Under the pieces are notes generated by a model. It saw nothing but the letters and a program-made list of their open reading frames with translations, was not told the DNA's origin and did no database searches. A stretch of DNA of 64,000 bases, taken from contig NZ_CP053837.1 in assembly GCF_013201705.1 (NCBI RefSeq), forward strand, positions 682,001 to 746,000. Reading direction: 5' to 3'. Source of the stretch: Aliarcobacter faecis. Its GTDB lineage: Bacteria > Campylobacterota > Campylobacteria > Campylobacterales > Arcobacteraceae. A program made the translations under genes and the position numbers. This document shows positions 1 to 64,000 of this stretch, piece after piece (position 1 is the first letter of the stretch; each line of letters opens with the position of its first letter).

Positions 1-308
1 TGATGGCTGTAAAAGAGAGAACAAAAGAGATAGGTATTCGTATGGCAACTGGTGCAAGGCAAAGTGATATAAAAAGACAGTTTTTAACAGAAGCTGTTTT
101 GGTATCTTTTATTGGTGGGATTGCTGGTGTTGTTGTAGCAATTTTTATAGGAGCAGTTTTAATCTCTTTTAATATAGAACTTATTTTTTCAATAAAAGCT
201 ATATTAATAGCATTTTTTAGTGCTTTGATTACTGGATTATTTTTTGGATATATTCCTGCAAGTAAGGCTTCAAAATTAGACCCAGTTGTTGCACTAAATG
301 GAGAGTAA
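1..308 (+). CDS. MacB-type ABC transporter permease, C-terminal end (partial)
   Basis: Only the last ~100 residues are in the window; the reading frame is open to the left edge. They form the end of an FtsX/MacB permease domain. The stretch KERTKEIGIRMATGAR is the usual cytoplasmic motif before the last membrane segments, two or three hydrophobic helices follow, and the protein ends in the PASKASKLDPVVAL pattern typical of MacB. The family couples ATP hydrolysis in the inner membrane to export through a TolC-like channel. The next gene encodes such a channel and begins at the stop codon, so the two are probably one operon. Substrate unknown. Confidence 0.85.
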   Translation, partial: MAVKERTKEIGIRMATGARQSDIKRQFLTEAVLVSFIGGIAGVVVAIFIGAVLISFNIELIFSIKAILIAFFSALITGLFFGYIPASKASKLDPVVALNGE

Positions 309-309
309 G

Positions 310-1668
310 ATGGCTAGATATTTTTATATGATTATTTTATCTTTATTTTTTATTGGATGTAGTTCTAAAAATGAGATAAAAGATACAAAAATTTTGGATT
401 TACCAAAAGAGTGGAATAGAGATTTTGAGAATAGTAAAGAGGAGATTAGCCAAAATTGGTGGCAAAGTTTTGGAAGTGTTGAACTAAATAGTTTAATAAC
501 TCAAGCAAAAGAAGATAGCTTAGATTTACAAGTATCAATAAATAGAGTAAAACAGGCAAAAGCAAGTGCAAAAATAGCTGGAGCAGATTTGTATCCTCAA
601 ATTGGTGCAGGAATTAGTGCTTCAAAAAAAGGGGAAATAAATCATAGTGGAAATACAAATAGTTTTAATTCAGGTTTAAATATAGCTTATGAAGTAGATT
701 TTTGGGGTAAGAATAGAGCTTTTTATGAGAGTGCTGCTGAAGATTTGAAAGCTACAATGTTTCAAAAAGATGAAGTGGAACTAACTATTGTTTCAAATGT
801 AGCTATGGTTTATTTAAATATCTTAGCCTTAAATGATAAGATTGATATAGCAAAGCTAAATTTACAAACCGCACAGAAGTTATTTGAGCTTGTAAAATCA
901 AAATATACTCTAGGAGCAGCAACTCAACTAGAATTAACTTCTCAAGAGATAATATTTTTACAACAAAAAAGAGTTTTAGTGATTTTAGAAAAAGAGCTAG
1001 AAGAGGCAAATAAAACTTTAGGGATACTTTTAGCAAAAACTTCTAATACTCAATTTGAAAAAATATCTTTAGATAAGATACAAATACCTACAATAGCTTT
1101 AGGACTTCCTTCTGAACTTTTAGTTAGACGACCAGATATTGCTAGAATGGAAGCTTTAATGAAGAGTGCAAATGCAAATATTGAAGTAGCAAGAGCAAAT
1201 TTATTACCTAGTTTAAATTTAGAAACTAATTTAGCAACGGGTGGAAAAAACTTTTCAAATATTTTTGATAAACCAATTTATACTTTAGTATCAGCTTTAA
1301 GTATCCCTATTTTTTATGGTGGAAGACTTGATGCAAATTATGATTTAACAAAATCTAAATATGAAGAGATGTTGATAAATTATAGGCAAACAATTATAAA
1401 TGCTTTTTGGGAAGTACAAATAGCTTTAAATAATATAGAAAATATAAATAGGCAAATAGAGTTACAAAATCAAGAGTTAAAACAGACTCAATTAGCACTA
1501 AATCTTGCAGTTACACAATATGAAGTAGGAGCAGAAACTTTGTTAAATTTACTTGATGCTCAAAGAAATTTATATAGTGCAAAAGATATAGCTATTGAAC
1601 TTAAATTAAAAAGACTATTTTTGAGTGTTGAACTTTATAAGGCTTTAGGTGGAGGTTGGAAAATATAA
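310..1668 (+). CDS. TolC/NodT-family outer-membrane efflux lipoprotein
   Basis: About 452 residues, the normal length for the RND/MacB outer-membrane factor family. The N-terminus is a lipoprotein signal ending in FFIGC-SS, so the mature protein should be lipid-anchored. Two OEP halves follow, with long helices and the family motif LLVRRPDIARMEA near residue 270. An in-frame ATG at 298 exists, but the ATG at 310 has GGAG at the right distance and starts directly with the signal peptide, so I use it. It follows the MacB-type permease and probably forms the exit duct of that pump. Confidence 0.9.
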   Translation: MARYFYMIILSLFFIGCSSKNEIKDTKILDLPKEWNRDFENSKEEISQNWWQSFGSVELNSLITQAKEDSLDLQVSINRVKQAKASAKIAGADLYPQIGAGISASKKGEINHSGNTNSFNSGLNIAYEVDFWGKNRAFYESAAEDLKATMFQKDEVELTIVSNVAMVYLNILALNDKIDIAKLNLQTAQKLFELVKSKYTLGAATQLELTSQEIIFLQQKRVLVILEKELEEANKTLGILLAKTSNTQFEKISLDKIQIPTIALGLPSELLVRRPDIARMEALMKSANANIEVARANLLPSLNLETNLATGGKNFSNIFDKPIYTLVSALSIPIFYGGRLDANYDLTKSKYEEMLINYRQTIINAFWEVQIALNNIENINRQIELQNQELKQTQLALNLAVTQYEVGAETLLNLLDAQRNLYSAKDIAIELKLKRLFLSVELYKALGGGWKI

Positions 1669-1678
1669 AGAGATTATC

Positions 1679-1819
1679 TCACTTTATATTTAAATAGTTT
1701 TTTGAAAGTCTAATAGATAAACCAGCTTTTGAAGAGGCATCTATTAAAGACTCTCCACTATTTATAAGTCTTAATAAAACTAGCTGTTTTATACTTATGC
1801 TTATATTTTTTATTGACAT
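1679..1819 (-). CDS. Possible small helix-turn-helix-like protein (46 aa)
   Basis: An open frame of 46 codons runs from ATG to TGA, with AAAGGA six bases before the start, which is a good ribosome-binding site. The middle reads ISIKQLVLLRLINSGESLI followed by DASSKAGLS, which resembles the first two helices of a DNA-binding helix-turn-helix. It may be a small regulator or the remnant of a longer one. It lies in an otherwise empty 353-base gap between the efflux gene and the cold-shock gene. I do not recognise a named family. Confidence 0.35.
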   Translation of the reverse strand: MSIKNISISIKQLVLLRLINSGESLIDASSKAGLSIRLSKNYLNIK

Positions 1820-1961
1820 TTTTTTCCTTTATATATTTTTTGTTTAAATAAACAAATTATATTTTGATATTAAATTTTTATAATAGTTTATTTGAAAAAT
1901 GATGATTATATTAAATAAATTGAGATGATTAAAATCAGAATAGATATATAATTAATAATAA

Positions 1962-1983
1962 CAAACTAGAAAAAGCTAGTTTG
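1962..1983 (-). terminator. Probable terminator of the cold-shock gene
   Basis: A perfect 8-bp stem (CAAACTAG / CTAGTTTG) with a six-base loop lies just past the cold-shock gene stop codon. On the minus strand it is followed by a T-rich run. The stem is AT-rich and the T-run is interrupted, so strength is uncertain. Confidence 0.55.
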
Positions 1984-2021
1984 CTATTTTATAGAATGAA
2001 CTTTAGATTTTTTTAATAAAG

Positions 2022-2240
2022 TTATATTGCTCTAACATTTTTTGCTTGAGGACCTTTTTCATTTCTTCCTATTTCAAAAGATACTTTTTGTCCTTCATCT
2101 AAAGAAGCTCTTCCATATCCTGAATGATTTATTTCACTATGGTGAATAAAGAAATCTTTATTTTCATTTTCTAATTGGATAAATCCAAAACCTTTTTCTG
2201 AGTTGAACCATTTTACTGTTCCAATATTTTGATCTGCCAT
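2022..2240 (-). CDS. Cold-shock-domain protein (CspA family)
   Basis: 72 residues, a single cold-shock domain and nothing else. The RNP1 motif KGFGFI is at residues 16-21 and the RNP2-like FFIHHS at 30-35; the aromatic residues that stack on single-stranded nucleic acid (W11, F18, F20, F31, H33) are present. The family binds mRNA or single-stranded DNA and often melts secondary structure. The gene is monocistronic, followed by a hairpin, and divergent from alkC across 292 bases that hold no other gene I can support. Confidence 0.95.
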
Positions 2241-2532
2241 GGCATTTCCTTATAATTAATTTTTCTACTTTTAAAAAGTAATCTGTAAAGTTTAAAGGAG
2301 TTTTAATTTTTTTATTAAGTAAGTTAGTATTAATTTATAGTTATCAATAAAAGCAAACAAAAAAGATGTAGTCAAAAACCCTAAATCATCTTTAAGAACC
2401 AAATTGTAACTGAATAAAAAAATAAAAGCAAGTTATATTTAATAAAATTAATAAATTATAGTTTTATTCTATGTTAAAATCTATTTATATATGTAAAAAT
2501 AGTTTTATACAAAAAAATATAAGGATATTTAT

Positions 2533-3618
2533 ATGGCAGAACTTTTAAAAAATTTATATTCAAAAGAGTTTATTGAAAAACTATCAAATAGAGCTTATTT
2601 AATTTATCCAAAATTTGAGAAAAAAGAGTTTATTGATAATATTTTTAATTCTACATGGGAAAATTTAGAGTTAAAAGCTAGAATGAGACATATCTCTACA
2701 ACTTTAGATAGATTTTTACCTTTTATATATAAAGAGCAACTTGAAATTTTAAAAGAAGTAAAAGAAGATTTTGGTGGACTTGAAGCTATGATTTTTCAAG
2801 ATTTTGTTGAGGTTTTTGGGCTAGATGATATAGAAGAGTCTTTAAAAGCTTTAGAAGTTTTTACTATAAACTCAAGTAGTGAATTTGCAATTAGAGAGTT
2901 TATTTTAAAATATGAAAACCAAACTATGAATCAGATGAAACTTTGGGCAAAATCTAAAAATGAGCATATAAGAAGATTAGCAAGTGAAGGGTGTCGTCCA
3001 CGACTTCCTTGGGCTATTGCTTTACCTAAATTTAAAGAAAATCCATCAAAAAGTTTTGAGATAATAGAACTTCTAAAAAATGATAAATCAAAATATGTTC
3101 AAAAATCAGTAGCAAATAATCTAAATGATATTTCAAAAGATAATCCAGAACTAGTAATAGAGTTTGTAAAAAATAATCTTGGAATCTCGAAAGAACTTGA
3201 TTGGATTTGTAAGCATGGAAGTAGAACTTTACTTAAACTTGGTAATGAAAAAATTTTAGAACTTTTTGATTTGAAAAAAGCAAATCATATTAATATCACA
3301 AATTTTAGTTGTGATAAAGATGTAAGTTTAGGAGAAAGTTTAAATTTTTCTTTTGAGTTAAATTCAAATAAAACTATTGGAAATATTAGAGTTGAATATG
3401 TGATTTATTATTTAAAATTAAACAAAAGTTACTTTAGAAAAGTTTTTATGATAAGTCAAAATGAGATAAAATCAAGTTCTAAAAAATTTATAAAAAAACA
3501 TAATATTAAAAATATGACAACAAGAAAACATTATGTAGGTAAACATTTTATCTCTTTATTGATAAATGGTGAAGAGTTTGTAAAAGAGGAGTTTTCTGTT
3601 TATGACACCAGCAATTAA
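2533..3618 (+). CDS. alkC: AlkC-like DNA alkylation repair glycosylase
   Basis: 361 residues. The first ~250 form a HEAT-like repeat domain with the signature [15 protein letters not shown] near residue 146, characteristic of the AlkC/AlkD DNA glycosylases. These remove N3-alkylated purines without flipping the base out of the helix. The last ~100 residues (about 255-355) are beta-rich and match in position the Ig-like domain known in some AlkC proteins. The 3' end overlaps ybaK by 17 bases, so the two are co-transcribed. AlkC is preferred over AlkD because of this C-terminal extension and the [11 protein letters not shown] motif. Confidence 0.85.
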
Positions 3619-4069
3619 TCTATTAAAAAAATATAAATATGATTTTAAAATACACAAATATGACCATGACCCAGCTTGTACAAATTTTGGAAATGAAGCA
3701 GTTGAAAAGCTAGGGCTAAATGCAAACCAAGTTTATAAAACTTTGCTTGTAGAATTAAGTCCAAAAGAGTTGGTTGTTTGTGTTTTACCTGTTGCAAATC
3801 AATTAAGTTTAAAAGAAGTTGCAACTATTTTTGAAGTAAAAAAAGCACAAATGGCTTTAAAAGATGAAGCACAAAAAGTAACTGGATATTTGCTTGGAGG
3901 GATTTCTCCTTTAGGACAAAAGAGAGTTTTACGAACAGTTTTAGATGAAAGTGTAAGAGATTTTAAGACGATTTTTATAAGTGGTGGAAAAAGAGGATTG
4001 GATATTGAAGTAAATCCAAAAGATTTAGAAGAGATTTTAAAAGCAAAAGTTGGTAGAATAACTTTATAA
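3602..4069 (+). CDS. ybaK: Cys-tRNA(Pro)/Cys-tRNA(Cys) deacylase YbaK
   Basis: 155 residues, full length for the YbaK/EbsC family. It hydrolyses cysteine mischarged onto tRNA(Pro), a trans-editing step in the cytoplasm. The conserved loop [14 protein letters not shown] at about residues 95-108 and the [11 protein letters not shown] strand near 41-51 are present. The start codon lies inside alkC, giving translational coupling. A small membrane-protein gene follows after 17 bases. Confidence 0.9.
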
Positions 4070-4086
4070 CAACAAAAGGAGTTATT

Positions 4087-4284
4087 ATGACAAAAAATAA
4101 AGGTGAACCTAGTTTAGAAAAAATTGATGATTATAATGGAAATGAATCAAAACAAAAAAGAAATACTGTAAGACTAATTGTGATTTTACTTTTAGTTTTT
4201 GGAGCAGTTTTAACATATTTAAAACAACCAAATGTTGAAGAGGGAAAAGTGATAGAACAAAAAACACAAATCCCAGCAAAATAA
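4087..4284 (+). CDS. Small single-pass membrane protein of unknown function
   Basis: 65 residues with no family I recognise. The first ~25 residues are hydrophilic and charged, residues ~27-45 form one hydrophobic helix (VRLIVILLLVFGAVLTYL), and the C-terminus is short and polar, suggesting an inner-membrane anchor. AAAGGAGTTATT lies before the start. It is 17 bases after ybaK and may be the last gene of the alkC-ybaK transcript, since a terminator overlaps its stop codon. Confidence 0.7.
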   Translation: MTKNKGEPSLEKIDDYNGNESKQKRNTVRLIVILLLVFGAVLTYLKQPNVEEGKVIEQKTQIPAK

Positions 4285-4304
4285 GAGGTTTTAACCTCTT
4301 ATTT
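4279..4304. terminator. Bidirectional terminator between convergent genes
   Basis: A 12-bp inverted repeat, AAATAAGAGGTT / AACCTCTTATTT, with a two- to four-base loop. It is A-rich on the left and T-rich on the right, so it can work in both directions. It contains the stop codons of the small membrane protein (+) and the EamA transporter (-). Confidence 0.8.
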
Positions 4305-5184
4305 TAAATATTTTTTCCAAATAATCTTTTAAGACTATTAAAAAAACTCCAAAAAGTATTAAAAATATTCCTATAATCAAAGCAAACGATATCTTTTCTC
4401 CAAATATTAGAACTCCAATTATAACCGCTGTTAATGGTTCTAATGCTCCTAAAATAGATGCACTAGTTGAACCTATAATTTGAATTGATTTAACTAGAAG
4501 AAGTAAAGATATAATTGTTGGAATAAGTGCTAAAAATAGGGTATAAAACCACATATTAAAGTTTACTAAAGGCATAATATTTGAGCTCTCTTTAAAAAAT
4601 GAGTGAATAAATATTGTAAGGGTACAAAAAAGCATAGAGTAAAAAGTAACTTTTAAAGCTTCCATTTTTAGATATTGATTTATTATTACAATATAAATTG
4701 CATAACATAAAGATGATATAAATACTAAAAAAACTCCAAAAGAGCTAATATTTGCTCCATCACCTTTATAAAGTAAAACCACTCCTAAAAAAGCAAAAAT
4801 TATAGATAAAATAGTAATTGTTGAGTTTTTCTCTTTAAAAAATAGAGCCATAATTATTGCTACAAAGATTGGATAGGTAAATAAGATTGTTGAAGCAAGC
4901 CCAGCATCCATATATAAAAATGAGTTAAAAAGGCTCAATGCTGAAACTCCAAATAGAAATCCCAAAAATAGTAAAATAGATAGCTCTTTTAATGATATTT
5001 TAAAAGATATTTTACGAAATAGCATAAAACATAATAAAGTTATAACAGCAAAACTAAATCTATAAAATATTACAGAGTTTACATTTAAACCCTCACTATA
5101 TAGCATCAAAGCTCCTAATGGATTTGTACCATAAGCTATTGCTGAGATTATTGCAAAAAGAATCCCTTTTGTTTGTAGTGTCAA
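4291..5184 (-). CDS. EamA/DMT-family membrane transporter
   Basis: 297 residues with about ten hydrophobic segments arranged as two EamA repeats, the standard layout of drug/metabolite exporters of the DMT superfamily. The second repeat contains a typical LGALEPLTAVIIGVLIFGE motif. The start is TTG, with AAAGG six bases upstream; no better start is seen. The protein sits in the inner membrane. Substrate cannot be inferred. It converges on the ybaK group and diverges from the next outer-membrane gene. Confidence 0.88.
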   Translation of the reverse strand: MTLQTKGILFAIISAIAYGTNPLGALMLYSEGLNVNSVIFYRFSFAVITLLCFMLFRKISFKISLKELSILLFLGFLFGVSALSLFNSFLYMDAGLASTILFTYPIFVAIIMALFFKEKNSTITILSIIFAFLGVVLLYKGDGANISSFGVFLVFISSLCYAIYIVIINQYLKMEALKVTFYSMLFCTLTIFIHSFFKESSNIMPLVNFNMWFYTLFLALIPTIISLLLLVKSIQIIGSTSASILGALEPLTAVIIGVLIFGEKISFALIIGIFLILFGVFLIVLKDYLEKIFKIRG

Positions 5185-5286
5185 AATTAACCTTTAGATT
5201 TTTTCTAGGATTTTACTCTAAGAACTCTTATTTTAGGGTTTAAGAGATATTTTCATATAATTTATATTTAAATTTTAGGAGTAAAA

Positions 5287-5790
5287 ATGATGAAACAGAA
5301 TAAAATCTTGCTTATAGCTAAAAAGAGTCTATTAACAACTATTTTTGTTGGACTTTTTTCTTCTGCATTTGCAATGGATACAAAGTTTTATGCTGGAGTT
5401 AGTGCAGCAAAAGTTGATGGACATAATTATACACAGTATAATATAGGACAAAATTCAAGTACAAAATTTGATAATGATATAATTTTTGCTTTTTCAAATA
5501 CTCTTAGTTATGGAAGAGTTAAAACAGGTCTTAGTGCAACAACATTAGATTTAGATCTAAAATTAGGTTATGAATTTATTGAAAATTTAAGAGCCTATGC
5601 TATTGGAACAGGTGCAATACAATATTATGATAATAGTACATATACAGGGCTTGGATATGGTGGAGCTTTAGAGTATAGAATTAGCTCTTTAGTATCTTTA
5701 GAAGGTTCTTACAAAACTATGAATATGAGCAAAAGTAATCATAGTTATGATTATGATACAGCAAGTTTAGGAGTAAGATTTGGATTTTAA
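5287..5790 (+). CDS. Small outer-membrane beta-barrel protein
   Basis: 167 residues. Residues 1-29 are a signal peptide with cleavage after AFA. The rest alternates polar and hydrophobic residues in short beta strands, with FYAGVSAAKVDG at the start and SLGVRFGF at the end. The C-terminal phenylalanine is the usual outer-membrane assembly signal. It resembles opacity-like or OmpA-barrel porins. AGGAG precedes the start by a short spacer. Function unknown. Confidence 0.75.
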   Translation: MMKQNKILLIAKKSLLTTIFVGLFSSAFAMDTKFYAGVSAAKVDGHNYTQYNIGQNSSTKFDNDIIFAFSNTLSYGRVKTGLSATTLDLDLKLGYEFIENLRAYAIGTGAIQYYDNSTYTGLGYGGALEYRISSLVSLEGSYKTMNMSKSNHSYDYDTASLGVRFGF

Positions 5791-5823
5791 GAGCTAAATT
5801 TTGCTCTTAAATCTCTTAAGATA

Positions 5824-6258
5824 TTAATCTTCTTTACTATTTATCATCCAAATTGAGAAAATATCTAAATAATTCCAAAATGATTTTAGTAGATTTTCAT
5901 TAATATCAAGCTTTTTTAAAACTTCAATATAGCATTCAAGCCAAACTATTCTAGTTTTTGGAGTAATTTTAAATGGTTGATGACGAGCTACCATCATAGG
6001 GGCACCTCTATTTTCATTAAAATATTTTTTCCCTCCACAAATTTGTATGAAAAAATCACTAGAGTTTATTTTCGCTTGTTCAAACTCTTTTTCATCTTGA
6101 GGAAAAATTTCATAAATTGAACTTTGTTTGATTAAATCATAATGGTCACTGATTAATTTTCTAATTCCTTCTTCTCCTAAAACTCTTAAAAATTCTGGAT
6201 TTGGAAGAGTTACACTTGGTCTTATTCCAAATTGTGCTTGTGAAATATTAAATTGCAT
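5824..6258 (-). CDS. Truncated haemoglobin (group II-like)
   Basis: 144 residues, a two-on-two globin. The stretch CGGKKYFNENRGAPMM followed by ARHQPF carries the proximal histidine, and the tryptophan in RIVWLECY fits the G8 Trp of group II proteins. An N-terminal extension of ~20 residues is present. Such proteins bind oxygen or nitric oxide and are linked to nitrosative-stress defence in related bacteria. It stands alone, convergent with the outer-membrane gene. Confidence 0.85.
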   Translation of the reverse strand: MQFNISQAQFGIRPSVTLPNPEFLRVLGEEGIRKLISDHYDLIKQSSIYEIFPQDEKEFEQAKINSSDFFIQICGGKKYFNENRGAPMMVARHQPFKITPKTRIVWLECYIEVLKKLDINENLLKSFWNYLDIFSIWMINSKED

Positions 6259-6368
6259 TTTAAAACCTTTAAATTATATATATTAGTTTTTATTCTACAA
6301 TAAATCTTATTTTAATAGCTTTATTTAAGATATGATAAAATATTTACTAATTTTAAAATAGGCAAAAG

Positions 6369-6962
6369 ATGAAAGATTTAACAAAAGTAGCAGAATGTTA
6401 TAGTTGTGGACTTTTTGTAGAAAAAAGCGAGGATAAAAGATTTAAACAAAGTTGTCCTAGATGTGAAAGCAGGCTAGAAACTAAACAAAATTTTTCTATT
6501 GACTCACTTTTTTATGCAATTTCAAGTTTAATGCTATTTTTAATTTTATCTTTATATCCCATAATAAGTTTAAGTCTAAATGGGCAAGAGTTAAATGCAA
6601 ATATTTTAAAAACAGTTTATATTTTATTTGAACAAGATTTTTATCTTGTCTCTTTTTTAGTTCTTTTTACAATAATTTTAGCCCCAATTTTTAACTCTAT
6701 TGTAATTATTTTAGTTTTTTTACAACTAAAATTAAATATTGATATTTTTAAAAAGTCTTTTTTATATGATGCTTATCACTTTTTTAAAGAGTGGGGATTT
6801 ATAGAAGTTTTTATTATTAGTTTAATAGTAACTTATATAAAACTTGTTGGAATGGTGAGTAATACAAAATTTGATATAGGGTTTTTTATTATTTTGGCTT
6901 ATGTTTTTTGTTTTATTATGTCAAATATAAAGTTTGATGCAAGTGCTATTTTGGATGATTAA
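6369..6962 (+). CDS. LetA/PqiA-like membrane protein, first half
   Basis: 197 residues. It begins with a zinc-ribbon-like pair, CYSC near residue 10 and CPRC near residue 30, then four hydrophobic helices. This is one half of a LetA/PqiA protein, which in E. coli is one chain of about 420 residues with two such modules. The stop codon is followed immediately by the start of the second half. LetA works with LetB to move lipids between inner and outer membranes; here it should sit in the inner membrane. Confidence 0.82.
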   Translation: MKDLTKVAECYSCGLFVEKSEDKRFKQSCPRCESRLETKQNFSIDSLFYAISSLMLFLILSLYPIISLSLNGQELNANILKTVYILFEQDFYLVSFLVLFTIILAPIFNSIVIILVFLQLKLNIDIFKKSFLYDAYHFFKEWGFIEVFIISLIVTYIKLVGMVSNTKFDIGFFIILAYVFCFIMSNIKFDASAILDD

Positions 6963-7559
6963 ATGGTTTTAATATCTTGTAAAAATTGTAAAAAAGTATA
7001 TGAAAAAGAGAGTTATGCACCATTTAAGTGTGAAAGATGTAATCATATTGTGAGAAAAAGAGTAGAAAACTCTTTACAAATATCATTAGCTCTTACAATT
7101 TGTGCAATGCTTTTATATATACCAGCTATGCTTTATCCTATGATGATAGTTACTCAATTTGGTGTAAATCAAGAAAGTACAATAATTGAAGGAATTATTA
7201 GTTTTTTAGAGTATAAAAGCTATTTTGTAGCAACTGTTATTTTTGTAGCAAGTGTTGCTATTCCAATACTAAAACTTTTTGCACTATTTTTTATATTTTT
7301 ATCTTTAAAAATAAATGTACAGATGGAAAATAGAACAAAGATTTTATTATATAAATATATTGAAGCTATTGGAAAATGGTCTATGATTGATATTTATGTA
7401 GTTGCCTTAATGGCTTCAATAGTTCAGCTTGATGAGTTGTTTAATATAAAAGGTGGAGTTGCTGCAACATCTTTTGCTTTAATGGTAATAATTACAATTT
7501 TTGCAGCAAATAGATTTGATACAAGGATAATTTGGGATGAGCAAAGAGATAGTGAATAA
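6963..7559 (+). CDS. LetA/PqiA-like membrane protein, second half
   Basis: 198 residues with the same plan as the upstream gene: a CKNC / CERC zinc-ribbon-like N-terminus and four membrane helices, including the family stretch GKWSMIDIYVVALMASIVQL. It begins directly after the upstream stop codon and overlaps letB by 23 bases, so the three are translated together. The two halves probably associate to replace the single LetA chain of E. coli. Confidence 0.82.
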   Translation: MVLISCKNCKKVYEKESYAPFKCERCNHIVRKRVENSLQISLALTICAMLLYIPAMLYPMMIVTQFGVNQESTIIEGIISFLEYKSYFVATVIFVASVAIPILKLFALFFIFLSLKINVQMENRTKILLYKYIEAIGKWSMIDIYVVALMASIVQLDELFNIKGGVAATSFALMVIITIFAANRFDTRIIWDEQRDSE

Positions 7560-10206
7560 TGAAAATTTAAATGAAACAGTAGTTTATCAAGCAAAACAAG
7601 AGAGTAAAAAGAAGTTCTCTTTTGTATGGTTGTTACCTTTAGTAATATTAGGAATTTTAGGATATATAGCTTACGAATCTTATTCAAAAAAAGGTACAAA
7701 TATTATCGTATATTTTAAAAGTGCTGAAGGTTTAAAAGAGAATGTAACACCACTTGAGTATAAAGGTTTGACTCTTGGAAAAGTTACAAAAATCTCTATG
7801 AATGAAGATTTAAAAAGTGTTGCAGTAAATATTTTGGTAAATAGTGATGTGGCAAACTATGTAGCAAATGAAAACTCAAAATTTTGGATAAAAAAACCAA
7901 CTGTATCTTTAACAAAAGTTTCAGGGCTTAATACTCTTATAAGTGGATATAAAATTGAGTTATCAACAAGTTTAAAAAATCAAGAAGATTTAAAAAATAT
8001 TAAATATAAGTGGTATTTTGACGGGCTTGATTCTCAACCTGATGAAGAGTTTGAAGAGAATGGATACTATGTTACTCTTTTGGCAAATGATAAAGATAAT
8101 ATTGATGTAGGAACACCAATATTTTATAATAAGTACCAAATTGGAGAGATTATATCAAAAGAGTTTAAAAGTGAAGAGGTATATGCAAGTGCTTATATCT
8201 ATGATAAATATAACTATTTAGTAAATAAAAGTTCAAAATTTATTATGAATGAAGCTTTAAAAGTAAGTTATGGTGCAAGTGGATTAAACATAGAAGTTGG
8301 CTCACTATATTCAGCTATTATTGGTGGAATTACTGTTGTTACAACTGCAAAAGATGATGATAAAATATCTAAAGATGATATACAAATTTTGTATGCTTCA
8401 AAAGATGATTTAAAGAAAAAGATATATTTTTCATTGGATTTTAATGATGCAAAAATAGAAGAGAAAACACCTATTTTATTTAAAGGAATTGAGATAGGAA
8501 GAGTTACAAATATTAAATTAAATGAAGATATTTTAAGTGCAAAAGCTTATGTTTATGAAGAGTATAAATATTTACTAACAAAAAATTCAAGATTTTTTGT
8601 AGAAGAGCCAACTATTTCATTTGGGGGCATAAAAAATTTAGGAAATATTATAAAAGGAAACTATATATCTCTTGATTATAAAGAAGGGGAATTTAGTGAT
8701 AAATTTTCAGGAGTTTCTAAAAAAGATTTAAAAAAGAGTTTAGATACTATAAAAATAGATTTAGTAGCGGATAGTTTAAACTCTATAAATGATAGGTCAA
8801 AAATATATTACAAAAATATTGAGATTGGAAGAGTTGATAGTTATGAATTAAGTAAAGATTATAAGAGTGTTAGAATTTCAATATTAATAGATGAAAGATA
8901 TAAAGATTTGATAAATGACAATAGTAAATTTTATGATATGAGTTCAAAACTTGTAGAGATAAAAAACTTTGATATGAATGTAAATTATAGTGGTTTAGAG
9001 TCTGTTTTAAATGGAGCAATTGGTTTGGTTTCAAATAAAAATGAGGCTAAATTAAATAAAAAAGAGTTTACTTTATTTCCATCGTATAAAGATATAGAAA
9101 AAATCAATAGAGATAAAAATAGTGGTTTTATAGTTTATACAGAGTTTGATAATAGTTTTATAATAAAAGAGAATATGGCACTTGTTTATAAAAATCAAGA
9201 GATAGGTTTTGTAAAAAATATAAAATTTGACAATATAGTATCAAAAGTGGAGTTTTTTGTTTATGAAGATTTTAGGCAATATATTAAAAATACAAGTAGA
9301 TTTTTTAAAAAACCAAAAATAGATTTCAAAGCAAGTCTTAGTGGAGTTATATTTGAAGTTGATAATTTTAGCTCATTTTTAGAAGGCTCAATAGAACTAG
9401 ATAATAGCTCAAAAACTCCTTTAGGAAATCATGAAATATATGCTAGTTTTGATGAAATGCAAATGGCTACAAATATGGTAACTATTGTATTTGATGATGT
9501 AGAAGGTTTACAAGAGGATTTCTCAAAAATAGTTTATAAGGGTGCAAATATTGGAAAAGTTAAAAAAATATCTTTAAATAAAAATCAAAAAGTAGAAGTA
9601 AAAGCTATAATTGATAGAGACTTTAATGAGTTTGCAAAAGAGGGAACTATTTACTATCTAAAAAAACCTAGAATTTCTCTACAAGAAGTAGCAAATGTAG
9701 GTTCAACTATTATGGCTGTAAATATAGGTGTAATTAAAAATGATAAAAATGAAAAGAGTGGATATCAAACAAGTTTTATTGGAAGTGATAAAGAACCAGC
9801 AGTAAACTCTCACTTTGGAACTATAATAAAAGTAGAGGATAAAACAGCTTCAAGTGTAAATGTTGATTCTCCAATTTATTATAAAAATGTACAAATAGGA
9901 AAAGTTCTAAAAGTTGATTTAAGTGAAGATGCTTCAAGAGTAATTATTGATTGTTTGATACAAGATAAGTATAAAAAATTTGTGCGAAAGAATTCAGAGT
10001 TTTATGATATTAGTGGCTTTGAAATGGAATTTTCTATCTTTAGTGGTTCAAAAATAGAGTCAAATACAATTACAAGTATCATAAAAGGTGGTTTAGTTGT
10101 AGTAACTCCTTATGATTATAAAGAGATAGCTACAACTAATGATAGATTTAACTTAAATAAAACTTTAAGAGATGATTGGAAAATAATAAGTCCTAGTATT
10201 AAATGA
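7537..10206 (+). CDS. letB: LetB-like MCE protein with seven MCE domains
   Basis: 889 residues, close to E. coli LetB/YebT (about 877) and much longer than PqiB (about 546). A single N-terminal membrane helix lies at ~30-48. Seven MCE domains follow, starting near residues 56, 175, 293, 405, 529, 646 and 760, each with the recurring pattern of a strand, then YKG or YKN, then IG.V. In E. coli LetB such domains stack into a hollow tube across the periplasm that carries lipids. The operon position after the two LetA halves supports the same role here. Confidence 0.88.
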   Translation: MSKEIVNNENLNETVVYQAKQESKKKFSFVWLLPLVILGILGYIAYESYSKKGTNIIVYFKSAEGLKENVTPLEYKGLTLGKVTKISMNEDLKSVAVNILVNSDVANYVANENSKFWIKKPTVSLTKVSGLNTLISGYKIELSTSLKNQEDLKNIKYKWYFDGLDSQPDEEFEENGYYVTLLANDKDNIDVGTPIFYNKYQIGEIISKEFKSEEVYASAYIYDKYNYLVNKSSKFIMNEALKVSYGASGLNIEVGSLYSAIIGGITVVTTAKDDDKISKDDIQILYASKDDLKKKIYFSLDFNDAKIEEKTPILFKGIEIGRVTNIKLNEDILSAKAYVYEEYKYLLTKNSRFFVEEPTISFGGIKNLGNIIKGNYISLDYKEGEFSDKFSGVSKKDLKKSLDTIKIDLVADSLNSINDRSKIYYKNIEIGRVDSYELSKDYKSVRISILIDERYKDLINDNSKFYDMSSKLVEIKNFDMNVNYSGLESVLNGAIGLVSNKNEAKLNKKEFTLFPSYKDIEKINRDKNSGFIVYTEFDNSFIIKENMALVYKNQEIGFVKNIKFDNIVSKVEFFVYEDFRQYIKNTSRFFKKPKIDFKASLSGVIFEVDNFSSFLEGSIELDNSSKTPLGNHEIYASFDEMQMATNMVTIVFDDVEGLQEDFSKIVYKGANIGKVKKISLNKNQKVEVKAIIDRDFNEFAKEGTIYYLKKPRISLQEVANVGSTIMAVNIGVIKNDKNEKSGYQTSFIGSDKEPAVNSHFGTIIKVEDKTASSVNVDSPIYYKNVQIGKVLKVDLSEDASRVIIDCLIQDKYKKFVRKNSEFYDISGFEMEFSIFSGSKIESNTITSIIKGGLVVVTPYDYKEIATTNDRFNLNKTLRDDWKIISPSIK

Positions 10207-10254
10207 TATTTTTTAAGTAAAATTTAAGATTAATACCTATATAATTATTTTATC

Positions 10255-10275
10255 AAAGGATAATTTTTATCCTTT
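10255..10275. promoter_or_regulatory. Inverted repeat between letB and katA
   Basis: AAAGGATAA and TTATCCTTT form a perfect 9-bp stem with a three-base loop, 50 bases after the letB stop and 25 bases before katA. It could be the letB terminator (no clear T-run follows on the + strand) or an operator or leader structure for katA, a gene usually controlled by peroxide or iron regulators. Confidence 0.45.
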
Positions 10276-10299
10276 ATAAATTAATTTTAGGAGATAGGT

Positions 10300-11727
10300 A
10301 TGAAAAAAATAATGACAACAACAGGTGGAAATCCAATCGCAGATAATCAAAACTCAATCACAGCAGGTGAAAGAGGACCAGTTTTATTACAAGATTATCA
10401 ATTAATTCAAAAATTAGCTCATCAAAATAGAGAAAGAATTCCTGAAAGAGTAGTTCATGCAAAAGGAAGTGGAGCTTTTGGAGAACTTGAAATAACTGAA
10501 GATATATCAAAATATACAAAAGCGAAAGTTTTACAAAAGGGTGAAAAAACAAAACTTCTTTTAAGAATTTCAACAGTTGCAGGAGAAAGAGGTGCGGCAG
10601 ATGCCGAAAGAGATGTAAGAGGATTTGCTCTTAAATTTTATACAAAAGAGGGAAATTGGGATTTAGTTGGAAATAATACACCAGTATTCTTTGTAAGAGA
10701 TGCTATAAAATTCCCTGATTTTATTCATACTCAAAAAAGAGATCCTCAATCAAATTTAAGAAGTAATACTGCAATGTGGGATTTCTGGTCATTAAGTCCT
10801 GAAAGTTTACACCAAGTAACTATTTTGATGTCAGATAGAGGTTTACCAAAATCACTAAGACATATAAATGGATATGGTTCGCATACATATAGTTTAATTA
10901 ACTCTAACAATGAGAGATTTTGGGTGAAATTCCACTTTAAAACTCTTCAAGGAATAGAGACTATTACAAACAAAGAAGCAGAAGCTATTGTAGGAAAAGA
11001 TAGAGAGTCAAATCAAAGAGATCTATTTACAAATATAGAATCAGGAAACTTTCCAAAATGGAGCTTTGAGATTCAAATAATGACAGAAGAACAAGCAAAA
11101 AACTGTGCATTTAATCCTTTTGATTTAACAAAAGTTTGGCCACATGGTGATTATCCTATGATAAAAGTTGGAACTATGACTCTAAATGAAAATCCAAAAA
11201 ACTACTTCCAACAAGTAGAACAAGCAGCATTTAGTCCATCAAATATTGTTCCAGGGATTAGTTTTTCACCTGATAAAATGTTACAAGCTAGAATTTTCTC
11301 ATATCCAGATGCACAAAGATATAGAGTTGGAACACACTATGAGATGTTGCCTGTAAATAAACCAATTGTTGAAGTAAATACATATAACCTTGATGGAAGT
11401 ATGAATTTCCAAGTAAAAGAGCCAACAAAAGCATTTTATGAGCCAAATAGTTTTGATGGACCAGTTGAAGATGCAAGTTTCTTAGAGCCAGATTTAGAAG
11501 TTGGAGATATTGCTAAAAGATATAACCATAGAATTGGAAATGATGATTTTTCTCAACCAAGAGCACTATTTATGCTTATGAGTCAAAATCAAAAAGAGCA
11601 ACTATTTAGTAATATTGCTGAAGCTATGGGTGGAGTTCCAAGAAATATTATAGATAGACAAATTGCATTATTTGAGCAAGTTCATAGTGATTATGCAGCT
11701 GGTGTTAAAAAAGCTTTAGGTATATAA
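10300..11727 (+). CDS. katA: Monofunctional haem catalase KatA
   Basis: 475 residues, a small-subunit catalase that splits hydrogen peroxide to water and oxygen in the cytoplasm. The active-site histidine is H53 in [12 protein letters not shown], the distal asparagine is in [13 protein letters not shown] near 125, and the haem-ligand tyrosine is about Y335 in [14 protein letters not shown]. The start follows TAGGAGATAGGT. An ankyrin gene follows after 11 bases, the arrangement seen in Campylobacter, where the ankyrin protein is needed for full catalase activity. Confidence 0.96.
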
Positions 11728-11738
11728 ATAGGAAAAAT

Positions 11739-12221
11739 ATGGAAGTTTCACAAGAAGAGTTAAAACGATATGAAGAGTTGCAAGTTCTTGCACTTGATTT
11801 TGCAAGAACTGGAAAAACAGAAAATTTAAAAGCAATGATTGAAGCTGGAATGGGTCTGAATTTGACTGATCATAAAGGAAATACTCTTTTGATGTTAGCT
11901 TCATATAATGGAAATCTAGAAACTACACAAATGCTAGTAGATTTTGGTGCAGATGTTGATAGAAAAAATGATAGAGGACAAACGCCACTTGCTGGTGTTT
12001 GTTTTAAAGGTTATTTGGAAATTGTAAAAGTTTTAGTGGAAAATGGTGCAAATATTCATGAAAATAATGGAATGGGTACAACTCCACTAATGTTTGCTAG
12101 TATGTTTGGAAATACTGAAATAGTAAAATATCTAAATGAGAAAGATATTAATAAAAGTTTTAAATCAAAACTCTATTTTTGGTTTTCAAAAATTATTAAA
12201 TTTTTCAAAAAAAAGAGTTAG
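11739..12221 (+). CDS. Ankyrin-repeat protein, probable catalase partner
   Basis: 160 residues with about four ankyrin repeats at 14-45, 46-77, 78-110 and 111-135, each with the GxTPL / NTLLMLA core and a GA-N turn. The C-terminal ~25 residues are basic and aromatic (FWFSKIIKFFKKKS). It begins 11 bases after katA. In Campylobacter jejuni the ankyrin protein next to katA helps load haem into the catalase; the same role is inferred here from order and fold. Confidence 0.88.
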   Translation: MEVSQEELKRYEELQVLALDFARTGKTENLKAMIEAGMGLNLTDHKGNTLLMLASYNGNLETTQMLVDFGADVDRKNDRGQTPLAGVCFKGYLEIVKVLVENGANIHENNGMGTTPLMFASMFGNTEIVKYLNEKDINKSFKSKLYFWFSKIIKFFKKKS

Positions 12222-12243
12222 TAAAATCTCTAACTCTTTTTAA
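12211..12243 (+). terminator. Terminator of the katA-ankyrin operon
   Basis: An 11-bp stem (AAAAGAGTTAG / CTAACTCTTTT) with an eight-base loop and a T-run, overlapping the ankyrin stop codon. The A-tract on the left could also serve the convergent ygiW-like gene. Confidence 0.8.
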
Positions 12244-12253
12244 TCTCTAAAAT

Positions 12254-12631
12254 CTATTTTTTTACAACAGAATCTACATCTATTTCAATAGAGTTCCAAT
12301 CTTTATCAACTTCACCATAAATTGTAACACTATCTTTAGGTGTAACAGTAACACCTTTCCAATCATCATTATCTATCTCTATTGTAATATCTCCAGTTTG
12401 GTCACGAAATAGATATTTATCTTTTCCTAAATGTTGAACAATATTACCTTCTAAAACTACGGGCATATCATCTTTAGATGTTTTTACTTTCTCTACAGTT
12501 GTTTTTGAAATACTAGGACCATTAAATCCACCTTGCTCTGTTTGTATTGTTTGTGAAGTTTGTCCTACAAATTCAGCAAAAACTGATGTTGAAGCAAATA
12601 ATAAACTAGCCATTATAATACTTTTTTTCAT
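12254..12631 (-). CDS. YgiW/YdeI-type periplasmic BOF-domain stress protein
   Basis: 125 residues. Signal peptide 1-19 ending SVFA, then a single OB-like BOF domain (about 25-125) with the family run LEGNIVQHLGKDKYLFRD and a GEVDKDW motif. Members are small periplasmic proteins linked to peroxide, metal and peptide stress. It lies downstream of a two-component pair, as ygiW lies beside qseBC in Enterobacteriaceae and Pasteurellaceae, which suggests regulation by that pair. Confidence 0.85.
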   Translation of the reverse strand: MKKSIIMASLLFASTSVFAEFVGQTSQTIQTEQGGFNGPSISKTTVEKVKTSKDDMPVVLEGNIVQHLGKDKYLFRDQTGDITIEIDNDDWKGVTVTPKDSVTIYGEVDKDWNSIEIDVDSVVKK

Positions 12632-12717
12632 TTTGAACTCCTTTTAATTGTTTGTATATTGTAATTAAAACAAACAATTATTAGCAAAAAATTAATTTTT
12701 TAGCTTTTTTATAAATT

Positions 12718-14052
12718 TTACCAATAAATAGTAATTCTAAATCCATTTGGAGTGATATTTTCAAAATTTAAATGTAGATTATGAAGTTTTGCAATTTGCA
12801 TAACAATAGAAAAACCAAGCCCACTTCCTATTTGTTTTTGACCTGTTGGTCGTATAAATCTTTCTCCTATGTTTTCTAAAATTTCAGAATTTATCCCTTT
12901 TCCATTATCTTCAATAATTAAACTATTTTTTTCTAATTCAATTTTTATATTAGTTCCATTTTCATTATATTTTATAGCATTATCAAGTAAATTTCTAATA
13001 AGTAAAGATAAAACAAAATCTTCTCCATTTATGGATTTAATATTATTTTTGTGTAAAAAATTTATAGATATATTTTTCTCTTTTGCTTTAAACTCTAACT
13101 CTTTAATGGTTGAATTTATAATTTCAATCCAATCTATTTTAGATATATTTTCAAACTCATTGATTGATTCTAATCTTGAAAGTGCTAAAAGTTGCTCTAT
13201 CATTCTTGTTGCTCTATTTACACCTATTTCAATATTATTTAGAGATTTTAAAAGTAAATCTTTATCATCTAAAGATAGTTTTGCAACTTCAGTTTGGATT
13301 TTTATTGCTGTAAGTGGAGTTTTAAGTTCATGTGCTGCATTTGAAGTAAATCGTCTCTCTTTTTCTATCATAGTATTTGTTTTTATAAATAGTGAATTTA
13401 AAGCTTTTATTACTGGTTTTAACTCTTTTGTACTATTTTCATCTAAAGTTGAACTATCCTTTGCATCTCTTAAAGTTAAATCCTTTGACAATTTATTTAA
13501 AGGTTTTAGCTCTTTTGTTATTAAAAGTATTGTAATAATAATTAAAAAAGGGAGTATAAAAAGCCAAGGGTATATTAAATCTTCTAAGATATCAAATATC
13601 AAATCATCAATAAACTCTTTTTCTGAAGCAACTACAACTACAAATTTTTTATTGTTACTTAACATCCAAATAATTCTAAATTTTTTATTTTCTTCAAAAA
13701 TAACTCCATCTTTACTACTTAGTATGGAAGGATTAAATAGAAAATTTTTACTATCTTCTCCATCTGTATATAGTATATTTCCATCTATTGAAAAGATAGA
13801 AAAAGTTAGAGCATCATCATCAACTGACATATATTTTTCCATATCATCAAGAGTTTGTTTTGATTGATTTTGTAGAATTCCAATATTTGAGTTAGAAAGC
13901 CTTTGTGCAAAATGAAAAAGCTCTGTATTAAACATTTCAATTAAAGATTTTTTTGTTTGATACATACTAATAGAAGTGGCAATAAATGAAGCTATAATAA
14001 ATAAAAAAAGTAAAATAAAAGCTAATCTTAATCTTAAACTTAGATTTTTCAT
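12718..14052 (-). CDS. Sensor histidine kinase (QseC-like)
   Basis: 444 residues. Two membrane helices (about 8-28 and 157-178) flank a periplasmic domain of ~130 residues. The phosphoacceptor is H241 in NAAHELKTPLTAIKIQ, and the ATPase domain holds the N box LLDNAIKYN, DNGKGI and GSGLGFSI. The N-terminal sensor region is typical of QseC/PmrB-type kinases. The start overlaps the regulator gene by four bases (ATGA), so the two form one unit. The signal cannot be read from the sequence. Confidence 0.9.
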   Translation of the reverse strand: MKNLSLRLRLAFILLFLFIIASFIATSISMYQTKKSLIEMFNTELFHFAQRLSNSNIGILQNQSKQTLDDMEKYMSVDDDALTFSIFSIDGNILYTDGEDSKNFLFNPSILSSKDGVIFEENKKFRIIWMLSNNKKFVVVVASEKEFIDDLIFDILEDLIYPWLFILPFLIIITILLITKELKPLNKLSKDLTLRDAKDSSTLDENSTKELKPVIKALNSLFIKTNTMIEKERRFTSNAAHELKTPLTAIKIQTEVAKLSLDDKDLLLKSLNNIEIGVNRATRMIEQLLALSRLESINEFENISKIDWIEIINSTIKELEFKAKEKNISINFLHKNNIKSINGEDFVLSLLIRNLLDNAIKYNENGTNIKIELEKNSLIIEDNGKGINSEILENIGERFIRPTGQKQIGSGLGFSIVMQIAKLHNLHLNFENITPNGFRITIYW

Positions 14053-14711
14053 TTTTTATCTTCCAATTTATATCCAGCGCCATAAATTGTCTTTATATAG
14101 CTATTTCCAAGTTTTTTTCTAATAGCATGTATAAAAACATCGAGGGTATTTGAATTTAGCTCTTTGTCAAAATCATAAAGTTTTTCACTAATAGTCTCTC
14201 TACTTAAAACCACCCCTTTATTTAACATAAAAATTTTAAGAACCTTTATCTCTTTTGCTGTAAAATCTATTTCTTTACCATTTTTTGTAACTTTTTGTTC
14301 TGCTAGATAGAGTTTTATATCTGCTACTTCTATAAACTCTGCAACTTCACCATAACTTCGTCTAATCAATGCACTAACTCTTGCTTGTAATTCAGCTAAA
14401 GAAAAAGGTTTGCAAAGATAATCATCTGCACCTTTGTTTAAGCCTTCAATTCTTTGATTTATGGCATCTCTTGCAGTTAGTATAATTACAGGAGTTTTTA
14501 TCTTCTTTTCTCGCCAAAATTTTAAAATATCAAGACCATCCATACTAGGAAGGCTTAAATCAAGGATAACAGCATCATAATTTGCCATCATTAAAGCATC
14601 TTTTCCATCAAGACCATCTTCAAACCAATCCACAGTAAATCCAAGTTTTTTTAAACCTGCTACTATCCCATCACCAATTAAACTATCATCTTCAATAAGT
14701 AAAATTTTCAT
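14049..14711 (-). CDS. OmpR-family response regulator (QseB-like)
   Basis: 220 residues. Receiver domain with the acidic pair D8/D9, phosphorylation site D51 in VILDLSLPSMDG and the lysine in CKPF near 101. The C-terminal winged helix (about 128-218) ends in the TIYGAGYKLE motif of OmpR-type DNA-binding domains. It is the first gene of the regulator-kinase unit upstream of the ygiW-like gene and probably controls it. Confidence 0.92.
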   Translation of the reverse strand: MKILLIEDDSLIGDGIVAGLKKLGFTVDWFEDGLDGKDALMMANYDAVILDLSLPSMDGLDILKFWREKKIKTPVIILTARDAINQRIEGLNKGADDYLCKPFSLAELQARVSALIRRSYGEVAEFIEVADIKLYLAEQKVTKNGKEIDFTAKEIKVLKIFMLNKGVVLSRETISEKLYDFDKELNSNTLDVFIHAIRKKLGNSYIKTIYGAGYKLEDKK

Positions 14712-14769
14712 AAATCATCTTTTTGTTTTTACTATTTATATCAAAAGAATATTAGTAAAAAATTAATAA

Positions 14770-16656
14770 TCAATTTTTTATATAGTTCTCTTTTTTGTCA
14801 ATAGTATCTAATTCTTGACCTATTTCTTGGTATCTTTTGAAATAGTACTTTACAAAAGAGTTGATATTTTCATCATTTGGCATAAAATATTTCTCTTTTT
14901 TTGTAGCATAACGATTTAAAAACTCTGTTGCATCTAGTTTTTCTAAATAGTGTTTAGCTAAAGCAGTGTAGTTTTCAATATACCAAGCCTTTAATTTTTC
15001 AAATTTTTTATCACTTATATCTATATTTAGTTTTCTGTTTTCATTATCCCAATCTAAAACTCTGCTTTCAAATAATCCACTTAAATGAATTAATCCTTCA
15101 CAATAGTATGGTTGAACTTCATCAACTTCCATCCAACCAATCAATCCAACACTTCGTTTTACTAAATCTATTAAAACTTGCTCTTTTAAGTGCTTTTCAT
15201 CATTTTCAACATCCAGTAAATATGAGATTAATCCACCTGTTGTTGCTTTGAACTCTTCAATATTTTTGAAATTTCCAGTTTTATTCATAAAGCTTTCTGT
15301 CTCTTCATCACACCATAAAATATGCCCATATTCATGCCCAATAGTACTTATATCATAAACTTGATGCCAAGAAGCAGTTTCATTAAATAAAAATGTTCTA
15401 TCTTTTGTTAATAACTCTTGTCCAAAAATCTCAAGGCTTAGTTTTAAAAATGGTTTTGCTCTACTACTTTGTAAAATTTCATCAGAGAATGCAAATATTT
15501 TTTTACCTTCTTCTAAACTTACTACTTCATCATTTGGTACAACTTGGGCTGAAAAAAGTCCATTTAATTCTGCACCAAAAAATAGTGCTGGTCGTCCAAC
15601 ATAAAGTTGAACTTTATCAAGTGAAGCGAAACTAAAATCATAGATTTTTTTATATTTTGTATTTGCCTCAAAACTACTATAAATTTTGCTAAATGCACTT
15701 TTTATCTTATTTACTCTATGGTCATTTTGTGCAAATTTTGGATTTGTAACTCTTATATCCCACTCTAGGGCAACTGCTTTTCTAAAGTGGTCTTCATAAT
15801 ATTCTAAGGGGTGTCCTATTTGAATTGGAGTTTTTATTTTCATCCAAGCTCTATCTACATCTGCCCATTTTGAAACTAACTCATTTGTTCTATCTTCACT
15901 AAAAGCTTTGATAAGTGCTTGTATATATAAAATATAATCCCATTTTTGGTTATATATTTCATCTTCAAGTTCAATTAGTTTATCTGCAAACTCTTCAAGT
16001 GCATCTACAACTTCTGTTGTCTCTTTTTTGAAAGCTTTTATATAGGCTTGAGATTTGTATTTTTCACCATCTTTTACTAAAGCTGAATAACATCTATCAG
16101 CAGTTATTCCAGCATGTCCTAAATCAAAAAGTTTTTCATCTTCAAGATATTTCATTATTTTTGCTTCATCGCCATCAAATCTAAGCATTAACTCTTTATT
16201 TATACCATTTATAATATGAGCTGTCCAAGAAGTTTGCCAAGATGACATTTGAAGTCCTATATTATAAACTCCTATAAATATTTCTCTATAAAACTGGTTT
16301 AGAAGTGAATTTTGAACGATAAAATCTATAAATTTTGTGTGAATATCATGCCAATACTCTTTTACAAATTGGTATGCTTTTTCTTGATAAGCGATAATCT
16401 CTTTTTCATTCTTTTCAAGTTTTTTTAGAACTTGAACTAAACTATCATCTCGTAAGTTTACAACTCTTGTAACAAGTGCAAATCTTAAATCACTACTCAT
16501 TTCAAGATTTAAAGATTTTGCAAAATCATTTATAAGTGTTAGTTTATCAAACTCTTCATTTTCTAAATATTTTATAAGTTCATTTGTTTTTGATTTTTGA
16601 TTTTCTAAAAAGTCATATATCTTTTGTAAATCATTTAAAAATTGTTCTTTTGTCAT
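14770..16656 (-). CDS. ciaB: CiaB, invasion-antigen-B homologue with HExxH motif
   Basis: 628 residues, close to Campylobacter CiaB (about 610). The stretches around WADVDRAWMKI and VQLYVGRPALFFG match the regions targeted by the ciaB PCR commonly used for Arcobacter, as I recall it. The protein also contains TIGHEYGHILW, a zinc-metallopeptidase HExxH motif at about residues 441-445, with acidic residues following. No signal peptide is seen. The name comes from a reported secreted invasion factor, but the motif points to an enzymatic peptidase. It stands alone between the two-component genes and the RES cassette. Confidence 0.88.
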   Translation of the reverse strand: MTKEQFLNDLQKIYDFLENQKSKTNELIKYLENEEFDKLTLINDFAKSLNLEMSSDLRFALVTRVVNLRDDSLVQVLKKLEKNEKEIIAYQEKAYQFVKEYWHDIHTKFIDFIVQNSLLNQFYREIFIGVYNIGLQMSSWQTSWTAHIINGINKELMLRFDGDEAKIMKYLEDEKLFDLGHAGITADRCYSALVKDGEKYKSQAYIKAFKKETTEVVDALEEFADKLIELEDEIYNQKWDYILYIQALIKAFSEDRTNELVSKWADVDRAWMKIKTPIQIGHPLEYYEDHFRKAVALEWDIRVTNPKFAQNDHRVNKIKSAFSKIYSSFEANTKYKKIYDFSFASLDKVQLYVGRPALFFGAELNGLFSAQVVPNDEVVSLEEGKKIFAFSDEILQSSRAKPFLKLSLEIFGQELLTKDRTFLFNETASWHQVYDISTIGHEYGHILWCDEETESFMNKTGNFKNIEEFKATTGGLISYLLDVENDEKHLKEQVLIDLVKRSVGLIGWMEVDEVQPYYCEGLIHLSGLFESRVLDWDNENRKLNIDISDKKFEKLKAWYIENYTALAKHYLEKLDATEFLNRYATKKEKYFMPNDENINSFVKYYFKRYQEIGQELDTIDKKENYIKN

Positions 16657-16736
16657 AGTTTAGCCTTTATTTTTTGAAGTTCGTATTATATCAAAAGCTA
16701 GATTTTTTCAGTTTTAAATGCTTACAAAATTTTATA

Positions 16737-17861
16737 TTAATGAATTAGTTCTTTCCGAAAATTATTTAATTTATCTTCATTTTGTCCAAAAAGACTTTGT
16801 TCATACTCTTTTAATAATGCTTCTTCAATATCTTTGTAAATTACAGTTTCTCCACTCATATATAATGAAAGAAATTGTAAAGAACTTAAAACTGTCCAAT
16901 GAATAGGTTTTGTTAATGAAAATAAACTTTTTAATCTTGGACAATACTCATTTCTTAAACTATTTTTATTTTCTTTAGGTGGTAATACTATATTTATACC
17001 TTTTGAGTTAAAATCTTTATGATTCATTTTAGTTGAAAAGTATCTAATTCCATGAAAATGATCTTTTTCATTACTTAACCATTGTAGTATCATATTTGGA
17101 ATAATATATTCAATATTGAAATTTGCATTTTTATATTGTTTCTTAAAACTACAAGCAAAAATCAAAGGGTATAAAATAAAAAAAGATAAAATTTTTTCTT
17201 CTTCTTTTATTGCTTGTTCTGTATCTAAACTATTTTTTAATATATTGAAAGTTATAGCAAAATCTAAAATATTTATTTGTTGGGTAGAATTAAATTCCGA
17301 TATAAAAGTATCATCTAAATTTGGTTTCTCTAATTCTTGCCAACAAGCATATAAAGAATTTCCTAAATATAAACTAGGTACTCCAGCAACTGAATATCTC
17401 TGAGTTGAAACTAAATATCTCTTATCAAAAGAAATATGAAATATTTCTCCTAGTTTATTAACATTTTTATCTTTAGAAATCCTCATTCTATAAAATTTAC
17501 TATTTTCTTCATACTTAAAAGAGAGTTTTTCAATATAAGTACGATAATCGTTTATCATATTTGAGAATTTTTCAAAAGCTTCTTTACTTCTACCAGATAA
17601 ATACACCAAAATGATATTTTCTATTTCATCTTTTAAATTAGAAATTTTGTTAATTTCATTAAATATTTTTTGTCCAAAGATATTAGTTCTAGGAAAACTA
17701 TTAATTCTTTTTAAATATTCGTCCATTCTTTCTTTAAATGTATGAAGATAACCATCTTGTAAAGATTCCACTGGATAATCAAAATCAAATTTTCTTTCAT
17801 CATCCTCTGAAATTATAATTTCTAAAATTTCTTTTAAATCACTATTATTTATTTGTGGCAT
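16737..17861 (-). CDS. RES-domain protein with N-terminal helical extension
   Basis: 374 residues. Residues ~1-115 are helical, and the RES fold starts near 120. The arginines are in FYRMRIS (R125) and TQRYSVAG (R155), the glutamate in YACWQELEKP (E176) and the serine in IRYFSTKM (S276), which fits the Arg-Glu-Ser triad that names the family. Characterised RES toxins consume NAD+ and are paired with Xre-type antitoxins. Extended RES proteins with such helical N-termini are poorly studied. The start lies 4 bases after the broken Ntn-hydrolase gene, with GGAAGGG upstream. Activity not shown; residue choice is by pattern. Confidence 0.75.
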   Translation of the reverse strand: MPQINNSDLKEILEIIISEDDERKFDFDYPVESLQDGYLHTFKERMDEYLKRINSFPRTNIFGQKIFNEINKISNLKDEIENIILVYLSGRSKEAFEKFSNMINDYRTYIEKLSFKYEENSKFYRMRISKDKNVNKLGEIFHISFDKRYLVSTQRYSVAGVPSLYLGNSLYACWQELEKPNLDDTFISEFNSTQQINILDFAITFNILKNSLDTEQAIKEEEKILSFFILYPLIFACSFKKQYKNANFNIEYIIPNMILQWLSNEKDHFHGIRYFSTKMNHKDFNSKGINIVLPPKENKNSLRNEYCPRLKSLFSLTKPIHWTVLSSLQFLSLYMSGETVIYKDIEEALLKEYEQSLFGQNEDKLNNFRKELIH

Positions 17862-17865
17862 TTAT

Positions 17866-18419
17866 TTATCCCTTCCCATTTTGTTCTTTTTGAATAATAT
17901 ATAAATCAAATTTTTCAGAAATAGTTTTATCAATATTAGAAGCATATTTAATAGTATTAATTATTGAATCTTTAATATTTAAACCTTCTATTATTTTTGT
18001 TTCAAAATAGGTATTAAATTTATCAATATTATCTGTTGAAGCTATATTATAAATCAAATCTCCTTTTATCGGTTCTTTTTTATAAATTTTTTCACCTGCA
18101 TTATTTTTTGACCAAATAAAAAATTTATTTGTTTCATCAGTTCCAATAAGAGTATAGTTGCTTTTATGCCAGAGATTTGAATAATCTCATCAGCTTTTTC
18201 TAAAATATAGTTTATATTATTTTCTGAAAATTTATTAATTTGATCATATAAATCGAAAACATAATCAGTTACTCCTGTTATACCACAATACAATTTTTTA
18301 TTTCCGATTTGATAAATTTTTTTTAAATTATCTTGATATCTTCTATCTAAATAAGATAATCTTTTATCTGAAACTATAAAGCCAAAACCTTGATACATGG
18401 CTGAAATAATTATACTCAT
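17866..18419 (-). pseudogene. Proteasome-fold Ntn-hydrolase, interrupted by a -1 frameshift
   Basis: The first part (18419 to about 18165) starts with MSIIISAMYQGFGFIVSDKR. If the initiator Met is removed, Ser1, Asp17 and Lys33 line up without a gap with Thr1, Asp17 and Lys33 of HslV, and a CGITG loop matches the FAGG loop. Near 18162-18166 a run of four T (A on the coding strand) lacks one base. The continuation KSNYTLIGTDETNKFF lies in the next frame and runs to a stop at 17866. With one base restored the gene is 185 codons, about 184 residues, a normal proteasome-beta length. The start has AAAAGGACTA upstream. It lies between the HTH gene and the RES gene, same strand. Frameshift may be natural, a sequencing error, or programmed. 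Confidence 0.7.
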
Positions 18420-18483
18420 ATTAGTCCTTTTATAATTTACATGTATAATAACAAAATTACAACAATAAAAGCTAAAAAAATAA

Positions 18484-18678
18484 CTATTTCTTAGTTTCAA
18501 ACTCTTTTTTTAGTTCTTTTAACTCTTCCAAGCTTTTTTCTGATTTTTCTATAATCTCATCAACCATAAGTCCTAACATAACAGTTTTATAAAGATTTGG
18601 TCTATCTTTTTTCCAGTTAAATAGTGTTTTATAATCTATTCCTAAATATCCTGCAATATCTCTTTTTGTCATTTTCAT
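18484..18678 (-). CDS. Small helix-turn-helix protein upstream of the RES cassette
   Basis: 64 residues. TKRDIAGYLGIDYKTLFNW is a helix-turn-helix of the kind that reads DIA-x-x-LGI-x-x-x-T-L-x-x-W, followed by a charged helix rich in Glu and Lys (EKSLEELKELKKEF). It is 65 bases upstream of the Ntn-hydrolase start on the same strand and could be the repressor or antitoxin of the cassette. Short proteins of this kind are common in Campylobacterota; no specific family name is claimed. Confidence 0.65.
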   Translation of the reverse strand: MKMTKRDIAGYLGIDYKTLFNWKKDRPNLYKTVMLGLMVDEIIEKSEKSLEELKELKKEFETKK

Positions 18679-18854
18679 AAGTAAATACCTTTTTATTTAA
18701 GAATTTACTTTGTAACAAATGATAAAACAACTATGTAATAATTCTATATATTAAGTTATATATAATGAAAAATTCCATAGTATTTTGAAGTTATGGTAAT
18801 TATTCTATATTATTATATAAAAATATGGAATATATAAATATTCAAGGAAAAATA

Positions 18855-19439
18855 ATGCTAAAAAAATTACTTATTATGATGATATTAATATCTTTTAATA
18901 TGCTAGCTTCTGATTTTGGAGCAAGTTATTTTAATGATGGAGTAATAGAGTATAAAAATGAAAATTACGCTAAAGCTATTAAGTTGTATGAACAAGCATC
19001 TAAAAGAGGAAATATTGATGCTATGTTTAATTTAGGAGTTATTTATTCAAATGGTGTAATAGAAAAAGATTATGAAAAGGCTTTTTACTGGTTTGAAAAA
19101 GCTGTAAATAAAGGAGATAAAAAAGCTATATATAATCTAGGTGTAATGTATGATAATGGCTTAGGTGTAAAAGTAGATAAGAAAAAAGCCATTGAACTTT
19201 ATGAAAAATCTGCAAATTATGGAAATGCAATAGCAATTTATAACTTAGGGAGTAAATATTATTTGGGTGATGGTGTTTCAAAAAACATAAAAAAAGCTTT
19301 TGATTTATATGAGAAGTCTGCAAACTTAGGAGTTCAGGAAGCAATGTACAATTTAAGTTTAATGTATAAAAATGGAGATGGTGTACAAAAGGATGAAAAA
19401 AAATCAAAATATTGGTTAGATAAATCAAAAGAAAATTAA
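18855..19439 (+). CDS. Secreted Sel1-like repeat protein (first of a tandem pair)
   Basis: 194 residues from this start. Signal peptide MLKKLLIMMILISFNMLAS, then four to five Sel1-like repeats of 36 residues with the AMFNLGVIYSNG... KAFYWFEKA pattern. The repeats form a solenoid used for protein-protein contacts. An in-frame ATG exists 30 bases upstream, but AAGGAAAAATA lies just before this one and the signal peptide starts here. The next gene is a paralogue, 19 bases on. Confidence 0.85.
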   Translation: MLKKLLIMMILISFNMLASDFGASYFNDGVIEYKNENYAKAIKLYEQASKRGNIDAMFNLGVIYSNGVIEKDYEKAFYWFEKAVNKGDKKAIYNLGVMYDNGLGVKVDKKKAIELYEKSANYGNAIAIYNLGSKYYLGDGVSKNIKKAFDLYEKSANLGVQEAMYNLSLMYKNGDGVQKDEKKSKYWLDKSKEN

Positions 19440-19458
19440 TAAAAAAAGGATTAAAGAA

Positions 19459-20199
19459 ATGCTAAAAAAACTACTTATTATGATGATATTTATATCAATA
19501 AATTTATTTGCTAGGGATAGTGCAACCTACTATTTTGATGAAGGAGTAAGAGATTACAACAATAAAAACTACAAACAAGCCATAAAAAACTATGAAAAAT
19601 CAGCAAAACTTGGAAATAAAAAAGCTATGTATAATTTAGGGCTTATATATTCAGGTGGAATTGGTGTAGAAAAAGATTACAAAAAAGCTTTTTCTTGTTA
19701 TGAACAAGCCTCAAATAAAGGTGATTTTAACTCTATGTATAATCTTGCAGTTATGTATGATGATGGTTTGGGAGTAGAAAAGAATAGCAAAAAAGCAGTT
19801 GAATTTTATACAAAATCGGCAAATCTTGGAAATGCAAATGCTATGTATAATTTAGCAAATAAATATTATGCTGGAGATGAGGTAGATAAAAATATAGATG
19901 AAGCAATAAAATGGTATGAAAAATCAGCAAATTTGGGTGTTCATCAAGCTATACACAATTTAGGGATGATTTATGTAAGTGATGAGAAAAAAGATTATAA
20001 AAAAGCTATTGAGTATTTTGAAAAAGCTTCAACTTTGGGCGATTATAAATCTATGAATGCTCTTGGAATTATCTACTATCAAGGGCAAGGTGTAGAAAAA
20101 GATATGAAAAAAGCAAAATATTATATAGAAAAATCAAGAGATAGTGGAAGCCCTGAAGCCTCAAAATATTATGAAAAATATCAGTTATGGAAGTATTAA
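19459..20199 (+). CDS. Secreted Sel1-like repeat protein (second of a tandem pair)
   Basis: 246 residues. Signal peptide of ~19 residues ending NLFAR, almost the same as the upstream gene (MLKKLLIMMI), then five to six Sel1 repeats with AMYNLGLIYSGG-type turns. The conserved signal and repeats show a recent tandem duplication, with this copy longer by about one and a half repeats. Likely periplasmic. Partner unknown. Confidence 0.85.
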   Translation: MLKKLLIMMIFISINLFARDSATYYFDEGVRDYNNKNYKQAIKNYEKSAKLGNKKAMYNLGLIYSGGIGVEKDYKKAFSCYEQASNKGDFNSMYNLAVMYDDGLGVEKNSKKAVEFYTKSANLGNANAMYNLANKYYAGDEVDKNIDEAIKWYEKSANLGVHQAIHNLGMIYVSDEKKDYKKAIEYFEKASTLGDYKSMNALGIIYYQGQGVEKDMKKAKYYIEKSRDSGSPEASKYYEKYQLWKY

Positions 20200-20219
20200 A
20201 TTATTAGACTTTGCAATTT

Positions 20220-20246
20220 TTAGCACTTAATATATAAAAGTGCTAA
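20220..20246 (+). promoter_or_regulatory. CIRCE-like operator upstream of htpG
   Basis: TTAGCACTT, nine bases, AAGTGCTAA: the arrangement of the HrcA operator CIRCE (TTAGCACTC-N9-GAGTGCTAA), with one symmetric change in each arm. It is 103 bases before the htpG start codon, so HrcA repression and heat-shock release are likely. It also lies 20 bases after the Sel1 gene stop and forms a hairpin in RNA. Confidence 0.75.
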
Positions 20247-20349
20247 ATTCCTTAAAAACTTTAGCCAAGTTTAATCAAGTTCTTATTAAAATTCTCTTTT
20301 AAGAAATTCAAAATTTATAAAAATATTAAAATAAGAGAGGATAAAAAAG

Positions 20350-22257
20350 ATGGCAAAACATCAATTTCAAACAGAAGTAGGGCAGTTATTACACCTAATG
20401 ACACACTCTTTATATTCAAATAAAGAGATTTTTATAAGAGAACTTGTATCAAATGGAAGTGATGCAATAGATAAACTAAACTATTTAAGACTTACAGATG
20501 AGAGCTTAAAAGAGAGTTTTGCTTCTTGGAAAGGTGAAATTAATATCTCTTTTGATGAGAAAGATAAATCATTGACTATTATGGATAATGGTATTGGTAT
20601 GAATGAAGAGGATATGATAAACTCTATTGGAACTATTGCAAAATCTGGAACAAAATCTTTTGTAGAAGCTCTTACAGGTGATGCAAAAAAAGATTCAAAT
20701 CTTATTGGACAGTTTGGAGTAGGATTCTATTCAGTATTTATGGTGGCTTCAAAAGTAGATGTTATCTCTAAAAAAGCTGGTAGTGAAACTGCTTATAAAT
20801 GGAGTTCAGAGGGAACAGGAGAGTTTGATTTAGTACCTTGTACAAAAGAATCAAATGGAACAGTTATTTATATTAAACTAAAAGATGAAGAAGTATCAGA
20901 ATTTGCAAGTAAATATAGAATAAAAAATATTATAGAGAAATACTCAAATCATATAGCTTATCCTATTTTCTTAAATTATGATGAAGAAGTAATGCAAGAA
21001 TTAAGTGAAGAAGATGAAAAAGCTGGTAAAAAAGCAGAGAAGAAAATTGAAAGAAAACATGAACAAATAAATGAAGCAACAGCTTTATGGATTCAACCAA
21101 AAGCAAAATTAAAAGAGGAAGATTATAATAATTTTTATAAATCAATCTCTCAAGATAGTAATGACCCAATGCTTACAATTCATACAAAAACAGAAGGAGT
21201 AAATGAGTACACAACACTATTTTATATCCCGCAAAATGCTCCATTTGATATGTATAGAGCAGATTACCAAAGTGGAATTAAACTATATGTAAAAAGAGTG
21301 TTTATCACAGATGATGATAAAGAGTTACTTCCAACTTATCTTAGATTTGTAAGAGGAATTATTGATAGTGAAGATTTACCACTAAATGTAAGTAGAGAAA
21401 TCTTACAAGAGAATAGAATTTTAGCAAATATCAAACAAAGTAGTGTTAAAAAGATTTTAAGTGAGATTAAAAAGCTTTCTAAAGATGAGGAGAAATACTC
21501 TAAGTTTATAGGGCAGTATAATAGAGCTTTAAAAGAGGGAGTTTATCAAGACTACACAAATAAAGAGGCTATTTTAGAGCTTTTAAGATATAAATCAACA
21601 AATGATGATAAAAAACTAACTTCTCTTGAAGATTATAAAAATAGAGCAAACTCTGAACAAAAAGCTATTTATTATATTGTTGGTGAGAATGAAAAAGTTT
21701 TAAGAAACTCTCCTCTTTTAGAAAGTTATAAGAAAAACAGTATTGAGGTTTTAATACTTGATGATAAAGAGATAGATGAGATTATAACTCCAACTATTGG
21801 AGCATTTAAAGAGTGGCAATTTACAGATGTTACAACTGCTGAAGCTCCAAAAGTAGAGGTAAATGAAGAAGAAAATAAAAAAGTTGAAGAAGAATTTAAA
21901 GATATAGTTTCAAAAATTAAGGAAAAACTAGGAGATGAAGTAAAAGATGTAAAAATTACTTCAAGATTGTCTGAATCAGCTTCTTGTATCACAAAAGATA
22001 GTCAAGATGCACAAATGGCTGCAATGGCACATATGTTTAGAGCAATGGGACAAAGTGTACCTGAAGTAAAACCAATTTTAGAGATAAATCCAAATCATGA
22101 AATAGTAAAAAAACTACAAGCTTCAAAAGATGAAGATTTAATCGAAGATGTATCTTGGATTTTACTAGATTTAGCAAAAATTAGTGATGGAGTTGATGTA
22201 AGTGATAGAGTTTCATTTACAAAAAGACTTACAAAGATAACTTCTCTTGCTATCTAA
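20350..22257 (+). CDS. htpG: Chaperone HtpG (Hsp90)
   Basis: 635 residues, the usual bacterial Hsp90 length. N-terminal ATPase domain starts HQFQTEVGQLLHLM and contains IRELVSNGSDAIDK, DNGIGM and GQFGVGFYS; the middle domain has LPLNVSREILQENR near 340; the C-terminal dimerisation domain ends in DGVDVSDRVSF. It helps client proteins fold under stress in the cytoplasm. A CIRCE-like operator lies upstream. It appears monocistronic. Confidence 0.97.
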   Translation: MAKHQFQTEVGQLLHLMTHSLYSNKEIFIRELVSNGSDAIDKLNYLRLTDESLKESFASWKGEINISFDEKDKSLTIMDNGIGMNEEDMINSIGTIAKSGTKSFVEALTGDAKKDSNLIGQFGVGFYSVFMVASKVDVISKKAGSETAYKWSSEGTGEFDLVPCTKESNGTVIYIKLKDEEVSEFASKYRIKNIIEKYSNHIAYPIFLNYDEEVMQELSEEDEKAGKKAEKKIERKHEQINEATALWIQPKAKLKEEDYNNFYKSISQDSNDPMLTIHTKTEGVNEYTTLFYIPQNAPFDMYRADYQSGIKLYVKRVFITDDDKELLPTYLRFVRGIIDSEDLPLNVSREILQENRILANIKQSSVKKILSEIKKLSKDEEKYSKFIGQYNRALKEGVYQDYTNKEAILELLRYKSTNDDKKLTSLEDYKNRANSEQKAIYYIVGENEKVLRNSPLLESYKKNSIEVLILDDKEIDEIITPTIGAFKEWQFTDVTTAEAPKVEVNEEENKKVEEEFKDIVSKIKEKLGDEVKDVKITSRLSESASCITKDSQDAQMAAMAHMFRAMGQSVPEVKPILEINPNHEIVKKLQASKDEDLIEDVSWILLDLAKISDGVDVSDRVSFTKRLTKITSLAI

Positions 22258-22326
22258 AGTTTAGTAAAAAACTTGACAAAGCTCCAAAATTTAGATAATT
22301 TACAAAAAAATTATAAAGGTTAAAAT

Positions 22327-22908
22327 ATGTTTGGGGCTTTGTTTGAGGGGTTGAAATTTATATTTAAAAGAGTTACAAAACTTTCTATTCCATATTTTAG
22401 TCTTGAAGAAAATGATTTAAAATTTAAAATTACTAGTGAGTATAGTTATAAATTTCCTATTTCAAATATAGAAACAAAAACAAGGCATGATGCCTATGTT
22501 GTAGATGCTTACACTTTAAAAACAAAAGAGATTTATGTTGAGTATATTCATATATACTATGATGCTAGTTGGAATGGTCAAGCTTTAGGGCATTTTTTAT
22601 CTTTACTAAAAGAGAATATTTTTGCAAAAAACTTTGATTTAGTTGATAGTTATGAGTTTAATCATTATGAGTTTAGAACATATTTTGTTGATAATAGTTA
22701 CTATTTAAATATTATTTATCTTTATGAAAATAGTAAAGAGATATTTATAATAGATAAAAAGTTTTCACTTTTTCAAGGATTATTAAGAAATTTTAAAAAA
22801 AATTATACTTTTACTTTTGATGAAAAATTTAATTTAGATTTAGATTTTAGTTTTAGTTTAGTAAAGAAAAATGCAACAAATAACTATTTTAAAGTAACTT
22901 CAAGCTAA
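22327..22908 (+). CDS. Protein of unknown function, beta-rich, 193 aa
   Basis: No family recognised. The sequence is aromatic and acidic, with many short strands (YVEYIHIYYDASWNG, YLNIIYLYENSKEIFI) and no signal peptide; the first ~25 residues include a basic amphipathic stretch (KFIFKRVTKLSIPYF). It follows htpG by 69 bases with TATAAAGGTTAAAAT upstream and ends in a terminator shared with thiC. Not restricted by context to any pathway. Confidence 0.65.
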   Translation: MFGALFEGLKFIFKRVTKLSIPYFSLEENDLKFKITSEYSYKFPISNIETKTRHDAYVVDAYTLKTKEIYVEYIHIYYDASWNGQALGHFLSLLKENIFAKNFDLVDSYEFNHYEFRTYFVDNSYYLNIIYLYENSKEIFIIDKKFSLFQGLLRNFKKNYTFTFDEKFNLDLDFSFSLVKKNATNNYFKVTSS

Positions 22909-22932
22909 AGCAAAAGCTTTAGCTTAAATTTT

Positions 22933-22934
<2 letters not shown>
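22902..22934. terminator. Terminator between the unknown gene and thiC
   Basis: AAGCTAAAGC / GCTTTAGCTT, a perfect 10-bp stem with an AAAA loop, followed by six T on the + strand. It overlaps the stop codon of the preceding gene and lies beside the thiC stop codon, so it may act for both convergent genes. Confidence 0.8.
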
Positions 22935-24303
<1,369 letters not shown>

Positions 24304-24852
24304 TTATCTTTTTGCAATACCAGTTAATTCTTTATGTATTTTTGCTGGAAATACAAAAGAAGCTGAATGAATTTCAGCACTATAATAATCCATATCTTCC
24401 AAAAAATCTGCTCTTTGTAGATTTAAATCAGCTGTTGGATGATATTTTCTTGAAGCAAGTATAGTTGTTGTATGATCAAAACTAAATGGCATAGCTATCC
24501 AAAATTTTTCACCAATGAGTTTTAAATCTTTTTTTAACTCTTCACTATTTTTTGAAAATGATTCTGAAACAAATGTAACTATTCCATCATTTTTTAAAAC
24601 TCTATAGATATTTGATACTATTTTTAAATCAGGTCGCATATTAGTTAAAATTATAATATCTACACTTTTATCCTCTTTAGTTTCAAGTGCCGATAAATCT
24701 GAAAACTCAAAATTTGACTCACTAGAGTGTTTTTTTGTCTCATTTTTTAATTCATCATTAATTGAACCAATAACTAAAACATTTTTGGCTTCAATATGTG
24801 TACAAAGTGGTATATGTACCATCATTTCAGCAAATATTTTGCTATTTTTCAT
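24304..24852 (-). CDS. Spermidine-synthase-like protein lacking the N-terminal domain
   Basis: 182 residues. The start MKNSKIFAEMMVHIPLCTH and the C-terminal motifs YHPTADLNLQRADFL and YYSAEIHSASF match the Rossmann domain of the SpeE family as found in Helicobacter. Full SpeE is about 260 residues; the N-terminal beta domain is missing. The usual glycine-rich nucleotide site is reduced to VLVIGSIND, and the catalytic Asp region is unclear. It may be a divergent methyltransferase-like protein. First gene after the TPP riboswitch, so it is co-regulated with thiC. Confidence 0.6.
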   Translation of the reverse strand: MKNSKIFAEMMVHIPLCTHIEAKNVLVIGSINDELKNETKKHSSESNFEFSDLSALETKEDKSVDIIILTNMRPDLKIVSNIYRVLKNDGIVTFVSESFSKNSEELKKDLKLIGEKFWIAMPFSFDHTTTILASRKYHPTADLNLQRADFLEDMDYYSAEIHSASFVFPAKIHKELTGIAKR

Positions 24853-24906
24853 TTTAAAATCCTTTAGATTGATATATTTTTTTTATTGTCAGCTAGATTT
24901 TTGGGT

Positions 24907-24943
24907 AAAAAAAAAGGTACTTTCGTTTGAAAGCACCTTTTTT
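24907..24943 (-). terminator. Riboswitch-controlled terminator before the speE-like gene and thiC
   Basis: On the minus strand GGTGCTTTC, an AAAC loop and GAAAGTACC form a 9-bp stem (one G-T pair) flanked by A-tracts, followed by eight or more T. It lies between the TPP aptamer and the first gene, where an expression platform would be, and should stop transcription when TPP is bound. Confidence 0.85.
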
Positions 24944-24993
24944 ATTAAATTTAGATTATCTATAACTTAGTTTATTAAATTTAATTTTTAAAA

Positions 24994-25075
24994 ATTCGCT
25001 TCCTTCACTGGTCTTAACCAACAGGTTCAAAGGGTCAGGTTTTACCTTCTCAACGCTTTTAGCGTCCCCCCGCAA
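24994..25075 (-). ncRNA. TPP riboswitch (THI element)
   Basis: Read on the minus strand: a GGGGGGACGC start, GTTGAGAAGG in place of the CTGAGA loop, ACCCTTTGAACCTG, then GGTTAAGACCAGTGAAGGAAGC. These are the conserved parts of the thiamine-pyrophosphate aptamer in the right order and spacing. It lies upstream of a terminator and the speE-like / thiC pair. The PAS gene ends 64 bases before it and is not controlled by it. Confidence 0.95.
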
Positions 25076-25139
25076 TAAAAAGAGTATTCTAGCATAAAGA
25101 ATTTAAAAGGGTATTAATTTTAAATTTATTAAAGCCCTT

Positions 25140-25538
25140 TTATTTTAGAGTTTTGTATAAAATAGTAGCTTTTTCTATCTCACTTGTAGTAGCTTTTCTT
25201 CTACAAGATAGATAACCTTTTTTCCCTTCACTTGTAATTGTTGGATAAACAGTAGCAAATACCCAGTAAAAATTTCCATCTTTTGTTGCATTTTTTACAT
25301 ATCCAGTCCAAACTTCTCCTTTTTTTACTGTTTCCCATAAACTTTTAAAAGCTTCTTTCGGCATATCAGGATGTCTTACAATACTATGTGGTTTTCCAAT
25401 AAGCTCCTCTACACTATATCCTGCAACTTCACAAAAATCATCACTTGCAAAAGTAATAATTCCTTTTTCATCAGTTTCACTTACTAAAAATGCATGGTCT
25501 TTTAAAACTATCTCTTTTGAATTATTATTTATTGACAT
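25140..25538 (-). CDS. cetB: CetB/Aer2-like PAS-domain energy-taxis protein
   Basis: 132 residues, one PAS domain of the Aer type: IVRHPDMPKEAFKSLW and then GYVKNATKDGNFYWVFA, the FAD-binding pattern of Aer. No membrane helix or signalling domain is present. It lies 9 bases after a membrane-anchored methyl-accepting protein, the same order as cetA-cetB of Campylobacter jejuni, where the PAS protein senses redox state and signals through its partner. FAD binding is inferred from the pattern. Confidence 0.85.
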   Translation of the reverse strand: MSINNNSKEIVLKDHAFLVSETDEKGIITFASDDFCEVAGYSVEELIGKPHSIVRHPDMPKEAFKSLWETVKKGEVWTGYVKNATKDGNFYWVFATVYPTITSEGKKGYLSCRRKATTSEIEKATILYKTLK

Positions 25539-25547
25539 AAACTCTCC

Positions 25548-26948
25548 TTAATTTACTTTTTTTGTTTTTACATCTTCTACTAAAAGTTGAGCCATTTTTA
25601 AAGTATTTTGTGAAATAGAGGATACATTATATGCTTCAGCTGCGTTTTCTTGAGTTGTTTTATCAAGTAGATTTATAGCAATATTTATCTGTTCTATTCC
25701 TCTTAATTGTTCATTTGAAGCCATGCTTACATTTTGAATAATATTTATTGTTTCAGAGATTAGATTATTTAAATTTTGATAGCCTTTAATCATTTCATCA
25801 GATATCTTTTTACCTTCATTTGTTTTTGAAGTTGCATTTTCAACTAAATCTTTTATTTCATGAGCAGCTTGAGTACTTCTAGCTGCTAGATTTCGTACTT
25901 CACCAGCAACAACAGCAAAACCTTTTCCAGCTTCTCCAGCAGTTGCTGCTTCAACAGCAGCATTTAGACTTAAAATATTTGTTTGAAATGCAATTTGATC
26001 AATTATGCTTATAGCTTCATTTATAGCTGTAACCTTTAAATTTATCTCCTCCATAGAAGAGGCTGTTTTATTTGCTAGTTCTTCACCTATTGCTACAGAG
26101 CTTTTTACATCTTTACTTAAATTTGCCATTTTAGAAGCATTTTGAGTGTTGCTTTTTGTACTTCCTGTAATCTCCTCAAGTGCAGCAGCTGTTTGTTCAA
26201 GAGAACTGGCTTGTTCATTGGCTTTTGTTGCTAGATTATTTACACTTTGATTCATTTGAATTGAAGAGCTTTCTAAAAGTTTTCCATTTTCAAGATTTTG
26301 TTTTGTATTATTGTTTAATTCAGCACCCAACTGATTTAATCTTTGCATAGTTAAAAGCATTTTCCCTTTTAATTTTGGATTAATATCCATCTGTTTTCTA
26401 TAATCTTTATCTGCATAAAGTCCAACAATTTCAACTAAATCTTCCATATTCTTATTTGCTTTTTCTAACATGTTATTTACAATATTTTTAAGAGTAAAAA
26501 TCATAGGATTTGTAGTTGATGCATTGATTTTTGCTGTGTATATTCCTTGACTTATTTTATCAAGAGCAATTACTATTTCTCCTAATATATGCATATCATC
26601 TTTTCTTACCTTATCATATTTTGCTACATAATCATTTAATTCCCTTAAAATAAAGCCAATATCATCATTTTTTGAGTATTCGGCAATTCTGATATAGTTC
26701 GTTTTAAAGAATACAAAGTTCATTAAATCTCCTAAGTACTCTTTTATTCTATTTATCCCACCTACAATTCTTTGTATAAAGATATAAGTAATAAAGGCAA
26801 CTAATATTGCAAATACAATATTTACTATAACTATTGCCCAAATTGTATGTTCACTTAAAATAGCAACTGTACTAATAACTGCAAAACCTATTTGGCTAAG
26901 AAACATTAGTATATATAACCTATTTTTTGTTGATGTATGTAAAAACAT
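25548..26948 (-). CDS. cetA: CetA-like methyl-accepting chemotaxis protein
   Basis: 466 residues. Two membrane helices near 12-30 and 35-55 are separated by only a few residues, so there is no periplasmic sensor domain. The cytoplasmic part ends in the conserved hairpin region [20 protein letters not shown] and [18 protein letters not shown]. The layout matches CetA, which relies on the PAS protein CetB for input. cetB follows 9 bases downstream. Expected to signal through CheW/CheA. Confidence 0.88.
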
Positions 26949-26969
26949 TTTTTTCTCCTACTTATAAAT

Positions 26970-29055
26970 TTAAATTAAAAACTCAGGTTCATGCAAGAAA
27001 AATCCTTGTGAGTAATCTATTTGAAGTTCAGAAACCTTTTTTAGAACCTCTTCATTATGTACAAATTCAGCAACAGTTTTTATTTTTAAGACTTTTGCAA
27101 AGCTATTTATAGTTTTTACAGCTAGTTCTATATGTTTATCACTTGCTATATTTTTTATAAGTGAACCATCAATTTTAATAAAATCAACATCAAGTTTAAT
27201 AATATATTCAAAATTTGAATATCCTGTTCCAAAATCATCTATTGCAATTTTACACCCCAAATTCTTTGCTTCTTTAATAAAACTGGCAATTAAGTTAAAA
27301 TCATCTATTGCTTCACTTTCAACTATTTCAAAAGTTATTTGTGAAGCTGTATTTGTCTCTTTTATGTTTTCAAAAATAGTTTTTATAGTGTTTTTATCTT
27401 TTATATCTTCAATTGTAAGATTTATACTAAACTCTATATTTTTATTTTCAAAAAAGAAACAAGCTTTTTTTACTAATATTTTTGTTAAATCAAGATATAA
27501 ATTTGCCTTTTTAGAAGCTTCAAGAAAGAAAAATGGAGATAAAATTTTACCATTTTTTGTTTTTAATCTCATTAGAGTTTCATATTTTTCTTTATTTGTT
27601 TTATTATTTACAATTTTTTGACCATAAACTAAAATATTATTATTTTCTATAGCATCTCTTATTTCTTGAACTAACTCTTTATTTTTCTGAATTTTTTCAT
27701 ATTCATCCAAATGTTCTTCTAAAAATAGTATTTTTTTACGGTAATTTTTTGATAAATTTAGAGCAAATTCAACTGCTACTAGAGGTTTGTCAAAATTTTG
27801 TGTATTTACAACAGCCATATATATTTGTAGTAAAAACTCATCTTTTTCAACAACTATCTTTGTATTTTCAATCTCCTCTAAAATGTAGTTTAATACATTT
27901 GAAATAGAATCCATTAAACTATATTTTAAAACTAAAATAGCAAAAATATCATTTGAAAGTTTATAGTAGTTTAATCCATATATTTCAAACTTTTGTAAAA
28001 TTTTTGCAAATTCTTTTAAAATTAAATCACCAGTTTCATAACCATAAAATTCATTTATATCTTTAAACTTTGAGATATCTATTAAAACAAGATGTGCATT
28101 TTTTGTATCTTTTAAATCACTAATTAATTTTTGTCTATTTGGTAATTTTGTTAATTCATCAATATATTGCTCTTGAATGATTTTCTCTTTTTCATAAATT
28201 TGTGTTATATCGTGTCACAGCAATAAACTCTATGATTTCACCATTTTTATCAACAATTGGAACAATTGTAGTATCCACATAGTAAGGATTACCATCTTTT
28301 TTTCTATTTACTATTACACCTCTAAAAATCTCTTTATTTAATATAGTTGTCCAAAGATTTTTGAAAAAATCTTTTGGCATACTTTGGTGTCTTACTATGT
28401 TATGATTTTTACCTATAAGTTCCTCTTTGCTATAACCAGAAATCTCACAAAATTTATCATTTACAAAGGTTATTTTCCCTGATTTATTTGATTTTGAGAC
28501 AATTGAACTCTCATCTATTGCATTTTTATACTCATTTAGTAAGAATAGAGTATCTGCAAATTCCTCCTTATTTATATTTTGTTCTTTAAAAATATTTTCT
28601 ATTTCATTTAAATAAGCTTGTTTCATTTTTATTTGAGAGTTTTTCTTCTTTAACTCTTTTTCAAGTTTTCTTAGCTCATTTTTATTTAACCATTTTGCTA
28701 AAAAATACTCTTTACCATTAACATCTATTTTTTTAAGTAGAACTTCAGTGAATAAATCTTTACCAGTTATTGTTTTATATAACCAGTCAAATTTTATTTC
28801 ACCATTTTGTTTACAAGTTTCTAAATATTCTTTGAATTTTATATGAGATAGTACTCCATCAGGTTGATAAACAGGAATTATTTCAAAAGGATTTAAATCT
28901 TTAAAATCCTCAATAGATTTTAGTTCTAAAAAATTTGCAAGTTGATAGTTACAGGCAATAAATTCTTGATTATTAAAAACAATCATAGCATCTCTAGAAT
29001 TTAAAAAACTATATTTAAATATTTTTAAATCTTCAATTTGATAATTATCTTTCAT
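26970..29055 (-). pseudogene. PAS-PAS-GGDEF-EAL protein interrupted by a frameshift
   Basis: Two open pieces, 29055-28192 and about 28205-26970, join into one protein of about 695 codons if one base is removed near 28205-28217, where EFIAVT is followed by DITQIYEKEK in the new frame. Domains in order: two PAS (the second has IVRHQSMPKDFFKNLW), a GGDEF domain whose signature is SNDIF instead of GGDEF (YKLSNDIFAILV), then an EAL domain with ETLMR and IDDFGTGYSNFEY. The GGDEF part should not make cyclic-di-GMP; the EAL part keeps the main residues and may hydrolyse it. An internal ATG at 27914 could allow a shorter EAL product. It lies next to cetA. Confidence 0.75.
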
Positions 29056-29303
29056 AATTTATTTCTCACTTTCATATAAATAAAGTTAAAATAATATCAG
29101 AATAATATCAAAATAACAAAAAAATCTTTATAAATAATCCTAATTAATAGTAAAATTAAGTTTATTTTTATTGAAAAATGTCAATAAATAATTAAAATTT
29201 TTATGTTGGTTAAAATATATTTTAAAATTATGAAAATGGAAAAAATAATATTTTTATACCTTTTTAGATAGAATATAAACTTTATAGAAAAATTAGGAAA
29301 TTT

Positions 29304-29852
29304 ATGGAACAGTTTATTCAAGATTGGGGTTATATAGCTCTTTTTTTATACTCTTTTGGTGGTGGTTTTTTAGCTCTTGCTATTGCAGGAGCCTTTTCAT
29401 ATGCAGGTGATTTAAATATTTTTATAACTATTATAGTTGCTGCTACTTCAAACTTTATAGGTAGTCAATTTTTGTTCTATTTTGCAAAATATAATAAATC
29501 ATATATGGATGAAACGGTAAATAAACATAAAAGAAAAGTTGCAATGATAAAAGCTTTACTTAAAAAATATGGTTCTTTTATGATATTTATTCAAAAGTAT
29601 ATTTATGGAATTAAAACTTTAGTACCTTTAATTATGGGAATTTCAGCATATAATCCTTTTAAATTTATGATTTTAAATGCTATTGCTTCAATTTTATGGG
29701 CTATTGTTATTGGTTATCTTAGTTTTACAGCAGGAAAAATTCTTTTGAGTTTTGCTGATGATTTTAAGTATATAGGTATATTTACAGTTTTAATTGTATT
29801 AGGTATTTTAATTTATAGTTTTAAAGGTAAAAAAAAGGTGAAAAAACAGTGA
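29304..29852 (+). CDS. DedA/YqaA-family membrane protein
   Basis: 182 residues with about five hydrophobic segments and a central ATSNFIGSQFLFYFAKY stretch followed by KYGSFMIFIQKYIYGIKTL, the pattern of DedA (SNARE-associated) proteins, which handle membrane lipids or proton gradients in bacteria. The last residues are basic (KGKKKVKKQ). Its stop overlaps the dbpA start by four bases. Function by family only. Confidence 0.85.
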   Translation: MEQFIQDWGYIALFLYSFGGGFLALAIAGAFSYAGDLNIFITIIVAATSNFIGSQFLFYFAKYNKSYMDETVNKHKRKVAMIKALLKKYGSFMIFIQKYIYGIKTLVPLIMGISAYNPFKFMILNAIASILWAIVIGYLSFTAGKILLSFADDFKYIGIFTVLIVLGILIYSFKGKKKVKKQ

Positions 29853-31213
29853 AATTTTCTCAATTAAATATAAGTAAAGAGTTTATAAAAAATCTTGAAA
29901 ATCAAGGTTTTATAGATCTTACACCGATTCAGGAACTAAGTTTAAATAGTAGTTTAGAAGGAAAAGATTTAATTGCACGTGCCAAAACAGGAAGTGGAAA
30001 AACTGTTGCTTTTTCTCTGCCAATCGTTGAAAAATTAAGAGCCAAAGAGTTTAAAGTTCAAGCTCTACTTTTAGCTCCTACAAGAGAGTTAGCAAATCAA
30101 ATAGCTCAAAATTTAAGGTTATTATTTAGACATATTCATAATGTAAAGATTCTTACACTTTGTGGAGGAGTTCCTTTTAAACCTCAAGTTGTTTCGTTAA
30201 ATCATCAAGCTCATATTATTGTAGGAACACCAGGAAGAGTTTTAAAACATTTAGATGAAAAAAATTTAAATTTAGATTTTGTGGAAACTTTTGTACTTGA
30301 TGAAGCAGATAAAATGCTAGATATGGGATTTTTTGATGATATAGAGAAGGTTTCAAAGTTTTTACCAAAAAATAGACAAACTATGCTTTTTTCTGCAACA
30401 TATACAGAAGATATTAAACTTTTAGCTTCAAATATTTTAAATGACCCACTTTTTATTGAAGTTGAGAACGAAGAGAAAAATATTATAAAGCAAGATTTTT
30501 ATGCTTTAGAAGATAGCCAAAAAGCACAAAATATTAAAAAACTAATTAGAAGTTTTGAAGCTAAATCTACAATTATATTTTGTAATCAAAAAATTACTTG
30601 TGAAAAATTAGCAGATATCTTATTTGAAGATGGACTTGATGTTTTAACAATGCATAGTGATTTGGAACAAAAACAAAGAGATGAAACTTTGGTTCTATTT
30701 TCAAATCAAACTTATCCTATTTTAATTGCAAGTGATGTTGCAAGTCGTGGGCTTGATATTGATGATGTAGATTTGGTTATAAATTATGATTTAGCATTAA
30801 ATTCAAAAATTCATACTCATAGAATAGGAAGAACAGCAAGAGCAGGGAAAGGTGGAGTTTCTATATCTTTTTATACAAATAATGAACAAAATAGAGCTTT
30901 AGAGTTTAAAGAGATATTTAGCGATATTGAGTTTAAAGAGCTAAAAGATATTCGTGATAACCCAAATTTTGAGATAGATTTAGGTTTGAGAGCTATTTTT
31001 ATAAATGGTGGAAAAAAACATAAAATTAGAAAAGTAGATATTTTAGGAGCTTTAACTGCTGGAATTGGTTTACATAAAGATGATATTGGTAAAATAGATG
31101 TTCTTGATTTTTGTTCTTATGTAGCAGTAAATAAAGAGAAATTGGATACTATTTTAAATAAGTTAAATAAAACAAAAATTAAAGGTAAATATTATAATAT
31201 ATATGAGAAATAA
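29849..31213 (+). CDS. dbpA: DEAD-box RNA helicase DbpA
   Basis: 454 residues. Q motif (FIDLTPIQELSL), ARAKTGSGKT for ATP, DEAD in VLDEADKMLDMGF, SAT, and HRIGRTARAG. The C-terminal ~70 residues (GLRAIFINGGKKHKIRKVDI ...) are the DbpA RNA-binding domain, which directs the helicase to hairpin 92 of 23S rRNA during 50S assembly. It overlaps the DedA gene by four bases, so the pair is co-transcribed. Confidence 0.93.
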   Translation: MKFSQLNISKEFIKNLENQGFIDLTPIQELSLNSSLEGKDLIARAKTGSGKTVAFSLPIVEKLRAKEFKVQALLLAPTRELANQIAQNLRLLFRHIHNVKILTLCGGVPFKPQVVSLNHQAHIIVGTPGRVLKHLDEKNLNLDFVETFVLDEADKMLDMGFFDDIEKVSKFLPKNRQTMLFSATYTEDIKLLASNILNDPLFIEVENEEKNIIKQDFYALEDSQKAQNIKKLIRSFEAKSTIIFCNQKITCEKLADILFEDGLDVLTMHSDLEQKQRDETLVLFSNQTYPILIASDVASRGLDIDDVDLVINYDLALNSKIHTHRIGRTARAGKGGVSISFYTNNEQNRALEFKEIFSDIEFKELKDIRDNPNFEIDLGLRAIFINGGKKHKIRKVDILGALTAGIGLHKDDIGKIDVLDFCSYVAVNKEKLDTILNKLNKTKIKGKYYNIYEK

Positions 31214-31268
31214 TAATATTTTTAAAGAATTAACAGTATTATATCAAAAAAATAACTAAAGGAAGACT

Positions 31269-33395
31269 TTGTTTAAAAGTAAGCTCTTTTTAAAAATTTT
31301 ATCAATCTTTATTTTACCTGTATTAGCTATTTTAATTTATAGTTCTTATATACTTTATGAAAAAAATGAGACACTTAAACAAGCAATTATTTATAAAAAA
31401 ACAGCAAATTTAGTAAAAGCATCAAAAGATGTTTTCTTTGCCCTAGAAAAAGAGAAACATACAGTATTAGATTATTTAAAGCAGAGAAACAAAGATAAAT
31501 TAGAGGTCGCTTTTTCAGAAACTTCTTTAGCTTATAATGAAGTTTTAAAACTATTAAAAGAGCTAAAATTAGAGTTGAAATTTGAAAGTAAAGATATAAA
31601 TCTAAATTTAATTACATATATAAGAGATAGAGTAGATAAAAATGATTTAACAACAGAGCTTGTTATTGAAAATTACGATAGAACAAAAGAGATTTTCTTA
31701 TCTTCAATCTTTTCACCAAAACAATTTATCTACCTAAATAGTTCACGATTAAATATGGATAAGATTATTAAATTTTTAGGCGAAGATTCAAATCTAAATT
31801 ACACAAAAGATTTTTTAACAAGGGTTGTAGAACTGTTTGAAGCAGATTCAAATATCCAAGTAGAAAAAGTTTATAGTGATAGACTTTTTAGTTTTATTTT
31901 TTTAATTATTAGTGTGATTACTCTTTTTTCTATTTTATATGTTTTAAAAAATATTGTACATAAAGAGGAAGAGAGTTTTGTAAAAATTAAGAATTATAAA
32001 GATATATATAAAATTTTAAGTCAAGTAAATAAGTTTTTAATTAGAATCTATGATAAAAAAGATTTTTATATAAATATTTGTGAAATTTTAGCTCAAAATG
32101 AAAATCTTAAATTTGTATTTTTTTATGATGCTATTGAAAAAAATATAACAGCAAAGAATAGTGAGTTTAAAGATACAATAGTCTCTCAAGTGGATAAATA
32201 TAAAGATCTTTCTCATGAAAATTTAGTATCTAAAACAATAAAGTGGCAATCTAATATCATAATAAATAATTTTGAAAGAAAGAATTTATCAATATTTTAT
32301 GATGAAGCAAGAAAGCTTGATATTAAATCAATGGCAACTTTCCCTATAAGAGAGTTTGATAATGTTGTTGGAGCATTGATTATCTATTCAAAACAGAAGA
32401 ATTTCTTTGATAAAGAGATAGAGGGGCTTTTTGAAAAATTAGTAGGTGATATAAGCCATTGTTTAGAAAAGATTAAATTTGAGGAGCAAAGGGTTGCTCA
32501 AGATGATGAATTAAGATTATCTTCTTACTCTTTTGATGTGGCTGAACCTATGCTAATAACTGATATAAAAGGTAATATAGTAAGAGTAAATCAGGCATTT
32601 TGTTCTATTATGGGATATACAAAAGATGAGTTAATGGGAATAAATCCAAGGATTTTTAAAACTCCTCATCAAGATCATAAATTTATAGAAGATATGTGGA
32701 ATAATTTAAGAATTAATGGTTTTTGGAGTGGAGAGTTATATAATAAAAAAGCAAATGATGAGATAATTCCATTAAAAGGAACTATTACAGCTATAAAAGA
32801 TAAAAATGGAAAAACTACTCACTATTTAGGTCAATATTTTGATATAGGAAAGATAAAAGATAAAGAGAAAGTTTTAGAGTATCAAGCAACACATGATAAT
32901 TTAACAGGACTTCCAAATAGGCTTTTATTAACAGATAGAATAGAACAAGCTATTAGAAAAGTTACAAGGCATAAGATAATTGGAGGATTGATTTTTATAG
33001 ATTTGGATAATTTTAAAGTTATAAATGATACTTTAGGACATGATATAGGAGATGTTTTATTAATAAATGTTGCAAAGAAAATGAAAGAGAGTATTAGAGA
33101 AGAGGATACTGTTTCAAGAGTTGGTGGAGACGAGTTTGTAATTTTACTTGATAATTTAGGTTCTACAAAAGATGAAGCTCGAAGAAATATTAAATATTTA
33201 GCAACAAAAATAAAAAATGCTCTAAATAGTATAGAGTATATTGAAGGACATATAAATATTTCAACTCCAAGTATAGGAATAACTTTATTTAATGATGATA
33301 GTGTTAGTGTAAAAGATTTAATAAAACAAGCTGATACAGCTATGTATGAGGCTAAAAAACAAGGGAAAAACTCTATTGAGCTTTTCGAAGATTAA
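31269..33395 (+). CDS. Membrane GAF-PAS-GGDEF diguanylate cyclase
   Basis: 708 residues. Two membrane helices near 9-28 and 207-228 enclose a periplasmic sensor of ~180 residues. A GAF-like segment (about 250-395), a PAS domain near 420-540 (IVRVNQAFCSIMGYTKDEL) and a GGDEF domain follow, with RVGGDEFVILLDNLG intact and LTGLPNR upstream. An active cyclase is expected. The start codon is TTG with AAAGGAAGAC upstream. No EAL domain. It probably sets local cyclic-di-GMP in response to an external cue. Confidence 0.9.
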   Translation: MFKSKLFLKILSIFILPVLAILIYSSYILYEKNETLKQAIIYKKTANLVKASKDVFFALEKEKHTVLDYLKQRNKDKLEVAFSETSLAYNEVLKLLKELKLELKFESKDINLNLITYIRDRVDKNDLTTELVIENYDRTKEIFLSSIFSPKQFIYLNSSRLNMDKIIKFLGEDSNLNYTKDFLTRVVELFEADSNIQVEKVYSDRLFSFIFLIISVITLFSILYVLKNIVHKEEESFVKIKNYKDIYKILSQVNKFLIRIYDKKDFYINICEILAQNENLKFVFFYDAIEKNITAKNSEFKDTIVSQVDKYKDLSHENLVSKTIKWQSNIIINNFERKNLSIFYDEARKLDIKSMATFPIREFDNVVGALIIYSKQKNFFDKEIEGLFEKLVGDISHCLEKIKFEEQRVAQDDELRLSSYSFDVAEPMLITDIKGNIVRVNQAFCSIMGYTKDELMGINPRIFKTPHQDHKFIEDMWNNLRINGFWSGELYNKKANDEIIPLKGTITAIKDKNGKTTHYLGQYFDIGKIKDKEKVLEYQATHDNLTGLPNRLLLTDRIEQAIRKVTRHKIIGGLIFIDLDNFKVINDTLGHDIGDVLLINVAKKMKESIREEDTVSRVGGDEFVILLDNLGSTKDEARRNIKYLATKIKNALNSIEYIEGHINISTPSIGITLFNDDSVSVKDLIKQADTAMYEAKKQGKNSIELFED

Positions 33396-33399
33396 AAAA

Positions 33400-34038
33400 T
33401 TAGGGTGCTAATCTTTTAATCTGCCAAGAGTTATCTTCTTGAAGTTCATATAAAAATCTATCATGAAGTCTATCTTCTCCACCTTGCCAAAATTCAATTC
33501 TTATAGGTTTTATGATATATCCTCCCCAAAAAGATGGGAAAGGTATCTCTTTATTTAAGAATTTATTTTTCATTTCATTGAATTTTTGCTCTAATAGAGC
33601 TCTTGAACTTATAACCTCACTTTGTCTTGAAACCCAAGCTCCAAGTTGGCTACCTTTTGGACGACTTAAAAAATATTTTAAAGAGTCTGCTTTTGATATT
33701 TTTTCAACACTTCCTTCTATCTTTATTTGACGCTCCATTACGAGCCATGTAAAAAGAGCTGCAACATTTGGATTCTCATCTATTTGTTTTGCTTTCTTAC
33801 TATCGTAATTTGTGAAAAATACAAAACCTTTTTCACTGAAATATTTTAGTAAGACAGTTCTAACTGAAGGCATCATATTTAAACCAGTTGTTGCAAGGGT
33901 AAAGGCATTTGGTTCAGGAAGATTTTCTGTTATTGCATCATTAAACCAAAGTTCAAACTGTTTAAATGGGTTTTTATCTAAATCTTTTATATCAAAATCT
34001 TTAGTAGTATATTTTCCTCTAATATTTGTAATATCCAT
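33400..34038 (-). CDS. pdxH: Pyridoxamine 5'-phosphate oxidase PdxH
   Basis: 212 residues, full length. FMN-dependent oxidase that makes pyridoxal phosphate in the salvage and final steps. Motifs: PSVRTVLLKYFSEKGFVFFT, SRPKGSQLGAWVSRQSEVI and the C-terminal RIEFWQGGEDRLHDRF, the substrate and FMN site of PdxH. It converges with the diguanylate cyclase gene, with only four bases between stops, and follows the flavin reductase gene on the minus strand. Confidence 0.95.
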   Translation of the reverse strand: MDITNIRGKYTTKDFDIKDLDKNPFKQFELWFNDAITENLPEPNAFTLATTGLNMMPSVRTVLLKYFSEKGFVFFTNYDSKKAKQIDENPNVAALFTWLVMERQIKIEGSVEKISKADSLKYFLSRPKGSQLGAWVSRQSEVISSRALLEQKFNEMKNKFLNKEIPFPSFWGGYIIKPIRIEFWQGGEDRLHDRFLYELQEDNSWQIKRLAP

Positions 34039-34070
34039 GCTATCTCCTTTAAGGATTTAAAATATTTGTT

Positions 34071-34095
34071 CTCATAAGAGTTTTTCTCTTATGAG
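34071..34095 (-). terminator. Hairpin between the flavin reductase gene and pdxH
   Basis: CTCATAAGAG / CTCTTATGAG, a perfect 10-bp stem with a five-base loop that includes the reductase stop codon. On the minus strand it is followed by AACAAATATTTT, not a clean T-run, so it may be a partial terminator or an RNA-stability element. Confidence 0.5.
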
Positions 34096-34598
34096 TTTGA
34101 TAATTTTGCTAGTTTTATCAAAATTGTTTTTGCATTATCTTCATTTAATGATTTTTCGTAAGTTGTTAAAATCTCTCTTGCTAGAATATTTGCTCCTAAG
34201 TGTTGGAACATAATTCTCATGGCTTGAAGTCCTTTTTGTCCACCTCCACCACTATGAGTAGCTAGAGCTACATCTTTATCATTAAAAGCATCTCTCCAAT
34301 TTTTTGTTGCTCTTGAAGTCCAAGCCATTGCATTGTTTAACACAGGAGGCATAACACCATTATATTCAGGAGCAATTATAATAAAAGCTTTTAAATCCAT
34401 GATTTTTGTTGCTAAATCTAAAGCAGATTCTGGAATTCCATTTTTTTCTTCTTCATTTGTACTATAAAGTGGAAGATTATAATCAACCAAATTTATAAGA
34501 TCTGTTTCTATATTTAAATCTTTTGCTAATTCTTGAAATTTTAAACCTAGTTTTAAATTATTATTTGAACTTGAAACTATAATTCCTATTTTTGACAT
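34089..34598 (-). CDS. NADPH-dependent FMN reductase family protein
   Basis: 169 residues, a flavodoxin-like fold. The phosphate-binding loop is at IIVSSSNNNLKLGLKF, and PEYNGVMPPVLNNAMAWTSR is the flavin-binding signature of the NADPH-dependent FMN reductase/azoreductase family. Soluble and cytoplasmic. Its position just upstream of pdxH, an FMN enzyme, may be chance. Exact substrate (quinone, azo dye or chromate) cannot be told. Confidence 0.88.
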   Translation of the reverse strand: MSKIGIIVSSSNNNLKLGLKFQELAKDLNIETDLINLVDYNLPLYSTNEEEKNGIPESALDLATKIMDLKAFIIIAPEYNGVMPPVLNNAMAWTSRATKNWRDAFNDKDVALATHSGGGGQKGLQAMRIMFQHLGANILAREILTTYEKSLNEDNAKTILIKLAKLSNS

Positions 34599-34722
34599 AC
34601 TATTTTCCTTATAAAATTTTTAAAAAATGATTATAACCTATTAAGATAAATTAAATAATAAAGTAGGTTTTATAAAAAATAATATATAATGATAACTAAA
34701 TTATATACTTGGAAACATTGAA

Positions 34723-36606
34723 ATGGACAAAGAAAAAGAAGAACAGCTTTTAAAAATAATAAAATACTCACCTATAGTTTTAATTCTTTTTATAACTTCT
34801 GTTCTAGTATTCTTTTTATACTTAGAAAATAAAAGAGTATTTTTAAATTCTAAAGAAGAGTTGGAACAAAAATTTTATTTACAAAATGCAGATTTAATAA
34901 AAGATGAAGTAAATAGAGCTTATTTTTATATAAAATATATTCAAGAGAATGCAGAAAATAATCTTAAAAATAGTATAAAAAGTAGAGTTTATGAAGCTCA
35001 CGCAATAGCTTCAAATCTATATGAAAAATATAAAAATATAAAAAGTAAAGATGAAATTCTTGAACTTATAAAAGTTTCTCTTGAGAAGATAAGATATAAC
35101 GATGGAAGAGGTTATTTTTATATTGATGATGCTTTAGGTAATAAACTTTTATTACCACTTGATAAGAAAGATGAAGGAAAAAACTTTCTAAATCATGTAG
35201 ATGATAAAGGATATGCTTTTGTAAAAACAATTGTTGACACAATAGATAATAAAGGTGAAAGATTTGATGAATATTATTGGAAAAATCCAGTTACAAATCT
35301 ATCTTCAAGAAAAATTGCCTTCTATAAATATTTTGAACCATTAAATTTTGCGATTGGAACAGGAGAGTATTTTGATGAGTACAATGAAAATGTCCAAAAA
35401 AGAGTTCTTGATTATGTAAATAGTATAAAATTTGGTAAAAATGGTTATATATTTATTATGACAAATGATGGGATTTGTTTAAGTGAAGAGCAAAAAATTG
35501 TACATACAAAATATAAAATGGAGGATATTTTAGCTTCCAGAGAAGATAATATTGAAGCTATGATAAAAATTGCAAATTCGAATAATGATAATTTTTATAG
35601 GTATGAAGAGAGATATAATAATTCAAATATAGATTATAAAGTAAATAAAATTAGCTATGTAAAGGCTATTTCTGGATGGAATTGGATTATAGGTTCCTCA
35701 TTTTATGAAGATGATGTAAATTTTGAAATAATTGAGATGAAAAAAAGGCTTGATAGTGATTTTGATATAAACTTAAAAAATATTTTATTAGCTAGTATTA
35801 TTTTAATAATATTTTTATTAATTATCTCTTTTTATGTATCAAAATATATTGAGAAAAAATTTATAGATTATAAAGATGAATTAGGAAGTCGGCAAGCTTT
35901 ACTTTTTCAGCAATCAAAAATGGCAACTATGGGAGAGATGATACGAAATATTGCTCATCAATGGAGGCAACCACTATCAGTTATAACTGCAGCAACAAGT
36001 GGAATGCTGATACAAAAAGAGATGGGAAATTTAACTGATGAGTTTTTTGTTAATAGTGCAAAAAAAATAAATAGTTCGGCTTCATATCTATCTCAAACGA
36101 TAGATGACTTTAGAAATTTCTTCAGTCCAAATAAAGAGAAAGAGAAATTTATGATTTCTCATACTCTATCAAAAACTTTGGATTTAATATCTGTTCAACT
36201 AAATACAAAAGATATTTTTATTATAAAAGATGTTCAAAATATTGAAGTTTTTTCTTATGAAAATGAGTTAATTCAAGCTTTGATTAATATATTAAATAAT
36301 GCAAGAGATGAGTTAATCAATAAAGATTATGATAAATATATATTTATTGATATAAATAAAAATAATAATCAGTTGAAAATTGTGATAAAAGATAATGCTG
36401 GTGGTGTAAGAAAAGAGAATTTATCTAAAATATTTAACCCATATTTTACAACAAAAGAGAAAACTCAAGGGACAGGAATAGGGCTTTATATAACTCAAGA
36501 GATTATTTTACAGTTAAATGGTGAAATAAGTGTGAGAAATGTTGACTTTAATTATAATAAAGAGAAGTATAGAGGGGCTGAATTTACTATTACTTTAAAT
36601 CTTTAA
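34723..36606 (+). CDS. Cache-domain sensor histidine kinase
   Basis: 627 residues. Helix at ~12-32, a large periplasmic Cache sensor (about 40-345) with two repeats containing GRGYFYIDD and FGKNGYIFIMTNDG, then a second helix near 350-370. The kinase part has the HQWRQPLSVI phosphoacceptor box around 410, common in this phylum, and an ATPase with GTGIGLYITQEI. No response regulator lies beside it, so it is an orphan kinase. The ligand, probably a small organic molecule, is not predictable. Confidence 0.9.
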   Translation: MDKEKEEQLLKIIKYSPIVLILFITSVLVFFLYLENKRVFLNSKEELEQKFYLQNADLIKDEVNRAYFYIKYIQENAENNLKNSIKSRVYEAHAIASNLYEKYKNIKSKDEILELIKVSLEKIRYNDGRGYFYIDDALGNKLLLPLDKKDEGKNFLNHVDDKGYAFVKTIVDTIDNKGERFDEYYWKNPVTNLSSRKIAFYKYFEPLNFAIGTGEYFDEYNENVQKRVLDYVNSIKFGKNGYIFIMTNDGICLSEEQKIVHTKYKMEDILASREDNIEAMIKIANSNNDNFYRYEERYNNSNIDYKVNKISYVKAISGWNWIIGSSFYEDDVNFEIIEMKKRLDSDFDINLKNILLASIILIIFLLIISFYVSKYIEKKFIDYKDELGSRQALLFQQSKMATMGEMIRNIAHQWRQPLSVITAATSGMLIQKEMGNLTDEFFVNSAKKINSSASYLSQTIDDFRNFFSPNKEKEKFMISHTLSKTLDLISVQLNTKDIFIIKDVQNIEVFSYENELIQALINILNNARDELINKDYDKYIFIDINKNNNQLKIVIKDNAGGVRKENLSKIFNPYFTTKEKTQGTGIGLYITQEIILQLNGEISVRNVDFNYNKEKYRGAEFTITLNL

Positions 36607-36624
36607 TTAATTTTCTGATAATAT

Positions 36625-36639
36625 TGCAACCAAGTTGCA
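36625..36639 (+). promoter_or_regulatory. Candidate Fur-family operator before znuC
   Basis: TGCAAC-CAA-GTTGCA, a perfect six-base inverted repeat with a three-base centre, 13 bases before the znuC start and 16 after the previous stop. TGCAA-type dyads are used by several Fur-family metal regulators. A zinc or manganese uptake operon is the expected target. It could instead be a weak terminator of the kinase gene, though no T-run follows. Confidence 0.45.
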
Positions 36640-36652
36640 GAAAAAGGTTAAT

Positions 36653-37393
36653 ATGAATTTAATACAAATAGAAAATTTATCACACTCTTATGGAAATACA
36701 AAGGCTTTAGAAAATATAAATCTTACAATAAAAGATGGTGATTTTCTAGCTATTATTGGACCAAATGGTGGAGGAAAATCAACACTTCTTAAGCTTATTT
36801 TAGAGTTATTACCCCTTCAAAATGGAAAATTAATAAAAAATATAAAAAATAGTGAAGTTGGTTATGTACCTCAAAATACAAATTTAAATATAGATTTTCC
36901 TATAACTGCTTTGGAAGTAGTTTTAATGGGACATATAAAGAGAAAAAGAAAGTTATTGGGATATGCAAAAGAGGATATTTCTTGTGCTTTAAACTCTTTA
37001 AAACAAGTTGGAATGGAAGATTTTGCAAATAAAAAAATAGGAACTTTAAGTGGAGGTCAAAGACAAAGAGTATTTATTGCACGAGCTTTATGTTCAAGTC
37101 CTAAGATTTTAATGTTAGATGAACCAACAGCAAGTATTGATGTCCAAGGGCAACAAGATATTTATGAACTTTTAAAAAATTTAAATAAATCTATTTCAAT
37201 TGTTGTTGTAAGCCATGATTTATCGATACTTTTAAATTATGCAAAAGATGTTGCTCATGTAAATAGGTCATTGGTTTATCATAGTTTAAAAGATATTCAA
37301 AGAGATGTTACACTTAGTGATGATCATTTATGTGAAGTTGAACTTTTATCAGCTTTAGGAAAAACACAAATGTGTTGTAATCATATTCATTAG
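36653..37393 (+). CDS. znuC: Zinc/manganese-type ABC transporter ATPase (ZnuC-like)
   Basis: About 246 residues from this start. Walker A GPNGGGKSTLLKLIL, signature LSGGQRQRVFIARALC and Walker B LMLDEPTASID are all present. The last residues (MCCNHIH) contain Cys and His, as in other ZnuC/MntA-type ATPases. The ATG is preceded by AAAAAGG; an upstream in-frame TTG is inside the inverted repeat and unlikely. znuB follows 9 bases on. No solute-binding gene (znuA) is in the window. Confidence 0.88.
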   Translation: MNLIQIENLSHSYGNTKALENINLTIKDGDFLAIIGPNGGGKSTLLKLILELLPLQNGKLIKNIKNSEVGYVPQNTNLNIDFPITALEVVLMGHIKRKRKLLGYAKEDISCALNSLKQVGMEDFANKKIGTLSGGQRQRVFIARALCSSPKILMLDEPTASIDVQGQQDIYELLKNLNKSISIVVVSHDLSILLNYAKDVAHVNRSLVYHSLKDIQRDVTLSDDHLCEVELLSALGKTQMCCNHIH

Positions 37394-37402
37394 GGGTAAA
37401 AG

Positions 37403-38200
37403 GTGTTTGAGATTTTACAATATGATTTTATACAAAATGCGATACTTGCAGGGATTTTAATCTCAATTGCAGCAGGAATTATTGGAAGTTTGGTTGTAGT
37501 AAATAAGGTTACATTTCTTACAGGTGGAATTGCTCATAGTGCTTATGGTGGGATTGGAATTGCAATATATTTAGGAATACCAGTTCTATTTGGAGCTACT
37601 GTTTTTGCTTGTATTACAGCTATTTTAATTGCAATTATTACATTAAAAAATAAGAGCCGAATAGATGCAATAATTGGTATGATGTGGGCAAGTGGAATGG
37701 CAATAGGGATAGTTTTTATAGACTTAAGTCCAGGATATAATGTAGATTTAATGAGTTATTTGTTTGGAAGTATAATTGCAGTTTCAAATGATGATTTAAT
37801 TTATATGACTTTGCTTGATATTTTTATTATAGTAATAGTTCTATTCTTTTATAAACAGATTTTAGCAGTATCTTATGATAGTGAGTTTGCAGGACTTAGA
37901 GGAATAAATGTAAAGTTTTTTTATACATTAATACTCATTTTATCAGCTTTATGTGTTGTTGCTGCAATTAAAGCAGTTGGACTTATTTTGGTTATTGCAC
38001 TTCTTACAATTCCAACATATTTAGCAGAAACATTTGCAAATAAATTATCAAATATGATGATTATTAGCTCAATTTTAGCTACAATATTTACACTATATGG
38101 GCTAGTTATTTCTTATGTATATGATATTAGCTCAGGAGCTAGTATAATAATGGTTAGCGTTGTTGCTTTGGCTATTGTAAAGCTTTTTAAAAGGAGTTGA
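37403..38200 (+). CDS. znuB: Zinc/manganese-type ABC transporter permease (ZnuB-like)
   Basis: 265 residues with about eight hydrophobic segments and the family motifs AGILISIAAGIIGSLVVV and GGIAHSAYGGIGIAIYLG, plus LRGINVKFFY. Start is GTG with AAAAGG just before. It pairs with the upstream ATPase. Metal specificity (zinc or manganese) cannot be separated by sequence alone; both use this fold. Confidence 0.88.
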   Translation: MFEILQYDFIQNAILAGILISIAAGIIGSLVVVNKVTFLTGGIAHSAYGGIGIAIYLGIPVLFGATVFACITAILIAIITLKNKSRIDAIIGMMWASGMAIGIVFIDLSPGYNVDLMSYLFGSIIAVSNDDLIYMTLLDIFIIVIVLFFYKQILAVSYDSEFAGLRGINVKFFYTLILILSALCVVAAIKAVGLILVIALLTIPTYLAETFANKLSNMMIISSILATIFTLYGLVISYVYDISSGASIIMVSVVALAIVKLFKRS

Positions 38201-38279
38201 TTTATAGATTATACTCCTATAATAAAAAGAGTCAATAAATAAAATATTAAAAAAATAAAAATGAAAGACGGAAAAACCA

Positions 38280-39116
38280 ATGAAAAAAATAGATCAAAAA
38301 ATAGAACAAGGTGTTATAAATACTTTAAAAGTAAATAGGGTTAGTGAACCTGGAATTTATCTAATAAGTGGTGATGAAACAGAAGTTCTATTACCAAATG
38401 CTTATGTAAATAAAACTATGCAAATAGATAGTTTAATTGATGTTTTTATATATACTGATAGTGAAGATAGGCTTGTAGCTACTACATTAAAACCATATTT
38501 ATATCTAAATGAGTTTGCAAATTTAAAAATAGTTGATAGTGCAAAATTTGGATATTTTGTTGATATTGGTTTAGCAAAAGATTTATTAGTTCCAAAAAAT
38601 AGGCAAAAAGGAAGTTTTAGTGTTGGTGCATATAAAGTTTTACAAATGCAGTTTGATGAAAAAACAAAAAGATTAATTGCAAGTGAAAAATATATTTTAG
38701 AAAAAGAGCCAAAAAATTTAAAACAAAATGATGAAGTAGAGATAATTTTATACTCAAAAACTCCACTAGGATTTAAAGTAATTGTAAATAATCTTTATGA
38801 GGGTATGATTTTCCACTCTGAAGTTTTTGAAAATCTAAAAATTGGTGATAAAAAAAGAGCTTATGTTAAAAAAGTAAGAGATGATAATAAATTAGATATT
38901 AGTTTGCAAAAAATAGGGCAAAAAATAGATGATAATAAAATTATTGAAATTTTAAAAAATAGTGGGGGAAGTATAAATTTTACATATAAAAGTGATGTAG
39001 AAGATATAAAAAGAGTTTTTGCTATGAGTAAAAAGTCTTTTAAAGCAACATTAACAAAGCTTTTGGAAGAGAAAAAGATTATTTTGGAAGAGGATAAAAT
39101 TAAGCTTTTTAATTAA
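38280..39116 (+). CDS. cvfB: CvfB/YitL-like S1 RNA-binding protein
   Basis: 278 residues. Layout of CvfB: an N-terminal S1-like domain, a second S1 (about 75-140) with FGYFVDIGLAKDLLVPK, a third (about 150-220) with LGFKVIVNNLYEGMIF, and a C-terminal winged helix (about 220-275). CvfB proteins bind RNA and affect virulence-factor expression in Staphylococcus; the role here is unknown. It stands alone. Confidence 0.85.
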   Translation: MKKIDQKIEQGVINTLKVNRVSEPGIYLISGDETEVLLPNAYVNKTMQIDSLIDVFIYTDSEDRLVATTLKPYLYLNEFANLKIVDSAKFGYFVDIGLAKDLLVPKNRQKGSFSVGAYKVLQMQFDEKTKRLIASEKYILEKEPKNLKQNDEVEIILYSKTPLGFKVIVNNLYEGMIFHSEVFENLKIGDKKRAYVKKVRDDNKLDISLQKIGQKIDDNKIIEILKNSGGSINFTYKSDVEDIKRVFAMSKKSFKATLTKLLEEKKIILEEDKIKLFN

Positions 39117-39180
39117 GACAAACTTTATCCTAATTGAATATAATTACAAGATATTTTAATTAAAAAAGGAGATATATTTT

Positions 39181-39720
39181 ATGGCAACAGTAAAATTTCA
39201 CGGTGAAGTTGATGTAAACTTAAGTGGTACAGAGTTAAATGTGGGTGATATTGCTCCAGTAGTTACTGGAGTTGCTGCTGATTTAAGTGATATTCAAATT
39301 GGTGGACAACAAGGAAAGGCTCAAATTATTTTAGCAGTTCCATCACTAGATACTGGTGTTTGTGCAAAAGAGGCAAAAAGATTTAATGATGAAGCAGCAA
39401 AAATTTCTCATGCTGATATAATTATTGTATCTATGGATTTACCATTTGCTATGAAAAGATTTTGTGCAACAGAAGGAACAACAAATGTAAAAGTTGCTTC
39501 AGATTTTAGAGCAAAAGCATTTGCAAAATCTTATGGAGTTTTACAAGCAAATGGACCATTGGCTGGATTAACTGCAAGAGCAGTATTTATTGTAAATCCT
39601 TCAGGAAAAATTACTTATAAAGAGATTGTTCCTGAAATTACAGATGAGCCAAATTATGATGCAGTTTTAGTTGCAGCTCTTGAAGCTACATCAACAGCTT
39701 GTTGTGGAAGCTGCCACTAA
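39181..39720 (+). CDS. tpx: Thiol peroxidase Tpx with a cysteine-rich tail
   Basis: 179 residues, slightly longer than E. coli Tpx (168). The peroxidatic cysteine is C61 in PSLDTGVCAKE and the resolving one C95 in RFCATEG, so the atypical two-Cys mechanism is kept. The last residues are TACCGSCH, adding three cysteines and a histidine not found in the E. coli protein. Family role: reduces hydrogen and lipid peroxides with thioredoxin. Strong hairpin terminator follows. Start has AAAAGGAG upstream. Confidence 0.93.
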   Translation: MATVKFHGEVDVNLSGTELNVGDIAPVVTGVAADLSDIQIGGQQGKAQIILAVPSLDTGVCAKEAKRFNDEAAKISHADIIIVSMDLPFAMKRFCATEGTTNVKVASDFRAKAFAKSYGVLQANGPLAGLTARAVFIVNPSGKITYKEIVPEITDEPNYDAVLVAALEATSTACCGSCH

Positions 39721-39727
39721 TAAAACT

Positions 39728-39763
39728 TTTAGGCAAGATTTTCTTGCCTAAACTCTTTTTTTA
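39728..39763 (+). terminator. Terminator of tpx
   Basis: TTTAGGCAAGA / TCTTGCCTAAA, an 11-bp stem with a three-base loop, then CTCTTTTTTTA. A clear intrinsic terminator eight bases after the tpx stop. Confidence 0.9.
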
Positions 39764-39820
39764 TCTATTATTAATTAAAAAGTTGTAATATTGTTTAAAT
39801 CTCCAAAGAAAGGATTGTTT

Positions 39821-40531
39821 ATGCAAAAAATAATTAAATCTATGTTTGTTTTAATGTTAAGTCTCTCATTTTCTAATGCTTCAATGGTTGAAGATGGGGT
39901 TTTGGAACTTGAAAAAGGAAATGTTTTAGAAGCAGCAAATATATTTAATAGTGCTTGTCAAAAAGGTGCATTTGCTGGTTGTTATAATTTGGGTTTGATG
40001 TATTTTCAAGGTAATAATATTGCCAAAAATTATCCAAAAGCTTATGAATTTTTTACAAAAGCGTGTAATGAAGGACATAATCAAGCATGTTTTAATCTTG
40101 CTTTTATGGATGAGAAAGGTTTGGGAGTAAATCAAAATGTAGATAAAGCAATGAGTCTATATAGTAAAGTTTGTGAAGAAGGAAATGCTAGTGCTTGTTT
40201 TAACCTATCAGCTATTTTTGAAAATCAAGGTGATAATTTTAAAAATGTAGATTTCCTTACAAAAGCTTGTAATTTAGAACATGCAAAGGCTTGTTATAAT
40301 CTTGCTTTTAAATATTATAATGAAGAGGGTGTGGAGTTATCACCTTTAAAAGCTGTGAATTTATATCAAAAGTCTTGTGATTTAGGATATTCAAATGCTT
40401 GTTTTAATTTAGGTGTTGCATATTTGGATGGAAAGTTTTTTGCTGTAAATAAAAGTCAAGCAAAATTTTATTTTGATAAAGCTTGTTCTTTGAATAATGA
40501 AAAAGCTTGTGAAGAGTCTAATAAACTTTAA
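39821..40531 (+). CDS. Secreted cysteine-rich Sel1-repeat protein (Hcp-like)
   Basis: About 236 residues from this ATG, which follows AAAGAAAGGA at the right distance. Signal peptide ends near SNASM. Six to seven Sel1 repeats follow, each with paired cysteines such as ACQKGAFAGCYNLGLMY and ACNEGHNQACFNLAF. This is the pattern of Helicobacter cysteine-rich proteins (Hcp), whose repeat cysteines form disulfides in the periplasm. Function not known here; some Hcp proteins bind beta-lactams. Confidence 0.88.
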   Translation: MQKIIKSMFVLMLSLSFSNASMVEDGVLELEKGNVLEAANIFNSACQKGAFAGCYNLGLMYFQGNNIAKNYPKAYEFFTKACNEGHNQACFNLAFMDEKGLGVNQNVDKAMSLYSKVCEEGNASACFNLSAIFENQGDNFKNVDFLTKACNLEHAKACYNLAFKYYNEEGVELSPLKAVNLYQKSCDLGYSNACFNLGVAYLDGKFFAVNKSQAKFYFDKACSLNNEKACEESNKL

Positions 40532-40658
40532 ATTTTAAATAGGAATGTCTTTTTATACATTTTATGTAAAAAAATTTTCTAAAAATTATTTAGATAAATG
40601 AAGATTTAAGAAATAATATATAATAATGATAACTTATATCATATAAATAGGAAGTGTA

Positions 40659-42056
40659 ATGGATTATAGAATAGAAAAAGATACTATGGGAGAGATAAAA
40701 GTTCCAAATAATCAATATTGGGGAGCTCAGACTCAAAGAAGTTTGGAAAATTTTCCAATTGGTGATGAAAAAATGCCAAGAGAAATTATTGAAGGTTTTG
40801 CTTATCTAAAAAAGGCTTGTGCAATTGTAAATAATAAACTAAAAAGATTAGATGATGTTAAAACTGATGTTATTTGTAAGGCTTGTGATGAAGTTATAAA
40901 AGGTGATTTATCAAAAGAGTTTCCTTTAGTTGTTTGGCAAACTGGATCAGGAACTCAATCAAATATGAATATAAATGAAGTAGTCGCTTCAAGAGCAAGT
41001 GAACTTTTAGGAAAAGATTTTAGAGTTGAAAAACCTATTCATCCAAATGATGATGTAAATAAAGGTCAAAGTTCAAATGATACTTATCCAACTGCAATGA
41101 GAGTTGCTTTTGTTCTTGAAGTACAAAAAAGATTAATTCCAGCTATAAATATTTTAAAAACAACTTTAGAGAAAAAAGTAAAAGAGTTTGAAAATATTGT
41201 AAAAATTGGAAGAACTCATCTTCAAGATGCAACTCCTTTGACTTTAGGGCAAGAGATCTCAGCTTATGTTGATATGTTAGATAAAGCATTAGCTCAAATT
41301 GATGATTCAATGAAATATATTGTTGAACTTGCTATTGGAGGAACTGCTGTTGGAACTGGATTAAATTCACATCCAGATTTCTCACCAATGGTTTGTGATG
41401 CTTTAAATGATTTAACAAAAACAAAATATGCTTTCAAATCTCATCCAAATAAATTTCATGCTTTAACATCTCATGATGGAGAAGTATTTTTAAGTGGAGC
41501 TTTAAATGCCCTTGCTTCAAATTTAATGAAATTTGCAAATGATATAAGATGGCTTTCAAGTGGACCTAGATGTGGAATAGGAGAGATTACTATACCTGAA
41601 AATGAACCAGGAAGTTCAATAATGCCTGGAAAAGTAAATCCAACTCAAAGTGAAGCTATGACAATGGTTGCTGTTCAAGTTATGGGAAATCACTCAACTA
41701 TAAGTATAGCTGCTAGTCAAGGAAATTTTGAATTAAATGTATTTAAACCTGTTATTGCTCTAAATATAATTCAATCAATTAGACTTTTAAGTGATACAAT
41801 GGTTGCATTTAATGATAATTGTGCAGTTGGAATTGAACCAAATTTAACAAATATAAATAAATATTTAAATGACTCTTTAATGCTTGTAACTGCATTAAAT
41901 CCATATATTGGTTATGAAAAAGCAGCTTTAATTGCAAAAACAGCTCATAAAAATGGGACAACACTTAAACAAGAAGCATTAAATCTTGGAATTTTAAGTG
42001 AGCAAGAGTTTGACTCTTATGTAAAACCAGAAGATATGATTAAACCTAGTTTATAA
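40659..42056 (+). CDS. fumC: Class II fumarate hydratase FumC
   Basis: 465 residues, iron-free fumarase of the TCA cycle interconverting fumarate and malate in the cytoplasm. [14 protein letters not shown], the histidine in [16 protein letters not shown], and the signature [15 protein letters not shown] (with the catalytic serine) are all present. Start preceded by AGGAAG. A small acidic protein gene follows 14 bases after. Confidence 0.97.
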
Positions 42057-42070
42057 TTACGGAGATATGA

Positions 42071-42316
42071 TTGAAAGAGTTAGAAAAAGTTTTCTTGGTT
42101 GATGAGTTTGAGGAAGGTTGGGGAATGGAGGAGATAGTTGTTTGTGATGAACAACTATTTGATTATTGTATAGAAGTTCTTTTTATCCCTGAAGATAAAA
42201 TAGAAGAGCTAAATATGATAGATAATGAGTTAGAAATTGTCTTAAAAGATTTAGAAGATGAAGATGCTAGTGAAGATTGGTATGTAAATCTTCTTAAACA
42301 CTCAAAATATAATTAA
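42071..42316 (+). CDS. Small acidic protein of unknown function downstream of fumC
   Basis: 81 residues. Starts at TTG with GGAG six bases before; no in-frame ATG nearby gives a longer frame. Rich in Glu and Asp (about one residue in three), with no signal or membrane helix. Two cysteines (VVCDE, DYCIEV) are in the first half. Likely co-transcribed with fumC. No family recognised; it may be a phylum-specific conserved protein. Confidence 0.6.
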   Translation: MKELEKVFLVDEFEEGWGMEEIVVCDEQLFDYCIEVLFIPEDKIEELNMIDNELEIVLKDLEDEDASEDWYVNLLKHSKYN

Positions 42317-42348
42317 AGAAAGGAGCAACTTTTTGTTGCTTCTTTTAT
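42317..42348 (+). terminator. Terminator after the fumC pair
   Basis: AAAGGAGCAAC and GTTGCTTCTTT form an 11-bp stem with one G-T pair and a five-base loop, followed by a short T-run. It begins at the preceding stop codon. Confidence 0.7.
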
Positions 42349-42441
42349 CAAATATCTATAAATAAGGCTTTCTTGCCCAAAATCAAGTAAAATTTTGTAA
42401 TAAAAGGTTAAAATCAAATAATTTAAATTTAGGAGATTTTT

Positions 42442-43665
42442 ATGAGTTCGTGGTATAAAAAATTTTCATCACAACCACATCAACCATTTTTTACAAATGG
42501 AATTCTTTTTTTTACACTATTTATGCTTTTATTCTTTTTGAGTTATTCAAATATTTTGGATTTAGATTTAAATCTTTTAACTTATCATGCATATAGTTTA
42601 ATTTTTGTTGTATTTATTCAGTTCTTTTTAGGATTTTTATTTGTAGTTTTCCCAAAATTCTTGATGCAAAGTGAAATAGAAGTTCAAGAGTATATGAACC
42701 AATTTCATATATATTTTATAGGAAGTATTGGAATTTTTATCTCTATAATCTTTTTCCCAAAATTTGTTTTTTTATTCCAAATTTTACTTTTATTTGCACA
42801 AGTTTTGAGTTTTAAGCTACTTTATTCTATTCATAAAAAAAGTATTATGCAAGATAAAACTGATACAAAATGGGTTTTAATCTCTTTTGCAGCTGGACTT
42901 GTATCTCATTTGTTATTTATAGTTTCACAGTTTGATTTTAGTTCATCTTATTTAGTTTCAAGAATTGCAATAAATAGTGGATTTTATCTATTTTTATTTA
43001 TGATTATTTTTACAATTTCTCAAAGAATGATCCCCTTTTTTACAAGAGTTATGGCTCCAGAATATATTATAAATAAAACTCCAAAACTTCTTGATATTCT
43101 TTGTTTATTACTTATTTTAAAAGTTTTTTTATTAAGTTTTGATAATCCAAAATTAAATTTAATAGCAGATATTCCACTTTTTATTTTTATTTCTAAAGAG
43201 TTAATACGATGGAAACTTCCTATTTTCCAAATGCCACCAATTGTTTGGATTTTACATTTAGGTCTTTTTTGGATTCCTATTGCCTTTTTAATCTCTATTA
43301 TTGAAGGTATTATGGTATTTATAAACCCAGAGTTTTTCTTTGAAAAAGCTGTAATTCATACTTTAGCTATTGGATATTTTGTAACAGTTTTAATTGGATT
43401 TGGAACAAGAGTTATTTTAGGACACTCTGGAAGAAAAATACAGACAGATAATTTCTCAATAATAATTTTTATTTCTGTACAAATTCTGGCTTTTTTTAGA
43501 ATTTTTACTTCAATTAGCTCTAATTTAAATCTAAATTATACATTATTAATTGATGTTACAGCACTTTTATTAGTAGCAACTTTAATTATTTGGTCTAGTA
43601 GATATGTAGTAATTTTAGTAGAAAATGAAAAAAAAGTAGAAGAAAAACCAAAATGGAAAGCTTGA
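42442..43665 (+). CDS. nnrS: NnrS-family haem/copper membrane protein
   Basis: 407 residues with about twelve hydrophobic helices. The N-terminus has PHQPFFTNG, and conserved histidines lie in HTLAIGYFVTVLIGFGTRV followed by ILGHSGR, and in QRMIPFFTRV, as in the NnrS family. NnrS proteins sit in the inner membrane and protect against nitrosative stress. A truncated globin elsewhere in the window has a related role. Start preceded by AGGAG. Confidence 0.88.
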   Translation: MSSWYKKFSSQPHQPFFTNGILFFTLFMLLFFLSYSNILDLDLNLLTYHAYSLIFVVFIQFFLGFLFVVFPKFLMQSEIEVQEYMNQFHIYFIGSIGIFISIIFFPKFVFLFQILLLFAQVLSFKLLYSIHKKSIMQDKTDTKWVLISFAAGLVSHLLFIVSQFDFSSSYLVSRIAINSGFYLFLFMIIFTISQRMIPFFTRVMAPEYIINKTPKLLDILCLLLILKVFLLSFDNPKLNLIADIPLFIFISKELIRWKLPIFQMPPIVWILHLGLFWIPIAFLISIIEGIMVFINPEFFFEKAVIHTLAIGYFVTVLIGFGTRVILGHSGRKIQTDNFSIIIFISVQILAFFRIFTSISSNLNLNYTLLIDVTALLLVATLIIWSSRYVVILVENEKKVEEKPKWKA

Positions 43666-43688
43666 TTAATTTTCGATTAATCTTTTTT
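43664..43688 (+). terminator. Terminator of nnrS
   Basis: GATTAAT / ATTAATC with loop TTTCG, followed by six T. It overlaps the nnrS stop codon. Confidence 0.75.
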
Positions 43689-43703
43689 GTATATAATTTC
43701 AAT

Positions 43704-43834
43704 ATAAGTTAAGTTGATTAATTAACTTAATTTATAGAAAATATTTTTTTAAGATAAGTTTCTTAAATAGATAATTTTTATGTTTCCTTGTGTATGAAGA
43801 GAGTCGCTTCCCCTAGGCGACTCTCTTTTTTTTT
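43704..43834 (+). ncRNA. Candidate small RNA with a strong terminator
   Basis: No gene lies between the nnrS terminator and the helicase gene, yet a very strong terminator is found at 43797-43834: AAGAGAGTCGC / GCGACTCTCTT, a 9-base loop, then nine or more T. A TATAAT-like box at 43692-43697 would start a transcript of about 130 bases ending there. Only a five-codon ORF is inside. The stretch also has TTAAGTT / AACTTAA pairing. A protein-free RNA gene is the best explanation, but the promoter is weakly supported. Confidence 0.4.
43797..43834 (+). terminator. Strong orphan terminator upstream of the helicase gene
   Basis: An 11-bp stem with GC-rich core (AAGAGAGTCGC / GCGACTCTCTT), loop TTCCCCTAG and a run of T. 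It is directional to the + strand. There is no ORF upstream that it could serve except the nnrS transcript, which already has its own terminator. Confidence 0.9.
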
Positions 43835-43909
43835 ATCTATATTTAACTCCCATTATAATACTATTTCAAAATGATTTTACTTTTTAAACAAAATATATAA
43901 GCCTTATTT

Positions 43910-45955
43910 ATGCCATTATCAAATCTAAATGAAGAACAACTAACTGCAGCAACTTGCCAAAGTGGATATAATTTAATAATTGCAAGTGCAGGAACTGGGA
44001 AAACATCAACAATTGTTGGAAGAATTGCACATTTAATAAATAATGGTGTCAAACCAAAAGAGATTTTATTACTTACTTTTACAAATAAAGCTGCAGTTGA
44101 GATGATAAATAGAGTCTCTAAAATTTTCTCAAAAGAGATAGCAAAAGAGATTATGGCTGGAACTTTTCACTCTGTTTCATATAAACTTTTAAAAGAGTTG
44201 GAAGTAAATATTACTTTAAAACAACCAAATGAGCTTAAAACACTATTTAAATCTATTTATGAAAAAAGAGTTTTTATGGATAGAAATGAGGAAGCAAATC
44301 CTTATGATGGTGGATATTTATATGATATTTACTCTTTATATTTAAATTCAAATAATAGTGAAGATTTTACCTCTTGGATAAAAGAGAAAAGTCCAGCTCA
44401 TGAAACATATACTCTAATTTATGAAGATGTTATAGAGGAGTTTAATACTCTAAAAAAAGAGTATGGTTATGTAAATTTTGATGATTTACTTACAACTATG
44501 CTTGAAGTTTTAAAAGATAAAGATTTTGCTTTTAAAGAGATACTTGTAGATGAATATCAAGATACAAATCCTTTACAAGGACGACTTTTAGATGCTTTTA
44601 GACCAAAATCTCTTTTTTGTGTTGGAGATTATGATCAAAGTATTTATGCTTTTAATGGCTCTGATATTGGAATTATCTCTACTTTTGCAAAAAGATATAA
44701 TGATGCAAATGTTTTTACTCTTAAAAGAAATTATCGTTCTACAAAACCTATTTTAGATTTAGCTACTAAAGTTATTGAGTTTAATGAAAGAGTTTATCCT
44801 AAAAAACTAGAAGTTGTAAGAGAACAAAATATTCATCAGCCAAAACTTTTAGTTTTTAATGAACTCTTTTCACAATATGAGTATATTTCTGAGTTAATAT
44901 CAAAATCAACAACTCCTCATAGTGAAATAGCAATAATTTATAGAAATAACTCAAGTGCAGATGGAATAGAGGCAAATTTAAGAGAGTTTTCAATTCCTGC
45001 AAAAAGAAAAGGCGGAATGAGCTTTTTCGATGCTATTGAGGTTAAATTTCTTCTTGATGTTTTAGTTTTACAAATTTCAAGTAATGATATGATGGCATTT
45101 ATTCATATAATTGAGCATGGAAAAGGAATAGGAAAAGCAATAGCAAAAGATATTTTTGATGCACTTATAAAATTAGGAGAGGGTAATTTATTAAATGGTT
45201 TTTTTCAACCAAATCAAAATATAAATAATCCCTATGAGAGTAGGGTAAAGAACCAGCAACTTGGACTTTTTGATGATTTTATGGAGCTTGGAAGTATTTC
45301 TAAATTTAAAGATTGTAATTTTGAAGAGAGTTTTTTAGCAAATCCTATTTTAAAACATCCAAAACTAAATATTGATGGTGCAAAATATATTTATGATATA
45401 TATTTACTTTTTAAACAGTTAAGAAGAACAAAAAATCCTGAAAATTTACTCTCTATGATAAGTTCATCAATGGCTTATTCAAAAATAAAAGATATGTTAT
45501 CGACAAAAAGAGCTACACAAAAAGATGGAGAAGTAAATCCTATACAAAAAACAAAGGCTTTAGCAAAGATAAATAGAAAAGCTATGTTACTTAAAAATTT
45601 AGCTAAAAATTTTTCTGATTTATCAAAGTTTATAAACTCTATGATTTTGGGTGGAAGTGAACTTAGTGAAGGTGAAGGAGTAAATCTTTTATCAATACAT
45701 GCAAGTAAAGGTTTAGAGTTTAAAGAAGTTTATGTAATAGATTTAATGGATGGAAGATTTCCAAATAGAAAACTTATGAGTAAAGGTGGAAGTTTGGAAG
45801 AGGAGAGAAGACTTTTTTATGTTGCAGTTACAAGAGCAAAAGATATTTTATATCTATCTTATGCAAAATATGACAAAATAAAGAAATTAACCTTTGTGGC
45901 AAGCCCTTTTTTAACAGAAGCTGGAATGAAAACAGATGATGAACCACAACAGTAA
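43910..45955 (+). CDS. UvrD/Rep-family ATP-dependent DNA helicase
   Basis: 681 residues, a superfamily-1A helicase. Motif I ASAGTGKTSTIVGRI, motif II VDEYQDTNPLQ, motif III GDYDQSIYAFNGSD, motif IV LKRNYRS, and motif VI VAVTRAKDILYLSYA are present. It unwinds DNA 3' to 5' in repair or replication restart. The start lies after a long untranslated gap. It is shorter than E. coli UvrD (720) and could be called PcrA, Rep or UvrD; the exact ortholog is not settled. Confidence 0.92.
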   Translation: MPLSNLNEEQLTAATCQSGYNLIIASAGTGKTSTIVGRIAHLINNGVKPKEILLLTFTNKAAVEMINRVSKIFSKEIAKEIMAGTFHSVSYKLLKELEVNITLKQPNELKTLFKSIYEKRVFMDRNEEANPYDGGYLYDIYSLYLNSNNSEDFTSWIKEKSPAHETYTLIYEDVIEEFNTLKKEYGYVNFDDLLTTMLEVLKDKDFAFKEILVDEYQDTNPLQGRLLDAFRPKSLFCVGDYDQSIYAFNGSDIGIISTFAKRYNDANVFTLKRNYRSTKPILDLATKVIEFNERVYPKKLEVVREQNIHQPKLLVFNELFSQYEYISELISKSTTPHSEIAIIYRNNSSADGIEANLREFSIPAKRKGGMSFFDAIEVKFLLDVLVLQISSNDMMAFIHIIEHGKGIGKAIAKDIFDALIKLGEGNLLNGFFQPNQNINNPYESRVKNQQLGLFDDFMELGSISKFKDCNFEESFLANPILKHPKLNIDGAKYIYDIYLLFKQLRRTKNPENLLSMISSSMAYSKIKDMLSTKRATQKDGEVNPIQKTKALAKINRKAMLLKNLAKNFSDLSKFINSMILGGSELSEGEGVNLLSIHASKGLEFKEVYVIDLMDGRFPNRKLMSKGGSLEEERRLFYVAVTRAKDILYLSYAKYDKIKKLTFVASPFLTEAGMKTDDEPQQ

Positions 45956-45967
45956 GTATAGGAAAAT

Positions 45968-47152
45968 ATGGAAAAAATAGTTTTAATAATAACAATTTGT
46001 ATGATAATTATGGCAGCTCCAATTGTAGCAAAGATTTTAAAGATACCTGTAGTTGTTGTAGAGATAAGTTTAGGTTTAATTTGTGGTTATTTAGGACTTA
46101 TTTATGCTGATGAGACTTTAAAACTTGTAGCTAAATTTGGATTTATCTATCTTATGTTTTTGGCAGGTTTAGAGATAAATTTCAAGCTTGTAAAGGTCAT
46201 AAAAGCTACATTAGCTGTTAATGTAGTATTATATTTTGTACTTTTATATACACTTGCAGGTGCTGTTTGTTGGTTTTTTGATTTAGGTTTAACATATTTT
46301 GTTGCACTTCCTATTTTCTCTTTAGGAATGTTGATGATGCTTATTAAAGAGTATGGAAAAGATGAACCTTGGTTAAATCTTGCTTTATCTATAGGAGTTG
46401 TAGGAGAAGTTATTAGTATTTTAGCTTTAACTTTATTTGGTGGATGGACTGAATTTGGATTGAGTAGTAAATTTTTTACTTCAATACTAACAATTATAGC
46501 TGTTGTAGTTGTTACTATTTTACTCCTTAGATTTTCATATATGATATTTTGGTGGTTTCCAGAAGTTAAAAAATATCTTATTCCAGATAATGAAGATGAT
46601 AAACACGATCAAGATATAAGATTCTCAATCTCACTACTTTTAATTTTGGTATCAATTATGCTTATTTTAAAAATAGATGTAGTTCTAGGAGCCTTTACAG
46701 CAGGGTTGTTCTTTAAAATGTTTTTTAATCAAAAGCAAGAGTTACTTCATAAAATAGAGTCTTTTGGTTTTGGGTTTTTTGCACCAATATTTTTTATCTA
46801 TACGGGTTCAACAGTAAAACTTGATATGGTTACAATTGATATTTTACAACATGCCTTTTTTATTATGTTTACAATTATTTGTATTAGAATTATTAGTTCA
46901 TATTTAGTTTTCTTAAACTATTTAAAACTAAAACAGACAACACTTTTTGCATTAAGTGATTCTATGCCACTTACTTTTATGGTTGCGATTGCAATGCTTT
47001 CATATAATTATGGATTAATTTCTGAAGATGAATATTTCTCATTTATTATTGCGAGTATGTTAGATGGATTACTATTAATGATTATTATTAGAAAATTATA
47101 TAAATATTTTAAATTAGATATAAAATCTGATACAGAAATATTAAAAAGATAA
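45968..47152 (+). CDS. Cation:proton antiporter, CPA2 family
   Basis: 394 residues with eleven or twelve hydrophobic helices. The KefB/NapA-type core is visible, with LMFLAGLEINFKLVKVIKA and MLILKIDVVLGAFTAGLF, typical of monovalent cation/proton exchangers. No C-terminal regulatory (TrkA-N) domain follows. It lies 12 bases after the helicase gene. Ion specificity is unknown. Confidence 0.85.
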   Translation: MEKIVLIITICMIIMAAPIVAKILKIPVVVVEISLGLICGYLGLIYADETLKLVAKFGFIYLMFLAGLEINFKLVKVIKATLAVNVVLYFVLLYTLAGAVCWFFDLGLTYFVALPIFSLGMLMMLIKEYGKDEPWLNLALSIGVVGEVISILALTLFGGWTEFGLSSKFFTSILTIIAVVVVTILLLRFSYMIFWWFPEVKKYLIPDNEDDKHDQDIRFSISLLLILVSIMLILKIDVVLGAFTAGLFFKMFFNQKQELLHKIESFGFGFFAPIFFIYTGSTVKLDMVTIDILQHAFFIMFTIICIRIISSYLVFLNYLKLKQTTLFALSDSMPLTFMVAIAMLSYNYGLISEDEYFSFIIASMLDGLLLMIIIRKLYKYFKLDIKSDTEILKR

Positions 47153-47253
47153 GAAGTATAAGCTACTCTTTTTATTATTATAACTAAAGAATATTGATAA
47201 AAATCATTTGGTAACAAATGCTATTTTTATGCTATTTTATTGAGTATTTTAGT

Positions 47254-47273
47254 AATTTTCTTATAAGAAAATT
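47254..47273. promoter_or_regulatory. 20-base perfect palindrome upstream of the sox cluster
   Basis: AATTTTCTTA followed by its exact complement TAAGAAAATT. It lies 91 bases before soxC and about 35 bases upstream of the candidate -10 box. It could be an operator for a sox regulator or, less likely, part of a terminator for the antiporter gene. Confidence 0.4.
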
Positions 47274-47307
47274 TAATATTTTAAGTTTTATTTTATCTTA
47301 TAGGCTC

Positions 47308-47313
47308 TATAAT
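47308..47313 (+). promoter_or_regulatory. Candidate -10 box of the sox operon
   Basis: An exact TATAAT, 50 bases before the soxC start codon and preceded by a T-rich periodic stretch, as in Campylobacterota promoters, which often lack a clear -35. Assigned by sequence only. Confidence 0.4.
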
Positions 47314-47363
47314 GTATATGACATTAGAATTAAAAAATAGTCAAAATTTTATAGGAGGTTAGT

Positions 47364-48698
47364 TTGGATAGTAGTAAAGCTTTAAAAACTACAAAAGAGA
47401 AATCTGTTGTAGAAGCTACAAGTAGAAGAGATTTTTTTAAAAAAACTGCTATTTACTCAGCTGGTGCTTTAAGTGCTGCATCTGTATTATCACCTGTTTC
47501 TCTTAGAGCAGATGATCCTGCAATAATCAATGATGCACCTTGGGGACAAAAGTTAGGTGATGTAGTAAATAAAAATCCATATGGTATGCCATCACTTTAT
47601 GAACATAATAATATTAGAAGAACACATGACCTATTATCTTCAGGTGATGCTTATGCCTCAATTTCAATGTGTCCTATTCATGAATCAGAAGGGATAACAA
47701 CTCCAAATGGCTTATTCTTTACAAGAAACCATGGTGGAACTGCACAAATTGATCCAAATGAATATAGATTGATGATTCATGGTAAAGTTAAAAGAGAGGT
47801 TGTTTTAACTTTAGAGGATTTAAAAAGATATCCAAGCGAAACTAGAACATATTTTATTGAGTGTCCTGCAAATGGAAGTCCTGAATGGAGAGCACCACAA
47901 TTTAATAGCTTACAGTTTATGAAAGGAATGATGAGTTGTGCTCAATGGACAGGAGTAATGCTAAAAACAATATTAGATGATATTGGTTTAGAAAAAGATG
48001 CTGTTTGGATGTTAGCTGTTGGAAGTGATAATGCTTCAAATCCAAGAACGATTCCTGTTGAAAAAGCTCTTGATGATGTTATGGTTGTTTGGGGACAAAA
48101 TGGTGAAGCTTTAAGAGCTGAGCAAGGTTATCCTGTAAGACTTGTAGTTCCAGGTTGGGAAGGAAATTTAAATACTAAATGGTTAAATAGACTTGAATTT
48201 AGTGATAAACCTTGGCATGCAAAAGAGGAGACTTCAAAATATACAATGCTTCAAAAATCTGGAAAAGCTATTAGATTTTTCTGGGTAAATGAGGTAAATT
48301 CTGTAATTACTAAGCCCTGTCCTGAAAAACCATGGACACATCTTAAAAAAGGTGATATGGTAGAGATTGAAGGGATTGCTTGGAGTGGACATGGAACTAT
48401 AAAAGGAGTTGATATCTCTTTTGATGGTGGAAATAATTGGGTTGAAGCAAAACTTAAAGGTCTAGTTCTACCAAAATCTTGGACAAGATTTAGTTATATT
48501 TATAAATGGGATGGAAAACCTCTATTCTTATCAAGTAGAGCTTATGATGATTTTGGAAATATTCAACCAACAATTGATGAAGAGACAAGCGCAGTTGGAG
48601 TTGAATCTGTTTATCACAGAAATGCAATTGTAACTTGGGAAATAACAGAAAAAGGAGAGTGTAATAATGTTCATATTAGAAAACATCACAAAGCTTAA
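47364..48698 (+). CDS. soxC: SoxC, molybdopterin sulfane dehydrogenase subunit
   Basis: 444 residues. Tat signal near residue 22 (SRRDFFKKTAIYSAGALSAA) sends the folded protein to the periplasm. The molybdenum-ligand cysteine is about C167 in FIECPANGSPEWRAP, followed by a dimerisation domain. With SoxD it oxidises the sulfane sulfur on SoxY. The start is TTG, with AGGAGG seven bases upstream, the strongest site available. SoxD overlaps its end by 32 bases. Confidence 0.93.
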   Translation: MDSSKALKTTKEKSVVEATSRRDFFKKTAIYSAGALSAASVLSPVSLRADDPAIINDAPWGQKLGDVVNKNPYGMPSLYEHNNIRRTHDLLSSGDAYASISMCPIHESEGITTPNGLFFTRNHGGTAQIDPNEYRLMIHGKVKREVVLTLEDLKRYPSETRTYFIECPANGSPEWRAPQFNSLQFMKGMMSCAQWTGVMLKTILDDIGLEKDAVWMLAVGSDNASNPRTIPVEKALDDVMVVWGQNGEALRAEQGYPVRLVVPGWEGNLNTKWLNRLEFSDKPWHAKEETSKYTMLQKSGKAIRFFWVNEVNSVITKPCPEKPWTHLKKGDMVEIEGIAWSGHGTIKGVDISFDGGNNWVEAKLKGLVLPKSWTRFSYIYKWDGKPLFLSSRAYDDFGNIQPTIDEETSAVGVESVYHRNAIVTWEITEKGECNNVHIRKHHKA

Positions 48699-49851
48699 AA
48701 ATACTGTTTTAAGCATTGGTTTAGCTACACTTTTAGTAAATTCAGTTTATGCTGCTGACTCTTCTGTTGATGGTGCTGTTAAATATCCAATTAAAGATGG
48801 AAAATATACACAATATCATATAAATACTCAAAGTATGAAAGGTTTTAATCTTGGTCGAGAAGCAACTCCTAAAGAGATTGCCGCTTGGAATTTAGATGTA
48901 ATGTATGATGGAACAGGTTTGCCAGAGTTTGATATGAAACATGGTGAAGTAGTTTTAGATGAAGATGGAAAGCCAAAAAAAGCACAAGGTAGTGTAGAGT
49001 TAGGAAATGAACTTTATGATGCACAATGTGTTATGTGTCATGGAGATTTTGGAAGTGGTGGAAAAGGTTATCCAAAATTAGCAGGTGGAACAGTAGCTTC
49101 ACTTAAAAATCAAAGATTAAATCCAGCAGATGCTCATCCAAATCCTGATAGCCCTGATAGAACTATAGGATCTTATTGGCCATATGCTAGTACACTTTTT
49201 TGGTATATTCAAGAATCAATGCCTTTTAATAATCCAAAAACTTTAACAAATAGTGAAACTTATGCTTTAACAGCTTATTTATTGTCATTAAATAATATTA
49301 CAATTGATGGTGAAGAGCTTGATGATGATTATGTTTTAGATAAAGAGAAGTTTTTAAAAATTGTAATGCCAAATGTAGATGGATTTTATCCTCAAACAAA
49401 TACACCAAATAATCCAAAGCAAGGTGTAGAAAATATGACTAAACTTTTAAGTGATCCAACTATATATGGAAAAGGTACAAGATGTATGAAGGATTGTGTT
49501 AAAGGTGGGATTGATAATTTAGTTCTTAGAATTCAAGATGATTTATCAAAAACTGCAAATGAGCCACTTTCTACTGCAAGAGATTTACCAAAAATTGATG
49601 CAAGTAAAACTATACCAGGACAGGTTGGTTATGAAAACTCTGGTTGTTCGGCTTGTCATGCAAATGCAGCAATTGGTGCACCTGTTGTTGGAAATAAAGA
49701 TGCTTGGGCAAAAGTTACTGAAAAAGGTTTAGAGAAAGTTTACTCTAACGGAATAAATGGTATAAATGCTATGCCACCTAAAGGTGGAGCTGATATAAGC
49801 GATGAAACATTTAAAGAGATTGTCGATTATATGATTAATTCTAGTAAGTAA
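48667..49851 (+). CDS. soxD: SoxD, dihaem cytochrome c subunit
   Basis: 394 residues. Signal peptide near 1-28, then two haem c sites: CVMCH at about 121-125 and CSACH at about 327-331. It takes electrons from SoxC. GGAGAGTGTAAT precedes the start, inside the end of soxC. SoxX follows by 10 bases. Confidence 0.92.
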   Translation: MFILENITKLKNTVLSIGLATLLVNSVYAADSSVDGAVKYPIKDGKYTQYHINTQSMKGFNLGREATPKEIAAWNLDVMYDGTGLPEFDMKHGEVVLDEDGKPKKAQGSVELGNELYDAQCVMCHGDFGSGGKGYPKLAGGTVASLKNQRLNPADAHPNPDSPDRTIGSYWPYASTLFWYIQESMPFNNPKTLTNSETYALTAYLLSLNNITIDGEELDDDYVLDKEKFLKIVMPNVDGFYPQTNTPNNPKQGVENMTKLLSDPTIYGKGTRCMKDCVKGGIDNLVLRIQDDLSKTANEPLSTARDLPKIDASKTIPGQVGYENSGCSACHANAAIGAPVVGNKDAWAKVTEKGLEKVYSNGINGINAMPPKGGADISDETFKEIVDYMINSSK

Positions 49852-49861
49852 AGGAGAGACT

Positions 49862-50212
49862 ATGAATATATTCAAGAATATAGCAACTGTTTTAGCTTTA
49901 AGTTCTTTATTTGTTATTGGTGCTAATGCCGATGATGAATTAGTAAAAAAAGGCGAAAAGATTTTTATGACAAATACAAAAGGAAATTGTTTGGCTTGTC
50001 ATGCTGCAAATGGTAAAGCTATTGATGGTCCAGGAAATATGGGTCCAAAACTCCAGTTTTTAGCATTATGGCCAGAAGAAGCTTTATATGATAAAGTTTT
50101 TGATCCATCAACATCAAATCCAATTACAGCTATGCCTGCATTTGGAAGAAATGGTTGGTTAAGCCCTGATGAAATAAAAGCAGTAGTTGCTTATTTAAAA
50201 ACAATAAATTAA
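49862..50212 (+). CDS. soxX: SoxX, monohaem cytochrome c
   Basis: 116 residues. Signal peptide ~1-23 ending GANA, one haem site CLACH near 43-47 and a methionine ligand candidate in TAMPAFG near 90. SoxX and SoxA form the enzyme that attaches thiosulfate to the SoxY cysteine. soxA lies three genes on. Follows soxD by 10 bases. Confidence 0.92.
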   Translation: MNIFKNIATVLALSSLFVIGANADDELVKKGEKIFMTNTKGNCLACHAANGKAIDGPGNMGPKLQFLALWPEEALYDKVFDPSTSNPITAMPAFGRNGWLSPDEIKAVVAYLKTIN

Positions 50213-50227
50213 TAAAAAGGATAAAAT

Positions 50228-50680
50228 ATGTTAAATAGAAGAAATTTTTTAGGATTAGGATTAGGTGTATTAGCCGCTGCTACAGTTCCTGCACAATTAA
50301 GTGCTGAAGATTTTAGAGTAAGTAAACCAAAAGCTTGGACTGCTACAAAAGTTGATGAGGCAATTAAAGAGATTTTCGGAACTAATGCTACAACAGAAAG
50401 TGGAATTAATTTAAAAGCTCCAGAAATTGCTGAAAATGGTGCAGTTGTTCCTATATCTTTTGATACAGAATTAAAAGCAAGTAAAATTGCAGTATTCCAA
50501 GATGCAAATCCAGAGAGTGCTGTTGCAGTATTTACTGTAAATGATAATATGGTTTTAGATTATGCATTTAGAATTAAAATGGCAAAAACAGGTAAAGTAA
50601 CAGTAGTTGCAGATGTTGGTGGAAAATTACATTCAGCTACAAAAGAGATTAAAGTTACAATGGGTGGATGTGGAGGTTGA
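50228..50680 (+). CDS. soxY: SoxY, sulfur-carrier subunit
   Basis: 150 residues. Tat-type signal (NRRNFLGLGLGVLAA) and a C-terminal GGCGG end with the sulfur-carrying cysteine C148. The central Ig-like part is beta-rich. The carrier holds thiosulfate-derived sulfur for all other Sox enzymes. It lies 15 bases after soxX and 66 before soxZ. Confidence 0.95.
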   Translation: MLNRRNFLGLGLGVLAAATVPAQLSAEDFRVSKPKAWTATKVDEAIKEIFGTNATTESGINLKAPEIAENGAVVPISFDTELKASKIAVFQDANPESAVAVFTVNDNMVLDYAFRIKMAKTGKVTVVADVGGKLHSATKEIKVTMGGCGG

Positions 50681-50746
50681 TATTATTCAACAATTCACAA
50701 ATAGATTTTAAAAATAAATATAATATAAAATAATAAAGGATATAAA

Positions 50747-51055
50747 ATGGCAGGAACTACAAAAATTAAAGCAAAATTAGACAAAGATGGTGTTGTTGAG
50801 GTTAAAGCATTAGCATCTCATGAAATGCTAAGTTATCAAGAGGCTGAAAGAGCTAAAAAAGAGCCAAATTTTATTACTTATGTAATTGCAAAAGTTGGAG
50901 ATAAAGTTGTTTATGAAGCATCTACAAGTCAATTTTTATCAAAAGATCCTTACTTTAAATTTTCATTTAAAGGTGTAAACAAAGGTGATACTATTGAGAT
51001 GACATGGAAAGATTTAAAAGGTAATACAGATACAAGTAGCGAAGTAATCAAATAA
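50747..51055 (+). CDS. soxZ: SoxZ, partner of SoxY
   Basis: 102 residues, no signal peptide, as usual for SoxZ, which is carried to the periplasm with SoxY. Beta-sandwich with KIKAKLDKDGVVEVKALASH at the start and SFKGVNKGDTIEMTWKD near the end. Full length. The 66-base gap after soxY holds only the ribosome-binding site. Confidence 0.93.
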   Translation: MAGTTKIKAKLDKDGVVEVKALASHEMLSYQEAERAKKEPNFITYVIAKVGDKVVYEASTSQFLSKDPYFKFSFKGVNKGDTIEMTWKDLKGNTDTSSEVIK

Positions 51056-51088
51056 TTTTTTGATTAAAAAATAAAAAGGAGAGGTAAC

Positions 51089-52003
51089 ATGTTTTCAAAA
51101 ATAGTTAAATCTACTACATTTTTACTATTTGCAGCAACTACTTTAAGTGCTGCAAATTTTAATGCAGGAGCAGAAAAAGATAGACTTGAAATGATTAAAT
51201 ATTTTGAGGCAAAATTTGAAGATCCAGCAAAAAATTTAAATAGATTTTTTCCATATTCAGATGAGGAAGAGTTGGCAACAAAATATGATAAAGGGCTTAA
51301 ACATATGGATTTCAATATTGGAAGTTATGCATATTCAAAAGATGCAAAATTTCAATATGAGCAACTAAAAGAGATGCCACCATATGATTATGCAATTGAT
51401 AAAGGTGAAGAGTTATATACTAAAAAGTTTGCAAATGGTAATTCATTACAAACTTGTTTCCCTGATTTAACAAATGCAGGAACATATCCATATTTTGATG
51501 AGAAAAGTAAAAAAATGGTCTCTTTAACATCTACAATAAATGACTGTTTAAGAGCAAATGGAGAGAAAGAGTGGGATACTAAAAAAGGTCCTTTAGCTGA
51601 GTTTCAAGCTTATTGGGTAAATGAAAGTAAAGAAGCTGGTAAAATTTTTGATATAAAAATTAATAGCCAAGCTGAAAAAGATGCTTATGAAAGAGGAAAA
51701 GAATATTACTATACTCAAAGAGGTTATTTAAAACTCTCTTGTGCAACTTGCCATGTTCAAGGTGCTGGTCAAAGAGTTAGAAATGAGATTTTATCTCCAC
51801 TTGTAGGACAAGTTACACATTTCCCTGTTTTAAGACTTAAATGGACAGATATTGGAACAGTTGAAAGAAGATTATCTGGTTGTGTTGTAGATCAAGGTCA
51901 AGTTCCTCCTAAAGATGAGAGTCAAACTATGATTGAGTTACTATATTTCTTAGCTTATATGTCAAATGGTATGCCAGTTGATGGTCCAGATGTAAGAAAA
52001 TAA
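51089..52003 (+). CDS. soxA: SoxA, single-haem cytochrome c
   Basis: 304 residues. Signal peptide ends near TLSA. Only one CxxCH haem site is present: CATCH at about 218-222; the first haem site of dihaem SoxA is replaced by cysteines (TCFPDL, NDCLRAN) that may form a disulfide. The persulfide-forming cysteine is in RRLSGCVVDQGQVPP. With SoxX it loads thiosulfate onto SoxY. Preceded by AAAGGAGAGG. Confidence 0.93.
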   Translation: MFSKIVKSTTFLLFAATTLSAANFNAGAEKDRLEMIKYFEAKFEDPAKNLNRFFPYSDEEELATKYDKGLKHMDFNIGSYAYSKDAKFQYEQLKEMPPYDYAIDKGEELYTKKFANGNSLQTCFPDLTNAGTYPYFDEKSKKMVSLTSTINDCLRANGEKEWDTKKGPLAEFQAYWVNESKEAGKIFDIKINSQAEKDAYERGKEYYYTQRGYLKLSCATCHVQGAGQRVRNEILSPLVGQVTHFPVLRLKWTDIGTVERRLSGCVVDQGQVPPKDESQTMIELLYFLAYMSNGMPVDGPDVRK

Positions 52004-52014
52004 AAGGATTTATT

Positions 52015-52437
52015 ATGAAAAGTATTTTTAAAATTACAGTAATTTCTGCAATATTATCTTTAACTCTTACAACTTTAGGTGCTGAAGATTTCTCAAAATT
52101 AGATGTAAAAAAAGAGTGTGATGTTAAGGCAAATGGTGTTGAAAAAGTTATCCAAACAGCTGCTAAATATAATGCTATAGCAAAAGAGCATCAAGTTGAA
52201 TTTATGAGATTAGGTATGAAAGCTAGTCAATATATTGAAGCTACACAAGAGGCTTTAAAAAATGGTGCTAAAGAGATAGCAATAGTTGATGAAAAAGCTA
52301 AGCCAACAGGAGAGATGGTTTCTATAGAGTTCGCTGCTTGGAGATCTTGTAGTTTTGCAATTAGTGCTTTAACACAAGAGATACAATCAAAAGAGAACTG
52401 GAAATTAGCTAGTCCTAGTGATGGTTATAAGTATTAA
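52015..52437 (+). CDS. Sox-cluster protein of unknown function (140 aa)
   Basis: 140 residues. Signal peptide ending LGAE, then an alpha-helical protein with two cysteines far apart (KKECDV and WRSCSF). No haem or metal motif. It lies between soxA and soxB, where some other bacteria have a small SoxXA-binding protein, but it is longer and I see no clear match. Periplasmic. A role in SoxXA or SoxB assembly or sulfur handling is possible from position only. Confidence 0.65.
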   Translation: MKSIFKITVISAILSLTLTTLGAEDFSKLDVKKECDVKANGVEKVIQTAAKYNAIAKEHQVEFMRLGMKASQYIEATQEALKNGAKEIAIVDEKAKPTGEMVSIEFAAWRSCSFAISALTQEIQSKENWKLASPSDGYKY

Positions 52438-52458
52438 GAAAAACTCTTAAGAAATTTT

Positions 52459-52488
52459 AAAAAGTCAAGAGTAATCTTGACTTTTTTT
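52459..52488 (+). terminator. Hairpin between the unknown sox protein and soxB
   Basis: AAAAAGTCAAGA / TCTTGACTTTTT, a 12-bp stem with loop GTAA, then T-rich. It lies 22 bases after the previous stop. It probably terminates part of the transcripts inside the sox cluster, so soxB may be at lower level or have its own promoter. Confidence 0.8.
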
Positions 52489-52509
52489 ATTTATAAAAAG
52501 GAATAGAAA

Positions 52510-54276
52510 ATGAGTAAACTAAGTAGAAGAGAGTTTGTTTATATGATGGCAATCTTAGGAGCTGCTCCTGTATTTGCAAATTCACATACAAGAATGGTAG
52601 AGACTTCAAAAAAACTTGAAGATTATTATAAATTAAAACCATTTGGAAATGCAAGATTTATACATATGACAGATAGCCATGCACAGCTTTTACCTGTATA
52701 TTTTAGAGAACCTAGTGTAAATTTAGGTCTATTTTCTAATTTAGGAAAACCACCTCATATTGTTGGTGAGAAATTTTTAGATTATTATGGAATTAAAGGG
52801 AATAAAAGATTAGAGTATGCACTTTCATGTGTGAATTTTGAAGAAAATGCAAAAGTTATGGGGAAAACAGGTGGTTTTGCTCAAATTAAAACAGTAGTTG
52901 ATTTTTTAAGAGATAGTTTTGGAAAAGATAAAACTCTATTCTTAGATGGTGGGGATACTTGGCAAGGAAGTGCTACATCTTTATGGACTAGAGGTAAAGA
53001 TATGGTTGGAGCATTAAATTTACTTGATGTTGATATTTGTGTTGGACACTGGGAGTTTACTTATACAGCTGAAGAGGTTTTAGAAAATGTTAAAGCGTTA
53101 AAAGCTGAATTCTTAGCGCAAAATGTTTTTGTAAAAGAAGATGCTTTAATGAATGATGCTCCAGCTTTTGATGAAGATACAGGGCATGCTTTTAAACCAT
53201 ATACTATTAAACAAATGGGTAATGCAAGAGTTGCTATTATAGGACAGGCTTTCCCATATACAACTATTGCAAATCCACAAAGATTTATTCCTGATTGGAC
53301 TTTTGGTATCTATGATGATAGTATGCAAAAATTAGTTGATCAAATAAGAGATGAAGAGAAACCAGATGCTGTAATTGTACTTTCTCATAATGGTTTTGAT
53401 ACAGATAAAAAAATGGCAGAAGTTTGTACAGGTATAGATTTTATTATGGGTGGACATACTCATGATGGTGTTCCTGAAGCAGTTCCAGTTACAAATTCAA
53501 AAGGTGTAACTTATGTTTGTAATGCAGGATCTAATGGTAAATTCTTAAATGTCCTTGACCTTGATATTCAAAATGGAAAAATTAAAGATTTCAAATTTAC
53601 ACTTCTTCCAATTTTTTCTGATTTAGTTCCTGAAGATAAAGAGATGAAAAAATATATTGAAGATGTAAGATTACCATATTTAAAAGAGCTAACAAGACCA
53701 ATTGCAACAACTGAAGAGACTCTATTTAGAAGAGGAAACTTTAATGGTTCTTGGGATCAAATTATTTGTGATGCTTTAATTGAAGTAAAAGGTGCACAAA
53801 TTTCTTTAAGTCCTGGATTTAGATGGGGAACATCAGTTTTAAAAGGTCAAACTATTACTTTTGATGATTTAATGACACAAACAGCTATGACATATCCTGA
53901 AACTTATGTAAGAGATATAAAAGGTAGTGATTTAAAAGATATTTTAGAAGATGTTGCTGATAACTTATTTAATGAAGATCCATTTTATCAACAAGGTGGA
54001 GATATGGTAAGAACAGGTGGAATATCATATAAAATAGATCCAAAAGCTAAAATGGGAAGTAGAATTTCTGATATCGTTTTAACAAAAACTGGAGAAAAAA
54101 TAGATGCTTCTAAATCTTATAAAGTTTCTGGTTGGTCTACTGTTGGATCAAAATCTGAAGGTGAACCAGTTTGGGAAACTGTTGAAACATATTTGAAAAA
54201 TATTAAAAATATTAGTAATCTTAAAATTGATACTCCTGATATTGTTGGAGTTAAGGGAAATCCTGGGATTATTTGA
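52510..54276 (+). CDS. soxB: SoxB, sulfate thiohydrolase
   Basis: 588 residues. Tat-type signal (SRREFVYMMAILGAA). Metallophosphatase fold: FIHMTDSHAQLLP near 50, LDGGDTWQGSATSLW near 147, VGHWEFTYT and MGGHTHDGVPEAVP bind two manganese ions. It releases sulfate from the SoxY-bound thiosulfate. Normal SoxB length. Flanked by hairpins on both sides. Confidence 0.95.
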   Translation: MSKLSRREFVYMMAILGAAPVFANSHTRMVETSKKLEDYYKLKPFGNARFIHMTDSHAQLLPVYFREPSVNLGLFSNLGKPPHIVGEKFLDYYGIKGNKRLEYALSCVNFEENAKVMGKTGGFAQIKTVVDFLRDSFGKDKTLFLDGGDTWQGSATSLWTRGKDMVGALNLLDVDICVGHWEFTYTAEEVLENVKALKAEFLAQNVFVKEDALMNDAPAFDEDTGHAFKPYTIKQMGNARVAIIGQAFPYTTIANPQRFIPDWTFGIYDDSMQKLVDQIRDEEKPDAVIVLSHNGFDTDKKMAEVCTGIDFIMGGHTHDGVPEAVPVTNSKGVTYVCNAGSNGKFLNVLDLDIQNGKIKDFKFTLLPIFSDLVPEDKEMKKYIEDVRLPYLKELTRPIATTEETLFRRGNFNGSWDQIICDALIEVKGAQISLSPGFRWGTSVLKGQTITFDDLMTQTAMTYPETYVRDIKGSDLKDILEDVADNLFNEDPFYQQGGDMVRTGGISYKIDPKAKMGSRISDIVLTKTGEKIDASKSYKVSGWSTVGSKSEGEPVWETVETYLKNIKNISNLKIDTPDIVGVKGNPGII

Positions 54277-54277
54277 T

Positions 54278-54303
54278 AAAAGGCACAAAAATTGTGCCTT
54301 TTT
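54278..54303 (+). terminator. Terminator of soxB
   Basis: AAAGGCACAA / TTGTGCCTTT with an AAAA loop, then TTC and T-rich sequence. It begins just after the soxB stop codon. Confidence 0.85.
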
Positions 54304-54353
54304 CTATTTAAAAGGTATAAAATATATTTTTTAAATGGAAAAAAGGAGAGTTT

Positions 54354-55148
54354 ATGAGATTTATTTTTATATTTTTAGTTTTTATTTTAAGTTTATATGC
54401 AAGTTATGAAGATGGAAGAAAAGTTTTTGAAGAAAAATGTATTTCTTGCCATAAAGAGTATATACCTTTAAATTTAATAAAAGAGAATTTTTTTGAAAAA
54501 GATAATAGCTTATTGAACTTAAAAACTCCAACAGCAAATATGATAGTTTGGGCTATGATGGATGGACCAAATAAAATTGGAGATCCAAATGAACCTGATA
54601 TTCAAGTTTTAGAAATAGAGAAATTTTTAAAAGAGTATTTAGAGAATCCAGATAGATTTAACTCAATTTGTGATGATACAGTTATGAGCTATTATGATAA
54701 TAAACCTTCTATGAAAGGTGAATTGACAAATCAAGATTATATTGATTTAAGTTACTACTTTTTGGATTACAAAACAAATTTAAAAGAGGATTTAGTTGTA
54801 AAAGAGCCTTTATTTAAAAGTGATGAAGAGAGGCAATTTTTAGAAAAAGCAAAAAATGAAGCAAAAAAAATTATAGTTTATGCAACTTCAAAAACTTGTT
54901 TTTTCTGTAAAAAGATGGATAGAGATGTTTTATCTTTAAGTGAAGTAAAAGATTTTAGTGATAAAAACTATATTTTTATAGAGGTTGATATGGATAATTC
55001 ATCTTTACCTTTTGATTTACAAAAAAATTATAAAAAGATAACACCTAGTTTTTTTATTGTAGATGAAAATGGAAATTTAAATAATCAATATCCTGGGTCT
55101 TGGTCAAAAAAAGATTATATAGATATTTTGAAAAAGAATGTAAGATGA
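54354..55148 (+). CDS. Cytochrome c-thioredoxin fusion (SoxW-like)
   Basis: 264 residues. Signal peptide ~1-16. A haem c site CISCH is at 29-33, with the cytochrome part running to ~135. A thioredoxin fold follows, with active-site CFFC at about 182-185 and ITPSFFIVDENGN near 230. Both in one periplasmic chain is unusual; SoxW and related thioredoxins keep Sox enzymes reduced. Its position after soxB suggests that role. The MOSC gene overlaps its stop codon by four bases. Confidence 0.8.
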   Translation: MRFIFIFLVFILSLYASYEDGRKVFEEKCISCHKEYIPLNLIKENFFEKDNSLLNLKTPTANMIVWAMMDGPNKIGDPNEPDIQVLEIEKFLKEYLENPDRFNSICDDTVMSYYDNKPSMKGELTNQDYIDLSYYFLDYKTNLKEDLVVKEPLFKSDEERQFLEKAKNEAKKIIVYATSKTCFFCKKMDRDVLSLSEVKDFSDKNYIFIEVDMDNSSLPFDLQKNYKKITPSFFIVDENGNLNNQYPGSWSKKDYIDILKKNVR

Positions 55149-55594
55149 ATAATATAGGAAGAGTTATAGAAATTTTTAGTGCTACAAAAGATAGTAGTGG
55201 ACTTCCTAGACCAAAGGTTGAGAACTTAAATTTAATAGAAGATTATGGAATAGAGTTTGATAAATTTGCAGGTAAAAAACTAGACCAAACAGTTATGATT
55301 GTGGGATTAAAATCTTATGAAATAGCAAAATATAGTGGTATTGAGTTAGTTTTTGGAAGTCTTGGTGAAAATATTTTATTGGATTTTGATCCTCATAATT
55401 TTGAAGTTGGAACTATATTTAAAATAGGGAATGCTTTGATTCAAACAACACAAATTTGTACCGTTTGTAATCATCTTAATGTTTTTGCCGAAGAGTTACC
55501 TAATCTTTTAAAAGGGCATAGGGGAGTTTATTGTAAGATTTTAAAATCAGGAATGATAGAAAAAAATATGAAAGTGGAGATTTATAATGTTTAA
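55145..55594 (+). CDS. MOSC-domain protein
   Basis: 149 residues. MOSC fold, with GSLGENILLD near 80 and the conserved cysteine region TTQICTVCNHLN near 110. MOSC proteins bind molybdenum-cofactor-like ligands or handle sulfur transfer to metals. The ATG overlaps the preceding stop (ATGA) and fits; a longer frame would start inside the upstream gene. It may help SoxC receive its molybdenum cofactor. No signal peptide. Confidence 0.8.
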   Translation: MNNIGRVIEIFSATKDSSGLPRPKVENLNLIEDYGIEFDKFAGKKLDQTVMIVGLKSYEIAKYSGIELVFGSLGENILLDFDPHNFEVGTIFKIGNALIQTTQICTVCNHLNVFAEELPNLLKGHRGVYCKILKSGMIEKNMKVEIYNV

Positions 55595-56027
55595 AAAAAT
55601 GTTTTTGATTTTATGTTTAGTTGGATTTGCTTTTAGTCAGACAAAATTTAGTGAACCACAACCTAGTTTTGAAGCTCCAAGAAAAGTGGTTTATTCACTT
55701 TATGTAGGAGATGTTAATACTGTTAGCCATACAATTGGTTCTATGTATAATATTTTAAAAGAGTATCCATCTGAGAGTTTAAAAATAGTAGTTGTTGCTT
55801 ATGGAAAAGGACTTAGAGCTTTAAAAAAAGATTATGATAAAGCTACTCAAGATAGAATTAAATCACTTATGGAGTATGATGTAGAGTTTGTTGCTTGTAG
55901 AAATACTATGGAGACAATGGGTTGGAAAGAGAGTGATTTTATAGATAATATCTCTTATACTCAAGCTGGAATTGTTGAAGTAATTGAACGACAAGTTGAT
56001 GGATATATTGGAATTACAGCTTATTAA
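55587..56027 (+). CDS. Periplasmic DsrE-like protein
   Basis: 146 residues. Signal peptide ~1-17 ending FAFSQ, then a DsrE/DsrF-type fold with KIVVVAYGKGLRAL and EFVACRNTMETMGW, where the cysteine in VACRNT is the one that carries sulfur in the family. Overlaps the MOSC gene by 8 bases. Periplasmic location and the sox context suggest sulfur carrier or relay. Confidence 0.78.
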   Translation: MFKKMFLILCLVGFAFSQTKFSEPQPSFEAPRKVVYSLYVGDVNTVSHTIGSMYNILKEYPSESLKIVVVAYGKGLRALKKDYDKATQDRIKSLMEYDVEFVACRNTMETMGWKESDFIDNISYTQAGIVEVIERQVDGYIGITAY

Positions 56028-56039
56028 AAAGGAGAGAAA

Positions 56040-56819
56040 ATGTTAAAAAAATCGTTAATTTTAGTATCAATTTTATTTGCAAATATAGCTTTTGCAAATA
56101 TCTCAAAAGAGGATTGTGAAAAGAAAGGTGAAGATTTTATCTTTGCAAAAAATGAGTGCATAAACTTTAAAGAGTTTGAAGGTGAAAAGAGTGGATTAAA
56201 TATAATAGTTCATGGAACTTGGGATGAAGGGACAGATATTATTGCAAGGTATTCACCTTTTGCTGAAGATATTTCAATGAGTAGTGAAGTTACAACTTTA
56301 GCTCTTGCCCTTCCAGGATACTCAAAAAGTTCATCAAATAGTTTAAAAGCTATTGGTTCTAAAACAGAAAAAAATTTAGCTGCAAAAAAAGAGTATGCTG
56401 AATTTTTTGTTGAGTTAGTTGAAGCTTTAAAAGAGAAATTTGATAATCCAAAAATAACTATTATTGCTCATAGTGCAGGTTGTATGTTAAGTGCAACAGC
56501 TATTGGACTTAAGCCAAATTTAGTGGATAATTTAGTTTGTGCTGGTGGAGTTTATGATATTCATAAAAAAGTTCCAGAAGATAAAAGTTTAATAAGTGTA
56601 ATTGATGTAATAGATAATATCTCAAAAGATACAAAAATAGCTATTGTTTACGGAACACAAGATGATATTTCAACTCCTCAAATGAGTAAAGAATTTTATG
56701 AACTGGCAAAGAAAAAAGGTTTAAATGTTGAGCTTGTTGAAGCAAAAGATGCTCCACATATGGAACTTGAGATGACAAAAGAAGCTAAAGAGATTATTGA
56801 AAAATATCTTGAAGAATAA
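56040..56819 (+). CDS. Secreted alpha/beta hydrolase
   Basis: 259 residues. Signal peptide ~1-18 (IAFAN). HGTWDEGTD near 59 is the oxyanion loop, and the nucleophile serine is in IIAHSAGCML near 145. Asp candidate in YGTQDDIS and His in DAPHMELEM complete a plausible triad. An N-terminal DCEKKGEDFIFAKNECI segment adds a possible disulfide. Substrate unknown. It ends the run after soxB, with AAAGGAGAG before the start. Confidence 0.78.
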   Translation: MLKKSLILVSILFANIAFANISKEDCEKKGEDFIFAKNECINFKEFEGEKSGLNIIVHGTWDEGTDIIARYSPFAEDISMSSEVTTLALALPGYSKSSSNSLKAIGSKTEKNLAAKKEYAEFFVELVEALKEKFDNPKITIIAHSAGCMLSATAIGLKPNLVDNLVCAGGVYDIHKKVPEDKSLISVIDVIDNISKDTKIAIVYGTQDDISTPQMSKEFYELAKKKGLNVELVEAKDAPHMELEMTKEAKEIIEKYLEE

Positions 56820-56919
56820 GGCTTAAATATTAAAAGTAGGGATTTTATCCTTACTTAAAAAACAAATAAAATCTATTTTTTGATTAAAAGTGGTGTAAAT
56901 CTCTTTTATAAGAGATAGA

Positions 56920-57178
56920 TTAATTTAAATCATCACTAAACAACTCTTTAATATCAACTTCTAATATATGAGCTATTCTAATTAAGTGTTCAAGATTAAA
57001 ATGTTTACCTCTTTTTAAACTTTCCGCATTAGTGTAAAAAGTAGCTGTAGTAAACCCCATAGATAAAGCTATGCTCTTGTGATATTTTTTTAGATTGCCT
57101 TATAGCTTTAATATTGGCGGATATACGCTTATAAACTTTTTCTATATCTTCATTACTAAGTTCTATATAAAATTGCAT
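56920..57178 (-). pseudogene. XRE-family regulator with a two-base deletion
   Basis: From ATG at 57178 the frame reads MQFYIELSNEDIEKVYKR and NIKAIRQSKKISQE, the start of an Xre helix-turn-helix. Then the phase is lost. The rest, ALSMGFTTATFYTNAES, continuing through RGKHFNLEHLIRIA to SDDLN, is in the next frame. The coding strand has CATAGC where CATATAGC (His-Ile-Ala) would keep the frame, so a TA unit is missing. Restored length is 86 residues. It faces the next gene across two operator-like repeats. Confidence 0.75.
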
Positions 57179-57183
57179 TATTG

Positions 57184-57197
57184 TAACCTATTGGTTA
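57184..57197. promoter_or_regulatory. Operator-like dyad 1 (TAACC-TATT-GGTTA)
   Basis: A five-base inverted repeat with a four-base centre, six bases upstream of the XRE start codon. A near copy is at 57241-57252. Two copies between divergent genes is the normal layout for a phage-type repressor and its target. Binding by the XRE protein is inferred. Confidence 0.55.
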
Positions 57198-57240
57198 AGT
57201 TTATTTTTACAATTTAGTGATAAGATTATTTTTATGTTAC

Positions 57241-57252
57241 AACCTACTGGTT
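57241..57252. promoter_or_regulatory. Operator-like dyad 2 (AACC-TACT-GGTT)
   Basis: Second copy of the dyad, 52 bases from the first and 22 before the start of the + strand gene. The arms match the first copy; the centre differs by one base. It likely overlaps the promoter of that gene. Confidence 0.55.
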
Positions 57253-57274
57253 ATATAAATCTAAAGAGGTATTA

Positions 57275-57803
57275 ATGGAAGCTAAGATATTAACATATGA
57301 TTCTAGTAATGGTACTGGAACATTAATAACAAGAGAAAATGAGAAGAAGAATTTTTCAATAACTGAATGGTAAATTATCTGTACAAAAGCAAGTTAATGA
57401 AATATCACAAAAATTAGCTCAATTAAAAATAAAAAAAGAAAAGTATATTAATGGTTCAATAGCTAATGGATGGAAACTTATAAATGATAATGAAGAGGGA
57501 TTTGTAATTGAAGAAAAGTTTTTTTCATTTGGGAAATTTTCTCTTTGGTTTATAATCTCTTCTACTCCTTTATCTTTTCTTATAGGTCCTTTTGGAATAA
57601 TTGTTTCTCTCATCATACTATTAATTTCAGGTATAGCATATAATATTACAATATTAAAAGGTGTAGTTGATAAGGAAAACTTTATTATAAATATAACTAA
57701 AGATGATAGAAATTATAAGCAATTAACTATAGATAATAAAGATAATGATTCGAAAAATAGGCAAAAAAAGCAAAATAAAGAAGATGCTTATTGGAGCTTA
57801 TAA
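57275..57803 (+). pseudogene. Broken membrane gene with a cold-shock-like N-terminus
   Basis: The first frame (57275-57373) encodes MEAKILTYDSSNGTGTLITR and NFSITEW and then stops; the fold resembles the short beta domain found before small membrane domains in some bacterial proteins. The second frame (about 57369-57803) has no start codon but continues with GKLSVQKQVNEISQKLAQLK, a coiled coil, then two hydrophobic helices (WFIISSTPLSFLIGPFG; IVSLIILLISGIAYNI) and a charged tail. A five-base deletion of a repeated GAATG unit would explain the break. Divergent from the broken XRE gene, with its own AAAGAGG site. Confidence 0.6.
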
Positions 57804-57982
57804 TGATATAAGTTTCTAATAATAGTAGGTGAATTATATTGTATTTTATTCAAGTTTGAGATAATATTAACTATGAAGTTTGTTTTTTAACTTATATTAC
57901 TATATATAACTAGGAAAAATAAAAATAAATAATATTGAAAATAAATTTACATTAATTGAAGTATAAAGTGTAATATAAAAAG

Positions 57983-58069
57983 TGGTGCGAATGGTGAGAA
58001 TCGAACCCACACTCCAAAACTGGAACGGGATTTTAAGTCCCGCGCGTCTACCTGTTCCGCCACACTCGC
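57983..58069 (-). tRNA. tRNA-Leu (UAA)
   Basis: 87 bases with encoded CCA. Acceptor arms GCGAGTG / CATTCGC pair, the anticodon loop is CTTAAAA (anticodon UAA), a long variable arm is present, and the T arm contains GGTTCGATTC. Last gene of the four-tRNA array. Confidence 0.95.
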
Positions 58070-58091
58070 ACAAGTGTGAATAAAACACAAA

Positions 58092-58167
58092 TGGTGGTTC
58101 GAGACAGAATCGAACTGTCGACACAAGGATTTTCAATCCTTTGCTCTACCGACTGAGCTATCGAACC
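58092..58167 (-). tRNA. tRNA-Phe (GAA)
   Basis: 76 bases with encoded CCA. Acceptor GGTTCGA / TCGAACC; D arm TAGCTCAGTCGGTAGAGC; anticodon loop TTGAAAA, anticodon GAA; T loop GTTCGATTC. Third in the array. Confidence 0.96.
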
Positions 58168-58188
58168 ATTTTGTGAATTTTAAAAAAG

Positions 58189-58273
58189 TGGTGGTGAGAG
58201 AAGGATTTGAACCTTCGAAGCCGTAGGCGGCGGATTTACAGTCCGCAGGATTTGACCACTCTCCAACCTCACC
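58189..58273 (-). tRNA. tRNA-Tyr (GUA)
   Basis: 85 bases with encoded CCA. Acceptor GGTGAGG / TCTCACC (one G-U pair); anticodon loop CTGTAAA, anticodon GUA; long variable arm as in tRNA-Tyr; T arm GGTTCAAATCC. Second in the array. Confidence 0.95.
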
Positions 58274-58295
58274 ATAATAAAAAAACTTAAACTTT

Positions 58296-58370
58296 TGGAT
58301 GGGGTAGAAGGATTCGAACCTTCGAGTGACGGTACCAAAAACCGTTGCCTTACCGCTTGGCGATACCCCA
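58296..58370 (-). tRNA. tRNA-Gln (UUG)
   Basis: 75 bases with encoded CCA. Acceptor TGGGGTA / TACCCCA (U1-A72); anticodon loop TTTTGGT, anticodon UUG; T loop GTTCGAATC. The base before CCA is U, less common than G in tRNA-Gln. First gene of the array on the minus strand. Confidence 0.93.
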
Positions 58371-58441
58371 TTAATTTAAGTGGACGGAATTATATAATTG
58401 TAATTATTAAAACTAGCTAAAATTCTAAGCCTTTTATGAGA

Positions 58442-59188
58442 TTACTCATAAAAGGCTGGAATTGGAGGAAAAGTATCAAATGACCTTTTTAAAGCAAAAG
58501 TTATAGAATTTCTATTCTTATGGTTTTGCATAGGGTTTGAAAATTGTAAATATTTTATAGACTCATCAGCAGTTTTCTCTTTTTTATATACAAAAGCGAT
58601 TTTTTTACCACTTTTTACACTATTTTCATAGATAGTTTTTGCATAACTAAAAATATTTGGAAACTCTTTTTCATTTATTTTATCTCCCCAGCAAAAATAT
58701 ACAAATTTACCATTTGGAATATAGTTTTGTGCATCTATATACATAATATCTCTATCAAATTCTGTATTTTGACTAGAGTTATATTTTTCTAAATCTTCAT
58801 TAAATTTTGATAGAAGTGTACTTGAATCAACATGTGGTTCAATTAGATTAAATAGGTTTTTAACCTCTACAATTTTTCCGCTACAATGTTCACTCATGGC
58901 TTGTTTAAATGCTGTTATATAGTTTTCACATTTTAACTCTATTAGTGAACCAAACTCTTCAAAATCTTGTTTTAGTAGCTCTTTATTTGAATCAAAACCA
59001 ACTGGGGTAACCACTGGATTATAGATAAATACTGTACCTATGATACTCTTTTTTCTATCATCTTTTGATTTTATTAAACTTTTTAGCTCTTTAGGGCTAA
59101 TCTCTTCATCTTCTTTATTGAAATACATATAACTTTTTGTTAAAAATACCTCTTCATATTTTGTTTCTATCTCTCCAAAATATTGCAT
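58442..59188 (-). CDS. Protein of unknown function, 248 aa, last gene of the tandem-paralogue cluster
   Basis: No family firmly recognised. Soluble and mostly charged. A central CENYITAFKQAMSEHCSGK and the later YIDAQNYIPNGKFVYFCWGD suggest a mixed alpha/beta fold. No signal peptide. It is 9 bases after the 701-residue gene on the same strand, with AAAGGAG before the start, so it belongs to that cluster. It ends 70 bases before the tRNA array. Confidence 0.6.
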   Translation of the reverse strand: MQYFGEIETKYEEVFLTKSYMYFNKEDEEISPKELKSLIKSKDDRKKSIIGTVFIYNPVVTPVGFDSNKELLKQDFEEFGSLIELKCENYITAFKQAMSEHCSGKIVEVKNLFNLIEPHVDSSTLLSKFNEDLEKYNSSQNTEFDRDIMYIDAQNYIPNGKFVYFCWGDKINEKEFPNIFSYAKTIYENSVKSGKKIAFVYKKEKTADESIKYLQFSNPMQNHKNRNSITFALKRSFDTFPPIPAFYE

Positions 59189-59197
59189 AATTCTCCT

Positions 59198-61303
59198 TTA
59201 ATCTTTTGAATTTATATAAGTTCTAAAATCGCCACACTCTTTTAGTAGCTCTTTGTAGTATTTTGTATCTGAAAAATCTTTTTGAAGTGTATCAAAATAT
59301 TTTGCTCCACTTGATTTTATAAAACCAGAGTAAATCTGACCATAATTCCATTCATTATTATAAGTTGTATATTTATTGAAGTAATTTTCTTCTAAATTTA
59401 AGTCAAAAAGTGCTAATTTTGTTTTTGAGATGGAATAGATTATTTTTGCTTTGAACTCTTTATCTTTTGTATTTTCTAAAGCAATATTATAATGTTTTAA
59501 AGCAAGATTTAGTTTCTCATTTTGTAAATCTTTACTTTGGATACTATAAGAGTGTCTGTAAATTACAGTTACTCTATCAACACTTCCAAAATAGCTTAAG
59601 TTATATAAAGCATTTGCCAAAAGATAGTTATCCATAGCACTTTTTGGATTTTTTTCTAACTCTTTTTTAATAGAAATTGTTTTTTCAAGAAACTCTTTTA
59701 TAGTCATAGAGTTATTAGAACCTTTTCTATTATTTCCTTTTATAAATGAGTTGAAAGGATTGAATTCCATTTTTTCATTTAAAATAGGATTTTTTGTCTC
59801 CAAAGCCTCTTTAAATTTTAGATTATTTATAAGAGCTTTTGTTTTTGCTGTTTCAAATGAGTTTTCAATATATATTTTTGACTCTTCTATTCTATTTTTA
59901 AATTTAGTTTGGAAATGCTCTTTTATTTTTGAATTTGGTTTTTCATTCATAAAAGCTTCAAATTTTTGAATTAGTTCTAAATCAAACTCTCCAAAATCTA
60001 AATAGTTGATATTTAGTGCTAAAAAGGCATTTAATTTATCATTTTGTTTTTCATAAAGTTTGTTTAAGATTACTCTAAAAGTGTAATCGTGAATGGATGT
60101 TGAAAAGTGTTCATCTTTTGTTAGTTCTTGCATTTTTTCATATATTTCATTTTCAGTTTTTATATCTATAATTTCTAGTTTGTTTAAATATAAAATATAG
60201 TTTAGTGTTTGAACTTCGTGTGAATTTGGGTACTCATTTAATAGTTTTTGTGTAGATTTTATTGCTTGCTCAAAACCTTTTTCATAAATACTAAAATATG
60301 CAAGGCTTAAATCAACCATATACATATTATCTTTTTTTATAGTTTTTAAAAACTCTACATACCCTTTGGGGAACTCAAATTGAGTCTCTACATTTTGATT
60401 GAAAAATAGTTGAGAAGTTAAAAGTTCTCTAAATAAAAGTAGATCAAACCATTGTGAATTTTTATCTATATTGTAAATATTTTTTAACTCTTCTAAAGAG
60501 TTACTAGAACTATCTAAAGACCGAAGAAGATAAAATTTTGTTTTCTCTTCATTATTCTTTGCTAGTTTTAATAGAGCATTAAATTGTTCATCACTTTTTA
60601 TATATTTAAAATTATAGAAGCTTAAATGTGAATTTATAGCTTTTTTATCTAAAAGTTTAGAAAACTCATAAACACCTTCAATAGTTTTCTCATTTTTTAC
60701 TAAAGCTCCAGCATAAAGAGCTTGAATCCAATCTTTTAATACTGTTTCTTTATCATTTTTTAGAAGATATTTATATTTTTCATATATTTTTAAAGGCTCT
60801 TTAAAATTGTAGTGAGCAAGTCTAAGAGCTAAATAAAAATATCTAAGTTTTAAATACTCTGAATTTGAATTATTAAGATTAGTTAAAGCTTCTGGAATAA
60901 GTGTATCTATATTACAATTATTTGAAGGTATTCTATAATTGTAGTAATCTGAAACTACACAATTTTCTTGTTTTTCTACAAATTTTATATACTCTAAGAG
61001 TTCACTATCTTTTATTTTTTCAAGATTCTTTCTTTTGTAAATAAACTCTTCTAGTTCTTCAATACTATATTGATTTTTTAAATCTTCTTGCCATTGTGCA
61101 AGATTTGCTAATTTATTTATAGTATCATAATTATATATAAGTGAGTTATAATCAGCTGGGTGACTTAAATCAGAATAATTCAGGAAAAAATAATCTCTAT
61201 TTTCAACAAAAACAAACTCTTTTTCTTGAGGGTCTATCCAAAAACCACAAGAAAAAAGTGATGAATTTATAAAAATTGTAAATAGGAGAACTTTAAAAAA
61301 CAC
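59198..61303 (-). CDS. 701-residue exported repeat protein, copy 2 of a tandem pair
   Basis: 701 residues, beginning at GTG with AGGAG seven bases before. Possible lipoprotein signal ending SSLFSC-GF. The rest is helical with TPR-like pairs (YPNSHEVQTLNYILYLN; YLLANALYNLSYFG). Conserved blocks shared with the neighbour include NPFNSFIKGNNRKG, TIKEFLEK and the end KYYKELLKECGDFRTYINS. Probably a periplasmic or outer-membrane protein. No function known to me. Confidence 0.75.
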   Translation of the reverse strand: MFFKVLLFTIFINSSLFSCGFWIDPQEKEFVFVENRDYFFLNYSDLSHPADYNSLIYNYDTINKLANLAQWQEDLKNQYSIEELEEFIYKRKNLEKIKDSELLEYIKFVEKQENCVVSDYYNYRIPSNNCNIDTLIPEALTNLNNSNSEYLKLRYFYLALRLAHYNFKEPLKIYEKYKYLLKNDKETVLKDWIQALYAGALVKNEKTIEGVYEFSKLLDKKAINSHLSFYNFKYIKSDEQFNALLKLAKNNEEKTKFYLLRSLDSSSNSLEELKNIYNIDKNSQWFDLLLFRELLTSQLFFNQNVETQFEFPKGYVEFLKTIKKDNMYMVDLSLAYFSIYEKGFEQAIKSTQKLLNEYPNSHEVQTLNYILYLNKLEIIDIKTENEIYEKMQELTKDEHFSTSIHDYTFRVILNKLYEKQNDKLNAFLALNINYLDFGEFDLELIQKFEAFMNEKPNSKIKEHFQTKFKNRIEESKIYIENSFETAKTKALINNLKFKEALETKNPILNEKMEFNPFNSFIKGNNRKGSNNSMTIKEFLEKTISIKKELEKNPKSAMDNYLLANALYNLSYFGSVDRVTVIYRHSYSIQSKDLQNEKLNLALKHYNIALENTKDKEFKAKIIYSISKTKLALFDLNLEENYFNKYTTYNNEWNYGQIYSGFIKSSGAKYFDTLQKDFSDTKYYKELLKECGDFRTYINSKD
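59208..59268 (-). repeat. 61-base direct repeat, unit 1 (3' end of paralogue copy 2)
   Basis: This stretch, coding for the last ~20 residues, differs by only one base (position 59245) from unit 2 at 61323-61383, although the two 701-residue proteins differ much more elsewhere. It suggests recent gene conversion or strong constraint on the C-terminus. Confidence 0.8.
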
Positions 61304-61312
61304 AATAAACTC

Positions 61313-63418
61313 CTATTTTTTCGAATTTATATAAGTTCTAAAATCGCCACACTCTTTTAATAGCTCTTTGTAGTATTTTGTATTTTTATAATTTTTTTCT
61401 AAATCATCAAAATATTTTGCACCATCAAGTTTTAAAAATTTTTCATAGAATTCGTCATTTAATCCATAGAAATATTTTTGTGTATTGTTTCTCCAAAATG
61501 AGCTACCTTGTTGTGGATATTCTTCATATTTTAGATCAAAAAGTGCTAATTTTGTTTTTGATATTTGATAAGTTATTTTTGCTTTTAATTCCTTATCATT
61601 GCTATTATTTAAAGCTATTTCATAATGTTTTAGTGCAAGATTTAATTTTTCCTCTTGAAGTTCTGGAGTATGAACAAAAACAACACTTCTATGTGATGTT
61701 GTAGCTTTCGAAGAGTTTCCATAATAGCTTAGATTATATAGAGCATTTGCATAAAGAAAATTATCTATAGTGCTATTTGGATTCTCTTTAAGAACATTTT
61801 TTATTTCTAAAATTTTTTCTAAAAAATCTTTTATAGTTAAATCATTTTGTTTACCATTTCTATTGTTACCTCTTATTAAACCATTAAAAGGGTTATACTC
61901 TAAACTTGAATTAAGAATAGCTAAATTTGTATCTAGTGCTTCTTTGAATTTTAGATTATTTATTAAAAGTGATATTTTTGCATAGGCAAACTCCCCATCA
62001 TTATCTATTAGAGTTTGGAATTTTTTTTGTAAATATGTTTTTAATTTTGAGTCTTGAGGTTTTACTAAAAACTCTTCAAATGTTTTGAATTTTTTCATAT
62101 CTAAAATAGTGTAATTAATATAAGAAGAGTTTTGTGCCAAAAATAGATTAAAATCTAAACCTTGTTTTTTATATAGTTTTGATAAAACTTCTAAAGTGTA
62201 TTCATAAATTGTATTTGATGTATGGTTTTCATCAATTAACTTTTCTATTTTATCAATAATAATATTTTCAGTTTGGCTATCTATTTTTTCTAAAGATTGT
62301 AGATATAAAAGATATGCTACTGTTTGTACTTCATGAGAGTTAGGATAATCTTTTAAGAGTTTATTTAAAATATTATTTGCTTCTTCGAATTTTTTTGTAT
62401 ATAAATTGAAATATACTAAACTTAAATCAACTAAATATCTATTTTCTATCTCTAAACTATTTAGAAAATCTATATATTTTGTATAAAAAATAGTATCTTC
62501 CTCAAAATTATTCTCAAAGTAAATATCTTCATTGAAAAAAGTTTGAGATTTTAGAAGTTCTCTATATAGTAAAAATTGGAGCCATTTTGAATTTTTATCA
62601 AGATTGTAAATATTTTTCATCTCTTCTATAGCATTACTTGAACTATCTAATGCTCTTAATGTATAAAATTTAGCTTTTTCATCACTATTTTGTGCAAGAT
62701 TTAAAAGTGAATCAAAATTTTTCTGATCTCTTATATAGAAAAAATTGTATAGTGCTAAATGTGAGTTTATAGCTTCATCAAATAGCTTAGAAAATTGATA
62801 AACACCTTTTGCTATTTCTCCCTTTTTTATTAAAGCTCCTGCGTATAAAGCATCTATCCAATCTTTTACGATTGAGTTTGAATTTTGAACTAAATAGTAA
62901 TATTTTTTATATATTTCAAGTGGATTTTTTTTGTGATAGTGAGCTAGTCTAAGAGCTAGGAAAAAGTATCTTTGTTTGTAAAAATCTGTTTTTGCCTCTT
63001 CTAGTTTTTTTAATGCTTTTGGAATAAAATTTGTACATCTTGAAGGTTTTGATTCTTCAAAATTTGCAGTTGTGCAGTTTTCTTGCTGATAAACAAAGTT
63101 TATATAATCTTTTGCTTCAAGATCTTTTAGATTTGTAAGATTTTTATTATAGATAAAATCTTCTATCTCTTCAGCTGTATAAACATCATTTAACTCTTTT
63201 TTCCACTCTTTTATATTCTCTTTTTTGCTCTCTTGTTCATATAAATAGATAATTTCATTATAAATTGAAGGATCATTTAAATCTTCACTAAATTTTAGAA
63301 AAAGATTATCTTTTTTTTCTAAAAACATATATTTTATACTATTTGGATTCCAATAATCAGCACAAGAAAATAGAGATAACTTTAAAATTAAAGTGGCAAA
63401 AAATATTCTTAAAATCAT
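61313..63418 (-). CDS. 701-residue exported repeat protein, copy 1 of a tandem pair
   Basis: 701 residues, the same length as the next gene. Possible lipoprotein signal ending LSLFSC-AD. Same layout: N-terminal region with GALIKKGEIAKGVYQFSKLFD and then TPR-like helices, the block NPFNGLIRGNNRNGKQNDLT, and the identical C-terminus. Starts 7 bases after the upstream gene, with AGGAAT before the ATG. Tandem duplication is clear. Role unknown; the preceding gene is DUF3142-like. Confidence 0.75.
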   Translation of the reverse strand: MILRIFFATLILKLSLFSCADYWNPNSIKYMFLEKKDNLFLKFSEDLNDPSIYNEIIYLYEQESKKENIKEWKKELNDVYTAEEIEDFIYNKNLTNLKDLEAKDYINFVYQQENCTTANFEESKPSRCTNFIPKALKKLEEAKTDFYKQRYFFLALRLAHYHKKNPLEIYKKYYYLVQNSNSIVKDWIDALYAGALIKKGEIAKGVYQFSKLFDEAINSHLALYNFFYIRDQKNFDSLLNLAQNSDEKAKFYTLRALDSSSNAIEEMKNIYNLDKNSKWLQFLLYRELLKSQTFFNEDIYFENNFEEDTIFYTKYIDFLNSLEIENRYLVDLSLVYFNLYTKKFEEANNILNKLLKDYPNSHEVQTVAYLLYLQSLEKIDSQTENIIIDKIEKLIDENHTSNTIYEYTLEVLSKLYKKQGLDFNLFLAQNSSYINYTILDMKKFKTFEEFLVKPQDSKLKTYLQKKFQTLIDNDGEFAYAKISLLINNLKFKEALDTNLAILNSSLEYNPFNGLIRGNNRNGKQNDLTIKDFLEKILEIKNVLKENPNSTIDNFLYANALYNLSYYGNSSKATTSHRSVVFVHTPELQEEKLNLALKHYEIALNNSNDKELKAKITYQISKTKLALFDLKYEEYPQQGSSFWRNNTQKYFYGLNDEFYEKFLKLDGAKYFDDLEKNYKNTKYYKELLKECGDFRTYINSKK
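61323..61383 (-). repeat. 61-base direct repeat, unit 2 (3' end of paralogue copy 1)
   Basis: 60 of 61 bases identical to unit 1 at 59208-59268. It spans the final codons of copy 1. The two units are 2115 bases apart, so recombination between them would delete one paralogue and leave a hybrid. Confidence 0.8.
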
Positions 63419-63425
63419 AATATTC

Positions 63426-64000
63426 CTAGTTTTTCAATAAATTTTCTAAATTATACTTTGTTTTATATTTAATTGTGTAAAAAATTACTTCATCAAAACT
63501 GTTTTTACTTAAACCTATAAAATCATTAAGAGCTATTTTTAGCTCATTCTCTTCTACTTTTTCAAATCTTAAAACATCATCTTTATAAATATATTTTCCT
63601 TTGAAATAGTGGCTATTTAATACTTTATATTTATTATTTTCTAGCTTTTCAAAGTTTTCATTAAAAAAATCATTTTCTTCAACATTTTCAAATAGATTTA
63701 TAGCCTTTTTATCTCTAAATTGTACGGCTTGAGAATAAAGAGGAAGAGCTAATTTTAATTTTAGTGGGTATTTATCAAAGTTATAGTGATATTTTTTTGC
63801 ACTTTCATTGTCTAAAATATAATTTTTTGTTTTAAAATCACCTAATGATGACATATTGTAGTACATTAAAACTCCATAATCAACTGGGGGAACACCTGTC
63901 TTTTCAAAATATTTTATTTGATGAAGCCTTATTGTAGCACTGATTGTTTTATTTAGACTATTTTTTAGCTCTTTTAAAAATAAAAAGAAGTTATTTTTTG
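63426..64000 (-). CDS. DUF3142-like protein (5' end cut by the window edge)
   Basis: The frame is open to the right edge, so the true start is outside the window; about 191 residues are visible. TISATIRLHQIKYFEKTGVP and then VDYGVLMYYNMSSLGDF resemble the DUF3142 family, a presumed TIM-barrel glycoside-hydrolase relative, as I remember it. The downstream part has a strand-rich C-terminus ending KYKTKYNLENLLKN. The 701-residue genes follow 7 bases on, so this is the first known gene of the cluster. Confidence 0.5.
   Translation of the reverse strand, partial: KNNFFLFLKELKNSLNKTISATIRLHQIKYFEKTGVPPVDYGVLMYYNMSSLGDFKTKNYILDNESAKKYHYNFDKYPLKLKLALPLYSQAVQFRDKKAINLFENVEENDFFNENFEKLENNKYKVLNSHYFKGKYIYKDDVLRFEKVEENELKIALNDFIGLSKNSFDEVIFYTIKYKTKYNLENLLKN

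What the first reader, a model, noticed from the sequence alone, without database searches (positions are those of the whole stretch)
16737..18678. Unusual cassette: HTH protein, proteasome-fold Ntn-hydrolase and extended RES-domain protein
Seen: three minus-strand genes close together: a 64-residue HTH protein, a proteasome-beta-like protein whose Ser1, Asp17 and Lys33 fall at the HslV positions, and a 374-residue RES protein with Arg, Glu and Ser in RES positions. Known: RES toxins consume NAD+ and usually have Xre antitoxins; Ntn-hydrolases of this fold are peptidases. Inferred: a toxin-antitoxin or defence-like module in which a small self-processing peptidase may control or activate the RES effector. 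I know of no described system of this composition.
Basis: partly seen in the sequence, partly recalled or inferred. Interest (0 to 1): 0.8.

Follow-up and report, generated by a model that had tools for sequence, protein, structure and literature searches.

The report
Phage-type RES protein beside broken gene
A bacterial chromosome carries, in a spot where related species keep different optional genes, an intact toxin-like gene of a family usually found in resident viruses, next to an orphan, broken, proteasome-like gene; the toxin-like gene is real, but the proposed three-gene machine was not seen anywhere else that was searched.

Summary
The three genes exist but are not a conserved cassette as far as searched. 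The 374-aa protein is intact: a long RES protein of the SPbeta YopC / phrog_7835 family (2e-80), whose model ranks the RES toxins MbcT, NatT, ParT, VPA0770 and RES-Pp first. In 72 of 80 viral-contig loci this family follows an integrase. No convincing relative other than HslV was found, and none lies in 89 RES loci. The HTH gene is a separate gene common in the family (43 of 104 genomes); in three relatives it occupies the same DUF7897-htpG slot without the other two. That slot is variable: under 240 bp in 10 of 28 species read, different cargo in most others. Best reading: an acquired, presumably NAD-consuming growth-arrest effector behind an independent HTH gene, with a frame-broken Ntn-like companion of unknown role. 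Peptidase control of RES is not excluded, but rests on one locus with a broken gene.

The parts
16737..17861 (-). Long RES protein, 374 aa, YopC / phrog_7835 family; about 100-aa mainly helical N-terminal part and a RES/ART-fold domain (about residues 98-361)
18066..18419 (-). First piece of a proteasome/HslV-like Ntn-hydrolase gene (Ser1, Asp17, Lys33 in register); this frame ends at a stop at 18066
17866..18159 (-). Second piece of the same gene in another frame, ending 4 bases before the RES start; no significant HslV match of its own; carries the coding signal from near 18150 on
18484..18678 (-). Small HTH protein, 64 aa; widespread in the family, also without Ntn or RES
14770..16656 (-). 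Left border of the variable slot: 628-aa DUF7897 protein, found in 29 of 31 genus genomes
18825..20199 (+). Two Sel1/TPR-type genes (named by eye); the second has an 85%-identical counterpart next to the HTH gene in G030
20350..22257 (+). Right border of the slot: HtpG-like chaperone gene (named from sequence by recall, no family search run)

Best explanation
The RES gene is a horizontally acquired growth-arrest effector of the prophage YopC kind. It has come to lie in a variable chromosomal slot between the DUF7897 gene and htpG, behind a small HTH gene that lives there independently in relatives. Shown: family, fold, conserved residues (R127, H142, R148, R155, S157, Y165, E176 and others), absence of a full-length copy from the related species searched, and variability of the slot. 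Inferred from solved RES toxins: it binds NAD+ and hydrolyses or phosphorolyses it, so the cell stops growing when it is made or released; this would keep its DNA in place or halt phage growth. The Ntn-like gene just before it (4-base gap, so probably one transcript) was acquired with it or beside it. In this assembly it cannot make a whole protein unless the break is a sequencing error or the ribosome changes frame, so it most likely plays no part in this cell now. Control of RES then falls to the HTH protein, to low expression, or to nothing because RES is only weakly toxic; this last step is a guess.
Confidence: 0.6

Rival explanations
1. The HTH protein is the cognate antitoxin of RES, as in RES-Xre pairs and as YopB may be for YopC; the Ntn-like gene is a passenger.
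For: Small HTH genes lie directly before RES in SPbeta (yopB-yopC) and in Acetoanaerobium (HTH by eye), and beside it in Priestia. RES genes mostly form predicted operons with Xre-type HTH genes (passage of PMC2701414), and phage RES-HTH pairs are described (passage of PMC9503650).
Against: The HTH gene stands without RES in three relatives' slots and is found in 43 of 104 family genomes, of which only the window's own has a full RES match. [quoted passage not shown] inference). Its best Pfam matches are transposase-type HTH, below cut-off. It is separated from RES by the Ntn frame.
Confidence: 0.15
2. A real Ntn-RES operon: a proteasome-fold peptidase or binding protein with Ser1 holds, activates or destroys the RES effector, and the frame break is a sequencing error, a very recent mutation or a translational frameshift.
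For: 4-base spacing of the Ntn end and the RES start; catalytic positions S1, D17, K33 kept; codon usage normal on either side of the break, so the gene was under selection until recently; the genes around it are open.
Against: 0 of 89 other RES loci show an Ntn gene; no convincing Ntn relative but HslV in the searches made; the gene is broken in the only known copy. A dnaX-like slippery heptamer near the first-frame stop was read by eye only; the coding signal changes frame well upstream of it.
Confidence: 0.15
3. Decaying debris: all of the insert, RES included, is a remnant on its way out.
For: Broken Ntn gene; a truncated RES fragment in the related genome G084.
Against: RES here is full length with family-invariant residues kept.
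Confidence: 0.1

Closest known systems
YopC of Bacillus phage SPbeta and the phrog_7835 RES proteins of P2-like prophages (SopEPhi orfY, Escherichia phage Cartapus)
   Same: Same family over most of the length (25-38% identity in the two alignments); same motifs around the RES core; mainly helical N-terminal part
   Different: Of the viral-contig members, 72 of 80 follow an integrase and none of 89 loci shows an Ntn-like neighbour; this one is in a 3.7-kb chromosomal slot in which I recognised no phage genes by eye. Plasmid members also exist
RES-Xre toxin-antitoxin toxins (MbcT, NatT, ParT, RES-Pp)
   Same: RES/ART fold by model comparison; presumed NAD+ substrate
   Different: Solved chains are 144-250 aa against 374; identity only 9-16%; no recognised Xre/ParS-type antitoxin beside it
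HslV / proteasome beta (Pfam PF00227)
   Same: Start of the Ntn-like gene aligns without gap, with nucleophile, Asp17 and Lys33 positions
   Different: Ser instead of Thr at position 1; below the Pfam cut-off; frame-broken; no unfoldase gene recognised beside it; the second half has no significant match
HEPN/RES-NTD1 proteins (PMC3710099, one passage seen)
   Same: RES domain with an added mainly helical N-terminal domain
   Different: No Pfam match of any kind for the window protein at E<=10

Membership tests
YopC-type long RES proteins (phrog_7835) | Sequence similarity over the full domain | tested here: met
   E 2.1e-80, residues 6-336 of 374 against profile 8-346 of 396
YopC-type long RES proteins (phrog_7835) | Family-invariant residues kept | tested here: met
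   19 columns invariant in 9 sequences, 46 in 38 sequences, the window protein being the first row
RES domain (PF08808) | Match over Pfam cut-off | tested here: not met
   No match at E<=10 for the window protein; 3 of 8 relatives pass the cut-off, 4 match below it, 1 not at E<=0.1
RES domain (PF08808) | RES/ART fold | tested here: met
RES domain (PF08808) | Conserved Arg, Glu, Ser | tested here: met
   R127, E176 and S157 (among others) invariant in 9 and in 38 sequences; which ones are catalytic was not tested, and one paper says the S and E of related ARTs are replaced in RES (PMC9503650 passage)
RES-Xre toxin-antitoxin module | Cognate Xre-type antitoxin beside the toxin | tested here: inconclusive
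   A small HTH gene is present, but not specific to RES and weakly matched
RES-Xre toxin-antitoxin module | NAD+ consumption and neutralisation by the partner | not testable with these tools
   Needs an experiment
Proteasome/HslV Ntn hydrolase | N-terminal nucleophile with Asp17 and Lys33 | tested here: met
   Ungapped alignment, Ser at position 1 (N-terminal end extended by eye)
Proteasome/HslV Ntn hydrolase | Match over curated cut-off | tested here: not met
   18.3 bits against a 22.4 cut-off; only the first piece matched
Proteasome/HslV Ntn hydrolase | Four-layer alpha-beta-beta-alpha fold | tested here: inconclusive
   Model of the first piece alone has pLDDT 39.6; no joined version was modelled
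Proteasome/HslV Ntn hydrolase | Complete open reading frame | tested here: not met
   Split over two frames

The most novel reading that the evidence does not exclude
A two-gene Ntn-RES system in which a proteasome-fold protein with Ser1, made on the same message, gates a NAD-consuming phage-type RES effector, either by proteolysis or by binding, while a reused HTH gene that fronts several defence-like genes in this bacterial family controls transcription.
Probability: 0.12. Interest if true: 0.8.

Novelty: new member of a known kind. Interest (0 to 1): 0.35.

Why it matters
The RES gene ties a bacterial chromosome to a large prophage RES family (phrog_7835, listed as 'unknown function'). The family's position after the integrase in most loci fetched suggests a lysogen-protecting role that can be tested in laboratory strains. 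[quoted passage not shown] The proposed peptidase control would be new to the searches made here, but it rests on one broken copy.

Tried and rejected
Considered and set aside: (1) A conserved three-gene cassette: not borne out by the slot survey and the RES neighbourhood survey. (2) Programmed -1 frameshifting at an A-AAA-AAG heptamer just before the first-frame stop, seen by eye: the coding signal changes frame about 80 bases upstream of that stop; AAAAAAG occurs 120 times in the window (both strands) and 5 times in that phase in 36 long ORFs, so it looks like chance. Frame change at another site by the ribosome is not excluded. (3) HslV paralogue: the own genome's only PF00227 match at E<=0.1 is an ordinary HslV at C1:1377291 (that search is too blunt to ring for the window gene itself). 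The two phylum hits of the Ntn piece are HslV genes by sequence. (4) Structured RNA: no Rfam match in 14000-22500. (5) Insertion marks: only short AT-rich repeats. (6) RES hits in G100 and G169 are short, stop-containing, E 4-6e-4, and were not followed. Weak hits also not followed: five family genomes at E 0.005-0.008 with the first Ntn piece; phrog_8668 at 0.053 for the same piece; PADLOC mad1 at 0.012 and small-terminase-type PHROGs at 3e-5 to 0.008 for the HTH protein.

Led nowhere: genome contigs pattern scans with RES and with Ntn (none confirmed); viral scans with single sequences; plasmid and phage tblastn with the Ntn pieces (one search gave three Borreliella hits at E 4; the second piece was not run against phages); blastn of the whole cassette against plasmids (only a piece of RES); Foldseek against viral models (none at E<=0.001); solved-structure search with the RES profile (nothing relevant); NCBIfam and PADLOC for the three genes; promoter scan (fewer sites than in shuffles); paper searches on YopC and RES, Ntn hydrolase with toxin-antitoxin (one irrelevant genome paper in the listing), RES with phage defence or abortive infection and proteasome-like with antiphage.

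Limits: genomes are one per species, so strain-level presence of the cassette is unknown. The pieces of the Ntn gene are weak queries; distant relatives may be missed. Viral loci are the best 80 of 101, and several end close to RES. Whether the frame break is real cannot be answered from one assembly.

Full report
1. Observation. The frame that starts with ATG at 18419 runs 117 codons to a stop at 18066, and the remainder of the protein, ending at 17866, lies in another frame. Log-odds of codon usage, trained on ORFs of at least 200 aa in the window, make the first frame the best in every 15-codon window down to 18155 and the second frame the best in every window after that; the first frame is weakly positive again (0.2 to 2.5) in four windows between 18143 and 18074, where the second scores 6 to 10. 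The gene therefore looks like a once-continuous coding sequence broken near 18150. Whether this is a mutation, a sequencing error or a ribosomal frame change cannot be told from one assembly.

2. The Ntn-like gene. Similarity to proteasome/HslV proteins is real but weak: Pfam Proteasome 18.3 bits (E 0.0019; cut-off 22.4); HslV chains of the PDB E 0.023, with unrelated Kaiso chains next at 0.035; HslV of two other genomes E 8.9e-5 and 5.3e-4 (HslV by their sequence); 14.2 bits to a profile of 29 HslV proteins against a best of 6.9 in 2000 shuffles. Against this, hhalign of the single sequence with the same profile gives a probability of 10% (local) or 2% (global). The alignment is ungapped over positions 17-71 of the HslV profile and extends by eye to the N-terminus, placing Ser, Asp and Lys on Thr1, Asp17 and Lys33. 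The second piece has no significant match. A model of the first piece alone is useless (pLDDT 39.6). No convincing relatives other than HslV were found in 104 family genomes with either piece (five weak hits at E 0.005-0.008 were not followed), in a 397-genome phylum sample with the first piece, in plasmids up to E 10 with the first piece (the second gave three Borreliella hits at E 4), in phages up to E 0.1 with the first piece, or in genome contigs (first piece) and viral contigs (both pieces) by pattern scan.

4. Family context of RES. A viral-contig scan with the family alignment gave 101 relatives, the best 80 kept. In 72 of 80 the RES gene follows an integrase on the same strand, in 4 it precedes one, in 4 neither was seen. 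With the 9 other RES loci, 89 loci and 10,865 ORFs were searched with the Ntn pieces and the HTH protein at full sensitivity: best E values 1.7, 2.0 and 2.6. The HslV profile found nothing at E<=10. Pairing of Ntn and RES is thus 0 of 89 outside the window, within the power of weak queries. Small HTH genes next to RES do occur in SPbeta, Acetoanaerobium (by eye) and Priestia. In E. coli the Cartapus RES gene or a relative is found in 38 of 5426 genomes, 11 of them over at least 80% of the gene.

5. The HTH gene. Its relatives occur in 43 of 104 family genomes, six at 78-94% identity in other species of the genus. In G013, G014 and G030 it lies in the same slot, without Ntn or RES. In 11 of the 28 loci (of 30 examined) where a downstream gene could be read, the next gene is on the same strand within 200 bases, the window included. 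Five of the other ten were scanned against PADLOC, and three matched: DUF4238-Pers 4.6e-49, PD-Lambda-5_A 5.1e-26, Orf5 2.6e-91. Two did not, and of the five not scanned one is the DUF7897 gene itself. No background rate was measured, so this is a lead, not a result.

6. The slot. The DUF7897 gene (called M3 in my scripts after its HEYGH motif, from recall; Pfam name) was found in 29 of 31 genus genomes. I read the interval to htpG in 28 (the contig of the 29th, G024, was too short). It is 168-237 bp in 10, 352 and 511 bp in 2, 986 bp to 9 kb in 14 (the window included) with cargo that differs between species, and htpG was not reached in 2. Of the 29 stretches searched, only the window's own has Ntn or RES at E<=1e-4. 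Names I use for cargo are by eye: catalase-peroxidase, aquaporin, sensor kinases, an acyltransferase. Two genomes (L203, L206) have an 85-aa plus 137-aa pair that looks like antitoxin plus PIN toxin, but the L203 pair has no Pfam match at E<=0.001.

7. Acquisition. phrog_7835 is found in 2 of 397 phylum genomes: the own one and G084, where only a C-terminal part remains, beside PD-Lambda-5 A and B genes and a NACHT-domain gene. The insert has 20-23% G+C, against 25-31% over the DUF7897 and response-regulator genes and 26-29% to the right; but the sensor-kinase gene further left is also 21-24%, so this is weak evidence. No insertion marks were seen.

8. Reading. The RES gene is a chromosomal member of a mostly prophage-borne effector family. 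The HTH gene is a neighbour that was there before, or travels on its own. The Ntn-like gene is an orphan whose frame is broken and whose link to RES is a single case. What keeps the novel reading alive is the 4-base spacing, the kept catalytic positions and the recent look of the break.

Noticed in passing
window 16657-20349; L188-L215: The interval between the DUF7897 gene and htpG is a variable site in the genus: under 240 bp in 10 of 28 species read, different cargo in most others.
   Followed up: yes
L133, L156, L158 (HTH at about 1500-1690): Relatives of the small HTH gene stand directly before PADLOC-listed genes (DUF4238-Pers, PD-Lambda-5_A, Orf5/HEC-06) in other species of the family; possibly a shared regulator of mobile defence genes.
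   Followed up: partly
L049-L128: YopC-type RES genes lie right after an integrase in 72 of 80 viral-contig loci, a position that suggests a lysogenic-conversion or superinfection-exclusion gene of unknown function (phrog_7835).
   Followed up: partly
L061:2279-5143: A viral-contig RES gene preceded by a TIR-domain gene (PADLOC TIR effector 1.1e-40) and a 191-aa protein without PADLOC or Pfam match.
   Followed up: partly
L223:1178-8580: In G084 a truncated RES remnant sits in a defence-like island with a NACHT-domain protein and PD-Lambda-5 A and B.
   Followed up: partly
L073, L083, L091, L120: In these loci RES precedes the integrase instead of following it, on the far side of it from the usual place; a phage repressor-like gene (by eye) lies upstream.
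   Followed up: no
L019 and other matches in G044: One family genome has extra proteasome-type matches, three of the five places with internal stops, possibly contamination.
   Followed up: no
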